Below are positions 1 to 45,109 of a stretch of DNA of 45,109 nt, piece after piece; positions within the stretch are counted from its first letter, which is position 1, and every line of letters starts with the position of its first letter. The position numbers were made by a program, and so were the translations under genes. The notes beneath the pieces are model-generated. The model did no database searches. It saw only the letters and a program-made list of their open reading frames with translations, and was not told the DNA's origin. Origin of the DNA: a bacterium (GTDB lineage: Bacteria; SAR324; XYD2-FULL-50-16). The stretch is taken from assembly GCA_018830885.1 (NCBI GenBank), contig JAHJRI010000028.1:1-45109 (forward strand), written 5' to 3'.

Positions 1-818
1 CACATCCCCTTTCAGACGGGGATTACGGGAATGTTTACCTCAGCCACGATATGCAGATCTCCAAATTTCTTGAAAAGCCGGAGGGAACCCGCATGTCGAA
101 CTATATCCTGGGTGGCAGTTTCATCTTGGGCAGAGACTGTTTTGAATACCTGTCCAGTCACAACTTCGATATGGTTGCCTACTATCAATATCTGATCTCC
201 GAGCACAAAATGAACGCTTCCCTCTGGGAGGATTCCTGGATCGATATCAGCAGACCCTGGCACATTCTGGCTGCGAATCAAATGATGATGAAAACATGGA
301 ACCACACCATCATCCCGGACAGTGTCTCCATCGATCCCAACGTCAATATCAAAGGTATCGTTCATTTTGGAGAGAATGTGCACATCTGTGCGGGCACTTC
401 GATTGTCGGTCCCTGCTATATAGGCTCCAACGTTTTCATTGGAAATAACTCCCTGATACGGAAGAACTCATCCATCGGGTCAGACTGCAAAATCGGGTAT
501 GGAACGGAAATCAAAAATGCGGTCCTTTTTGGCCATTCCACGGTTGGAAGGCTTTCATTTATCGGCGACAGCGTTCTGGGAGAGAACGTGCAGCTGGGAT
601 CCGGCAGTATGACGGTTAATTACGATTCTCTGGGAAAAGAGATTGAATATCAGCCGCCGGGCGAAGCCGCCATCAATACCCGGCTTCCAAAGCTGGGCGC
701 CTTCGTGGGAGACAACTCCATTATCGGAACTGGACACACCATCGCACCCGGGGCCTATATCGCTACGGGAACCAAAATATCAGACAGGATTACGATTTCG
801 AACTCAAAAGTCAGCTGA
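1..818 (+). CDS. Sugar-phosphate nucleotidylyltransferase, C-terminal part (cut by window edge)
   Basis: The frame is open to the first base (codons read HPLSDGDYGNVY before the first Met at 51), so the start lies outside the window and about 270 codons remain. The first part (GNVY...EKPEG...YILGGSFIL) looks like the end of a nucleotidyltransferase domain. From about position 310 onward the protein has hexapeptide-type repeats (VSIDPNVNIKG, VHICAGTSIVG, CYIGSNVFIGNNS, KIGYGTEI) typical of a left-handed beta-helix acyltransferase or GlmU-like domain. The late segment KLGAFVGDNSIIGTGHTI resembles the C-terminal region of dual-function archaeal-type GlmU-like enzymes. Likely role (inference): making a UDP- or dTDP-activated amino sugar together with the GlmS homologue 85 bp downstream. 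The exact substrate cannot be told. Confidence 0.85.
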   Translation, partial: HPLSDGDYGNVYLSHDMQISKFLEKPEGTRMSNYILGGSFILGRDCFEYLSSHNFDMVAYYQYLISEHKMNASLWEDSWIDISRPWHILAANQMMMKTWNHTIIPDSVSIDPNVNIKGIVHFGENVHICAGTSIVGPCYIGSNVFIGNNSLIRKNSSIGSDCKIGYGTEIKNAVLFGHSTVGRLSFIGDSVLGENVQLGSGSMTVNYDSLGKEIEYQPPGEAAINTRLPKLGAFVGDNSIIGTGHTIAPGAYIATGTKISDRITISNSKVS

Positions 819-903
819 GTTTTTCGGGAGCATGTCACGTCTGCAACATATGGGAGATGCCGAGTGCGGCCCGTAAGTCAACAATCATAACATCAATAGA
901 GAT

Positions 904-2724
904 ATGTGCGGAATAAGCGCCATCGCCGGGCACAAACCTGTAGCAAAACTGCTGCTTAAAAGCCTGCAAAATCTTGAATATCGTGGATACGACTCCTGTG
1001 GAATGGCTCTTTTTGATGATGAGGAGATAAAACTTCGTAAAAACATTGGGAATGTGAATGAGGTTAACGCCATTGAACACTTTGAGGAGATGAAAGGACA
1101 TCTCGGCATCGCTCACACCCGCTGGGCAACCCATGGTGGCGTGACACCGGAGAATTCACATCCGCACTTTTCAAGTGACAATAATTTTGTCATTGTTCAC
1201 AACGGCATTTTTTCAAATTTTCAGTCCATCAAAACAGACCTGGAAGCCAAAGGATACCGGTTTCGTTCCCAGACCGATACCGAGGTCTTTGCCAATCTGG
1301 TTCAGGATGAATACAAAGCCGAAGCGGACGTGGAAACGGCTTTCTGCAATGCCCTCAACAAGCTGGAAGGGTCATACGCCATTGCCATGATCTGCGTTTA
1401 CCAGCCCGATACGGTTTTTGCCGTGAAAAAAGACTCCCCGCTGGTACTGGGAATCAACGATGGTGTCAATTTCGTCAGCTCCGACATGAACGCCTTTATT
1501 TCAGAAACCCGGGATACGGTACTCATCAATGATTATGAATATGTGATGATGACCAACGATAGCTTCCAGGTAAAAAGGCTTTCGGACAGACAGATCCAGA
1601 CCAAGCAGATTATCCACGTACAATGGGACAGAGAAACCGCCCAGAAAGGCGGATTCTCCCATTACATGCTGAAAGAGATCTTTGATCAGCCACAAACTGC
1701 CCGACAGGCGTTGCACATCCCATCCCAGGAAATCGAGGTGATTGCCAGGAAGTTCATCGAGAAAAAGCAGTCATTCTGCGTTGGGGTCGGAACTACCTAT
1801 TATGTTGCCATGATCGGGACCTACCTGTTCTCGAAATACGCTGATCTCTATGTGCCCAGCATCTCTGCGGACGAGTTTCCAACACTGATTCCGGTTAATG
1901 CGGACCAGCATGTCCTTTTTTTCTCCCAGAGTGGCGAGACATATGATACCCGCATGGCCATACGCGCAGCAACCCAGGCGGGGGCCGCCACTTCTGCAGT
2001 TGTCAATGTTGTGGGGTCTTCCATCAGTCAGGAGGTCGATGACTGTATTTTCCAGGGTTCCGGCCCGGAAATATGCGTCGTCTCCACCAAAGCAGCACTC
2101 TCCCAGATTATGATACTCTGGCTGATCGCCCTGAGAGTCGGCGTCCTTCGAAACCGGTTGAGCGAAGCAGAGGCAGAAGCCCAGCGCAAAAAACTGTTTG
2201 ACTTCTCCAGACTCATTGAAAAGGTGATCAATGAAGAGTCCGGCTTCATCCGAGACCTCGCCAAGAAAACCAGTCACGTCCGAAACTGGCTCTTTATGGG
2301 CCGGGGTATCTATTACCCCGTTGCACTGGAATCAGCCTTGAAAATGAAGGAGGTGACCTATCTCCATGCAGAGGGTCTTCCGGCCGGATTTTTAAAACAC
2401 GGAACCCTGGCAATGGTAGATGAAAATATGTATAGCCTTTTCTTTCTCCCCAACCGCAAGGATGTCGAACTCTATCACGCCACGCAGATGGCCATCCAGG
2501 AGGTCAAAGCGCGACAGGGAAAAGTGATCGCTTTCTGTACCCAGGATGACAAGGAAGTCCAACAGGTTCTGGATCACTATTTTGTCATCCCGGAGACGGA
2601 TCCCGAAGTGACGCCACTGGTTGAGATGGTGATGGCCCAGCTGTTCTCCTACTACAGCGCCTTGAATCTGGGACTCAATATCGATAAACCCCGAAACCTG
2701 GCCAAATCCGTGACGGTTGGATGA
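904..2724 (+). CDS. glmS: Glutamine--fructose-6-phosphate aminotransferase (GlmS family)
   Basis: A 606 aa protein, normal GlmS length. It begins MCGI, giving the Cys2 nucleophile of the class II glutamine amidotransferase domain; YRGYDSCG, HTRWATHG and HNGIFSN mark the glutaminase half. Two SIS sugar-isomerase domains follow (SQSGETYDTR; ESALKMKEVTYLHAEG), ending in the canonical DKPRNLAKSVTV. The family converts fructose-6-P plus glutamine to glucosamine-6-P in the cytoplasm. The first SIS domain reads VGVGTTYYVA where most bacterial GlmS have ACGTSYHAG-like sequence, so this is a divergent subfamily that may act on a related sugar or form a dedicated amino-sugar pathway with its neighbours. 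The ribosome-binding site is weak (AGAG just before ATG). The stop overlaps the next start (ATGA), implying translational coupling. Confidence 0.93.
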   Translation: MCGISAIAGHKPVAKLLLKSLQNLEYRGYDSCGMALFDDEEIKLRKNIGNVNEVNAIEHFEEMKGHLGIAHTRWATHGGVTPENSHPHFSSDNNFVIVHNGIFSNFQSIKTDLEAKGYRFRSQTDTEVFANLVQDEYKAEADVETAFCNALNKLEGSYAIAMICVYQPDTVFAVKKDSPLVLGINDGVNFVSSDMNAFISETRDTVLINDYEYVMMTNDSFQVKRLSDRQIQTKQIIHVQWDRETAQKGGFSHYMLKEIFDQPQTARQALHIPSQEIEVIARKFIEKKQSFCVGVGTTYYVAMIGTYLFSKYADLYVPSISADEFPTLIPVNADQHVLFFSQSGETYDTRMAIRAATQAGAATSAVVNVVGSSISQEVDDCIFQGSGPEICVVSTKAALSQIMILWLIALRVGVLRNRLSEAEAEAQRKKLFDFSRLIEKVINEESGFIRDLAKKTSHVRNWLFMGRGIYYPVALESALKMKEVTYLHAEGLPAGFLKHGTLAMVDENMYSLFFLPNRKDVELYHATQMAIQEVKARQGKVIAFCTQDDKEVQQVLDHYFVIPETDPEVTPLVEMVMAQLFSYYSALNLGLNIDKPRNLAKSVTVG

Positions 2725-3425
2725 TAGAACTGCCTGAATTTGATCTTTACCTCTTCGATCTGGACGATACCCTGATCAATACGCGTCAGGCTTACACCTC
2801 TGCGCAGGCAACCACCATCCGCATCGCATTTCCCGATTTGACCGGAAATGAGCTGGCTGCCGGTCTGAAAGATCTGAGCTGGCTTTGCCGGATCTTCGGC
2901 TCGGGCAACCCCGAAGGGTATTTCTCTGCTTTTTTAGCCAGCCGGTCCGATCTGCGACGCAACGGGAAGACGACTGTGTCAGCGCTGACCGCATCCTATC
3001 GGTCCACCTTTGAGAACAATCTTGCACCCCTTGCGGGAACTGAAGCCTATCTGCTTGCACTCGCGAACCGAAAAAAAAGAATGGCCCTGGTGAGTAACGG
3101 AGTGAGCCGATCCCAGTTTAAAAAACTGCAGCTCTCCGGCCTCGATGCTTTCTTCCCGGAAAGTCACTGCTATATTTCAGAGTCGTATCACCCCACGCAG
3201 AAAAAGCCCTCCCCTTATATGATCCGTCGGGCCTGCCAGGAAACCGGGATTGATTCCGCACAGTCTGTTTTTTTCGGAAACAGCCCTGAAGATATTCTGG
3301 CCGGAAACCTAGCGGGGGTTGCAACAGTGCTTGTTGGTGACAATATGGAATTAAAGAATGACACACCGGACATCGCCCTGCCCGATTATCAGATGGCTGG
3401 CTGGCTGGATGCATTGAAGGGGTGA
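2721..3425 (+). CDS. HAD-superfamily hydrolase (subfamily IA), probable phosphatase
   Basis: A 234 aa cytoplasmic protein. HAD motif I is LFDLDDTLIN near residue 10 (nucleophile and acid/base Asp), motif II is ALVSNGVS, the motif III lysine lies in the QKKPSPYM region, and motif IV is FFGNSPEDILAG. Residues between motifs I and II form the helical cap of subfamily IA, the YjjG/phosphoglycolate-phosphatase style. Its start overlaps the glmS stop by 4 bases, so the two are co-translated; a phosphatase acting on an amino-sugar phosphate of the same pathway is a reasonable inference. The substrate cannot be read from sequence. It converges with the flagellin gene across about 90 bp. Confidence 0.85.
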   Translation: MIELPEFDLYLFDLDDTLINTRQAYTSAQATTIRIAFPDLTGNELAAGLKDLSWLCRIFGSGNPEGYFSAFLASRSDLRRNGKTTVSALTASYRSTFENNLAPLAGTEAYLLALANRKKRMALVSNGVSRSQFKKLQLSGLDAFFPESHCYISESYHPTQKKPSPYMIRRACQETGIDSAQSVFFGNSPEDILAGNLAGVATVLVGDNMELKNDTPDIALPDYQMAGWLDALKG

Positions 3426-3514
3426 CCGAAGGAATGTTGTTTCTGTCTGAGAAGAGGGGACAGGGGCAGGAGCAACAGTCTCTCCCACCCACTATCAATC
3501 AGGATATAGCCGGT

Positions 3515-4969
3515 CTAATCAAGCAAGCGCATGACCTTTTGAGGGATCTGATTGGCCTGTGCCAACATCGCCGCACTGGACTGCAAAATCAGATCATTCT
3601 TGGTGAACTCGGCCATCTCAGCCGCCATATCGGTATCCCGGATATTGGACTCGGCAGCGACCATATTCTCCTTGGCTATCTGCATGTTGGCGACATTAAT
3701 CTCCAGGGTATTGTTCTGGAATGCACCAAGCTCAGCCCGGACTTTAATTACATCATTGATCGCCTTGTCTATCAGGGTCATCGAATCCTGAGCCCCCTGG
3801 GACGTTGTCACATCCACATCATAAAGAGACTCAAAACCGCTCACATTCTCAACCCCTCTGGCCAGCGTGCCCGATGAAACGTTCTGCAGGGCTATTCTGA
3901 CCTTCTGACCTTGTCCCGGACCAATCTGGAAGGTCAATGCATTTTGGGTCACATTGACTTTCCCCACATTCAGTCCACCATCCCCTATCACCAGATTTGG
4001 ATCCTCAGTATGATAGCGAACGGACAATCCGTCGGTTTTCTTATTACCGCTGATACCGGTCATGGTTTCACCTTTACCAATGGTTGCTTCGCCATTGATG
4101 GTACCTCGCAGGTCTTTACCCCTGACCGCAGTCTGAAAAACACCACCCTTTTCCGACAACACACCCGCCGTACTGCTGGCTGCAGAGAACGTGTGCTCGC
4201 TACCGTACTGATTGTGTTCAATCTGTATGGCACCACTGTCGGTTTTCGAAATGGTAACATTCAAACCAGCCTTTTTCGCAGCTGCCGCGAAGTTCAGGAT
4301 CGCAGCATCGATTGTATCCGTGCTCTTCGTCACATATTGGGCTGTCTTTCCGCCCTCAGTCACAAACAACTGCTCATTGGCACTGACCATTTCCTGTGAC
4401 AACGGGGTTGATCCCAGCAATACTGCCTTGGTCGCCGTTCCAGTAACCACGACATCATAGCCTTCTTCCCCACTTGACTGGGTTTCCGTCATTGCGCCAA
4501 CATACTGCAAGCCGTCTCCAATTGCCAAACCAGACACCCCGTTCGAGCCATCCAGCAACTTCTTCTGCCCAAACTGGGTAAATTCAGCAATCCGATCAAT
4601 TGAGGCGACCATGTTCCTGATGGATGTCTGGTTGGCTGCCAGCATCACCGCATCGTTGGAACCTTCGTTGGCTGACTGAACAGCCAATTGCCTCATTGCG
4701 ACAAGGGTATTGTTAGCTTCCGCCAAAGCACCTTCTGCTGTCTGCACCATAGAAACTGTTGACTCCGAGTTACGAATTGCCTGGTCAATACTGGCAACTT
4801 GAGAACGCAACTGTTCCGAAGCCATTAAAGCGGCAGCTCCGTCTCCCGCAGAGTTAATCCTCAAACCGGAAGACAGCTTCTCAAGAGATTTAGAAACCCT
4901 CTCGTTGGCCTTCTCTAAATTTCTATGGGCATTCAAACTGGCGGTATTATGATTTATTCGCAAACTCAT
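3515..4969 (-). CDS. fliC: Flagellin (filament subunit)
   Basis: A 484 aa protein with both conserved flagellin ends. The N-terminal D0/D1 starts MSLRINHN and has LSSGLRINSAGDG and ANEGSNDA; the C-terminal D1/D0 has NIRDTDMAAEMAEF and ends MLAQANQIPQKVMRLLD. The central 165-390 region is variable and contains a GYDVVVTGTAT segment and a flagellin IN-like stretch. The protein is exported by the flagellar type III apparatus with FliS as chaperone. SD GGAG lies 8 nt before ATG. The gene lies downstream of a long structured leader (4970-5677), and no clear sigma-28 promoter was found directly upstream. fliS and fliD lie upstream in the same orientation. Confidence 0.97.
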   Translation of the reverse strand: MSLRINHNTASLNAHRNLEKANERVSKSLEKLSSGLRINSAGDGAAALMASEQLRSQVASIDQAIRNSESTVSMVQTAEGALAEANNTLVAMRQLAVQSANEGSNDAVMLAANQTSIRNMVASIDRIAEFTQFGQKKLLDGSNGVSGLAIGDGLQYVGAMTETQSSGEEGYDVVVTGTATKAVLLGSTPLSQEMVSANEQLFVTEGGKTAQYVTKSTDTIDAAILNFAAAAKKAGLNVTISKTDSGAIQIEHNQYGSEHTFSAASSTAGVLSEKGGVFQTAVRGKDLRGTINGEATIGKGETMTGISGNKKTDGLSVRYHTEDPNLVIGDGGLNVGKVNVTQNALTFQIGPGQGQKVRIALQNVSSGTLARGVENVSGFESLYDVDVTTSQGAQDSMTLIDKAINDVIKVRAELGAFQNNTLEINVANMQIAKENMVAAESNIRDTDMAAEMAEFTKNDLILQSSAAMLAQANQIPQKVMRLLD

Positions 4970-5086
4970 AACATTTTCTCCAATTAGAATGTATACGGTT
5001 TATTAAAAAACCGCTCAGTCCCGTCAACTTCCGATGTCAACAGTCCCAAAGTGTCGTTCAAAAAAACGACAGGACAGCTCATCCAA

Positions 5087-5124
5087 AAAGCGTGGTGTGA
5101 GTAAGCATGACGCTTCCACGCTTT
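5087..5124 (-). terminator. Terminator-like hairpin in the flagellin leader
   Basis: Perfect 9 bp arms (AAAGCGTGG at 5087-5095, CCACGCTTT at 5116-5124) surround a 20 nt loop. On the minus strand the stem is followed by a run of five T. It lies 118 nt before the flagellin start, so it would act either as the end of the upstream small-ORF transcript or as an attenuator of flagellin readthrough. Confidence 0.45.
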
Positions 5125-5129
5125 CTAAC

Positions 5130-5184
5130 AAGCGGTTCCCGTGAACCACTACCTAATGGGTTTCGGGGTTCGCGGCAACCGCTT
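5130..5184. repeat. Long inverted repeat (18 bp arms)
   Basis: Arms 5130-5147 and 5167-5184 pair at 16 of 18 positions around a 19 nt loop. It sits directly next to the terminator-like hairpin at 5087-5124. There is no T-run on either side, so simple termination is unlikely; an RNA structural element or a palindromic repeat are the alternatives. Confidence 0.55.
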
Positions 5185-5474
5185 TTGCACTACTACCCCT
5201 TCTATACATTCCGAGAGCATATCAAACACTGAAATCCGTGTTTTCCTGTTATGCGTTCATATACCCAATCAAAATCAAACCTGTCTGTCCAGGCGGGGTC
5301 ACTTTCGAAAAACTGGTTCGAGAAATGAATTCACCTTTTACAGGGACAAACCGGTTGAATAAATACACCTGTTCATGCGTCACTGTCCCCGACCGTCAGA
5401 TACCCGTTTCCGGAAAATATCTTAAGCTCAACGATGTGACGCTGGAACCGACATGAGGGACTTGGCATACCGTC

Positions 5475-5539
5475 CCCTGGGGGTTCCCCGGCAGATCCGG
5501 AGGATTGAACTCTCCAGACCTGCCGGGGAACCTCCAGAG
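5475..5539. repeat. Long inverted repeat (20 bp arms) in flagellin leader
   Basis: Arms 5475-5494 and 5520-5539 pair at 18 of 20 positions, including 13 uninterrupted pairs (GGTTCCCCGGCAG with CTGCCGGGGAACC). The 25 nt loop holds a weaker inner CCGGAG/CTCCAG-type pairing. There is no flanking T-run. It could be a structured RNA element or a MITE-like palindrome. Confidence 0.55.
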
Positions 5540-5677
5540 CGCCAGCCTCTTTCCCCCATGAACGATATCCTGTTTTTCTCGTCATAGCCTCCCATATTTA
5601 AGGTTAACATTCCATGAAACAGGACAGCCACTTCGCATGACTGCACCTCTCATAACTGGAACAATAATTACCTACTG

Positions 5678-5872
5678 TCAGACCAGCACATTGCTGGAAC
5701 CCTCATTTTCAATCTCTTCAAGAGTCACAAACAGCGGTGGATCCTCCATGGCAAAAACCATTTTCAACCCTGGAGAAAAATTGTTGATGGAATTTTCATC
5801 AAAACACAATTGAATCACTTTTTCGCTGACCAGATCCCATTGACCAGGTCGGGATATAATTTTTGTTTTCAT
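5678..5872 (-). CDS. Small hypothetical protein (64 aa) between fliS and flagellin
   Basis: The ORF begins MKTKIISRPGQWDLVSEKV and ends SSNVLV. It is acidic and soluble, with no signal peptide or membrane segment. A good SD (GGAG, 6 nt before ATG) supports translation. Its ATG overlaps the stop of a 26-codon ORF (ATGA), suggesting coupling. I do not recognise the family; it is not FlaG, CsrA or FliW by eye. Position suggests a flagellar or regulatory role (inference only). It may instead be a remnant of a decayed gene. Confidence 0.5.
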   Translation of the reverse strand: MKTKIISRPGQWDLVSEKVIQLCFDENSINNFSPGLKMVFAMEDPPLFVTLEEIENEGSSNVLV

Positions 5873-5949
5873 ATCAGGCTCCGCAAAAATAGTGCTCTGG
5901 GCACAATTTTAGCATTACTTCTATTATCATGAATTATTCGCAAACTCAT
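5869..5949 (-). CDS. 26-codon ORF with a flagellin-identical start (leader peptide or flagellin remnant)
   Basis: Reads MSLRIIHDNRSNAKIV and on to RSLI, 26 codons. The 16 bases 5934-5949 are identical to the first 16 coding bases of flagellin (4954-4969), giving MSLRI; similarity then fades (IHDNRS against NHNTAS). Its stop overlaps the next ATG. An SD-like GGAGG is present but only 2 nt from the ATG, which is poor. It begins 9 nt after the T-run of the fliS terminator. Either a translated leader coupled to the 64 aa ORF or the stump of a lost flagellin copy. Confidence 0.4.
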   Translation of the reverse strand: MSLRIIHDNRSNAKIVPRALFLRSLI

Positions 5950-5958
5950 GACCTCCGC

Positions 5959-5998
5959 AAAAAATTCAGGGTTGGGTGATCCGCTTCACCCAGCCCTG
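5959..5998 (-). terminator. Strong rho-independent terminator after fliS
   Basis: On the minus strand a 13 bp stem (arms 5986-5998 and 5967-5979, one G-T pair, 6 nt loop) is followed by AA and six T (5964-5959). It ends the fliD-fliS transcript about 240 nt after the fliS stop. The ATG of the 26-codon ORF follows 9 nt after the T-run, so any expression of the small ORFs from the fliDS promoters needs readthrough. Confidence 0.85.
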
Positions 5999-6240
5999 GA
6001 AAAAGAAACACGCCACCTGTCCACATCCCATGTCAACAGGACGGTGAGCCGCCGCACGCCTGCCCAGTTCAACCCTGCAGGCCTGCAGCTTTATTCAACC
6101 TGGGACCCCAACCACACATTTGGTTCAATCCTGTGCGTCAATTCAGGGCCGAACGGTTCTATTGCCGATCCAAACACCCCGCTGAACCCGTCTGTTCTCC
6201 ATTTCCACACTCATAAGAACCAGACAGACCGCTTCTGGAA

Positions 6241-6684
6241 TTATCCCATCATATTCAGTGGTTTAAGTTCACTTCGATTGTTGAACTGATTATTTTTTGC
6301 TGCCTGCTTTTTCTGATTAACCACTGCCAGCCAGCCATCACGCAGCTCGGACATCAACTCGCAGACCTCATCAATATAAGACGCGTTCTTCTGGATATTG
6401 GCATCAATCAGACGGTTAAACATATAGACATACAGCGATTTAAGGCTCGACCCGACTCTTCCGGAATCTTCCGTATTCAGAGAGGTCATCAGTTCCGATA
6501 TAATGGCTTTCGCCTTGGAAATAGCATTATGGGCCCCTTCCAGATCTTTCTTCCTGATCTTATTGGAAGCAATTTTCAAATATCGGATTGTCCCATCGTA
6601 AAGCATCAGGATGAGGGTTCCCTGATCTTTTGTTGTTACCGCTGCTTTTTTATATGCCTGGTTACTTTTTGTATATGGGTTCAT
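6241..6684 (-). CDS. fliS: Flagellar export chaperone FliS
   Basis: A 147 aa, mostly helical cytoplasmic protein. The conserved FliS features are visible: an N-terminal NPYTKSNQAYKKAAV, then LILMLYDGTIRYLKIA and the helical bundle continuing to YMFNRLIDANI and LRDGWLAV. FliS binds the C-terminal D0 of flagellin to prevent premature polymerisation and delivers it to the export gate. The length is slightly above the usual 125-135 because of a polar tail rich in Asn and Lys. SD AAGGA lies 3 nt before ATG. It is downstream of fliD and probably shares its sigma-28 promoters. Confidence 0.95.
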   Translation of the reverse strand: MNPYTKSNQAYKKAAVTTKDQGTLILMLYDGTIRYLKIASNKIRKKDLEGAHNAISKAKAIISELMTSLNTEDSGRVGSSLKSLYVYMFNRLIDANIQKNASYIDEVCELMSELRDGWLAVVNQKKQAAKNNQFNNRSELKPLNMMG

Positions 6685-6710
6685 TGGTCCTTTACTTGAA
6701 AGTAATATTT

Positions 6711-6739
6711 AAAAAATGATCCCGGACAGGATGTCCCGG
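6711..6739 (-). terminator. Weak terminator-like hairpin between fliD and fliS
   Basis: On the minus strand a 7 bp stem with one bulged G (CCGGACA/TGTCCGG type, 3 nt loop) is followed by GATCA and six T. It lies in the 89 nt fliD-fliS gap and could lower fliS expression relative to fliD, or be incidental. Confidence 0.4.
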
Positions 6740-6773
6740 TGTATTACAGACCCTATTCTGGGGTCAGCTGCTG

Positions 6774-9700
6774 TTACAACTTGGCCAGTTCGCCGCTCAG
6801 GTATTGCTGCTCTGATTTCAGCTGCCCCAATTGACCTTCCATTTTTGCAAACTTGGCGGATAGTTTTTCTCTTTTCGAGGTGATACGTTCCTCAAGGGTT
6901 TTCAGCTCCTTGTTATAGTTCTCAAGCTGCTTTTCCACGTTTTTGGTATAGATATCCAACGCCCCTTTGTTATTTTCCATCACCTTGTCAATATACTCCA
7001 TCACCTTGGTCCCGACACCCTTGGTGAAGACCATATTGGCCTCACTGCCGGGTCCGACCTGGTTTGCTGACAGCGAAACATACAGTTTTAAGTCTTCAAA
7101 AGGAGAATCCGGCGGGCCTGTCAGGATCTGTCCACTGCCCTGCATGGCGACTCCCTTGATACTTCCCTGCACATCTGTTCCGATTTTCGACTCACCGTTC
7201 ATCAACGGATGGTTCAGTATGTTTTCGACATTTTCAACCCGCAACGAGACTGCAGATTTACTCCCGGTCACATTGGAGCGGATGGTCAATTTCCCGTCTT
7301 CCGATGTCACCACCACGTTCATCTTTCCCAGACTCTTATCATTGATGATTTTCCGCTGTAGATCCTTGGCAAGATCTTCCATCTTCATGGTACCGGTTTC
7401 CAGGATGATCTTGTCAGATTCCCTTCCGTTGACCGTGACATAGATCTCCCGGTTGTTCTCATCTATCGTTACAGGCCCCTGAGCCTGCCGGGTCGTATAA
7501 CTCCCCTGGGTAGCGGCAGCTGTAATATCAATATCATACCCATCTTTACCGCTGATTTGTGTTTTTTCCGAAGAACCGAGATAGATAATCCCACTGTTCT
7601 CCGATGTGCCATGACTCCGAAAGAGATTGGCCACTGTCGTCAGATTATCATTAATGGCATTCGTCAACTTCTCCTCATCAATGTCAATCATTCCTTCCTG
7701 GGTGATTTTCAACCCAATGGAGACCAACATGTTTCTGTCATTATCCAGTCCGATAATCGGGTCGATAAAAATGCTGTTGGCTTCCCTCTGAATCCTCGGC
7801 AGGTTCCGGTCTCCCTGCAGAGGAGCTGCTTCGTTGGTCTCCTTATCATATTTGGTCACATCCTTAAAAAAGAGCAGCATCTTGTTATAGGCATCTGCAA
7901 ATTCAGCAATACCCTCCAACGCCTTTTCGGTGTCTCCCCGGATACTGATTGTGACCGGCTTTTCATGGGTGGAGAGCAGATTCAGCTTGACCCCGTCGAT
8001 CACATCCTCCAGTGTATTCGTGGGATTGGTGATCAGCAGACCACCTCCCAGTTCCGTTGCTCCCAGTCGGATCTCAGCGTCCTGGGGCGGCTGAATAACC
8101 GGAGTAAAGGTCCGGAAGGTAAAACTGTCCGTTTCAAAAATACTCCCTTCACCCAGCACCAGGGATAATCCTGAATCAAATTCGATGGGTGTTCCCATCT
8201 GGTATGCATCACCACCTACCTTCAGTGTTCCAGAGTTACCATCGTCATCTTCCCAGCGCAGTTCCAGTTCCTTGGTAACCCCCACACTACCGCTTTTCAG
8301 CGCGGTAAACGTATAAACCTTGGGGTCGAAATCGGTATAGGTCCCGACAATCTGTTTCTGGGCGTTACTAACCCGTGCCCCGACTGGTTTCTTGCCAGCG
8401 GGAACACCAAACCCCTCCTCCTCCGTGGCAGTCGATATCCAGTTTGTGAGGTTGGTTATTGCTCCGCCCTCATGCCGGTCCTCATCATCAAGCCACCAGT
8501 AGTTTGCCGTTGACTCTGCCTGGTATTCAAACGTCGCATAGTCTCCATCATTCAAAAGACCCGGCTTCAGTTCCAACTCCAGCCCTTTTCCCAGGGAGAG
8601 CTTGGTCCCCGGCTCGTAGCCCTTGCCCACAAATGCGGTTCCCTTGATGCCATTTTCAGACTCATATTCGATCTTCAGATCTTCTGCCTGACCAATCTGT
8701 CCGCTCCCGACAACTTTCAGGGTAAAAACATCATCTTCCGTCCCATCGAACTGACCGGTGATAATCGGTCCCCCTTCCGTGGCCTGGCGCTTCCAGGATG
8801 TGGGTTGTGTGATCTTTGGCGCCCGTTCCTCATCGCTCTTCCACCAGTACAGTTCCGAATCCTGGTTTTTTGCTCTGGATGTAAACACATCGTTCACGAT
8901 GATCTCGCCTTCACTGAGAATCAGGCTGATGCCATCCACAATTTCCAGGGGCTCTCCCGGGGTATAGTTAAATGACCCGAGATCCAGATAGCCGTATCGC
9001 CCGGTGTTGTCTTCCCAGCGCATGCGAAGGTTTTCGCTGACACCAATGATACCGGTATTGACAGCGGTAAAAGTCAGTTCCAGGGGGTCTTCCCCCGTAT
9101 AGTCGCCAATCAGCTCCGGTATGGCCGTCGATGCCCCGGTGCCTGTCGGAACAGGCTCTCTTTGCTCTCCTCGGACAACACCTTTCCATTTACCCGGCTG
9201 CAGGTAGTATGGATCAAAAGTCGGGGCTTCCCCTTCTCCCTTGAGATAGGAGACCACCTTGATTTCACCTTCCCGGCCAGTTTTCTTGCTGGTCAACACG
9301 ACCTGGAATGGCTTTTCCTTGTTGCCCGTCTTAATCACATTTGCAGAGACGTTCGATTCCAGTGCATTAATGGCGTCAACGTAACCCTGCAGGCTATCAT
9401 TGGTTTCATCGATCACAATCTTTTCGGTCTGCTCATCCCCGACGGTGATCACGACTTCGCCACGTCCGATCTGATCCTCTTTGGCAGCAAATCCCTGGGA
9501 CGCAATCTGGTGATTCAGTGCCAGTTTATCGACAACCAGAGTATGTTTGCCGGGCTTTGCCCCGGATGTGGCGATCGCCTCGACAACTTCCGGATTGCTG
9601 GAACTGACGATTTTCCCTTCCCACAGTGTTTTTTTAGACAGTTTGTCGGCGACTCCCTTCACAGAATCCAGATAGACCTTGGTCTGCTTCCAGGCATCCA

Positions 9701-9848
9701 ACTCCAGTTTTTTTGCTTCCTTCCGTTGTTCAACAGGCTCGATCTTTTTTCGCTCTGCAGCGATCATCTGCTCCACGATACCCTTGGTATCCATACCGGA
9801 AGCAAGGCCTGTTATCACATTTGGATTGGACGTTATTTCACCTGCCAT
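6774..9848 (-). CDS. fliD: Flagellar filament cap protein FliD (hook-associated protein 2), enlarged
   Basis: An N-terminal FliD domain (VITGLASGMDTKGIVEQMIA at about residue 9) and a C-terminal FliD coiled coil (VEKQLENYNKELKTLEERI) ending QQYLSGELAKL. The cap at the filament tip promotes flagellin polymerisation. I start at the ATG at 9848 because AAGGA lies 5 nt upstream; the frame is open to 9911 but without an SD. At 1024 aa it is about twice the usual 450-500. The excess includes three repeats of roughly 90-130 aa (about residues 247-579), each with a G-x-[YF]-[TD] start, a [GS]-x-[IV]-G turn, an [RE]-[WY]-E segment and a closing D-x-[FY] strand. A flagellin IN-like region lies further on (about 750-880). 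Confidence 0.95.
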   Translation of the reverse strand: MAGEITSNPNVITGLASGMDTKGIVEQMIAAERKKIEPVEQRKEAKKLELDAWKQTKVYLDSVKGVADKLSKKTLWEGKIVSSSNPEVVEAIATSGAKPGKHTLVVDKLALNHQIASQGFAAKEDQIGRGEVVITVGDEQTEKIVIDETNDSLQGYVDAINALESNVSANVIKTGNKEKPFQVVLTSKKTGREGEIKVVSYLKGEGEAPTFDPYYLQPGKWKGVVRGEQREPVPTGTGASTAIPELIGDYTGEDPLELTFTAVNTGIIGVSENLRMRWEDNTGRYGYLDLGSFNYTPGEPLEIVDGISLILSEGEIIVNDVFTSRAKNQDSELYWWKSDEERAPKITQPTSWKRQATEGGPIITGQFDGTEDDVFTLKVVGSGQIGQAEDLKIEYESENGIKGTAFVGKGYEPGTKLSLGKGLELELKPGLLNDGDYATFEYQAESTANYWWLDDEDRHEGGAITNLTNWISTATEEEGFGVPAGKKPVGARVSNAQKQIVGTYTDFDPKVYTFTALKSGSVGVTKELELRWEDDDGNSGTLKVGGDAYQMGTPIEFDSGLSLVLGEGSIFETDSFTFRTFTPVIQPPQDAEIRLGATELGGGLLITNPTNTLEDVIDGVKLNLLSTHEKPVTISIRGDTEKALEGIAEFADAYNKMLLFFKDVTKYDKETNEAAPLQGDRNLPRIQREANSIFIDPIIGLDNDRNMLVSIGLKITQEGMIDIDEEKLTNAINDNLTTVANLFRSHGTSENSGIIYLGSSEKTQISGKDGYDIDITAAATQGSYTTRQAQGPVTIDENNREIYVTVNGRESDKIILETGTMKMEDLAKDLQRKIINDKSLGKMNVVVTSEDGKLTIRSNVTGSKSAVSLRVENVENILNHPLMNGESKIGTDVQGSIKGVAMQGSGQILTGPPDSPFEDLKLYVSLSANQVGPGSEANMVFTKGVGTKVMEYIDKVMENNKGALDIYTKNVEKQLENYNKELKTLEERITSKREKLSAKFAKMEGQLGQLKSEQQYLSGELAKL

Positions 9849-9872
9849 TCTATCCTTGAATAAAGGGCTCAT

Positions 9873-9900
9873 TCGGCAAATTTTTCCACTCTTTTGCCGA
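9873..9900. repeat. Inverted repeat in the fliD leader
   Basis: Perfect 8 bp arms TCGGCAAA (9873-9880) and TTTGCCGA (9893-9900) with a 12 nt spacer, 25 nt before the fliD start. A third copy of TTTGCCGA is at 9989-9996. It might be an operator or an mRNA hairpin affecting fliD translation. Confidence 0.4.
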
Positions 9901-10095
9901 TGATAGGGCAATATTCCACATCAATCCGGCCAGAGGGGTTACAGGTACAGATCGTCCTTTTCAGATGACGACACCACCAACGACCCTGTTTGCCGAAGAA
10001 TACCGCTGTATTGATACTTCTATCCAAGAATAGGATTACAATTATTATTCCATGTTCCCCATTTCTCTAAATTTACTCCGTTCTTCATTATTTCC

Positions 10096-10122
10096 TTATC
10101 GGAATCGACGGAGAAAACTTTA
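10096..10122 (-). promoter_or_regulatory. Sigma-28 (FliA) type promoter, proximal copy for fliD
   Basis: Reading the minus strand: TAAAGTTT (10122-10115), an 11 nt spacer, TCCGATAA (10103-10096). This has one mismatch to the sigma-28 consensus TAAAGTTT-N11-GCCGATAA. It lies about 250 nt upstream of the fliD start, which fits late flagellar class control. Confidence 0.8.
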
Positions 10123-10187
10123 GCCCGAAACCAAATTTATATAACAGAAAACGGGTCCATCAACCCCTTTTCTTTTCCTTTCCTTCC

Positions 10188-10214
10188 TTATCGGCAGAAC
10201 AGGGCAAAACTTTA
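10188..10214 (-). promoter_or_regulatory. Sigma-28 (FliA) type promoter, distal copy for fliD, perfect match
   Basis: On the minus strand TAAAGTTT (10214-10207), an 11 nt spacer and GCCGATAA (10195-10188) match the FliA consensus at every position. It is 92 bp upstream of a second copy. Both face fliD. The region 9849-10316 otherwise holds no gene. Confidence 0.88.
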
Positions 10215-10316
10215 GTTTTTTATTGAAGCGTCACGCAGGGAGAGGGGTGCTGAATTGACCTGATGAGGGGGATTGTGCTTGACAGACAGGGCCTGAAGAG
10301 CCCCACAAGGGGGGGG

Positions 10317-10688
10317 TCAGGATTCTTCTGGATCTTCAGATGCAGGCTTTATTTCAATCTGATCAAGAAGTCGGGAAATGCGGTCAGCATGATCAAAACC
10401 GCTGTCGAATACAAACCTCAACCTGGGGGTATTTCTTGATGTGAGGGTTTTGGACAGTTTGGCCTGAAAAAAGCCACTGGCATCATTCAATGCCCGCGTG
10501 ATTTCGTCCGTTTCCACAACCGGATCGAAAACCGAGTAGTGTATGACGGCAGCTGCCGAATCAGGGCTCAGATTGACATCAACAATCGTTACACCTTGAA
10601 ACTTCGGATTACTGGATGATTTCTGAAGGATGGTTGAGAGCTTTATCTTGATCAGTTCTCGATTGCGGTTACCGCTGACCTTTGCCAT
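10317..10688 (-). CDS. rbfA: 30S ribosome-binding factor A
   Basis: A 123 aa protein with the KH-like RbfA fold pattern: the N-terminal helix NRELIKIKLSTIL, the strand VTIVDVNLSPD, and the end TPRLRFVFDSGFDHADRISRLLDQI, which is the family signature. It acts in the cytoplasm on late 16S rRNA 5'-end maturation and is a cold-shock factor in other bacteria. I use the internal ATG at 10688 (MAKVSGNRNREL) because it matches family starts and follows a modest AGG; the frame is open further to 10748. It is the last gene of the rimP-nusA-infB-rbfA operon, 154 bp after infB. Confidence 0.93.
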   Translation of the reverse strand: MAKVSGNRNRELIKIKLSTILQKSSSNPKFQGVTIVDVNLSPDSAAAVIHYSVFDPVVETDEITRALNDASGFFQAKLSKTLTSRNTPRLRFVFDSGFDHADRISRLLDQIEIKPASEDPEES

Positions 10689-10842
10689 TTTTTTAACCTG
10701 ATAGCATTCCCAAAAATAGAACGGATGAAACTGACAAAAGCACAGCATTGACCTTTTGCATAGACTCGATTTCCAGAACAGCCGTCGGGTGATGCAGAAT
10801 CAACCATCGGCTTCACTGTTCAGCCGCCTTGAAAAAACAGCG

Positions 10843-13707
10843 TTATAGTTTGGCCGCTGTCTCGAGTCTTAAATAGGATTCCAGTTCGTCACCCACTTTG
10901 ATGTCTTTGTATGACTCAATCCCAATCCCACACTCGAAGCCGGACAGAACCTCTTTGGCCTGATCTTTAAAGCGCTTGAGTGACGCCAGCTTTCCATCAT
11001 GAATAATGACATTGTCTCTGATAACCCTGACCGGACAATCCCTGACAAATTTCCCTTCAGTGACTTTGGTCCCGGCGATAACACCCACCTTGGGAATATT
11101 GAATACCTCCAGTACCTCGGCTTTCCCCTGGATCTCTTCGCGAACGATGGGCTCCAGCATCCCCTCCAGCGCCTTTCTAACATCATCAATGACTTCATAG
11201 ATGATGCTGTACAGCCGAACATCCACGTTTTCCTCATTGGCCAGTTTCTTGGCAGTGGCATCGGGGCGGGTATTAAATCCAATAATCACGGCATCACTGG
11301 TCGCTGCCAGCAGAATGTCGGTACTGGTAATGGCACCCACCGCACCCCGGATGACACGAATGGCCACCTGTTCGTTCCCCAGTCGATAGAGCGCATCCGA
11401 CAGGGCTTCAAGGGATCCGATCACATCGGTCTTGATAATCAGATTGAGCATCTGCTGTTCATCTTTGCCCATGGAGTCCAGCAGATTTTCCAGCTTCCGT
11501 TTCTGCTGTTGAGCCTGCTTCCTGGCTTTTTCCTTTTCAGAGCGCAGGGTGGCGATCTGGCGAACCTGTTTTTCATCCATCCCCACATTGAAACGGTCCC
11601 CTGCCATGGGCAGGCCGTTCAAACCCACGATCTCAACCGGGACTGAAGGGACAGCCTCGCTCAATTTTCTTCCACGGTCGTTCCACATGGCCCTGACACG
11701 GCCATATTCGGTCCCCACCACATAGTTGTCACCTACTCTCAATGTCCCCGTTTGAATCAGAATCGTTGCCGTATTCCCGCGACCCTTGTCAATCTTGGAT
11801 TCAATGACCACCCCCTGGGCCAGACGTTCCGGATCCGCTTTCAGTTCCAGGACCTCAGCCTGCAGATGGAGCATTTCCAGCAGTTTATCAATGCCCTCGC
11901 CTGATTTTGCCGAGACCTTGATCATGGGCACATCTCCCCCAAACTCCTCAGGGACCAGCTGGTATTCCATCAGCTGCTGGATCGTTCTTTCGGGATTCGC
12001 ATCGGGCTTATCGCACTTGTTGATCGCAACAATCATCTGCACACCGGCCGCTTTTGCATGATCGATCGCTTCCACTGTCTGGGGTCGGGGACCATCATCC
12101 GCGGCAACCACCAGAACAACGATATCCGTCACATCAGCTCCCCGGGCTCTCATCGCAGTAAATGCCTCATGCCCTGGTGTATCCAGAAAAGTAATATGAC
12201 CATTCTCCGTCTTGACGTGATAGGCACCGATATGCTGCGTTATTCCACCGGCCTCACCGCCAATGACATTGGTACTTCGTATCTTATCCAGCAGCGAGGT
12301 TTTACCATGATCCACATGTCCCATAATGGTAACCACAGGAGACCGCAGTTTAAGATTCGCTTTTGTATCGGAGATCTGATCGATGCTGTCTTCAATGGAT
12401 TGAAATTCAACCTTCAGGTCGACATTGTGTTCACCGGCCACTAGAACAGCTGTTTCTCCATCGATCGATTGGGTAATGGTTGCCATGATGCCGAGAGACA
12501 TCAGAGTCTTGATAATCTGTGGCACCTTGATCCCGATCAAACCGGCCAGATCGCCAACCGTTATGAATTCTCCTACCACGAGATCTTTTTGTCTGGGGTT
12601 AAACGTATGAACCTCCTTTTTGACTACTTTCTGTTTTCGATTCCTGTCCTTTCGTTTGCTTGATTTGGAGAACCGTTTTTTAGGTTCAAATTTGGACGGT
12701 CCGCCAAACGGAAGATCAGTCGATTCCAGATCATCTCCGCTTTCCTCCAGGGGATCCGGAATGATGTGTTTATCAATTTTTACTTTTTCCTTGCGTAAAA
12801 AATCCTTCGGTGGTTTTACAACACCATCTTCATCGTATTCTATTTCCGGCTCGATTTTTTTTGGCTTTGCCGGCTTCACAGTTTCCGCTGCCGGCTTCTC
12901 GTCATCTTTTGTCGCCACTCTGGGCTTCTTCTCATCAACCTTCTCAGTCGATTTATCCCCAACACTTTCCTGAACCGGTTTTTCTTCTCTTTCAGCTTTT
13001 GAACCCGCTTTCCGAACCCTTCTTTGCTTTACTTCAACCTTCATTTCAGGTTCTTGATCGATACCCGCCGCTTTTGCTTTCTTCTTTTTAGCAACGGCCA
13101 CTTTTTCAAGTTCTTCAGCAGCCTCTTTCTCCTTTTTCAGCCGTTCCTTTTTCTCCTCCTGAGCAGAGACTCTTGGTTCAACCTTTGAGCGAGCAGCCCT
13201 GCTAATTCTTCTCCGGATATCCTTGGCCGGCGTTTTTTCCTCTTTGGCCTCCTCAACCGGCTGCTTTTCCTCCGCCGCTTCAACTGCCTGTTCCTCGGGC
13301 TCCGGCTCCGGCTTCCGTTCCACCGCTTTTTTGCGACTAACCTTTTTCGGTTTTTTGACGGGCTCTTTTGGCACATCCTCTGCTGACGCCTGTTCCCGGG
13401 TTTCAACATCCTCTTCCAAAGGAGCGTCCCCCAGTTTGAGGGACGCTTTGATTTTTTTGCCCTCCGTTGCCTTTTTAACCGAAATAATTCTTCTACGAAC
13501 CTTCTTCGGACCTTCCACACTGGACACTACCGTCTCTTTTATCCGTGTGGCAGGCTCCAGGAAATCCTTCCTGATAGCGGTGATCTGTTCATCGGTCAGG
13601 GCAGAAAAATTTCCCGAAATTGCTATTCCCAAAGAATTGATCCGTTTAATCAATTCTTTTGTGGGAATATTCAATTCTTTTGCCAGCTCAAATACTCTCA
13701 ATGACAT
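10843..13707 (-). CDS. infB: Translation initiation factor IF-2
   Basis: A 954 aa protein. It starts [20 protein letters not shown] (IF2 N-terminal domain), then a very charged Lys/Glu/Pro-rich linker of roughly 300 residues with probable coiled coil, then the GTPase core: G1 GHVDHGKT (about residue 462), G3 DTPGH (about 508), G4 NKCD (about 562). The C-terminal domains II-IV follow, including the fMet-tRNA-binding beta-barrel. It positions initiator tRNA on the 30S subunit. Start at the ATG at 13707: GGAGG lies 7 nt upstream, better than the TTG two codons earlier. It is 101 bp after nusA. Confidence 0.97.
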
Positions 13708-13808
13708 GAACAAACCTCCGGAAGTTTTCTTTACAGTTTCATTAAACTGACAATTTTAAATCATCGATCACCAAAGCAATCGATTTCTCACTTTAAAGGA
13801 TCTTGCAC

Positions 13809-15290
13809 TCACGCGACGTCCGTGTCTTGTTTAGGCTCACTTTTGACTTCAGCGACAGATGGTTCGGCATCATCGACCTGTTCAACAGCCGTATTTTCCT
13901 GAACTCCTGCCCCCTTCGGGGTCACCTCAGGCACAACGGCATCCCCATCTGTTTCAGACAGGGGGAGGGGTTCCAAATTCCCATCGACCGGTACACTTGC
14001 GCTGTCTGCCTGAGGAAGATCAACTTTCACTTCATCCTGCTGAACAGACGCTTCTGGAATCACGCCTTCTTCCAGCACAGCCGTGTCTGCTGGTATCACG
14101 CCTTCTTCCGACACAGCCCTGTCCGTTGTTGCCCCAGCTTCTTCTGGCACAGCAATGTCCTCTGTTGTCCCGGGTTTTTCTGCTTGGGTATCATCTGCCA
14201 GGGCCGCTTTCTTTTCTTCACCGGCTGCGTCTTTATCTGCCATCCCTAATTCAATACCGGATACCCAGGGGTTGATATTGATCATGATGCCCGTCAGCTT
14301 GGACGCCAGACGCACATTCTGACCCTGTTTCCCGATCGCGAGTGATAATTGGTCCTGGGCAATTTTGATATCCGCTGAACGATTTTCTGCATCCAGGTCG
14401 ATCTCGACGATTTCAGCAGGCGCCAGGGCGTTGGCAATAAATTGTTCCAGCCTTTCCGACCACTCAATAACATCGATTCTCTCACCACACAACTCGGAAA
14501 CAATGGACTGCACCCTGGATCCGCGCATCCCGACACAAGCCCCCACCGGGTCGATATCCGGATCGTTGGTAAACACAGCGACCTTGGCTCTTTTCCCGGG
14601 TTCCCGGGCAGCCGCCACCACCTCAATAATTCCGTCATAAACTTCAGGTACTTCCACTTCGAAGAGCTTGACCAGAAAATCCGGATGGGTTCGTGATACA
14701 ATCAATTGAGGCCCTCGACCGTCTGACAGAAGATCGATCAGCAGCACCCGGACATTTTCCCCTGGCTGCAGCTTCTCAAACGGAATCTGCTCCCGGTAAT
14801 CCAACGCAGCCTCGACCGAATTTCCGATAGTGATGATCACTCTTCCCCGTTCGGTCCTGGAAACGGTTCCATGAATAATTTCACCTTTCTTTTCCTGGTA
14901 TTTCTCGATCACCGATTCCCGCTCCGCCTCACGAATTTTTTGAAAAATCAACTGACGGGCTGTCTGTGCAATCACACTTTTAAACTCTTTGGCGTCAATT
15001 TCGTATTCCACTTCATCACCACATTCTGCCAGCGGATCGAACTGAATCACCTCATCGAGCAGAATCTCATTGTCCGCATCCTGAACATGCTCCACAACCA
15101 CCTTGTAATGCATCAGGTCAACATCTCCGGACTGTGGATTCAAAACGGCTTCGATGTTTTTGTAGTTCTTGTACTTCCGATACGCCGCGCCCACAATGGC
15201 ATCCTCGATTGCTTCGATGATCGCTTCCTGATCCAGGCCGCGTTCATGACTCAGCTCCATAATTGCTTCCAATAAACCACCAGGTTTCAT
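13809..15290 (-). CDS. nusA: Transcription termination/antitermination factor NusA
   Basis: A 493 aa protein. The N-terminal RNA-polymerase-binding domain begins MKPGGLLEAIMELSHERGLD, followed by an S1 domain (GEIIHGTVSRTERGRVII) and two KH domains (VGACVGMRGSRVQSI and LAIGKQGQNVRLASKLTG). Conserved sequence ends near residue 350. The remaining 140 residues are an acidic Val/Glu/Ala/Pro-rich tail with no AR1/AR2 domains, containing three tandem 12-residue repeats. It modulates pausing, termination and antitermination. SD GGAG lies 6 nt before ATG. It is in an operon with rimP upstream and infB downstream; no ylxR or ylxQ-type gene lies between nusA and infB. Confidence 0.96.
   Translation of the reverse strand: MKPGGLLEAIMELSHERGLDQEAIIEAIEDAIVGAAYRKYKNYKNIEAVLNPQSGDVDLMHYKVVVEHVQDADNEILLDEVIQFDPLAECGDEVEYEIDAKEFKSVIAQTARQLIFQKIREAERESVIEKYQEKKGEIIHGTVSRTERGRVIITIGNSVEAALDYREQIPFEKLQPGENVRVLLIDLLSDGRGPQLIVSRTHPDFLVKLFEVEVPEVYDGIIEVVAAAREPGKRAKVAVFTNDPDIDPVGACVGMRGSRVQSIVSELCGERIDVIEWSERLEQFIANALAPAEIVEIDLDAENRSADIKIAQDQLSLAIGKQGQNVRLASKLTGIMININPWVSGIELGMADKDAAGEEKKAALADDTQAEKPGTTEDIAVPEEAGATTDRAVSEEGVIPADTAVLEEGVIPEASVQQDEVKVDLPQADSASVPVDGNLEPLPLSETDGDAVVPEVTPKGAGVQENTAVEQVDDAEPSVAEVKSEPKQDTDVA
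14059..14166 (-). repeat. Three tandem 36 bp repeats encoding the NusA tail
   Basis: Units 14059-14094, 14095-14130 and 14131-14166 each encode 12 residues of the pattern A-V-x-E-E-(G/A)-x-x-x-x-x. The first two units are very similar and the third is more diverged. They lie in the low-complexity C-terminal extension of NusA, so copy number may vary between strains. Confidence 0.7.
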
Positions 15291-15387
15291 GTAATACTCC
15301 TATCGGTATAATTTAAGTCCTGGTCAATAGCTACCCTGTCCCGCTTCTGACCTCACCTGCCACCTGTATTTCGCCTCTCAGCGACAG

Positions 15388-15852
15388 CTAAATGTCAGGA
15401 AACAACTGAATTGTTTTGATTTGCTGAAGATCTGCCACCAACTCTTCATTGTCCATGCGAATATAAACACGATGTTCTTGAAATCGGGTTAAGGTCCCAA
15501 CACATTTTTTATGACCTGAAACCGGCTCATGAAATACAGCCTTAACCCTTTCATTGACGTGCTTTTCAATCTCCTTTTCAGACTTCAGCCTGCGAAAAAT
15601 GCCAGGAGACCCCACTTCCAAATGATAGCTGAAAGGGATCGGATCCTCGACATCCAACGCTAGTGAGATCTTCTTGCTGAGAGTTGCACAATCATCAATC
15701 GAAACACCGCCTTCCTTGTCAATCGAGACATCAAGAATCGTATCTCCGCTTTCCTTCCTCAGACGAATCTCCACCAGCTCCAGACCTGAAATATGAGCCA
15801 GCGGCTCTATTATTTCCGTCAATACTTTGGAAAGATTTTCAGAAAGTTGCAT
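15388..15852 (-). CDS. rimP: Ribosome maturation factor RimP
   Basis: A 154 aa cytoplasmic protein required for 30S maturation. RimP features: ISGLELVEIRLRKE near the N-terminus, then ISLALDVEDPIPFSYHLEVGSPGIFRRL, where the VSPG-type loop is the family hallmark, then the C-terminal SH3-like domain (KKCVGTLTRF...VYIRMDNEELV). Start chosen at the ATG at 15852; a TTG one codon earlier is the only near alternative. First gene of the rimP-nusA-infB-rbfA operon, with the promoter presumably in 15853-16100. Confidence 0.94.
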   Translation of the reverse strand: MQLSENLSKVLTEIIEPLAHISGLELVEIRLRKESGDTILDVSIDKEGGVSIDDCATLSKKISLALDVEDPIPFSYHLEVGSPGIFRRLKSEKEIEKHVNERVKAVFHEPVSGHKKCVGTLTRFQEHRVYIRMDNEELVADLQQIKTIQLFPDI

Positions 15853-16411
15853 CAATTGTCTGCCTGCTTCTCTAATGGCAATAAGAAATCTTTACATTCC
15901 TGCATATGCAAATTATATTAATTTTTTAAAATATCATTTCCATCTGTCTTATGCAATGTCCTTTTTCCAAAAAGCGCTCTGAACAGCGTACCGCCACTCT
16001 ATTGGCCATTATCTTTATTTTATTAAGGATACCGTTATTTTCAGATCAAAACCGGTGATATCCAGATCCCCGATAAAGTCCTGAACCGGTCCTGTGAATG
16101 GCGTACAGGACCGACTTTCGTATTCAATGCAACAGGGTCCCCGTATTGAAGCGCTAACCCTGTCATTATCGCCATAGATGGTTCCGTTTCAGGTTCGGAC
16201 AGAAGTCGAGCGGTTCGGTCAGAACAACAGAAAGTCCTTTTTTTTATTGAATTATTATTTTACAATTCACACTTATCAGCTGTGATTAACGTTGTCGCTT
16301 TTCGATTTTCAGACCTGGAAAGCTGAATATGAGTCAATCATAACGAAATTTCAGGTGTTTGCATACGGACAGCTTTTAATACCGGAATCCAACTCATGTC
16401 AAGAGGGAACC
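15853..16411. other. Divergent intergenic region between rimP and the lipoprotein cluster
   Basis: This gap of about 560 bp has no convincing gene. It contains a perfect 9 bp stem-loop at 16087-16113 (CGGTCCTGT/ACAGGACCG, 9 nt loop), a 7 bp pairing ACAGGGT/ACCCTGT across about 16130-16165, and a 13 bp direct repeat with one mismatch at 16192-16204 and 16212-16224 (GGTTCGGACAGAA / GGTTCGGTCAGAA). A TATAAT box for rimP may lie at 15912-15917 on minus, but its -35 is poor. Promoters of both operons should be here. Confidence 0.5.
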
Positions 16412-17779
16412 ATGAAAAGAGGAAATAGAATCATTGCCATCATCGTCTCATTACTTCTGGTTTCGTGCAGTTTCGGTTCGAAACCGGAACCCATTACCGA
16501 AGCAAACTTCCTGACACTGGCAGATGTGACAGGCAGGGGAACCCTCAGAGAAGACTCACCGGATGTGAGGGTCATTAATGTCAAGTCCAAGGCATTTATC
16601 AAGGTGAATGATATTCGGGCAGCCAAGCAGAAAGCAATGGAAAATGCCGCTGTGACAGCGGTGGAAACCATGGTCCGGGAACTGATGTCTGCCGAAGACT
16701 ATAATCGGCGGTATGAGGAAATTGAGCGGTATTTTTCCAAGAACATTGATAAATATATTGTTGATCGTCAGGTTAACGGTGAAAAAAAGATCTATCTGGA
16801 CCAGTTTTATGGCGTCTCCGCTTCGTTTAAGGTCAACCGCCAGGAGGTTCTGGTCGCGCTGCAGAAAGACCTGAGAATTATTGATGCCAGCGGCAGCGCT
16901 CTGGTAACGGTCGTGACCAGTCGCAAGGACCTGGATCTGTCGTCCATTGGATTTCGTTTCTCTGATATTGAAGATTCCCTGATGAATCAGATTCAAACCG
17001 ATCTCAATCAGCGGGGACTCAAAGCACTGGACTACAGAAACGCAGTCGCCTCTATGCAGTCGGATCCGAAGATGAAGGATGCCTTATCAAAACTATCCAA
17101 ACAGCAGTTTATGGCGATGGTGGCCGGCAGCAAGGCTGGTGACACAATCCTGGACAAACAGTTGCAGGATGCTGAAGCGTTCTATTCAACCGGCCTGACG
17201 ATGTTGAAACAAATTGCCAAGATCGTGGTGGAAGTGAATATCATGTCTGTCAGCAAAACCGGTGACAGCATGGTACTGAACCTTAATGTCACAGCCAAAA
17301 ATATCTCGGTGGGATCCGGGGGTGCATTTGCCAATACCATTGTACAGGTCGCCAGACGCGCTGGTCCCAACACGGATGATTCGGCCATGTTGACCGGTCT
17401 GATCAAGGATGCGTACGAGGATATGAACCGATCCTTTATTCCCCAGATCATTAAGGAGATGTCAAGCATTGATGTGGGCGGTGACAAGCTGGTTCGGTAT
17501 GAACTGGTCATGAAAGGATATACCAGCTCCGATTTCCGGACGATCAGAAAGCTGATCGAAAATGCACAGACGGATGGATTTCGCTTTATCAATTTCGATA
17601 ATACCCTCAAGGACGCCAAACCATCCATCAATCAGATATTTGTGCGCTATGCCGGCAAAACATCACGCCTGTCGGATACCGTTCTTGATTTACTGGATGG
17701 CAGCAAACTGTCCGCATCAGAACCGATTATTGCACCTGGTCTGACCGACCTGGTTTTTGAGAAAGTTATGCCGAAATAG
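16412..17779 (+). CDS. Outer-membrane-type lipoprotein, FlgT/LPP20-like, first gene of envelope cluster
   Basis: A 455 aa protein. The signal peptide MKRGNRIIAIIVSLLLVSC gives a lipobox with Cys19 followed by Ser, consistent with outer-membrane sorting. The frame is open to 16292, but the ATG at 16412 has GAGGG 4 nt upstream and opens the signal peptide. After it, RAAKQKAMENAAVTAVETMV followed by YIVDRQVNGEKKIYLDQFYGVSASFKV resembles the N-terminal alpha/beta module of FlgT- and LPP20-type envelope lipoproteins (inference by pattern). The C-terminal part (SDFRTIRKLIE...NQIFVRYAGKTSRLSD) looks like a second copy of a small alpha/beta domain. No enzyme motif seen. It leads a same-strand run of five exported proteins. 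Confidence 0.8.
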   Translation: MKRGNRIIAIIVSLLLVSCSFGSKPEPITEANFLTLADVTGRGTLREDSPDVRVINVKSKAFIKVNDIRAAKQKAMENAAVTAVETMVRELMSAEDYNRRYEEIERYFSKNIDKYIVDRQVNGEKKIYLDQFYGVSASFKVNRQEVLVALQKDLRIIDASGSALVTVVTSRKDLDLSSIGFRFSDIEDSLMNQIQTDLNQRGLKALDYRNAVASMQSDPKMKDALSKLSKQQFMAMVAGSKAGDTILDKQLQDAEAFYSTGLTMLKQIAKIVVEVNIMSVSKTGDSMVLNLNVTAKNISVGSGGAFANTIVQVARRAGPNTDDSAMLTGLIKDAYEDMNRSFIPQIIKEMSSIDVGGDKLVRYELVMKGYTSSDFRTIRKLIENAQTDGFRFINFDNTLKDAKPSINQIFVRYAGKTSRLSDTVLDLLDGSKLSASEPIIAPGLTDLVFEKVMPK

Positions 17780-17830
17780 GCTGGATTGCTCCATTTTGAC
17801 CACTGAACTCACGAAGAGACCGAGGCCGCT

Positions 17831-18700
17831 ATGAAAATCAAGTATATGAAAAAAATCCTGATCCTGATTCTCGCATCACTGGTCGTCATCACCGGATGTT
17901 CCAGTATCGACAAAGCAAAATCCCTGTATCAGAAAGGGCAGACCGAAAAAGCACTGAAGATGGCCCAGGGTCTGCTGGATGATGATGAGGACCAAAAAAC
18001 CCGTCTGTCAGCCATCGCACTGATTGGGGAAATCGGTGGCGACAGGGCCGGCGAAATTCTGATGCCCGTTCTGGATGACCCGGATATGCCTGTTAAAAAC
18101 GCCGCCATCAAAACCATCGGGAAAATAGGGTATGCCCCTGCTTCTGAAAAACTGCTGAGCATTGCTCTGTCTTCAAAAGGGGACACTTTTGAGGCAGCGG
18201 CCGGCGCTATCCGGGATATTGGCTCTCCCGCCATCGACCTGTTGGTAAAAGGGTTGACCCTGGCTGATGATGCTGCTGAAAAGGAACGCTACAAAAAGCT
18301 GATGCTGGCCGTTGGACCCAGTGTTACGTCGAGTATCACCAAAAATCTGCGAGGAAAAACCTATTTTGAAAATCGGACCAATTTTGAACTGCTGGTTGCC
18401 TTTAAAAGCCCTGAAGTGGCTGAATGGCTTTTGAAGGAGATTGGCAACGATGAAGTTGCAGATAATATCATGGAAGGGTTGGTAAAACTGGGCAGTCGTG
18501 CTGTTTCCCCTGTGACTGAGAAGTTGAGGGATTTGCCACCTGGAGAGGAAAACACGACCGTGCGGATTCGACTGATTGTTGTTCTCGGTCAACTGAAAGC
18601 AAAAGAGGCTGTGGGGTTACTTGAAAATCTGACCCGGGATAACAGTGATAGAGTCCGAGATGCAGCTGATTTGGCCTTGAGGAGAATCAGAGGCTTCTAG
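17831..18700 (+). CDS. HEAT-repeat lipoprotein
   Basis: A 289 aa protein. Lipobox VVITGC with Cys23 followed by Ser. The ATG at 17831 is preferred since GAGG precedes it by 5 nt; the Met five codons later has no SD. After a short helical segment that may be TPR-like (SLYQKGQTEKALKMAQGLL) the rest is HEAT/armadillo-type helical repeats: RLSAIALIGEIGGDRAGEIL, VKNAAIKTIGKIGYAPASEKL, DTFEAAAGAIRDIGSPAIDLL, and a last one near the end (VRDAADLALRRI). Such solenoids bind other proteins, so it is probably a scaffold in the same envelope complex (inference). It starts 51 nt after the previous stop. Confidence 0.85.
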   Translation: MKIKYMKKILILILASLVVITGCSSIDKAKSLYQKGQTEKALKMAQGLLDDDEDQKTRLSAIALIGEIGGDRAGEILMPVLDDPDMPVKNAAIKTIGKIGYAPASEKLLSIALSSKGDTFEAAAGAIRDIGSPAIDLLVKGLTLADDAAEKERYKKLMLAVGPSVTSSITKNLRGKTYFENRTNFELLVAFKSPEVAEWLLKEIGNDEVADNIMEGLVKLGSRAVSPVTEKLRDLPPGEENTTVRIRLIVVLGQLKAKEAVGLLENLTRDNSDRVRDAADLALRRIRGF

Positions 18701-18744
18701 ACACCTCCTGATGGCAATATCGTTAAAGAGAAGAGGAGAGCGCA

Positions 18745-19992
18745 ATGAGATTCAAAAACGGATACCGGGCAATCGGCCTGCTGCTTTTGTCGGTTTTTTC
18801 CATGTTCGGGGCCCTGCAGGCAGCTCAGTTTCAAGTCCAGAGACCTGGAAAGCTCAACATCCCGCGGAACATAAAGAAGGTATTCATCGATCCGGGGAGT
18901 ATTAACGACGCTGCGGACAAACTCGGTTTGAAATCTGAGGTCATCCTCACGCTGAAACGCCGACTGAATGAAATGGGACGCTTCGAGTTGATTGTCGGTC
19001 CACCTCGGGATATCGATCCAAACCGGGAAACCATCGCGATCATCCAAGGGGATGTGATCAGTGGCGGTGAGATTGATCAGGGACAGTTAACGGAGAAAGC
19101 GGAATGCCGCGGGGGCGTTTCAGGTCTGGTTGGCGCAGGGACCGCTGGAAGCACTTCCAACCAGGGAATCACCTTCAGTCGCAGGGGGATGTTATGCAAA
19201 CTCCCGACGATGGAGTCCAGACTTGTGGAATCCGGACTCTCCGCCGGTCTCAGTCTGCTCGGGGTTCAGGAGTTCCCCCGCTATGACGAGGTCATCCGTG
19301 TATACAAATTCAAGAACCTGTCTCTCTTTGCACAAGTCAATCTGAGTTTTACCCAGATCGGCACTCAGCGGGAAACCCTGACCATTCGCTCTGATGCGGC
19401 CAGTTTCAGCCGGCATGCAGTCGCACCTGGTTCCTATCACAACGTCAGGGAGTCCGGCGACAATGCCCCGCTGATCTGGCTCTGGTTCCGTATCACACCC
19501 ATTGCACCGGTTATTATCCGGGAAATCGGGGTGGTCAGAGCAACCAATCCCGATTCATTTCCCGCTCAATGGTATGACATCGTAGCACCAGATGTTCGGG
19601 ATATTGATCCGAATGAGAAGAAAGCCGTTTTGTCAAAACTGGTCAACAAATCCCTGGATCAATTTATTCAGACAATATCCCCCTATCAGGTTGTCATTGA
19701 GACAGAGCTGGCCTCCGGCGGAAACAGTGCCGCCCAGAAAATGATTGCCGCGGGCCGCTATCTGGAAGCCAGGGAAATTCTCGGCAGGCCCTCGAACGCC
19801 GATGACCTTTACAATCTCGGTCTGACCTACGAAGCAGGGGCCGTGACCGTTGAAGATTATGAAGATGCACTGCGGTTCTACAGCGACGCGTTGGCCAAAC
19901 AACCGAATTCCAGGTTATTTGCCCAGGGGATCGGCCGTATGGAACTTCAGTTGCGGGTATACAGAAACGTCAGCAGGAAGGTGATCAATTGA
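18745..19992 (+). CDS. Secreted CsgG-like/TPR protein, cluster paralogue A
   Basis: A 415 aa protein. Signal peptide with an AxA-type end (GALQAAQ) and no lipobox, so it is probably periplasmic or released rather than lipidated. SD GGAG lies 6 nt before ATG. The mature start FQVQRPGKLNIPRNIKKVFI parallels the next two proteins. The middle has small beta-rich segments, including IAIIQGDVISGG and a Gly-rich GLVGAGTAGSTSN. The C-terminal 90 residues are TPR-like (AAQKMIAAGRYLEAREIL, DDLYNLGLTYEA, DALRFYSDALAKQPNSRLFAQGIGRME). The layout recalls CsgG/LpoB-type proteins; the match is by pattern, so treat the function as unknown. It begins 44 nt after the HEAT protein. Confidence 0.8.
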   Translation: MRFKNGYRAIGLLLLSVFSMFGALQAAQFQVQRPGKLNIPRNIKKVFIDPGSINDAADKLGLKSEVILTLKRRLNEMGRFELIVGPPRDIDPNRETIAIIQGDVISGGEIDQGQLTEKAECRGGVSGLVGAGTAGSTSNQGITFSRRGMLCKLPTMESRLVESGLSAGLSLLGVQEFPRYDEVIRVYKFKNLSLFAQVNLSFTQIGTQRETLTIRSDAASFSRHAVAPGSYHNVRESGDNAPLIWLWFRITPIAPVIIREIGVVRATNPDSFPAQWYDIVAPDVRDIDPNEKKAVLSKLVNKSLDQFIQTISPYQVVIETELASGGNSAAQKMIAAGRYLEAREILGRPSNADDLYNLGLTYEAGAVTVEDYEDALRFYSDALAKQPNSRLFAQGIGRMELQLRVYRNVSRKVIN

Positions 19993-20071
19993 ACCCATCC
20001 CCTTTCTGCAGATTGCAGGCACCATCCATGTCCTGCACGACGGAATGAATCAAGGAAAACGGAGTGATACT

Positions 20072-21292
20072 ATGTTCTGGCAGAGAAAAGGGAAACCCTC
20101 CATTCAGAAAGGGTCAGGGACAGGAGATGTCAACCTCGGGCGAAAATGTCTGAAACCTGCCCTGATCATCGGCCTGCTGCTCATCCTGATCTCAGGCTGC
20201 GCCCCCAAGGTTCGCTTGACAGTTACCCAGCCCGCAGAGGTCGACACAACCAGAATCAGAAAGGTTGCGATCGGCAGTTTTGAAGTCGTATCCGTCAACC
20301 AGGTGTTCAAGGTGGAGCGAAACGGACAGTGGCAGATAAAAAATGTCGGTCTGAACCAGGAGCAGCAGCAAGCTCTCAGCAATCAGATCCGGGCCAGAGT
20401 CGTCAACCTCCTCTCGACCACACCTTATTTTCAGTTGGTTTATACGGACGAATTCAGAAAGCTGGAAAATGACGAGGCCTTGCAGAAACTTATCGCGGCA
20501 GGCGGTTACCGGACATCCGAGATCGATGCCGTGATCAACGGCCGCATCTGGCTGGATGTGACCCGGATCGACAGCTCGGAAATCGACAAGGTAGAACTGG
20601 AGTTCGTCGAGGGGGGACGGGAAAATTCATTTAACTATACTTTACAGACGCTGGTCTACTGGCCGTTTAAAAGCATCAGCGGAACACTGGCCCTTGAGAT
20701 GAAACTGACACGATTGAATCCAAATGAAATTGTCTCTGTCAGCTTCGACACCCGCAAAGCCAGTTATAAACTGGGCGGAAAGCCTGCCAGCCTGAAGGAA
20801 CAGGTTGCAGCCGGGTTTCAAGCCGCCGGTTCAACGCTGGCTGGCGCTCAAACAGACCAGAAGGAATCGTCTGCCATTGAAGAGTCGAGTCTTGTTCTGC
20901 CAAACTTTAACCAGCTGGTCGCGGACCTGTCCGAATCGATCGCCGCCCAGTTCGCGCGCCGAATTGCTGTAACCCAGATGGATGTTTCTTACCCGCTGGC
21001 CACGGGAGGAAATCCCACGGCCAGGCTTCTGATCGAAGCTGGGGCCTATGAAAAGGCGATCGAGATCCTGAACAACACGTTGAACAGGGCCAGGGAAAAG
21101 AACCCGGACGATATTTACAACCTGGGGCTCTGTTATGAAGCCACCGGCGATTTCGGTATCGCACTGGTCACATACAACGAAGCCACCGCCATCGACCCGA
21201 AGAACCTGATATATGCCCAGGGAATCGGTCGTATCGAACGCTTAAAAAGAGAGAAACGCCGGGTAGCAGATCAACTGGTCCGGAGAAATTAG
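20072..21292 (+). CDS. CsgG-like/TPR lipoprotein, cluster paralogue B
   Basis: A 406 aa protein. Start at the ATG at 20072: GGAG lies 7 nt upstream, while the ATG nine codons earlier has none at proper distance. A long n-region precedes the hydrophobic segment and lipobox LISGC (Cys43, then Ala). The mature start VRLTVTQPAEVDTTRIRKVAIGSFEVV matches the CsgG/LpoB-style strand seen in its two neighbours. The middle holds INGRIWLDVTRIDSSEID and SGTLALEMKLTRLNPNEI. The C-terminus is TPR-like (PTARLLIEAGAYEKAIEIL, DDIYNLGLCYEATGDF, YAQGIGRIERL). The YAQGIGR motif is shared almost exactly with paralogue A. Confidence 0.82.
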   Translation: MFWQRKGKPSIQKGSGTGDVNLGRKCLKPALIIGLLLILISGCAPKVRLTVTQPAEVDTTRIRKVAIGSFEVVSVNQVFKVERNGQWQIKNVGLNQEQQQALSNQIRARVVNLLSTTPYFQLVYTDEFRKLENDEALQKLIAAGGYRTSEIDAVINGRIWLDVTRIDSSEIDKVELEFVEGGRENSFNYTLQTLVYWPFKSISGTLALEMKLTRLNPNEIVSVSFDTRKASYKLGGKPASLKEQVAAGFQAAGSTLAGAQTDQKESSAIEESSLVLPNFNQLVADLSESIAAQFARRIAVTQMDVSYPLATGGNPTARLLIEAGAYEKAIEILNNTLNRAREKNPDDIYNLGLCYEATGDFGIALVTYNEATAIDPKNLIYAQGIGRIERLKREKRRVADQLVRRN

Positions 21293-21418
21293 ATGCATTT
21301 CTGAAACACCCATTTTTAGAAGTGGTTGATCAAGGGTGGTCCTGGTTTCAACGTGAGGAGGATCACCTAGAAAATAAACATCTCTGGACAACAAATCGGT
21401 AAATTGAAGGAGTTTCCA

Positions 21419-22612
21419 ATGAAATTTTCATCCTTGTTCCCTTCCAGAAACCTACTGGTCACCGTTTTATTTTTTCTGGGAGCCTGTGCACCTGAAACCA
21501 CATTTTATGTCAGGCGGCCAGCACAACTGCCAATAAAGAACATCGACAACATTGCCATCGGGAACTTTGCCGACGCAACCGGGGAGGAAATCCCACTCCC
21601 GGCAGGCCTTCAGCCTAGCCGGTTAAAGTCTCGGGGAGACCTGCAACCCGAAATAACGCGATTTACAGCCAACAAAAAGACGGCCGAATTCATCAAGTCC
21701 ATGGTGACTGCCGGTCTGGCAACTTCCGGACAGTATCGGCTGGTTGATCTCGGTCCCGGTAATGCCAGCAGTGGCGGCGTCCTGCCAGATCCCGACCGCA
21801 CCGCCATTGTTCAGGCAAAGGTCAAGTACTATGAGTTCGATGTCGAGGATGCCGAGAAGGTGTTCTATCTTCTTCTCGCAACAAAAGGGGGACTGAACCT
21901 CAGGGATCAGGCGATCCTGATGGCCACCCGGCAGGGGATCATTGCCGCAGCGGAACGGGACCAGAAAGGATTTCAGGTGAGTACCCCCTATATTGAAAAA
22001 GTTGCCGCACTGGAAGTGGAGTTTGATATGATCCGGCAATCCAATGGGGAAAAAATAGTTGAAACCCAGCGCTATCGGGCATACGAAACCCGGAAATGGG
22101 GGGGTAATCCGGACACCTCCCATTTACCCCCATCACTGAAAGAGATCATTATTGTCGAGTATCAGAAGAACGAATCACTGGCTGACACGCTCAAAACCAG
22201 CGTTGCTGACCTCAAGCTGGCGTTGCTGGACCCCGAGGTGTACCTGGCCCGAGGCGGTAAACTCAGAAGCGACAAGTCGGTCGTTAAAAATCCGCTTGAG
22301 ATTCAAACAGACCTTGCCAGCCATGTTGTTGATCGCTATCTGCGGCAGATCAGCCAATATACAGAAGAGACGACACTGAAGATCGCATCGGGAGACCCCA
22401 TTGCCGTCAATTATTTAAAAGGTAATGCCTACGAGAAAGCGATCAATCGTCTGGAAAATATTCCCCGCTCGGAGGAGGACGCCTTCAATCTGGCACTGGC
22501 CTATGAGTCAATCGCGGAAAATAACCAGGCGGCAAAATATTATCAGGAAGCGCTGAACAAAAACCCGGGTAATAAAACATACCAGGAGGCCCTGAAAAGG
22601 GTTCGGGAATAA
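21419..22612 (+). CDS. CsgG-like/TPR lipoprotein, cluster paralogue C
   Basis: A 397 aa protein. Start at the ATG at 21419 with GAAGGAG 6 nt before it. Lipobox FFLGAC (Cys23, then Ala). The mature region begins TTFYVRRPAQLPIKNIDNIAIGNF, again the same opening as paralogues A and B. It has a beta-rich middle (VQAKVKYYEFDVEDAEKVFY; LEVEFDMIRQSNGEKIVETQRYRAY) and a TPR-like end (AVNYLKGNAYEKAINRL, EDAFNLALAYESIAEN, AAKYYQEALNKNPGNKTY). The next gene starts 8 nt after its stop. Likely a component of the same envelope assembly as A and B; function unknown. Confidence 0.82.
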   Translation: MKFSSLFPSRNLLVTVLFFLGACAPETTFYVRRPAQLPIKNIDNIAIGNFADATGEEIPLPAGLQPSRLKSRGDLQPEITRFTANKKTAEFIKSMVTAGLATSGQYRLVDLGPGNASSGGVLPDPDRTAIVQAKVKYYEFDVEDAEKVFYLLLATKGGLNLRDQAILMATRQGIIAAAERDQKGFQVSTPYIEKVAALEVEFDMIRQSNGEKIVETQRYRAYETRKWGGNPDTSHLPPSLKEIIIVEYQKNESLADTLKTSVADLKLALLDPEVYLARGGKLRSDKSVVKNPLEIQTDLASHVVDRYLRQISQYTEETTLKIASGDPIAVNYLKGNAYEKAINRLENIPRSEEDAFNLALAYESIAENNQAAKYYQEALNKNPGNKTYQEALKRVRE

Positions 22613-22620
22613 CAGGAACA

Positions 22621-23265
22621 ATGGGAATAAAACCGTATCAGACCTATCTGTTCGATGCAGATGGCACCTTACTGAACACTGCCGAACTGATTTTTCAGAC
22701 CTTTTTGTACATATGTGAAAAATATGGCGGTTTTACGATTGAACGATCCCGGGTTACAGGCGATATCGGGCAACCCCTTGTGCGGCAGATCCAGCTTTAT
22801 CTGGGCCAGCTGCCGGAAGCTGAATTGACGCCCATCCTGGCAGACTACAGAGATTATCAGCTGGGAATTTACCAGGACTATCTTTCCGTTTTCCCGGGAG
22901 TTGAGGAGACCCTGCGGCAACTGAAGAAACGGGGAAAGGGGCTGGCCATTGTGACGTCACGAAAACTGGAAACCACAGAGATCTATCTCAAAACCGGCAG
23001 ACTTTACGACTTTTTCGATGCGATCATCACGCCCGAATCCACCCTGGATCACAAACCCCACCCGGCGCCCGCACTCAAGGCACTGGAGATGATCAACGGA
23101 AACAGCCGGGATGCATTGTTTGTCGGCGATGCCCATTTCGATATTGAATGCGGCCAGCAGGCGGGGATGGATACCGCACTGGTTTCCTGGAGCCTGAACA
23201 AACCGGATTCGATCCAACCGCCCCCCACTTATATTATTCAAGAGATGACCGATCTGCTGAACTGA
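22621..23265 (+). CDS. HAD-family phosphatase (phosphoglycolate phosphatase/PpaX-like)
   Basis: A 214 aa cytoplasmic protein. Motif I FDADGTLLNT, helical cap, motif II IVTSRK, motif III DHKPHPAPAL (Lys) and motif IV FVGDAHFDIECGQQAG: a complete subfamily IA phosphatase. Typical substrates of such enzymes are phosphoglycolate, pyrophosphate or sugar phosphates; none can be chosen here. SD AGGA lies 3 nt before ATG. It starts 8 nt after the paralogue C lipoprotein, so it is transcribed with that cluster though probably not part of its envelope function. Confidence 0.88.
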   Translation: MGIKPYQTYLFDADGTLLNTAELIFQTFLYICEKYGGFTIERSRVTGDIGQPLVRQIQLYLGQLPEAELTPILADYRDYQLGIYQDYLSVFPGVEETLRQLKKRGKGLAIVTSRKLETTEIYLKTGRLYDFFDAIITPESTLDHKPHPAPALKALEMINGNSRDALFVGDAHFDIECGQQAGMDTALVSWSLNKPDSIQPPPTYIIQEMTDLLN

Positions 23266-23463
23266 CGGCGATCTGTGGATTCATGACGGATGGCTGATCA
23301 GTCCTCTCGACAGTCGGTCACCCGATCCCAGGGGAACAAGACGGCAAAACCTGTGGACAGCAGGCAGGTTGACCCTTTCCAACCGGTAATGCCTGTTCAG
23401 AAGACCGGGAACGATAAATAGAGGGTCTGATCAAGATTCTCCGGAACAGGAGGCGTTTCAAAT

Positions 23464-24036
23464 TTGAAAAAACGATGCGACTGGGCGGGAAATGACCCGC
23501 TCTATGTAGATTATCATGACCGGGAATGGGGCGTGCCAGTCAGGGATGAGCAGAAACTGTTCGAGTTCTTGACCCTGGAAGGTTTCCAGGCCGGGTTGAG
23601 CTGGCTGACGATTCTCAGGAAGCGGGAAAATTTCCGGGCGGCACTGGATGAATTTGACTACCACCGGATTGTTCATTACGATGAAGCAAAAATAAACGCC
23701 CTGCTGAACGATGCCGGGATCATCCGTAACCAGGCCAAGGTCAGGGCCGTGGTGAGCAATGCCCGGGCCTTTCTGGAAACACAGCAGACATTCGGCAGTT
23801 TCAGCGAATATATCTGGCAATTCGTCGATGGCAAACCGATTATCCATCAGTGGACATCAACCCGGGAAATTCCGGCAGAGACAGCACTGTCCAAAACAAT
23901 CAGCAAAGATTTAAAACAGAGGGGATTCAAATTTGTGGGACCGACCATTGTGTATGCGCACATGCAGGCAACCGGAATGGTCAATGATCACCTCACCGAT
24001 TGTTTCCGTTATCGGGAGTTGACCCAGACACAATAA
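23464..24036 (+). CDS. tag: DNA-3-methyladenine glycosylase I
   Basis: A 190 aa base-excision repair enzyme that removes 3-methyladenine from alkylated DNA. The start is TTG, with GGAGG 10 nt upstream. The zinc site of the family is intact: Cys5 and His18 near the start (RCDWAGNDPLYVDYHDREWG), His176 and Cys180 near the end (DHLTDCF), at the positions known from Escherichia coli Tag. LTLEGFQAGLSWLTIL and FKFVGPTIVYAHMQATGM are family signatures. The 198 nt before it are gene-free and contain an interrupted inverted repeat (CAGGCA...TGCCTG), so it may have its own promoter. Confidence 0.96.
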   Translation: MKKRCDWAGNDPLYVDYHDREWGVPVRDEQKLFEFLTLEGFQAGLSWLTILRKRENFRAALDEFDYHRIVHYDEAKINALLNDAGIIRNQAKVRAVVSNARAFLETQQTFGSFSEYIWQFVDGKPIIHQWTSTREIPAETALSKTISKDLKQRGFKFVGPTIVYAHMQATGMVNDHLTDCFRYRELTQTQ

Positions 24037-24104
24037 AACCCTGCAAATTCAGACGACATCACTCCCTGGCGCTCTATCGGTTTTAATCCTTACGCGAGGT
24101 CTTT

Positions 24105-24770
24105 ATGCAAACTTGGATGATTCTTCTGGGATGGATTCTTTTTGCCGGCACCCATATCGGTCTAAGCACCCAGAACATTCGGTCCGGCTTAACCACCAGA
24201 ATGGGTGAAAAGGGATTTCAGGGTTTCTATTCCCTGATTGCATTGGTCACATTTGCATTCCTCATTGCTGCTTTCTATTTCACAAAATCCACCGGGGAGC
24301 GCTTCCTGGCAGCCGGCAGCGATCATCCGGCAGCGGTTTATATCTGCAATATCCTCATGCTCTTTGCCTTTATCCTGCTCTTCTCCGGGTTCACGGACCG
24401 TACGCCCATGGGTATGGTCCCCACCGAGGCCAAAGCCCGTGGCATCATCCGTATTACCCGTCACCCCATGAATATGGCATTTGCACTGTTCGGGCTGGCT
24501 CATCTGCTGACAAACCGCTTTGCGGCCGACTGGTTTTTCTACAGCGGGTTTGTCCTCTACGGCTATCTTGGCTCATATCACCAGGATAGAAAAAAAATGA
24601 GAACCGCCGGTCAACCCCTGGCTGATTTCGTAACAGAAACATCGATTTTGCCATTTGGCGCTGTCATCAGTGGCCGGCAGCCTTTCAAACCGGGTGAAAT
24701 CTCAAAAATCGGGCTCTTGCTGGGAATTATCGTTGCGATTATCGTCAGGATTCTTCATCCGTCCGTTTAA
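24105..24770 (+). CDS. NnrU-family integral membrane protein
   Basis: A 221 aa membrane protein with about five or six hydrophobic segments (near residues 5-20, 42-62, 82-102, 130-150 and 198-218). The family pattern is clear: LFAGTHIGLST at the N-terminus, FYSLIALVTF, then RGIIRITRHPMNMAFALFGLAHLLTN and the GYLGSYHQDRK segment, as in NnrU and isoprenylcysteine-methyltransferase-like proteins. NnrU was first named in nitrite/nitric oxide regulons, but the general biochemical role is poorly known. It lies 68 nt after tag and converges with the next gene. Confidence 0.87.
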   Translation: MQTWMILLGWILFAGTHIGLSTQNIRSGLTTRMGEKGFQGFYSLIALVTFAFLIAAFYFTKSTGERFLAAGSDHPAAVYICNILMLFAFILLFSGFTDRTPMGMVPTEAKARGIIRITRHPMNMAFALFGLAHLLTNRFAADWFFYSGFVLYGYLGSYHQDRKKMRTAGQPLADFVTETSILPFGAVISGRQPFKPGEISKIGLLLGIIVAIIVRILHPSV

Positions 24771-24867
24771 ACAGCCAGTCTTTGTCAGTTCCGGGTTTCC
24801 AGCAGGCATTCCGCATTCTCCAAACGAGACGCATGCATATTGTTTTTGATGGAATTGATCGGATTTC

Positions 24868-27114
24868 CTATTCATTTTGAATCTGCTGCATGAAATGCTG
24901 CGGATCTGTGGTCGGTTGGCGACAGGCTCCTCTTTCACAGACATAGGCGGTCGCCTTGCCGGCCTGTGCTGTTTTTCCCGCAACAATGGAGACCCGTCTG
25001 GCAGCCTCATCCAGCTCTTCCCCCTCGGAAACAACCACCAGCACTGAATTGGGTATGAACACCTGACGCAGGGTGTTCAAAAACGGATCAGCTGTTTCCG
25101 GCTGACCTTCAGGGGTCACAATCACGATCTCCCTGGGACGACCCAGGAAAAAATCCGCTGCCAGCAGCATCTCTGAAAGGGCAACCGGGTTTTTTCCGTC
25201 CGTACCCAGAAACAGGATGAACGCCTTTCGAAACCGCTCGTGGAAGTGGGCTTTGCCCGTCAACTCTCCCATCCTCAGCAAATTCAGCAAAGCAACAGAA
25301 TTTCCCGAGGGAACGGCCCCGTCATAATTCGGTTTTTCCCTGGCAATCAACTGCTCGTGATCATCAGAGGTCATAAAAAATCCCCCTGCCGGGCTGTCCT
25401 CAAAACGCTCTTCCAAGATCCGGTCCAGTTCAAGAGCTTTATCAAGCCAGGAAATAGCCTGGGTTGATTCATAAAGATCCAGCAATGCGCTGATGAAGAA
25501 GGCGTAATCCTCCAGGTATCCATTGAAACGGGCCCGACTATCATTATAGCTCCGAAAAAGCCGGCCATCCCGATAAAGATGAGACAGAATAAAATCAGCT
25601 GCCGTTTTTGCCCTTTCGGTAAACCGGTCTTCACCCAGAATCCTTCCTGCTTTGGCAAAGGCGGAGATCATCAAACCGTTCCAGGCAGTCAGCACCTTCT
25701 CATCCCGAATGGGTTGCGGTCTCTTTTTCCGGGCCTCATATAAGCTTGTATTGATCTCCTCAACCTGTTTTCCAAGTTCCTCCGCGCTCATCCCCAGGGA
25801 AGATGCAATGGCTGACAGCGGACTGGGGGTGTTGAGGATGGACCGTCCTTCAAAATTACCCCCTGGACGCACGTTGTAGACGCGTTGTGCAATGTCTGCC
25901 TGTTCGCGCCCTAAAACAGATGCCAGCTCCTCCGGCGTCCAGGTGAAAAAATAGCCCTCTTCCCTGTGACCCGAGGGAGTCAGGCTGTCAGCATCGGTGG
26001 CAGAATAGAATGCCCCTGACGGTGTCGTCATATCCCGGGAAACATAATGCAGGATTTCAATGGCTGTTTTGCGATACAGCTCTTTGCCCGTCAACTGGAA
26101 GGCTTCGAGATATGCCACTGTGAGCAGGGCATTGTCATACAGCATTTTCTCAAAATGGGGCACCTGCCAGCCGGCATCGACAGAGTAGCGATGAAATCCG
26201 CCACCTGCCTGGTCATACATCCCCCCGGCAACCATTTTTCCCAGTGTCTGTTCCGCCATTTGCAGAAATGTCTGGTCCCCGGAACGAAGATAGTACCGAA
26301 AAAGGAACCGCAACGGCAGACTGCTGGGAAATTTCGGAGCCCCCTGCAACCCGCCGTTCTGATGATCGAATCGCTGGCGATAGAAATTGGCCGCCTGCTC
26401 CAGGATCTCAGGTTCTGGCATGTCACTCCCACCTTCAGGGGTCAGCATGGATGTGATCGCCTCTGTCAACTGCATACTGGTTTGCACCAGTTTATCACGG
26501 TCCTCAGTATAAACCTGATGGATTCGTTTCAGAATGCTCAAAAACCCCATACTCACGCCCCGATCCCCATCCCTGGCAGGGAAGTATGTCCCCCCCCAGA
26601 ACGGTCTTCGCTCCGGCATCAGCATCACGTTCAGAGGCCAGCCGCCATTTCCATTCAGCGCCTGAACAGCGGACATATAAATGGCATCCACATCCGGCCG
26701 CTCTTCCCGGTCGACTTTTATGGTAATATAATGGGTGTTCAGATAAGCCGCAATCTCCTCATCTTCAAAGGACTCCTCTTCCATCACATGACACCAGTGA
26801 CAGGTTGAATATCCGATACTGACCAGAACCGGCCGGTTCAGTTTCTTTGCCGTTTCAAAGGCCTCATCCCCCCAGGGATACCAATTGACCGGATTATGCG
26901 CATGCTGAAGCAGATAGGGGCTGGATTCCAGGAAGAGGCGGTTTGTAAACCTAGCCTGCCCGTCATGCGCCAGATGACGGGTTCGTGGCCTGTATTCGGA
27001 ACCACGCTGGTCGGCTTTTTCCCTGAACAACGTTTGCAGAGTGGTCTCAAACACGATATTTCCAGGAAGATGAAAACCGGACTCCGGGTTCGACTTGTGG
27101 ATATCTGAGTTCAT
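24868..27114 (-). CDS. Thioredoxin-like DUF255 protein (YyaL/SPATA20 family)
   Basis: A very conserved N-terminal thioredoxin-like domain: [25 protein letters not shown], the redox-like STCHWC motif, then [14 protein letters not shown] and [11 protein letters not shown]. The C-terminal 450 residues form an (alpha/alpha)6-barrel like N-acylglucosamine 2-epimerases ([67 protein letters not shown]). Its reaction is unsettled in bacteria. The start is uncertain: I use the ATG at 27114 (748 aa), but the frame is open to 27201 (777 aa) and no candidate has a good SD. The N-terminal 60 residues before the domain are not conserved-looking. Confidence 0.9.
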
Positions 27115-27438
27115 GGGATTCCAGTGAGATCGGGTTAACATTGATGAGTGATTCGGCCTTCGCAGAAAACACCGAAGTTTTTGCAGCACCCTGTTAATCA
27201 ATTTAACAGGGGTCGCATCTGTTTTTAAACCACTCTAGTTTTTAAACTTCTGATATTTTTAGGGATCATTTTTCAAACACCCTCATTCGGTTAAACAAGA
27301 AAATAGGGCAGCATATTCCATGCCCCGTTTCAGGTTTGAATCGTATAAGGATTGTCGCCTGGTTTCTGCCGTATCACAGCTTGATATCACTGGAGATGAA
27401 CCGGGAAAATCGCTTCCCGGTCTTCAGAGGACTGATGG

Positions 27439-28062
27439 CTACTGCTTGAGGAAGGGGTTTGACATTTTCTCCAGACCGATGGAGGTCACAGCTCCGTGGC
27501 CGGTATGAACCACCAGGTTCTCATCCAGCGTGAAGAGCTGGCTGCGAATCGATTCCAGCAGCTGTTCGTGGTTTGATCCGGGGATGTCTGTGCGGGCGAT
27601 ACCCCTGCAGAACAGGGTGTCGCCGACAAAAACGTGCTCATCAAACAGAAAGCAGACCCCGCCCGGTGAGTGACCCGGTGTTTCAAGAATTTTGAAGGAA
27701 CAGGTACCAAAGGTATAGGTCTTCTGAACATCCAGCCAATCATCGACTTCAGGCGGAACGTCATCCGGGAACCCGAATCGTCGGGCCCCCTGCGGATATG
27801 ACGCCAGCACCCCCTTCTCCTTTTCATGCAGATAAAACGGGACGCCTTTCCGCCGTTTGATCTCAGCAACAGCGCCGACATGATCCACATGGCCATGGGT
27901 GGCGACAATGAACTTTAAATTAAGCTGGTTGGTATCTATATATTCCAGAATCGATTCTGCTTCGGCGCCCGGGTCGATGACAATGGCCGCGCCAGTTTCC
28001 CCGCAGCTTAAAATATAGCAATTGGTCACAAAAGGGGGGATGACAATCTTATGAAGATTCAT
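27439..28062 (-). CDS. MBL-fold hydrolase, glyoxalase II-like
   Basis: A 207 aa metallo-beta-lactamase-fold protein. The metal ligands are all visible: THGHVDH (HxHxDH), the GHSPGG histidine, the FVGDTLF aspartate and the final HTGHG histidine. It lacks the C-terminal substrate domain of classical GloB, so it belongs to the short YcbL-type glyoxalase II/persulfide dioxygenase-like group. A thioester such as S-lactoylglutathione is the usual substrate in the family, but a sulfur-related role is also possible. It is 324 bp upstream of the DUF255 gene on the same strand. Confidence 0.92.
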   Translation of the reverse strand: MNLHKIVIPPFVTNCYILSCGETGAAIVIDPGAEAESILEYIDTNQLNLKFIVATHGHVDHVGAVAEIKRRKGVPFYLHEKEKGVLASYPQGARRFGFPDDVPPEVDDWLDVQKTYTFGTCSFKILETPGHSPGGVCFLFDEHVFVGDTLFCRGIARTDIPGSNHEQLLESIRSQLFTLDENLVVHTGHGAVTSIGLEKMSNPFLKQ

Positions 28063-28223
28063 ATGACACTCCGAAATGTTTCAGCAAACAGACTCAGCCG
28101 TGCTTTTCCAAATACGGTGACAGTGACTGTGCAGGACGGCTGTGCGCGGTCAGCAACGCATGCTTTCCATGCCAGCTGCGCAATACCGGGGCCATACGCC
28201 TGCTGTCCGACAACCCGGTCATT

Positions 28224-29942
28224 TTAAAGCCGAATAGAAAAAATAACGGTAACTAAAACAACACCTAACCAGATGGTCTCATGCAGGCAATAAAAAACCA
28301 TCCTGGTTGCTTGACCACTACTTCCCATCCGAATATCAAGAAACGCGACATTCCTTCGGCTGCCGATGGTTGCCTGGTTGATCTCTCCCTTGGGAAAATG
28401 AAGCCTGATCGAAAAACCGCATTCCGGCGCTTCGCAGGTTTGCCAGCCTGATATTTCTCTGCGCCTGATATATCCAATTTTCCGGGGTGTGACAACCTCG
28501 GATCCGCGAGAACTGGATTCTGGAGATACCAGTCTGGCAGTTAACAGGACCAGTTCACCACAGATTTTCACCCAATCGCCCAGTTGATCAACGCTTTTTT
28601 TAAAGCTGCTGTTTTGCGGTTCGTCATCCCAACCGATATCGCCCCTTTCTGGCAAAGGCAGTTGCTCACAGGCAAGCATCTGCAGCACCCGCTCATTGTC
28701 CAGGATTCTCGCATAGTAGAACGACAAAGCCACTTTTTTGGAGCGCTTGATCTGGACGAGGAGCCGCTCCTTCTCCCTCACGGAGAGACCACTAAATCCC
28801 GTTTCATGGGCAATTTTACACAGAAGCCGTCGGGTTTGAGAATCAATAACGGTCTTTTCCAGGCTGGCTGCGTTTACTTCACGGATCAGACGGGAGATAT
28901 AGGAGGTCCACTTCTGCGGTTGATCCCTTTTCAGATCCGTCTCCATATGCTGCTGATCTTTCTGGGCCAGATAAGACTGCCAGGAGATATAGTTAATAAT
29001 GGCGCTGCTGCGGCCCATTTTTTCCTTCAAACATTTAATGGGCCAGAGCGGTTTGTCCCAATCCAGAAAGGTTCCTGTTTCTGCAAAGATTTTTGTCCTG
29101 TTTTGGTGCAGATAATAATTACCGTCTGTTCCATAAAAATTCTTCCATAATTCCGGCTCGGTAAAAACATACCAGAAACCGACTGATGCATCCGGATTCA
29201 GCGGCCGGGCCTTGACAGGGAGGAATGAATTCCCACTGGTCCTTTTTAAATAATGCGTATCACGATACTCAGCGCGGTATTTGTCAAAGGCCTGCATGGA
29301 AAAGTCCAATGACATATCCTTAAAAAAGCCCATCACTGTGCATGGATTGTGATTTTTTAGCTGGTGAGCCTCAATTCGGTGTTCCACCTGCTTTTCCAAT
29401 TCACAAATCCAGAGTTGAGCCTCCAAATAGCCCCTGAAATAGAGCTCCTGTACCAGATTCTGTCTGAGAATGTGTGGGACGCTTTTCATTGCACCGAGGA
29501 AATCATCCAGTATTTTACCACCCTCTTTTCGCAACTGTTTCATCAGGAAGGTATTGTTGTTCTTCCACTGATCAACCAGTTTGGGCGGGATATCATAGTT
29601 GATGGTAAACAGGTTCCGTCTCAGATTCCTGATCCTGGACCAGGTAACAGGTTTAACAAAGGGGAGTGACGGATTGATGCGGGCTTCAAGCAGCGGTCTC
29701 ACAAATCGTTGTTCGAATACAAACATTTCAAGGTATATTAACTCCTTCCGTTCCCGTTCCACATATCTTGCGATTTTGTATATCTCCTGATCAATAATAA
29801 ACCGGGATTCCAGATATGGGTTTCTGTTCCGTCGAGCCTGATTTTCAAAAATCGCCCTTCGGACCTCAAGTGCCATAATCTCCTGCAATCGTCTGATATC
29901 ATCATCATCCTTAACTCCAATCAGCTTCTTACCTTCAGACAT
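28224..29942 (-). CDS. Hypothetical protein, 572 aa, possible C-terminal membrane anchor
   Basis: I do not recognise this protein. It starts MSEGKKLIGVKDDDD and is rich in Arg, Lys, Glu and aromatic residues. The first 250 residues look largely helical (EIMALEVRRAIFENQARRN; IYKIARYVERERKELIYLEM; LVQELYFRGYLEAQLWICEL). The second half has a Trp/Tyr-rich segment and SVREKERLLVQIKRSKKVAL. The last 20 residues are hydrophobic (a WLGVVLVTVIF stretch) and could be a tail anchor. There is no catalytic motif, signal peptide or repeat. The SD is weak (GGTGTGGA). It is divergent from the GNAT-like/methyltransferase pair. Length and coding look support a real gene. Confidence 0.75.
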   Translation of the reverse strand: MSEGKKLIGVKDDDDIRRLQEIMALEVRRAIFENQARRNRNPYLESRFIIDQEIYKIARYVERERKELIYLEMFVFEQRFVRPLLEARINPSLPFVKPVTWSRIRNLRRNLFTINYDIPPKLVDQWKNNNTFLMKQLRKEGGKILDDFLGAMKSVPHILRQNLVQELYFRGYLEAQLWICELEKQVEHRIEAHQLKNHNPCTVMGFFKDMSLDFSMQAFDKYRAEYRDTHYLKRTSGNSFLPVKARPLNPDASVGFWYVFTEPELWKNFYGTDGNYYLHQNRTKIFAETGTFLDWDKPLWPIKCLKEKMGRSSAIINYISWQSYLAQKDQQHMETDLKRDQPQKWTSYISRLIREVNAASLEKTVIDSQTRRLLCKIAHETGFSGLSVREKERLLVQIKRSKKVALSFYYARILDNERVLQMLACEQLPLPERGDIGWDDEPQNSSFKKSVDQLGDWVKICGELVLLTARLVSPESSSRGSEVVTPRKIGYIRRREISGWQTCEAPECGFSIRLHFPKGEINQATIGSRRNVAFLDIRMGSSGQATRMVFYCLHETIWLGVVLVTVIFSIRL

Positions 29943-30337
29943 TCCACACCGTTTATCCTGTTTATCCGCATATGATCAGACCCTGAACTCTCAATAACGA
30001 ACCTAATATCTAGTCAGGGTTGACTGTATTGTCAACTCAACAGGATAGCCGCGTGTTCAAATTTTATTTTGACATTATAGGTAAAAATCCCGAAAGGGCC
30101 ACCAATATTCGGTTTCCGATATTCTCTTCCTGAAAATGAAATCTGAAAATCTGAAAATTTTCAATTCTGATTCTAATTCCGATAATTCTGATTCAATTTA
30201 TTGAATCCTTGCAAGACTCCTATTCAGTATGATGTGTGGAAATTCGTTTGATAACCATCATCATTCAATATTTTATTGGTCCATGACAGTTTTTATTAAG
30301 GCCTCTCTGTATCGTCCAGGTTTGAAATGCATGCCCT
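29943..30337. other. AT-rich divergent intergenic region with operator-like palindromes
   Basis: About 395 bp without a gene between two divergent unknown genes. Two symmetric sites are visible: GTTGAC-N6-GTCAAC at 30019-30036 and GATTCAA-TTTA-TTGAATC at 30190-30207. Between them is a low-complexity run built of CTGAAAATC/TCTGATTC-like words (30130-30195). Promoters must lie here, but no full -35/-10 pair is convincing. Confidence 0.45.
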
Positions 30338-31252
30338 ATGAAAAACATACCCATTGTCCGCCGACTAACTGCAGAGGAAATGTCGGAGTCCATCATCCAG
30401 GAAACCACGGATCTGTATATGGAGGTATTCAACTTCCACCACTATCTCTTGTTTTCGAGCACATTAGAGATTCTGGGAGTCAGAGATGTTTTCAGGTCGA
30501 CCCGCTATCCCGACCTGAAAACACAGCATGCCATCAAGCAGATGCCGGTTCATGCGGAGACAGGCGAACAGGCCATTTTCTGGCATCATCCCGAAACCAC
30601 ATACCGAATATTAAAAAAAAGACTCATGAGGGATAGCACCAATTCGACATTTCTCATCGACCCGCAAACTGAGGAAATCATCGGAGCCATCATCGGAGAC
30701 AAAACATCACTGTGCGATCTGTTTGATGACAACGGTTGGACGAATCCAACCCTTTATGCCGGTATTGAAGCCAAACAACATTGCCGCAGTCCCGAAAGTC
30801 TGCTGCAGCAGATCAACGATACACTAAAAAATTTAAAGCCAAACAGAGCATCCAGTCAGATCCTGAGGCACATAACACAATTTCGACCTGGGGAGAAAGT
30901 ATTGTCACCCAACTGTATCGCTCTGAAAAAAAAGGCAAGGCATAATGACAGCCTGAGTCTGCTTTTTTCTGGATTCCTGGCATCTCTACCAAACGAATCA
31001 AAAACAATCCCTTTCGTTTTTGAAGCGACGTGGCAATCCGGTCTGACAAAAATCTGTCTGCGCTCCGGCATGATTCTGATAAATGGAACATTGCGGGATC
31101 CTGATGCTGAAAAAAAAGACGGGGATTCGGTCATTATCGTCGGGGATTATGATTGCTTCTGCAAGGCTGGCCAGATTCTCAACCGCCTTAATTCTATCAA
31201 CATGAAAAATCAATTTACCGGTCGAAGCCCGTTTAGACCTAAATTTCAATAG
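30338..31252 (+). CDS. Hypothetical protein, weakly GNAT-like, paired with a methyltransferase
   Basis: A 304 aa protein, not clearly recognised. It begins MKNIPIVRRLTAEEMSES. Around residue 105 the segment FLIDPQTEEIIGAIIGDKTS looks like the central beta-strands of a GNAT acyltransferase, but the pyrophosphate-binding R/Q-x-x-G-x-G/A loop is not evident. The C-terminal half has FVFEATWQSGLTKICLRSG, beta-rich and unassigned. No signal peptide or membrane segment. No SD is seen before the ATG. Its stop is 39 nt before the methyltransferase start, so the two are likely one operon. Confidence 0.65.
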   Translation: MKNIPIVRRLTAEEMSESIIQETTDLYMEVFNFHHYLLFSSTLEILGVRDVFRSTRYPDLKTQHAIKQMPVHAETGEQAIFWHHPETTYRILKKRLMRDSTNSTFLIDPQTEEIIGAIIGDKTSLCDLFDDNGWTNPTLYAGIEAKQHCRSPESLLQQINDTLKNLKPNRASSQILRHITQFRPGEKVLSPNCIALKKKARHNDSLSLLFSGFLASLPNESKTIPFVFEATWQSGLTKICLRSGMILINGTLRDPDAEKKDGDSVIIVGDYDCFCKAGQILNRLNSINMKNQFTGRSPFRPKFQ

Positions 31253-31291
31253 AATGTTTGAGCTAATTCCAATTGCATAGCAGGAGACCAT

Positions 31292-32125
31292 ATGACACAT
31301 CGTTTTCTCATTTCCGAACCTGAAACCAATTATGCATCCTATTCAGAGTTTGGCACGATCGAATCTTCGTTCCCATTGAAACGCAAAAATGAAAAAGATT
31401 GCTGGGAAAAGAACTATCTGGAGAACTATTATGACGAAGTGCTCAATGTCACCGGATGCCAGAGAGTTAACCAGAGGATCACCCAGTGCCTGGACCCCAC
31501 GGTGCAAAGGGTTCATATTCCCGGTTGCGGGTCCAAACCCCATTTGCAGCGTTATCTCATAGAAAACTTTCCCAACCTTGACAAAGTGATCTGTACAGAC
31601 TGGTCTGAAACCGCATTGACGTTGGCCAGGAGAAGCTTTGACCACCCAAAACTGGTCTATCAGCAGGCAGACACGAGCCAACTGAACCCTGATGATGGTC
31701 CATGCGATTGTGTCATTGTCGTTAATTCGATCCTCTCAGCGAGTGATATCCTGAACCGTCAGATGATCCGCGCCTGCCACCGGGTTTTGAAACAGGGGGG
31801 GCTGTTTATCGGCTTGTTCCCTGATGTTCTCTGTTCTGTCGAACTGTCCAGTATCTCATCCGAGCTTTCCGAACTGCTGGACGGAACGATTGATGTGGGT
31901 AAAAACATGGTCTATGAAAGACGGCAGGGAATGAACCAGATTTTTTACACGCCCTTGCGTTTGAAACAGATCTTTATCGAAGCCGGCTTTGAGATAAAAT
32001 TCGACCATATTCAACGGATTGCTTTTGATTCTCCTTTTTTCCAGGGCGAGTACCTGCGTCTTTACGGTCTCCAGGATCCCGATCTCTGCATCTGGGAAAA
32101 CATAGTCGAGGTAAAAAAAAGCTGA
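31292..32125 (+). CDS. Class I SAM-dependent methyltransferase
   Basis: A 277 aa soluble protein with a Rossmann methyltransferase core. Motif I is VHIPGCGSKPHLQRYL (about residue 70), the acidic residue after beta-2 is in VICTDWSETALTLARRSF, motif II is VYQQADTSQL, and motif IV/V is CDCVIVVNSILSASD followed by CHRVLKQGGLFIGLFPD. The C-terminal part (LRLKQIFIEAGFEIKFDHIQ) is the usual last alpha-beta segment. The substrate is unknown; the N-terminal 65 residues are poorly conserved and probably bind it. SD AGGAG lies 5 nt before ATG. It follows the GNAT-like protein by 39 nt and is followed by a strong hairpin. Confidence 0.85.
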   Translation: MTHRFLISEPETNYASYSEFGTIESSFPLKRKNEKDCWEKNYLENYYDEVLNVTGCQRVNQRITQCLDPTVQRVHIPGCGSKPHLQRYLIENFPNLDKVICTDWSETALTLARRSFDHPKLVYQQADTSQLNPDDGPCDCVIVVNSILSASDILNRQMIRACHRVLKQGGLFIGLFPDVLCSVELSSISSELSELLDGTIDVGKNMVYERRQGMNQIFYTPLRLKQIFIEAGFEIKFDHIQRIAFDSPFFQGEYLRLYGLQDPDLCIWENIVEVKKS

Positions 32126-32150
32126 ACCATCCATCCACTTTCCCCGTCAC

Positions 32151-32181
32151 GACGTAATGAAACAGCCGGTTTCATTACGTC
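32151..32181 (+). terminator. Perfect 13 bp stem-loop after the methyltransferase gene
   Basis: Arms GACGTAATGAAAC (32151-32163) and GTTTCATTACGTC (32169-32181) pair without mismatch around a 5 nt loop, 25 nt after the methyltransferase stop. There is no T-tract, so it is either a non-canonical terminator, an mRNA-end stabiliser, or a regulatory palindrome. Confidence 0.55.
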
Positions 32182-32542
32182 CCCACCCACTCCCGACATT
32201 TCCTGCCGAGTGGCCCCATTTGGTTAATTCCCGACTTAAACCCGTCAAAAATCCAGTTCTTAATACCAAACATTGAAGGGGCTGGAAGTACGAGGCATAT
32301 GACGAGGATCCATACAGGCAGGTCTTGCTTTACTTTCGATTTTTATGTATAACACCCGTCTGGATCAATGAAGTCAAGCTGTGATACAGTCATCATCAGG
32401 AAGAGATTCTGTCTGTTGACATTCCCGTTCTTTGCAGCCGAGAACCATACATTGATAAAGCTGGCGGGAGGTCTGGCTGTCCTGAAGATGGACCCTTCCA
32501 ACAGTCATAGGTGATGTCGGTTTGTTAGATATAGGAGACCCT
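32182..32542. other. Intergenic stretch before the hybrid kinase
   Basis: About 360 bp with no supported gene. The only ORF here runs antisense into the kinase start and looks like a shadow. No clear promoter was found. The AGGAG that decides the TTG start of the kinase lies at its end (32533-32537). Confidence 0.5.
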
Positions 32543-35500
32543 TTGCAACCTTGGTGGAAACATCCTGTTATCATGCTGATCGTCGGCTTGCTGGTGCTGG
32601 CAGGCTGCCGGTCAACCCTCTCCGAAAAGGCACCACCCGCCATCAGCAAGGGCGTGCTGGATCTGCGGGGGTGGGATTTTGAAACCGATGGCATCGTTAA
32701 TCTCAAGGGGGAGTGGGAATTTTACTGGGACGAACTGCTTCAACCCAGCGATTTCAAAGAAAAGTCCCATCTGTCAGCGGATCCCGTCTATTTTAATTTA
32801 CCCGGCCTCTGGACCGATATCGATCTTCCTGCCCATGGCTTTGCCACTTTTCGACTCAGCGTAAGACTGGATCAACGCCCGCAGCTGCTGTCCCTGAAGC
32901 TGCAGGATGTCTATGCTGCATATACCGTATTTGTGAACGGAAGAAAGATTGGCAACAGCGGCATCACAGGAACCAGCAGGACATCCTCAAAAGACCAGAT
33001 CATCCCCCAGGTTATTGATCTGCCTGAAACAAATCAGACAGGGCAAATGGAAATTCTTTTCCAGGTGTCAAATTTTTCCATGTTATACAGCGGCTCCCCC
33101 CAGATTATCAAGCTGGGGGAAAAGAAACAGATTCACCGTCTCCGGGAAAGGAACCTGGCGTCTGACCTGTTTCTCATTGGCAGTATATTGATCATGGCGC
33201 TGTATCATCTGGGTCTCTTTATCCAGAAACGGGAAAACCGGTCAGCACTCTATTTCTCCATTTTCAGCTTTGGAACAATTGTCTATACCATGATCACCGG
33301 GGAGTCCTTTCTCTATTTTTTGTTTCCGGATATCGATGTCATTGACCTGTTCAAGATTCTGTTGCTGTCGATTTTCTCGATTGTCCTCTTTTTTTCCATG
33401 TTTATGAATGCCGTATTCCCCGATGAATACGCTTTCAAACTGGTCAGGATCAATCAGATATTCCTGGGGACAGGAGCACTTGTTGTAATATTTGCGCCTC
33501 CCGCCATCTTTCTACATACCCATTTCCCCGCGCATATCTTTACGGTGCTCACACTGAGTTATGCCATTTACGCTTTGATAAAGGCAGCATACCGCAAACG
33601 AATCGGGGCCTTCAGCATGCTGCTGGGATTTGCTTTCTGGTTCCTCACGGTTATCAATGATATCCTCTACTATTATTTGATTATTGAATCGATAAACTTG
33701 ATTCCGGTCGGTCTGTTTGTCTTTATTTTTTCCCAGGCCTTCCTGTTATCATTGAGGTTTAACAGCAGCTTCAACCTGGTTGAGACCCTGTCCGGACAGC
33801 TGGAAGTAAACAACCGGGATCTCTCCCGACTCCATCGGATAAAGGATGAATTCCTTTCAAATACTTCCCATGAACTGAGAACGCCGTTAAATGGTATTAT
33901 TGGACTCGCCCAGTCCTTGATGGATGGCATCGGGGGGAAAATGTCCGAATCAGCCTTGAAGAACCTGTCGTTGATTGTATCCAGCGGAAGGCGGTTATCA
34001 AGTCTGGTCAACGATATTCTCGATTTCTCCATGCTGAACAACCGGGAGGTCACCCTGCACCGAAAAAAGGTGGATATCCGGCAGCAGGTGGACATCGTGC
34101 TTACCTTCGTCAGGCCCCTTGTCGAAAACAAACCGGTTGAGCTCGAAGATAGAATCCCGGAGGATATTCCACTGGTTTTTGCAGATGAAAACAGGCTCGA
34201 GCAAATCCTGTTTAACCTGGTAGGCAACGCCATTAAATTCACAGAGTCGGGAAGCATTTCCGTCACGGCCGAACGGCAGGGAGAGCAACTCGAAATCAGT
34301 GTAATGGACACGGGTATCGGAATACCGGAAGAGAAACAGGCCGATATTTTTAATTCCTTTGAACAGGTAGACAGTTCATCCGACCGGTCCTACGGAGGTT
34401 CCGGTCTGGGACTGTCCATCACCAAAAACCTTGTGGAACTGCATGGTGGCCAGATTATGGTCAAATCTGATCCAGGTGTGGGGTCGGTATTTTCATTTAC
34501 CATCCCGGTGTATTCCGAATCCCTGGAATCAACAACCACTGACTTGATATTGCAGCCGACACCCCCAAACCGGCAGCTGGAACTACTGGAATCGAACCGG
34601 TATTTCCCCAACGTACCATCGCAGCCGGATCAAGAGATCATTCAACCCCATCTGCCCATTCCCACCGAAGGTCGTCAGGATCTCGATCTGACCAATATCT
34701 CGATCCTGGCTGTCGATGATGATCCCATCAACCTGCAGGTAATAATCAACTACCTGAGTCTGGCCGGTGCGAAAATAACGACCGCACAATCAGGCTCCGA
34801 ATGCCTGGACCGGCTGCCTGAATTAAAACCTGACATCGTCCTGCTCGACATTATGATGCCGGATATGAATGGATATCGAACCGCTGAAAAGATTCGACAG
34901 TCTTCGGCAGTGGAGGAACTTCCCATTATTTTCCTGACCGCTAAGAATCAGAGTGTTGACCTGATGAGTGGGTTTACGTTTGGGGGGAACGATTATATCA
35001 CAAAACCATTTTCCCGGGATGAACTCATTACCCGCATCAAATTTCATCAGAAACTGGTCGAATCGCGAAAGAAGCTGGAGAAAGCTGAGAGGAAATACCG
35101 CCAGATATATGAATACGCCGTTGAAGGGATCTTCCAGGCAAGACAGGATGGAACCATTCTCGATATGAATCCATCAATGGCATCTATCTTTGGATACGAA
35201 TCCAAGGAACGTATGATTTCTGCAAATGTCAAAATACAGACACTGCTGACCGACCCTGAAGAGCGCCAGGCTGTTGGAGCGATACTGGCTGGAAAAATTC
35301 ATGACTTGGACTTTGATGCCTGGTTCAACCGGAAGTCCGACTCAAAATTCTGGGGATCGACCTTCATGCGGATTGTCAAGCATCAGCCGGATGAGGACGT
35401 GTACCTGGAAGGGATCGTACTGGACATGAGTGACCGCAGAAAACGGGAAATCGCAGAGAGAAAAAGAGAGATCGCGGAAGAGGCAAACAGGGCCAAAACC

Positions 35501-36193
35501 GATTTTCTGACGAACATTACCCACGAACTGAAAACGCCGCTGCAAGGTATTCTTGGATACTCCAGAATCGGTTCCGGGAGAATCGGCAAAGTCAGCAACG
35601 ATAAGCTGAATGAGTTCTTTCAGAATATTTTTGCCAGTGGGCAGCGACTCCTTAAACTGGTAAATGATCTGCTGGACCTTTCCAAACTTGAGCAGCAGAG
35701 AATGGAATACACTTTTCAAAAGGAAAGACTGTCCAATATAACAAGTTATGTGATTAAGGACCTGATAACCATCATCCAGGATAAAAACCTGACCATTGAC
35801 TTTAATCAACAGGAATTTGTTGATCTTGCAGAGATGGACATCACACGAATCACCCAGGTGATTATCAACCTGTTTTCAAATGCCATTAAATTTTCCCATC
35901 CCGGTGGAAAAATCAGGATTCAATTGGATGATCACCCGCATGAACTGACATTCTCCATCATTGACAATGGAATTGGGATTCCCGAAGGTGAAATGGAAAC
36001 CGTTTTTGAAAAATTCAACCAAAGCAGCAAAACGAAAAGCATGGGCGGGGGCACCGGTCTGGGTCTGGCCATCTCCAGGCAAATCATTTTGGACCACAGT
36101 GGAGAGATCTGGGTAGAACAGAACCCGGATGGCGGCACCATTTTCAGATTTCAAATTCCCAAAACCCAGCCTTTGCCAGACAACCAAAACTGA
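32543..36193 (+). CDS. Two-kinase hybrid sensor histidine kinase with 7TMR-DISM sensor and lipobox
   Basis: A 1216 aa protein. TTG start at 32543 chosen because AGGAG is 5 nt upstream; the TTG at 32522 lacks an SD. Order: signal segment with lipobox LAGC (Cys22); a periplasmic beta-rich sensor (DISMED2-like, about 50-200); seven membrane helices (7TMR-DISM, about 215-405); HisKA with His443 (SNTSHELRTPL); HATPase (NLVGNAIKF, DTGIGIP, GGSGLGLSI); receiver with Asp769 (IVLLDIMMPDMNG) and the YITKPF lysine; PAS; a second HisKA with His994 (NITHELKTPL); a second HATPase (NLFSNAIKF, DNGIGIP, GGGTGLGLAI). It should phosphorelay to the internal receiver, but no output protein is encoded nearby. Ligands of DISM sensors are often carbohydrates (family knowledge). 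Confidence 0.93.
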   Translation: MQPWWKHPVIMLIVGLLVLAGCRSTLSEKAPPAISKGVLDLRGWDFETDGIVNLKGEWEFYWDELLQPSDFKEKSHLSADPVYFNLPGLWTDIDLPAHGFATFRLSVRLDQRPQLLSLKLQDVYAAYTVFVNGRKIGNSGITGTSRTSSKDQIIPQVIDLPETNQTGQMEILFQVSNFSMLYSGSPQIIKLGEKKQIHRLRERNLASDLFLIGSILIMALYHLGLFIQKRENRSALYFSIFSFGTIVYTMITGESFLYFLFPDIDVIDLFKILLLSIFSIVLFFSMFMNAVFPDEYAFKLVRINQIFLGTGALVVIFAPPAIFLHTHFPAHIFTVLTLSYAIYALIKAAYRKRIGAFSMLLGFAFWFLTVINDILYYYLIIESINLIPVGLFVFIFSQAFLLSLRFNSSFNLVETLSGQLEVNNRDLSRLHRIKDEFLSNTSHELRTPLNGIIGLAQSLMDGIGGKMSESALKNLSLIVSSGRRLSSLVNDILDFSMLNNREVTLHRKKVDIRQQVDIVLTFVRPLVENKPVELEDRIPEDIPLVFADENRLEQILFNLVGNAIKFTESGSISVTAERQGEQLEISVMDTGIGIPEEKQADIFNSFEQVDSSSDRSYGGSGLGLSITKNLVELHGGQIMVKSDPGVGSVFSFTIPVYSESLESTTTDLILQPTPPNRQLELLESNRYFPNVPSQPDQEIIQPHLPIPTEGRQDLDLTNISILAVDDDPINLQVIINYLSLAGAKITTAQSGSECLDRLPELKPDIVLLDIMMPDMNGYRTAEKIRQSSAVEELPIIFLTAKNQSVDLMSGFTFGGNDYITKPFSRDELITRIKFHQKLVESRKKLEKAERKYRQIYEYAVEGIFQARQDGTILDMNPSMASIFGYESKERMISANVKIQTLLTDPEERQAVGAILAGKIHDLDFDAWFNRKSDSKFWGSTFMRIVKHQPDEDVYLEGIVLDMSDRRKREIAERKREIAEEANRAKTDFLTNITHELKTPLQGILGYSRIGSGRIGKVSNDKLNEFFQNIFASGQRLLKLVNDLLDLSKLEQQRMEYTFQKERLSNITSYVIKDLITIIQDKNLTIDFNQQEFVDLAEMDITRITQVIINLFSNAIKFSHPGGKIRIQLDDHPHELTFSIIDNGIGIPEGEMETVFEKFNQSSKTKSMGGGTGLGLAISRQIILDHSGEIWVEQNPDGGTIFRFQIPKTQPLPDNQN

Positions 36194-36224
36194 TCCATCC
36201 CCACGGAATTGCGCACAAACCATC

Positions 36225-36240
36225 ATTCCCGCGGAGCGGG
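36225..36240. repeat. REP-like short hairpin after the hybrid kinase
   Basis: CATTCCCGC followed by a 3 nt loop and GCGGG. This resembles the half-unit of the REP-like family GTCATTCCCGC...GCGGGAATCCAG seen in many proteobacteria. It may act as transcription end for the kinase although no T-tract follows. Confidence 0.5.
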
Positions 36241-36606
36241 CACAACGAAACATGAGAATAGGTCTCTGTAACCATCCGTGTCTGCTACAAATCTCTTTCA
36301 GACGGAGACTCGTTTAAAGATGCTCTGGAACTCATTTCGCTGAAATCCCAAAACTCGGACTGCGTCCTCAGACAGTTGGGATTTCGGACACTCAATTTCG
36401 TTCAGATCATCTAAAAACTCGTCTAATCGTCTGAAACAGCTTCATACCAGACACTCTGTCAGGATTGTTGAGTGATATTCGCATACAATTGCAAAACCAT
36501 CCCCGACATCAAACAGACAAGACCATCCCAGAGCCATTGCCGGGAGATGTTTTCCAACGGCTGCAGTAAGTCCCTCAGGGCTGATTCGTTCTGGCCCGCA
36601 ATATCA

Positions 36607-36675
36607 CTCCCGCGGAGGCGGGAGTCCAGTTGTGCACACCCTAAAAACCACCTGGATCCCCGCCTTCGCGGGGAT
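36607..36675. repeat. Pair of inverted REP-like hairpins (BIME-like)
   Basis: Hairpin 1 at 36607-36624 (CTCCCGC-GGAG-GCGGGAG) and hairpin 2 at 36656-36675 (ATCCCCGC-CTTC-GCGGGGAT) are in opposite orientation; the flanking GTCCAG and CTGGAT also pair. Stems are perfect while bases differ between copies in a compensatory way, as expected of structure-conserved REP elements. Confidence 0.75.
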
Positions 36676-36889
36676 GACGCGTTCTCTGAAAGCTGGATTC
36701 TCAGCAAGTCATCAGGTTTTCACCCCAAAGCCAATCATAACAGGACTTACAGAAATAGAACAAATTAGCCCTGGTAAGTCCCTCAGCGGGGTTGATATTC
36801 CCCTTTGAAACTGCTAAAAGGACTTGAAACCATTCGACTGGAACCGCGTTTTGACCATCAGTCCGTTTTGTAACTATTCACCTGTATAC

Positions 36890-36990
36890 GCCCCGAAGGT
36901 ATTGTGTTTCAAGAAACGCATGCATCCTCCTGGAGCTCCTGGAAGCCATCCATGGCTTCCAGGGTTCTTGAAACACAATACCTTCGGGGC
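36890..36990. repeat. 101 bp nested palindromic element
   Basis: Perfect 26 bp outer arms (36890-36915 and 36965-36990, starting GCCCCGAAGGTATTG) enclose a second perfect palindrome with 12 bp arms (36938-36949 and 36952-36963, CCTGGAAGCCAT/ATGGCTTCCAGG, 2 nt loop). A 22 nt unpaired segment (36916-36937) sits on one side only. There is no coding capacity, and no target duplication could be confirmed by eye. Looks like a MITE or foldback element. Confidence 0.8.
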
Positions 36991-37047
36991 TGAGCGGAAA
37001 TCAAACTGAATAGATACTCCGTTCTTATCATCATTTGAGGATCCATC

Positions 37048-37521
37048 ATGGAAGTCAACCAGGATTTTTTGGCCCCCTGTGGCCTCTATTGCGGTGTCTG
37101 CGGCATGTACTACGCTACGCGGGACAATAACGAGCCATTTCTGGAGAAACTGGTCGGCGTCTACCAGGGCAACCTGCCCGGGGTGAAACAACTGACCCCG
37201 CAGGATCTGAAGTGCAAAGGGTGTCTTTCAGACACGGTCTCCGTTTTTTGCCAGGTCTGTAATATCAAGACATGCGCACGGGAGAAGGGCATTGCCGGCT
37301 GTCACGAGTGTGATGATTTTCCGTGCCAGGAGATCGACCACTTTCCGATCGCGGTTGGCAAAAAAGTCATCCTGCGCGCTGTTCCCTATTGGCGGGAACA
37401 TGGCACAGAGAAATGGGTGGCCGCTGAAGAGGCGCGGTATACCTGCCCTGAATGCAGCCATAAACTGTTTCGGGGGGCAAAACGCTGTAACCATTGTAAA
37501 ACGCCAGTAGACGTCGATTAA
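37048..37521 (+). CDS. DUF3795-type cysteine-rich zinc-binding protein
   Basis: A 157 aa soluble protein. The N-terminal DUF3795 pattern of cysteines is clear: APCGLYCGVCGMYY, then LKCKGC, FCQVCNIKTCA, GCHECDDFPC. The C-terminal part adds a zinc ribbon with two CxxC pairs (YTCPECSH and RCNHCKT). Zinc or iron-sulfur binding is inferred; the biological role of the family is unknown. SD GAGG lies 7 nt before ATG. Its stop codon overlaps that of the converging glnE: both stops share TTAA at 37518-37521. Confidence 0.85.
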   Translation: MEVNQDFLAPCGLYCGVCGMYYATRDNNEPFLEKLVGVYQGNLPGVKQLTPQDLKCKGCLSDTVSVFCQVCNIKTCAREKGIAGCHECDDFPCQEIDHFPIAVGKKVILRAVPYWREHGTEKWVAAEEARYTCPECSHKLFRGAKRCNHCKTPVDVD

Positions 37522-40409
37522 AAAATCGAGTCCCAGATATCCGCTATTTTATATTGCAGGCCTTTGAAGGTGTCCTCCGGCACGTGAGCCCCTTTCTCCT
37601 GCAGATTGAGCCGATGAACCTCTGAACGAAAGGTCAGGTAAGCACTTCTCAGGGTGTTGGCTGTCTCATTCTCCAGGATCCTCGTTTTGTTCAGTGTCCC
37701 GAGCAAACGCACATTGTCCGTCCAACAGGCAAACTCGTCAAAATCATGGGCATGGCGTAACGTGAGGTACTGGACAATAAATTCAATATCGATAATCCCG
37801 CCGCGTCCCTGCTTGATATCAAACCACCCCTCCTTTTTCTTTTCCAGTTCCTTGCGCATCTTGACACGCATGGAACTGATATCCGCTTTCAGTGCTTCCG
37901 GATCCCGGTATTGGGTGATGATCTCCTTTTTGATCTCCATATAGCGGGTAAACATCCGCCCGTCTCCGCAGATGGGGCGGGAACGGATCAACGCCTGGTG
38001 TTCCCAGGTCCAGGCCTTTTCCTTCTGATACTCCCTGAAACTTTCCAGATTGCTGACCAGGATGCCGGAACTGCCGTTTGGTCTGAGTCTCATGTCAATC
38101 TCATACAGACGACCGGCTCTGGTCGTGGCTGTGAGCAGATGGACAATCCGCTGACCCAGGCGGACGTAGAATTCGGAATTCCCGATTTTCTGATCACTGC
38201 CGGTTGTCTCACCTTCCACAGCAGCATTCAGAAAGACCAGATCCAGGTCGGAACCATAACTGAGTTCCAGCCCGCCCAGTTTCCCATATGCCACGATCAG
38301 AAATCCCAGTTCACACCGTTCACCGTCCAGTTCCGCCACCGGCTCCCCATATTTCCTGACCAGGAAATCCCAGGAAAGACCAAAGGTCTGGGACAAGACC
38401 GTCTCCGCGGTATGGGAAAGATAGTCGCTGACCTTCATCAGCTGGAAGGCGCCGGCAATATCAGCTGCGGCAACCTGGAACACATTGACATTCTTGAAGA
38501 TAATCAGCTCCTCCAGCTGTTTCTCCAGATCGTGCTCCGGGATCTGATTCAGACGCCGATGCAGCGATTTTTCAAGATCTTCCTTGACCGGGGGTTTGTA
38601 TAAGGTTTTCAGATCAAGCAGCTCATCCAGCAAAAGGGGATGCCGGGTCAGGAAGGAGATAATCCAGGGACTGACGACGGAAAGATGGACCAGGTGGGTC
38701 AGGGCATTCGGGTTCTCCAGCAGCAGCGAAATATAAATGGTACGCTGCTTGATGGCCTGTATCAGGTCCAGAATCCGCTGAAACGCGGTTTCCGGTTGCC
38801 CGGATTTCCCAATTTTTTTCAGCACGATGGGAATCAACTTATCCAGCCGGCTCCTGCCTTTCGAACTCATTCTCTGGGTAGCGGAATCCTCCCGCAACCA
38901 GGACAGGCGCCGGACGATTTCCCCAACATCGGTATAGCCGGCTCTTGTCAGGATGCTCTCAGATTCAGCCGCATCCAACTGCCCCAACCAGACTTCACTC
39001 AGATCAGCTTCCAGTTGATCCTTGCCGTTGCTCCCCTCTTCATAAGACAGGAGCTCATTAAAATGGAAATGAACCCTTTGGGTATGAAATACCAATTCCT
39101 GGTAAAAAGTATCCCAGCTGTCATACCCCAGTGATGCTGCCAGGCGGATCTGTTGAACTCCATCCGTGGGCAGCTCGTGAACCTGCTGGTCGCTGTACTC
39201 CTGCAACCGGTTCTCCGCCAGCCTCAGGAAATAATAGGCCCGCGTCAACTCATCACAGATCGCCGTCGAAATATAATTCTCCCGGGCGAGTGCGGCCAGA
39301 ACCTTGAGAATGCTTCTTTCCTGCAGATATTCTTCAACACCACCCCTGACTAACTGGAATATCTGACCGAAAAACTCGATTTCGCGAATACCACCCGCAC
39401 CGATTTTAATATTGTTCTCAAGCCCCTTGCGCTCGATCTCAGCTGCAATTTTATACTTCATCTCCCGCAGGGAGTCATAGACCCCATAATCCAGGTAACG
39501 CCTGTAAATAAAAGGCCGCAGTCTTTGTATCAACTCACTGCCAGCCTCTCTGTCCCCGGCGATGGGTTTGGCCTTGATCAGGGCATACCGCTCCCATTCC
39601 CGTCCCTGGCTCTGGTAGTAATCTTCCAGGGCGTTGAAACTCATGGTCAATGGACCTGAATCCCCAAACGGGCGCAACCGCATATCGACCCGGAAAAGAA
39701 TCCCTTCAGGCCCCTTTTCATTGAAAACCTTGAGAAAGGAGCGGCAGAGCCTGATAAAGAATTCATCGTTGCCGACAGATTGCGGGCCACCTGTTGTCTG
39801 ACCCGCTTCGGGAAAAGCGAAAATCAGGTCAATATCCGAAGAATAGTTCAGCTCACGGGCGCCCAGCTTCCCCATACCCAAAACAACAATTTCGAGGGGG
39901 GTGTTGGCTTTCCCCACCGGGGTTCCCAGTTTCAGGCACTGCCAGGCATGAAGTTTCCTGAAGGCAACATCCACACAGGTTTCGGCAAGATCAGACAGGT
40001 TCTCCAGCGTCTCATTCAGCGACGCCTGACCGTTGATATCCCGCCAGGCGATCCGGACCATCTCCCGGACACGAATCCATCGCAGGGCCTGTCCCAATTC
40101 CGATTCGGTGGTGACTTCTTCCAGGGCAGATTCGATCTTGGTTTCGTATGCTTTTTTTCCACAGACAGTCTGCAGATCACCGCTCCCAATCAACTCAATC
40201 ATCAGCCCCGGATTGAGAATAAAGGTCTGGGTGATGAATTCGCTGAAAACCAGGGCGTTGGACAGTGACTCCGTCAGCGCCTCATCAAAAGAAAAGCCGG
40301 GCTCGGCTTCTGTAACAGACTTCATTACCTGTTTCAGTCTTTCTTCACATGTATCCCTGAGAATATCGGGGATTTTGGCTGACCTGTTCATGGGTTCCCT
40401 TGATGCCAT
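37518..40409 (-). CDS. glnE: Bifunctional glutamine synthetase adenylyltransferase/adenylyl-removing enzyme
   Basis: A 963 aa cytoplasmic protein that adenylylates and deadenylylates glutamine synthetase according to nitrogen status. There are two nucleotidyltransferase domains, each with a G-K-L-G and D-x-D signature: GKLGARELNYSSDIDLIF (about residue 178) in the N-terminal deadenylylating half and GKLGGLELSYGSDLDLVF (about 706) in the C-terminal adenylylating half; helical bundles follow each. Length is normal. Two starts compete: the ATG at 40409 (AGGA 10 nt upstream) and the ATG at 40391 (AAGGGA 4 nt upstream). It is divergent from its target gene glnA across 500 bp. Confidence 0.96.
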   Translation of the reverse strand: MASREPMNRSAKIPDILRDTCEERLKQVMKSVTEAEPGFSFDEALTESLSNALVFSEFITQTFILNPGLMIELIGSGDLQTVCGKKAYETKIESALEEVTTESELGQALRWIRVREMVRIAWRDINGQASLNETLENLSDLAETCVDVAFRKLHAWQCLKLGTPVGKANTPLEIVVLGMGKLGARELNYSSDIDLIFAFPEAGQTTGGPQSVGNDEFFIRLCRSFLKVFNEKGPEGILFRVDMRLRPFGDSGPLTMSFNALEDYYQSQGREWERYALIKAKPIAGDREAGSELIQRLRPFIYRRYLDYGVYDSLREMKYKIAAEIERKGLENNIKIGAGGIREIEFFGQIFQLVRGGVEEYLQERSILKVLAALARENYISTAICDELTRAYYFLRLAENRLQEYSDQQVHELPTDGVQQIRLAASLGYDSWDTFYQELVFHTQRVHFHFNELLSYEEGSNGKDQLEADLSEVWLGQLDAAESESILTRAGYTDVGEIVRRLSWLREDSATQRMSSKGRSRLDKLIPIVLKKIGKSGQPETAFQRILDLIQAIKQRTIYISLLLENPNALTHLVHLSVVSPWIISFLTRHPLLLDELLDLKTLYKPPVKEDLEKSLHRRLNQIPEHDLEKQLEELIIFKNVNVFQVAAADIAGAFQLMKVSDYLSHTAETVLSQTFGLSWDFLVRKYGEPVAELDGERCELGFLIVAYGKLGGLELSYGSDLDLVFLNAAVEGETTGSDQKIGNSEFYVRLGQRIVHLLTATTRAGRLYEIDMRLRPNGSSGILVSNLESFREYQKEKAWTWEHQALIRSRPICGDGRMFTRYMEIKKEIITQYRDPEALKADISSMRVKMRKELEKKKEGWFDIKQGRGGIIDIEFIVQYLTLRHAHDFDEFACWTDNVRLLGTLNKTRILENETANTLRSAYLTFRSEVHRLNLQEKGAHVPEDTFKGLQYKIADIWDSIF

Positions 40410-40435
40410 AGGATTGCATTCCTGGAATGCAGTGA

Positions 40436-40477
40436 TTCACCATCGTTAACGACCCGTTCACCACCGTTACCGACCCG
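40436..40477. repeat. Two tandem 21 bp repeats, probable enhancer of the glnA promoter
   Basis: Copies 40436-40456 and 40457-40477 begin TTCACCA and end GACCCG and differ at only two positions. They directly abut, so the two sites lie two helical turns apart on the same face of DNA. Their centre is about 110 bp upstream of the sigma-54 promoter, the usual range for an NtrC-type activator, although the sequence is not the classical NtrC palindrome. The first copy contains the perfect palindrome TCGTTAACGA. They are only 27 bp upstream of the glnE start and could also affect glnE. Confidence 0.65.
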
Positions 40478-40565
40478 GCTGTCAACTTTGTTTTCTTGTG
40501 TCATTTTTGTCGTTTTTGTCAAACCAACTGACGTCTTATCCTACTGTAATAACGTACTTATTTTA

Positions 40566-40581
40566 TGGCACTTCCTTTGCA
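40566..40581 (+). promoter_or_regulatory. Sigma-54 promoter of glnA
   Basis: TGGCAC (40566-40571), 5 nt, TTGCA (40577-40581): an exact match to the -24/-12 consensus of sigma-54 promoters, oriented to glnA. The predicted transcript starts near 40592, giving a leader of about 315 nt. Transcription should need an ATP-dependent enhancer-binding protein such as NtrC. Confidence 0.88.
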
Positions 40582-40909
40582 GACTTAAACAACAATATAG
40601 ACAACACGGCTTAACCTTTCCAGCCTGGCTGCAACCGGGGAAGTGAGACCGCCGTTTCATTTTTTAAAAGGATATCGGGGCTTTTGATAAGAAAGCCACC
40701 TCCCCAGGTGATTTACCGTTGACTTATATTATAACCATATTTAGTCATATCCGGTCAGTTTTCATTGTTTTTCATCATCTATTGAGCGAAACAGACAGGA
40801 CTGCCCGGAATTCCAGAGCACAAAAGTGATCCCCCGCCGAAGAGGAGTTGACTCTCGATTGAGATGGCGCTCTTCTCCGACACAACCTCAATCTTAAGGA
40901 GATAGTGTT

Positions 40910-42322
40910 ATGACACCGTCAGAAGTTCTCGCGTTCGCCAAAAAGCAAGGCGCCAAAGTCGTAGACATCAGATTCATGGATTTCCCTGGAGTCTGGCAGC
41001 ATTTTTCAGTCCCCATTTCCGAACTCGACGCTTCCAATTTTGAGGATGGATACGGTTTTGACGGATCCAGTATCAGGGGCTGGCAACCGATCAATAACAG
41101 TGACATGCTGGTTGTTCCCGATCCGACAACCGCCCTGATGGATCCTTTCTTTAACGTACCCACACTCGTTATGATCGGGAACATCGTTGATCCGATTACC
41201 CGCGAGCCATATACCCGCGACCCCAGAAACATTGCCCGCAAAGCCGAGATCTATCTGAAATCCACCGGTCTGGGAGATACCTGTTATATTGGCCCGGAAG
41301 CTGAATTTTTCATTTTTGACAATGTTCAGTATGACACGACGCGGAACATGTCTTTTTACGAAATCGACTCCATCGAAGGCACCTGGAATACCGGGCGGGA
41401 TGAGGGTCCAAACCTGGGCTACAAGCCGAGAGTGAAAGAGGGATATTTCCCGGTCCCCCCCACTGACAGCCAGCAGGACCTGCGGACAGAGATGATGTTG
41501 ACGTTGATATCGCTCGGAATTGATATCGAAGCCCAGCATCATGAAGTCGCGACAGCTGGACAGGCTGAAATCGATATGCGGTTTAAAACACTGCTGAAAA
41601 TGGGCGACCAGCTCGCCTGGTTCAAGTATGTGCTTAAAAACGTGGCCCATAGGAACAACAAGACGGTTACCTTCATGCCCAAACCGATTTTTGAAGACAA
41701 CGGGAGTGGCATGCATACCCACATCAGTCTCTGGAATGGCGACAAACCACTTTTCGCCGGAGACAAGTACGGTGGCATGTCCCAGGAAGCCATGTGGGGT
41801 ATTGGCGGAATTCTGAAGCATTGTTCTTCACTCTGCGCTATCACCAACCCGACCACCAACTCATACAAACGATTGGTCCCGGGTTTTGAGGCACCGGTAA
41901 ACCTGGCGTATTCCAGCCGGAACCGCAGTGCGGCTATCCGTCTGCCCATGTACTCCACATCACCGAAAGCCAAACGGATTGAATTCCGGACACCGGACCC
42001 CTCATGTAACGGTTACATGGCCTTTTCCGCCATAATGATGGCAGTGATCGATGGGATCCAGAACAAGATCGATCCGGGTGACCCTCAGGACAAGAACATC
42101 TACAACCTTCCACCAGAAGAGCTGGCAAAGATGGGAACCGCTCCGGGATCACTCCAGGAAGCGCTGGCTGCGCTGAAAGAGGATCACGCATACCTGTTGA
42201 AGGGGGATGTTTTTACCCAGGACGTCATCGATATGTGGATTGACTATAAAACAGAGCACGAAGTCAACCCCATGAAATTGCGCCCCCATCCACACGAGTT
42301 CTATCTGTATTACGACATTTAG
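40910..42322 (+). CDS. glnA: Glutamine synthetase type I
   Basis: A 470 aa cytoplasmic enzyme, ATP-dependent ligation of ammonia to glutamate; a dodecamer in the family. Signatures: FDGSSIRGW in the beta-grasp domain, the metal-site GPEAEFF, the ATP-site [31 protein letters not shown], and [12 protein letters not shown]. The adenylylation tyrosine is present in [10 protein letters not shown], codon 398, matching Tyr397 of the enterobacterial enzyme. This is the type I-beta form, consistent with the adjacent glnE. SD AAGGAG lies 8 nt before ATG. Controlled by the upstream sigma-54 promoter. Confidence 0.98.
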
Positions 42323-42692
42323 ACTCTCCCCATGAGGCCGGCGGCTTTTTTCTTCATCCTCCTCGAGCTGCCGGTCTCAGCTGATACGCCTGAAAGAGAC
42401 CCTGTCCCCTGACAGGTTCTCTTTCCTGTGCCGCCAACACCAGCCAACTCGCCCGACACTGAAGTCGTCGGCTATGTCCCCGATGAATAAGGCCGGGATT
42501 GCCGGGATCTGACGTTTCACTGAGTAGCATGGCCTCAAGAGAAGCGTCAACCAGCGCAGCCCGTTCAGCCTGGAAAGCACGTTTTTCAGGTAGATCCCAA
42601 TTGATGAAACCCGACGGGCATGCTAGTCTTGGATCAAAAAAACAGACCCGCCCCGGGGTTTTTTCAAGACCGTTTGACGATTGGGACTGACG
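42323..42692. other. Intergenic region between glnA and tatD
   Basis: A gap of 370 bp. Short ORFs exist on both strands, but they overlap each other and tatD and none has a family signature or SD, so I call none. A bidirectional terminator-like element lies at 42636-42664. I looked for a selenocysteine tRNA (selA is nearby) and found no T-arm or acceptor pairing here. Confidence 0.5.
42636..42664. terminator. Bidirectional terminator-like element after glnA
   Basis: A run of seven A (42636-42642), a short C/G stem (ACCC...GGGT with CG-rich loop) and six T (42659-42664). The A and T runs can also pair and lengthen the stem. It is over 300 nt after the glnA stop and 28 nt before the tatD start. 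Confidence 0.5.
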
Positions 42693-43460
42693 ATGATTGA
42701 CACTCATACGCACCTCTGTGATCCGATTTTCAGCAACGACCGGGCCCTGGTTCTGGTCAGAGCGCGTGAAGCAGGAGTAACTCACGTGATATCCGTCAGT
42801 GAAACCATGGATGATGTTCGGATAAACCTGAAACTGGCTGATATTCACCCCGATTTGTACCCGGCTGCAGGTCTTTATCCCGCCAATCTCGATCTGCAGG
42901 AAGCCGCGAGCATCGCAGCCCTGATCGAAAAAGAGGGCGACAGACTGATTGGTATTGGTGAGGTCGGCCTGGATTACTGGATAGTGAAGGAAGACGAAGA
43001 AAGGGAAATTCAGCGTGAAATTTTCAGAATTTTTATTGATCTTTCACGGTCGATGAATCTGCCTTTAAATGTTCATTCCCGGTCTGCAGGAAAGCACGCG
43101 ATCGACATGCTGCTGGACAGGGGCGCCCGCGACGTTCAACTGCACGCCTTCGATGGAAAAGCGGCTTCAGCCCTGCCGGCAGTCGAGGCAGGCTATTTTT
43201 TTTCCATTCCCCCCTCCATCGTCCGGTCGGTGCAGAAACAGAAACTGGTGCGCCAGCTGCCGCTCAGTGCCATACTCCTGGAGACCGACAGCCCGGTCCT
43301 CGGGGTGGATCCCGATGTCCGTAACGAACCGGCTAATATCACACTTGCCCTGGACGCCATTGCTGAAATCAAAAACGAACCCAGGGAGGCCATCCGGGAA
43401 GCGGTCACAGAAAATTCATTCAAACTGTACAAAGGGTTAAAACGCAACGGCTATCATTGA
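42693..43460 (+). CDS. tatD: TatD-family metal-dependent hydrolase/DNase
   Basis: A 255 aa TIM-barrel amidohydrolase. Metal ligands: the DTHTHL start (HxH), Glu in GIGEVGLDYW, His in NVHSRS, His in LHAFDG, and Asp in LLETDSPVLG. The family has 3'-5' exonuclease or deoxyribonuclease activity and some members are D-aminoacyl-tRNA-related. The ATG at 42693 is used since family proteins start MIDTHTH; the TTG at 42681 is only a longer option. SD GGGA lies 6 nt upstream. Converges with selA across 17 bp. Confidence 0.92.
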   Translation: MIDTHTHLCDPIFSNDRALVLVRAREAGVTHVISVSETMDDVRINLKLADIHPDLYPAAGLYPANLDLQEAASIAALIEKEGDRLIGIGEVGLDYWIVKEDEEREIQREIFRIFIDLSRSMNLPLNVHSRSAGKHAIDMLLDRGARDVQLHAFDGKAASALPAVEAGYFFSIPPSIVRSVQKQKLVRQLPLSAILLETDSPVLGVDPDVRNEPANITLALDAIAEIKNEPREAIREAVTENSFKLYKGLKRNGYH

Positions 43461-43477
43461 AATCACCTCTCCCGCGA

Positions 43478-44842
43478 TTATGGGATTGTCCGCAACACGG
43501 TTGTCAACAGATTCGCCTGATGGGGTAAAACCGTGCGACAGTCCAGAATAACGGCCCCATCCTGAATCCGACCGATGACCGGGGGATCGGCCGCACGCAA
43601 CTGGTCCAGAAGCTGGTTTTCACTGATGCCCGATGCCTCAATCAGAATCCCCCAGGATGCAATCGCTTTCCCGGGAAAAGAGCCTCCCCCGGGGGTTGAT
43701 ACACATTTCACCAGTTTGAAGCGGTTGGGGTTGAGATCGGAGAGGATTGTTTCCGCCCTTATTTTCACCTGGTCTTCGCTTTCATTGAGCATTTTCTGGG
43801 TGGGTACCCGGTCCCGATGTTCGTTTTTTGAATAGGCAACCAGGGTTTTCTCCAGCAGCAGCATGGTCAGCTTGTCGCAGCGCAGTGCCCGATAGAGGGG
43901 GTGTTTGCGGATCTTATCCAGGTATGCTTTTTTCCCGACAATGATACCGGCCTGGGGGCCGCCCAGCAGCTTATCCCCGCTGAAGGTCACGATATCAATC
44001 CCGTCTTTCAGAATTTGACCCACCAGGGGCTCCGTATTCAACTGGGGATGACTGAAGCTTGTCAGAGCACCGCTGCCCAGGTCTTCCACCAGGATTATCC
44101 CTTCCTTTACGGCCAGTTTTGCCAGCATCGGCGTAGGGACCGATTCGGTAAACCCCAGGATCTGGTAATTGCTGGTGTGGGCTTTCAGCAGCATGGCCGT
44201 CTTTTCCGTGATGGCGTTTTCGTAGTCAGACAGACGGGTGCGGTTGGTCGACCCCACCTCCTTCAGGATCGCTCCAGAAACACTGATCACTTCGGGAATG
44301 CGAAATGACCCCCCGATCTCCACCAGTTCCCCCCGTGAAATGATCACCTCCCTTCCCGGAGCAAATGTAATCAGCGTCAGGAGAACCGCCGCGGCATTGT
44401 TATTCACGATGACAGCCTCTTCAGCACCCGTCAGGGTCTTGATGAGATTACCCACACTGCTGAGACGCGCCCCCCGTTTACCCGTTTCCAGTGAAAACTC
44501 CAGATTGGTATACGACGTGGCAATATCGCTCACTTCCTGAAACACCTCCCGTGAAAAAACCGACCGCCCCAGATTGGTATGGATAATGGCACCCGTGCCG
44601 TTAATAACCGGAATCAACTCCTGCCGGTCCTGTTGGAGACGGTTTTTGATAAGCTCCAGGATCGTGTCCCGGGTAGTGCCCTCGGCTGAAAGCCATGCGG
44701 TGTCCTGGCGAATCTCCAACAGGAGGGTCTGGACCTGGTTGCGAACCTCTTTGCCATGCTTCATGTTCTGACTGGCCAGATAGGCGTCGATATCCTGTAC
44801 CGGGGGGATTTTTGAAAAAATGGTCTGTCTCTTTTCCATCAT
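43478..44842 (-). CDS. selA: L-seryl-tRNA(Sec) selenium transferase
   Basis: A 454 aa PLP enzyme converting Ser-tRNA(Sec) to Sec-tRNA(Sec) with selenophosphate; decameric in bacteria. Signatures: PVINGTGAIIHTNLGRS, VNNNAAAVLLTL, SRGELVEIGGSFRIPE, VEDLGSGAL, and the PLP-lysine loop FSGDKLLGGPQAGII. Its presence says the organism makes selenoproteins. selB, selD and selC are not in the window. The start is MM (44842 or 44839) with a weak SD. The 267 nt upstream hold no gene; they include a degenerate REP-like unit near 44931-44960. Confidence 0.97.
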   Translation of the reverse strand: MMEKRQTIFSKIPPVQDIDAYLASQNMKHGKEVRNQVQTLLLEIRQDTAWLSAEGTTRDTILELIKNRLQQDRQELIPVINGTGAIIHTNLGRSVFSREVFQEVSDIATSYTNLEFSLETGKRGARLSSVGNLIKTLTGAEEAVIVNNNAAAVLLTLITFAPGREVIISRGELVEIGGSFRIPEVISVSGAILKEVGSTNRTRLSDYENAITEKTAMLLKAHTSNYQILGFTESVPTPMLAKLAVKEGIILVEDLGSGALTSFSHPQLNTEPLVGQILKDGIDIVTFSGDKLLGGPQAGIIVGKKAYLDKIRKHPLYRALRCDKLTMLLLEKTLVAYSKNEHRDRVPTQKMLNESEDQVKIRAETILSDLNPNRFKLVKCVSTPGGGSFPGKAIASWGILIEASGISENQLLDQLRAADPPVIGRIQDGAVILDCRTVLPHQANLLTTVLRTIP

Positions 44843-44930
44843 GGTTTCGGATCTGTTGTTGATGAAACTGTAAAAAGTCCGAAAATCGGCCCATCGGCGG
44901 ACACCGGTGTCCAGATGGTTTTAATAACCC

Positions 44931-44960
44931 GGGATTGCGGCTGTCGCCGGAATGACAAGT
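44931..44960. repeat. Degenerate REP-like unit upstream of selA
   Basis: CGGGATTGCGGCTGTCGC followed by CGGAATGACA has the framework of the GATTCCCGC...GCGGGAATGAC family seen at 36607-36675, but the stem is eroded. Confidence 0.35.
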
Positions 44961-45109
44961 CGTGCCGATTTTTGGGTTGTGACGGTTTTATCACTGTTAA
45001 ATCAATGCCGTTAACTTCAGAACTCCTGAATTGGGGGACTTTAATTTGATACCAATTCGAAGTTCAGCTTAAAATTTGTCCCCGGATAGATCGTCTCCGT
45101 TTCGTTCAA

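Follow-up and report, generated by a model that had tools for sequence, protein, structure and literature searches.

A conserved gene cluster of the SAR324 lineage encodes exported proteins that may assemble, on the periplasmic side of the outer membrane, into a hetero-oligomeric ring or scaffold of lipoproteins, a reading that we favour tentatively. Its core is defined by four genes, the trio P3-P4-P5 and a FlgT-like partner, with gene order kept across two phyla. Conservation of three distinct subunits together with such a partner argues for a real conserved system. The components come from known superfamilies and the composition is apparently undescribed; our searches of open papers turned up nothing that describes such a cluster.

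Five adjacent genes for exported proteins

All five genes lie on the + strand at positions 16412-22612 of the window, by which we mean the whole 45,109-nucleotide stretch that was analysed, and all encode exported proteins, four of them with a lipobox. P1 (16412..17779, +) is a 455-aa lipoprotein (LVSC19) with a predicted FlgT-like three-domain fold, and P2 (17831..18700, +) is a 289-aa HEAT-repeat lipoprotein (ITGC23). P3 (18745..19992, +; 415 aa) carries a Sec signal without a lipobox, while P4 (20045..21292, +; 415 aa from the first ATG) and P5 (21419..22612, +; 397 aa) are lipoproteins (ISGC52 and LGAC23). Each of these last three combines a putative CsgG-superfamily core with a TPR tail. 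The intergenic gaps measure 51 nt (P1-P2), 44 nt (P2-P3), 52 nt (P3-P4) and 126 nt (P4-P5). The original prediction had described exactly this layout: five same-strand genes for exported proteins with gaps of 44-126 nt, lipoboxes at Cys19, Cys23, Cys43 and Cys23, and one plain Sec signal. The lipid cysteine of P4 is Cys52 when counted from the first ATG and Cys43 when the start is placed at the internal Met10.

Lipoprotein genes are far denser here than in the background. A simple rule applied to the fetched loci finds a lipobox in 1.7% of other ORFs of at least 180 aa, and at that rate the chance of at least four lipoproteins among five neighbours is, as a rough figure, about 4e-7. Most relatives of P3 have a lipobox as well; it is missing in the window and in its two closest relatives. 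Placement at the outer membrane is suggested by the +2 residues, which are Ser or Ala. The data support a conserved set of outer-membrane-type lipoproteins, in line with the original prediction.

The flanking genes give little hint of function. Upstream of P1 lies a divergent rimP-nusA-infB group, separated from it by a 556-nt intergenic region between rimP and P1 (15856..16411, +). Transcription likely starts at a promoter-like site in this gap (TTTACA-17-TATATT, 15891-15919), called by consensus match only. A HAD-family phosphatase gene (22621..23265, +) begins 8 nt downstream of P5 and is probably co-transcribed with it in the window; its adjacency to the cluster is not kept in relatives. 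Across the annotated loci, no recurrent functional theme emerged among the cluster's neighbour genes.

CsgG-like and FlgT-like relationships

Family databases alone reveal little about the five proteins. Searches of Pfam and NCBIfam with P1-P5 matched no catalytic family and no member of a described complex, returning just generic HEAT and TPR hits, in keeping with the predicted lack of a catalytic motif and of any named system of this composition. The HEAT solenoid proposed for P2 is plain (PF13646, 7e-19).

Profile-profile comparison, the modelled fold and a CsgG-positive bridge protein confirm the earlier proposal for P3, P4 and P5: these paralogues pair a predicted CsgG-superfamily core with a TPR tail. 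None matches CsgG (PF03783) at E<=1, the genome's CsgG matches lying only elsewhere, and against solved structures their sequences match TPR only. The bridge is L091, a CsgG-positive TPR lipoprotein of Calditrichota, which itself matches CsgG at 3e-17 and aligns with the P4 family at 98.4% in hhalign. An AlphaFold2 model of P4 (pLDDT 82, pTM 0.70, 32 sequences) predicts a core with long strands followed by a TPR tail, and TPR tails are found in all three proteins. The P4 fold matches HpaA, FlgT, CsgG (Foldseek 2e-4) and PelC with low TM-scores, 0.2-0.3 of query, so E-values and domain order carry these links, which hold at superfamily level. Not every protein with the CsgG/TolB-N fold forms a ring. 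P3 has two invariant cysteines, at positions 121 and 151.

P1 is predicted to be FlgT-like by fold and by family profile. Its AlphaFold2 model (pLDDT 81, 31-sequence alignment) has three domains, and its best PDB fold matches are LPHT-ring FlgT (8z5n, E 1.3e-7) and FlgT 3w1e (7e-7) over 430 columns, at TM-scores of just 0.22-0.28; GNA1162 is also among the matches (2e-4). The P1 sequence had zero matches among solved structures and nothing at E<=1 against PF16548 FlgT_N, while the family profile matches PF16548 FlgT proteins at about 40 bits. The earlier suggestion of an FlgT/LPP20 module thus stood for FlgT, by fold and profile and not by direct Pfam match; its LPP20 half went unmatched, the LPP20-type (LPP20/FlgP) family model being absent from Pfam and NCBIfam matches at E<=1. 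P1 lies outside the FlgT clade: a tree, whose long branches call for caution, separates 22 FlgT-type proteins from P1 and its counterpart in Planctomycetota (support 100).

Distribution in SAR324 and Planctomycetota

The cluster is at home in SAR324. A GTDB scan with the P4 family returned SAR324-cluster records as the only close relatives, which places the host in SAR324, in family f1 (to which Lambdaproteobacteria RIFOXYD2 genomes also belong), and not, as first proposed, among Desulfobacterota. We found relatives of P5 in 30 of the 58 genomes sampled and P1 in about 32 SAR324 genomes; the cassette is present in families f1 and f3 and absent from f4.

Two modules make up the cassette. P1 and P2 nearly always form a pair (module A) and P3-P4-P5 nearly always a trio (module B), the latter contiguous in about 20 SAR324 loci. 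All five genes are contiguous in one SAR324 family (G000, G004, G006 and G008), and also in G013 apart from an inserted FecR-domain gene. Modules A and B lie on different contigs in most SAR324 genera, and genus g10 parts P3 from P4-P5. We therefore rejected a single indivisible five-gene operon. The prediction that the five genes are conserved together holds for that one family and, as trio plus P1-like gene, in a second phylum; as a single unit it gives way to two separable modules. The modules nonetheless co-occur. Of the 41 f1 and f3 genomes, P1 and the trio are both present in 27, the trio alone in two, P1 alone in five and neither in seven (one-sided Fisher p 0.001, uncorrected for phylogeny and MAG gaps). 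Exceptions include G007 (98% complete), with P1-P2 and no trio, and G012 (93%), with the trio and no P1. In nearly all the SAR324 loci that we read, P2 lies immediately 3' of P1; an exception is genus g10 (L128), where no P2 was detected in that position. Outside SAR324 P2 was not seen, and the core shared by both phyla does not include it.

A second SAR324 trio, c12-Q1-Q2, is colinear with the main one. Profile comparison pairs c12 with P3 (96.6%, others <20), Q1 with P4 (99.9%) and Q2 with P5 (99.7%); c12 has no TPR tail. In two loci (L053 and L054) this trio adjoins P1-P2, an arrangement that the window shows for the main trio. Such colinearity beside P1-P2 is separate evidence for three distinct subunits and for a FlgT-like pair that works together with a trio.

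Some Planctomycetota carry the four-gene core, and we accordingly rejected a system confined to SAR324. In the planctomycete locus L088, three CsgG-TPR lipoprotein genes are followed by one for an FlgT-like lipoprotein, an arrangement repeated in L173, L174 and L175 and partly in L181. In an 82-sequence tree, every planctomycete gene groups with a single SAR324 subunit (support 100 for P4, 83 for P3 and 77-95 for the P5 group), and the order P3-P4-P5 is thus identical in both phyla. Matching by score alone had assigned L088 P0006 to P5 and P0007 to P3; tree and gene order reversed both assignments. The planctomycete FlgT-like gene is homologous to P1 as judged by profiles (hhalign 98.9% over 402 columns), and in reciprocal profile comparisons all members outscore all of about 1000 shuffles. 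Score alone is insufficient for orthology, P1-FlgT scores being similar; the case for it comes from the split in the tree, the position of the gene and its lipobox. The trio appears ancient. It occurs in only about 5 of 294 sampled Planctomycetota, which fits either rare retention or transfer. These copies sit behind an exported protein of about 1400 aa with a C-terminal trypsin-like domain. A wide domain-level sample yielded single CsgG-TPR genes only, and the trio in no additional phylum.

A candidate ring and its alternatives

We propose that the membrane-anchored CsgG/FlgT/PelC-type cores of three distinct subunits, P3, P4 and P5, would pack into a ring or arc. CsgG acts as a ring at the outer membrane. 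PelC likewise acts in a ring there (PMC12141448), FlgT acts in the Vibrio H-ring of FlgO, FlgP and FlgT (PMC6375700), and it is from these homologues that we infer ring formation by P3-P5. Their C-terminal TPR pairs would point into the periplasm and grip a partner. P1, an FlgT-fold lipoprotein, would be the recurrent partner that joins or seats the trio ring (compare FlgT in the H-ring), and P2 may serve as a SAR324-specific adaptor of P1. Mutual binding of the cluster's proteins is part of this proposal and we infer it likewise. The separation of modules A and B, the parting of P3 from P4-P5 in g10, the genomes G007 and G012, the low TM-scores, the ringless proteins of the same fold and the lack of a theme among neighbour genes all speak against it.

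A flagellar role is unlikely. It would make the cluster a specialised accessory ring of the basal body, with P1 as a second FlgT-like protein and P3-P5 replacing FlgO/FlgP around the L-ring. The Vibrio H-ring does include FlgT beside FlgO and FlgP (PMC6375700), the predicted P1 fold aligns with FlgT over its full length, and FlhA is found in every tested cassette genome of fair completeness. Nearly all SAR324 are flagellated anyway, however, and flagellated members without the cassette include family f4 as well as G015, G023, G027 and G042. Among sampled Planctomycetota 60% are flagellated, at which rate six of six has a chance probability of about 0.05, with relatives not independent. Three genomes that lack FlgI (G058, G595 and G002) had seemed to carry the cassette without flagella; we withdrew that argument, as all three have FlhA and the missing FlgI is thus probably a MAG gap. 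Family f1 keeps a conserved fliC-fliD-rbfA-infB-nusA-rimP group beside P1-P2, to which we give little weight; translation genes intervene between fliC/fliD and P1-P2, and we saw no cassette inside a flagellar operon. The position of P1 outside the FlgT clade also argues against this role, as does a canonical FlgT gene that the window's genome and most of its relatives encode separately.

Three other readings were weighed; the original prediction had offered secretion, surface assembly and control of cell-wall synthesis as candidate functions. A CsgG-like channel built of P3-P5 that secretes or exports protein or polysaccharide, with the TPR tails as periplasmic guides, is more doubtful still. 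Homology to the CsgG superfamily, long strands in the P4 model (162-189 and 196-223) and the precedent of PelC with the TPR protein PelB (PMC12141448) speak for it; yet those strands are no different in amphipathicity from soluble core strands, so that a barrel stays putative, and no substrate gene, such as one for curlin-like repeats or exopolysaccharide synthesis, recurs nearby in the annotated loci. We consider it improbable that the lipoproteins activate or position peptidoglycan synthases in the manner of LpoB (TolB-N-like) and LpoP (TPR). Both Lpo folds are fused in P3-P5, and the CsgG-TPR bridge protein weakly recalls LpoB (PF13036, E 0.021). LpoP, however, has residues 20-146 (about 127) disordered ahead of its globular domain, and LpoB is laid out alike, whereas the first strand of the P4 model begins 3 residues past the lipid cysteine and P5 is similar by sequence; this absence of a long flexible linker disfavours an Lpo role, and no recurrent penicillin-binding protein or cell-wall gene was seen nearby. 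About as improbable, finally, is a hub for envelope quality control or assembly that aids outer-membrane protein or lipoprotein biogenesis with foldases and proteases: the exported protein with a trypsin-like domain precedes the Planctomycetota copies and the f3 P1-P2 pair is divergent from a SurA/PpiC-like gene, but these partners differ between the two phyla and family f1 has none.

The lipoprotein ring or scaffold would extend a known theme. Known CsgG-like and FlgT-like lipoprotein rings use one or a few protein types round a pore or axle. We regard it as possible, though doubtful, that the cluster is an ancient undescribed machine of the CsgG/FlgT superfamily: a heteromeric ring of three CsgG-TPR lipoproteins and one that is FlgT-like, common to SAR324 and some Planctomycetota, duplicated in SAR324 as an alternative trio and serving a client that is neither flagellum nor curli. 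If true, this would mean that abundant uncultured marine bacteria have one more envelope machine from this superfamily.

Comparison with known systems brings out what is distinctive. Adjacent outer-membrane lipoprotein genes also occur in the Neisseria group CsgG - DUF4810 - GNA1162, which comprises three such genes including one CsgG. GNA1162 is among the P1 fold matches, but we found no gene-by-gene match, and each of P3-P5 has its own core and TPR. The Vibrio H-ring likewise places an FlgT fold and outer-membrane lipoproteins in a ring, and P1 is alignable to FlgT along its length; in the cluster, P1 is lipidated and falls apart from the FlgT clade, TPR-tailed CsgG-like P3-P5 stand in place of FlgO/FlgP, and the genes were not seen within flagellar operons, canonical FlgT being coded elsewhere in the genome. 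With the CsgG curli channel (PF03783), P3-P5 share a CsgG/TolB-N-type core and a lipid anchor just ahead of it. Unlike CsgG, they fall below Pfam detection, add a TPR tail, come as three paralogues per operon and have no curlin or CsgE/F genes beside them. In PelBC, the CsgG-fold lipoprotein ring of PelC is also paired with a TPR scaffold, but there the TPR resides on a separate barrel protein, PelB, whereas no barrel or polysaccharide genes were recognised in the cluster. LpoB and LpoP are outer-membrane lipoproteins with a TolB-N-like or a TPR fold; P3-P5 hold both in one chain, with no disordered linker in P4 and P5 and no PBP link. The closest family-named relatives of P3-P5 are the single-gene CsgG-TPR lipoproteins of Calditrichota (L091) and several Planctomycetota, which share the architecture but, unlike the trio, stand alone and form their own clade (support 100, 82-sequence tree).

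A second trio in SAR324

A second colinear trio, c12-Q1-Q2, occurs in SAR324 (L053:8702-11709, L054:7209-10104, L055:8838-11556 and L056:1439-4097), each subunit paralogous to its counterpart in P3-P4-P5, the trio with a CsgG-superfamily core and TPR tail. c12 lacks the TPR tail. In some SAR324 genomes, c12-Q1-Q2 adjoins P1-P2, the FlgT-fold and HEAT-repeat lipoprotein pair.

Surroundings of the SAR324 genes

The gene order fliC-fliD-rbfA-infB-nusA-rimP adjoining P1-P2 is conserved in several genomes of SAR324 family f1; the window's flagellin and FliD genes lie at 3518-4969 and 6777-9911, both (-). Upstream of P1 is a hairpin with a 10-bp stem (CGGTCCTGTGAATGGCGTACAGGACCG, window 16087-16113) and no T-run. 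Elsewhere in the window, ORFs of 572 aa (28227-29942, -) and 304 aa (30338-31249, +) had no Pfam match at 1e-5.

Individual loci carry additional genes. A FecR-domain protein gene (L037:8518-9195) separates P2 and P3 in G013, and a fourth, CsgG-positive TPR lipoprotein (L046:12005-13015) lies shortly upstream of the trio in G003. In family f3, P1-P2 is divergent from a region (L127:7002-8925, L053:15474-17334) whose genes encode an exported protein similar, on visual inspection, to lipoprotein-sorting proteins and a SurA/PpiC-like foldase.

Genes flanking the planctomycete cassette

In several planctomycete genomes, the FlgT-like gene that follows three CsgG-TPR lipoproteins is itself followed by a small lipoprotein gene (about 150 aa; L088:5129-5587) whose product has no Pfam match. 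Immediately upstream of the cassette lies an exported protein of ~1400-1570 aa (L175:10870-15588, L176:903-5132, L174:10228-14565, L088:1-478). Its N-terminus appears FlgT/CsgG-like by eye, and its C-terminal end carries a Trypsin_2 domain, as tested in L175 and L176.
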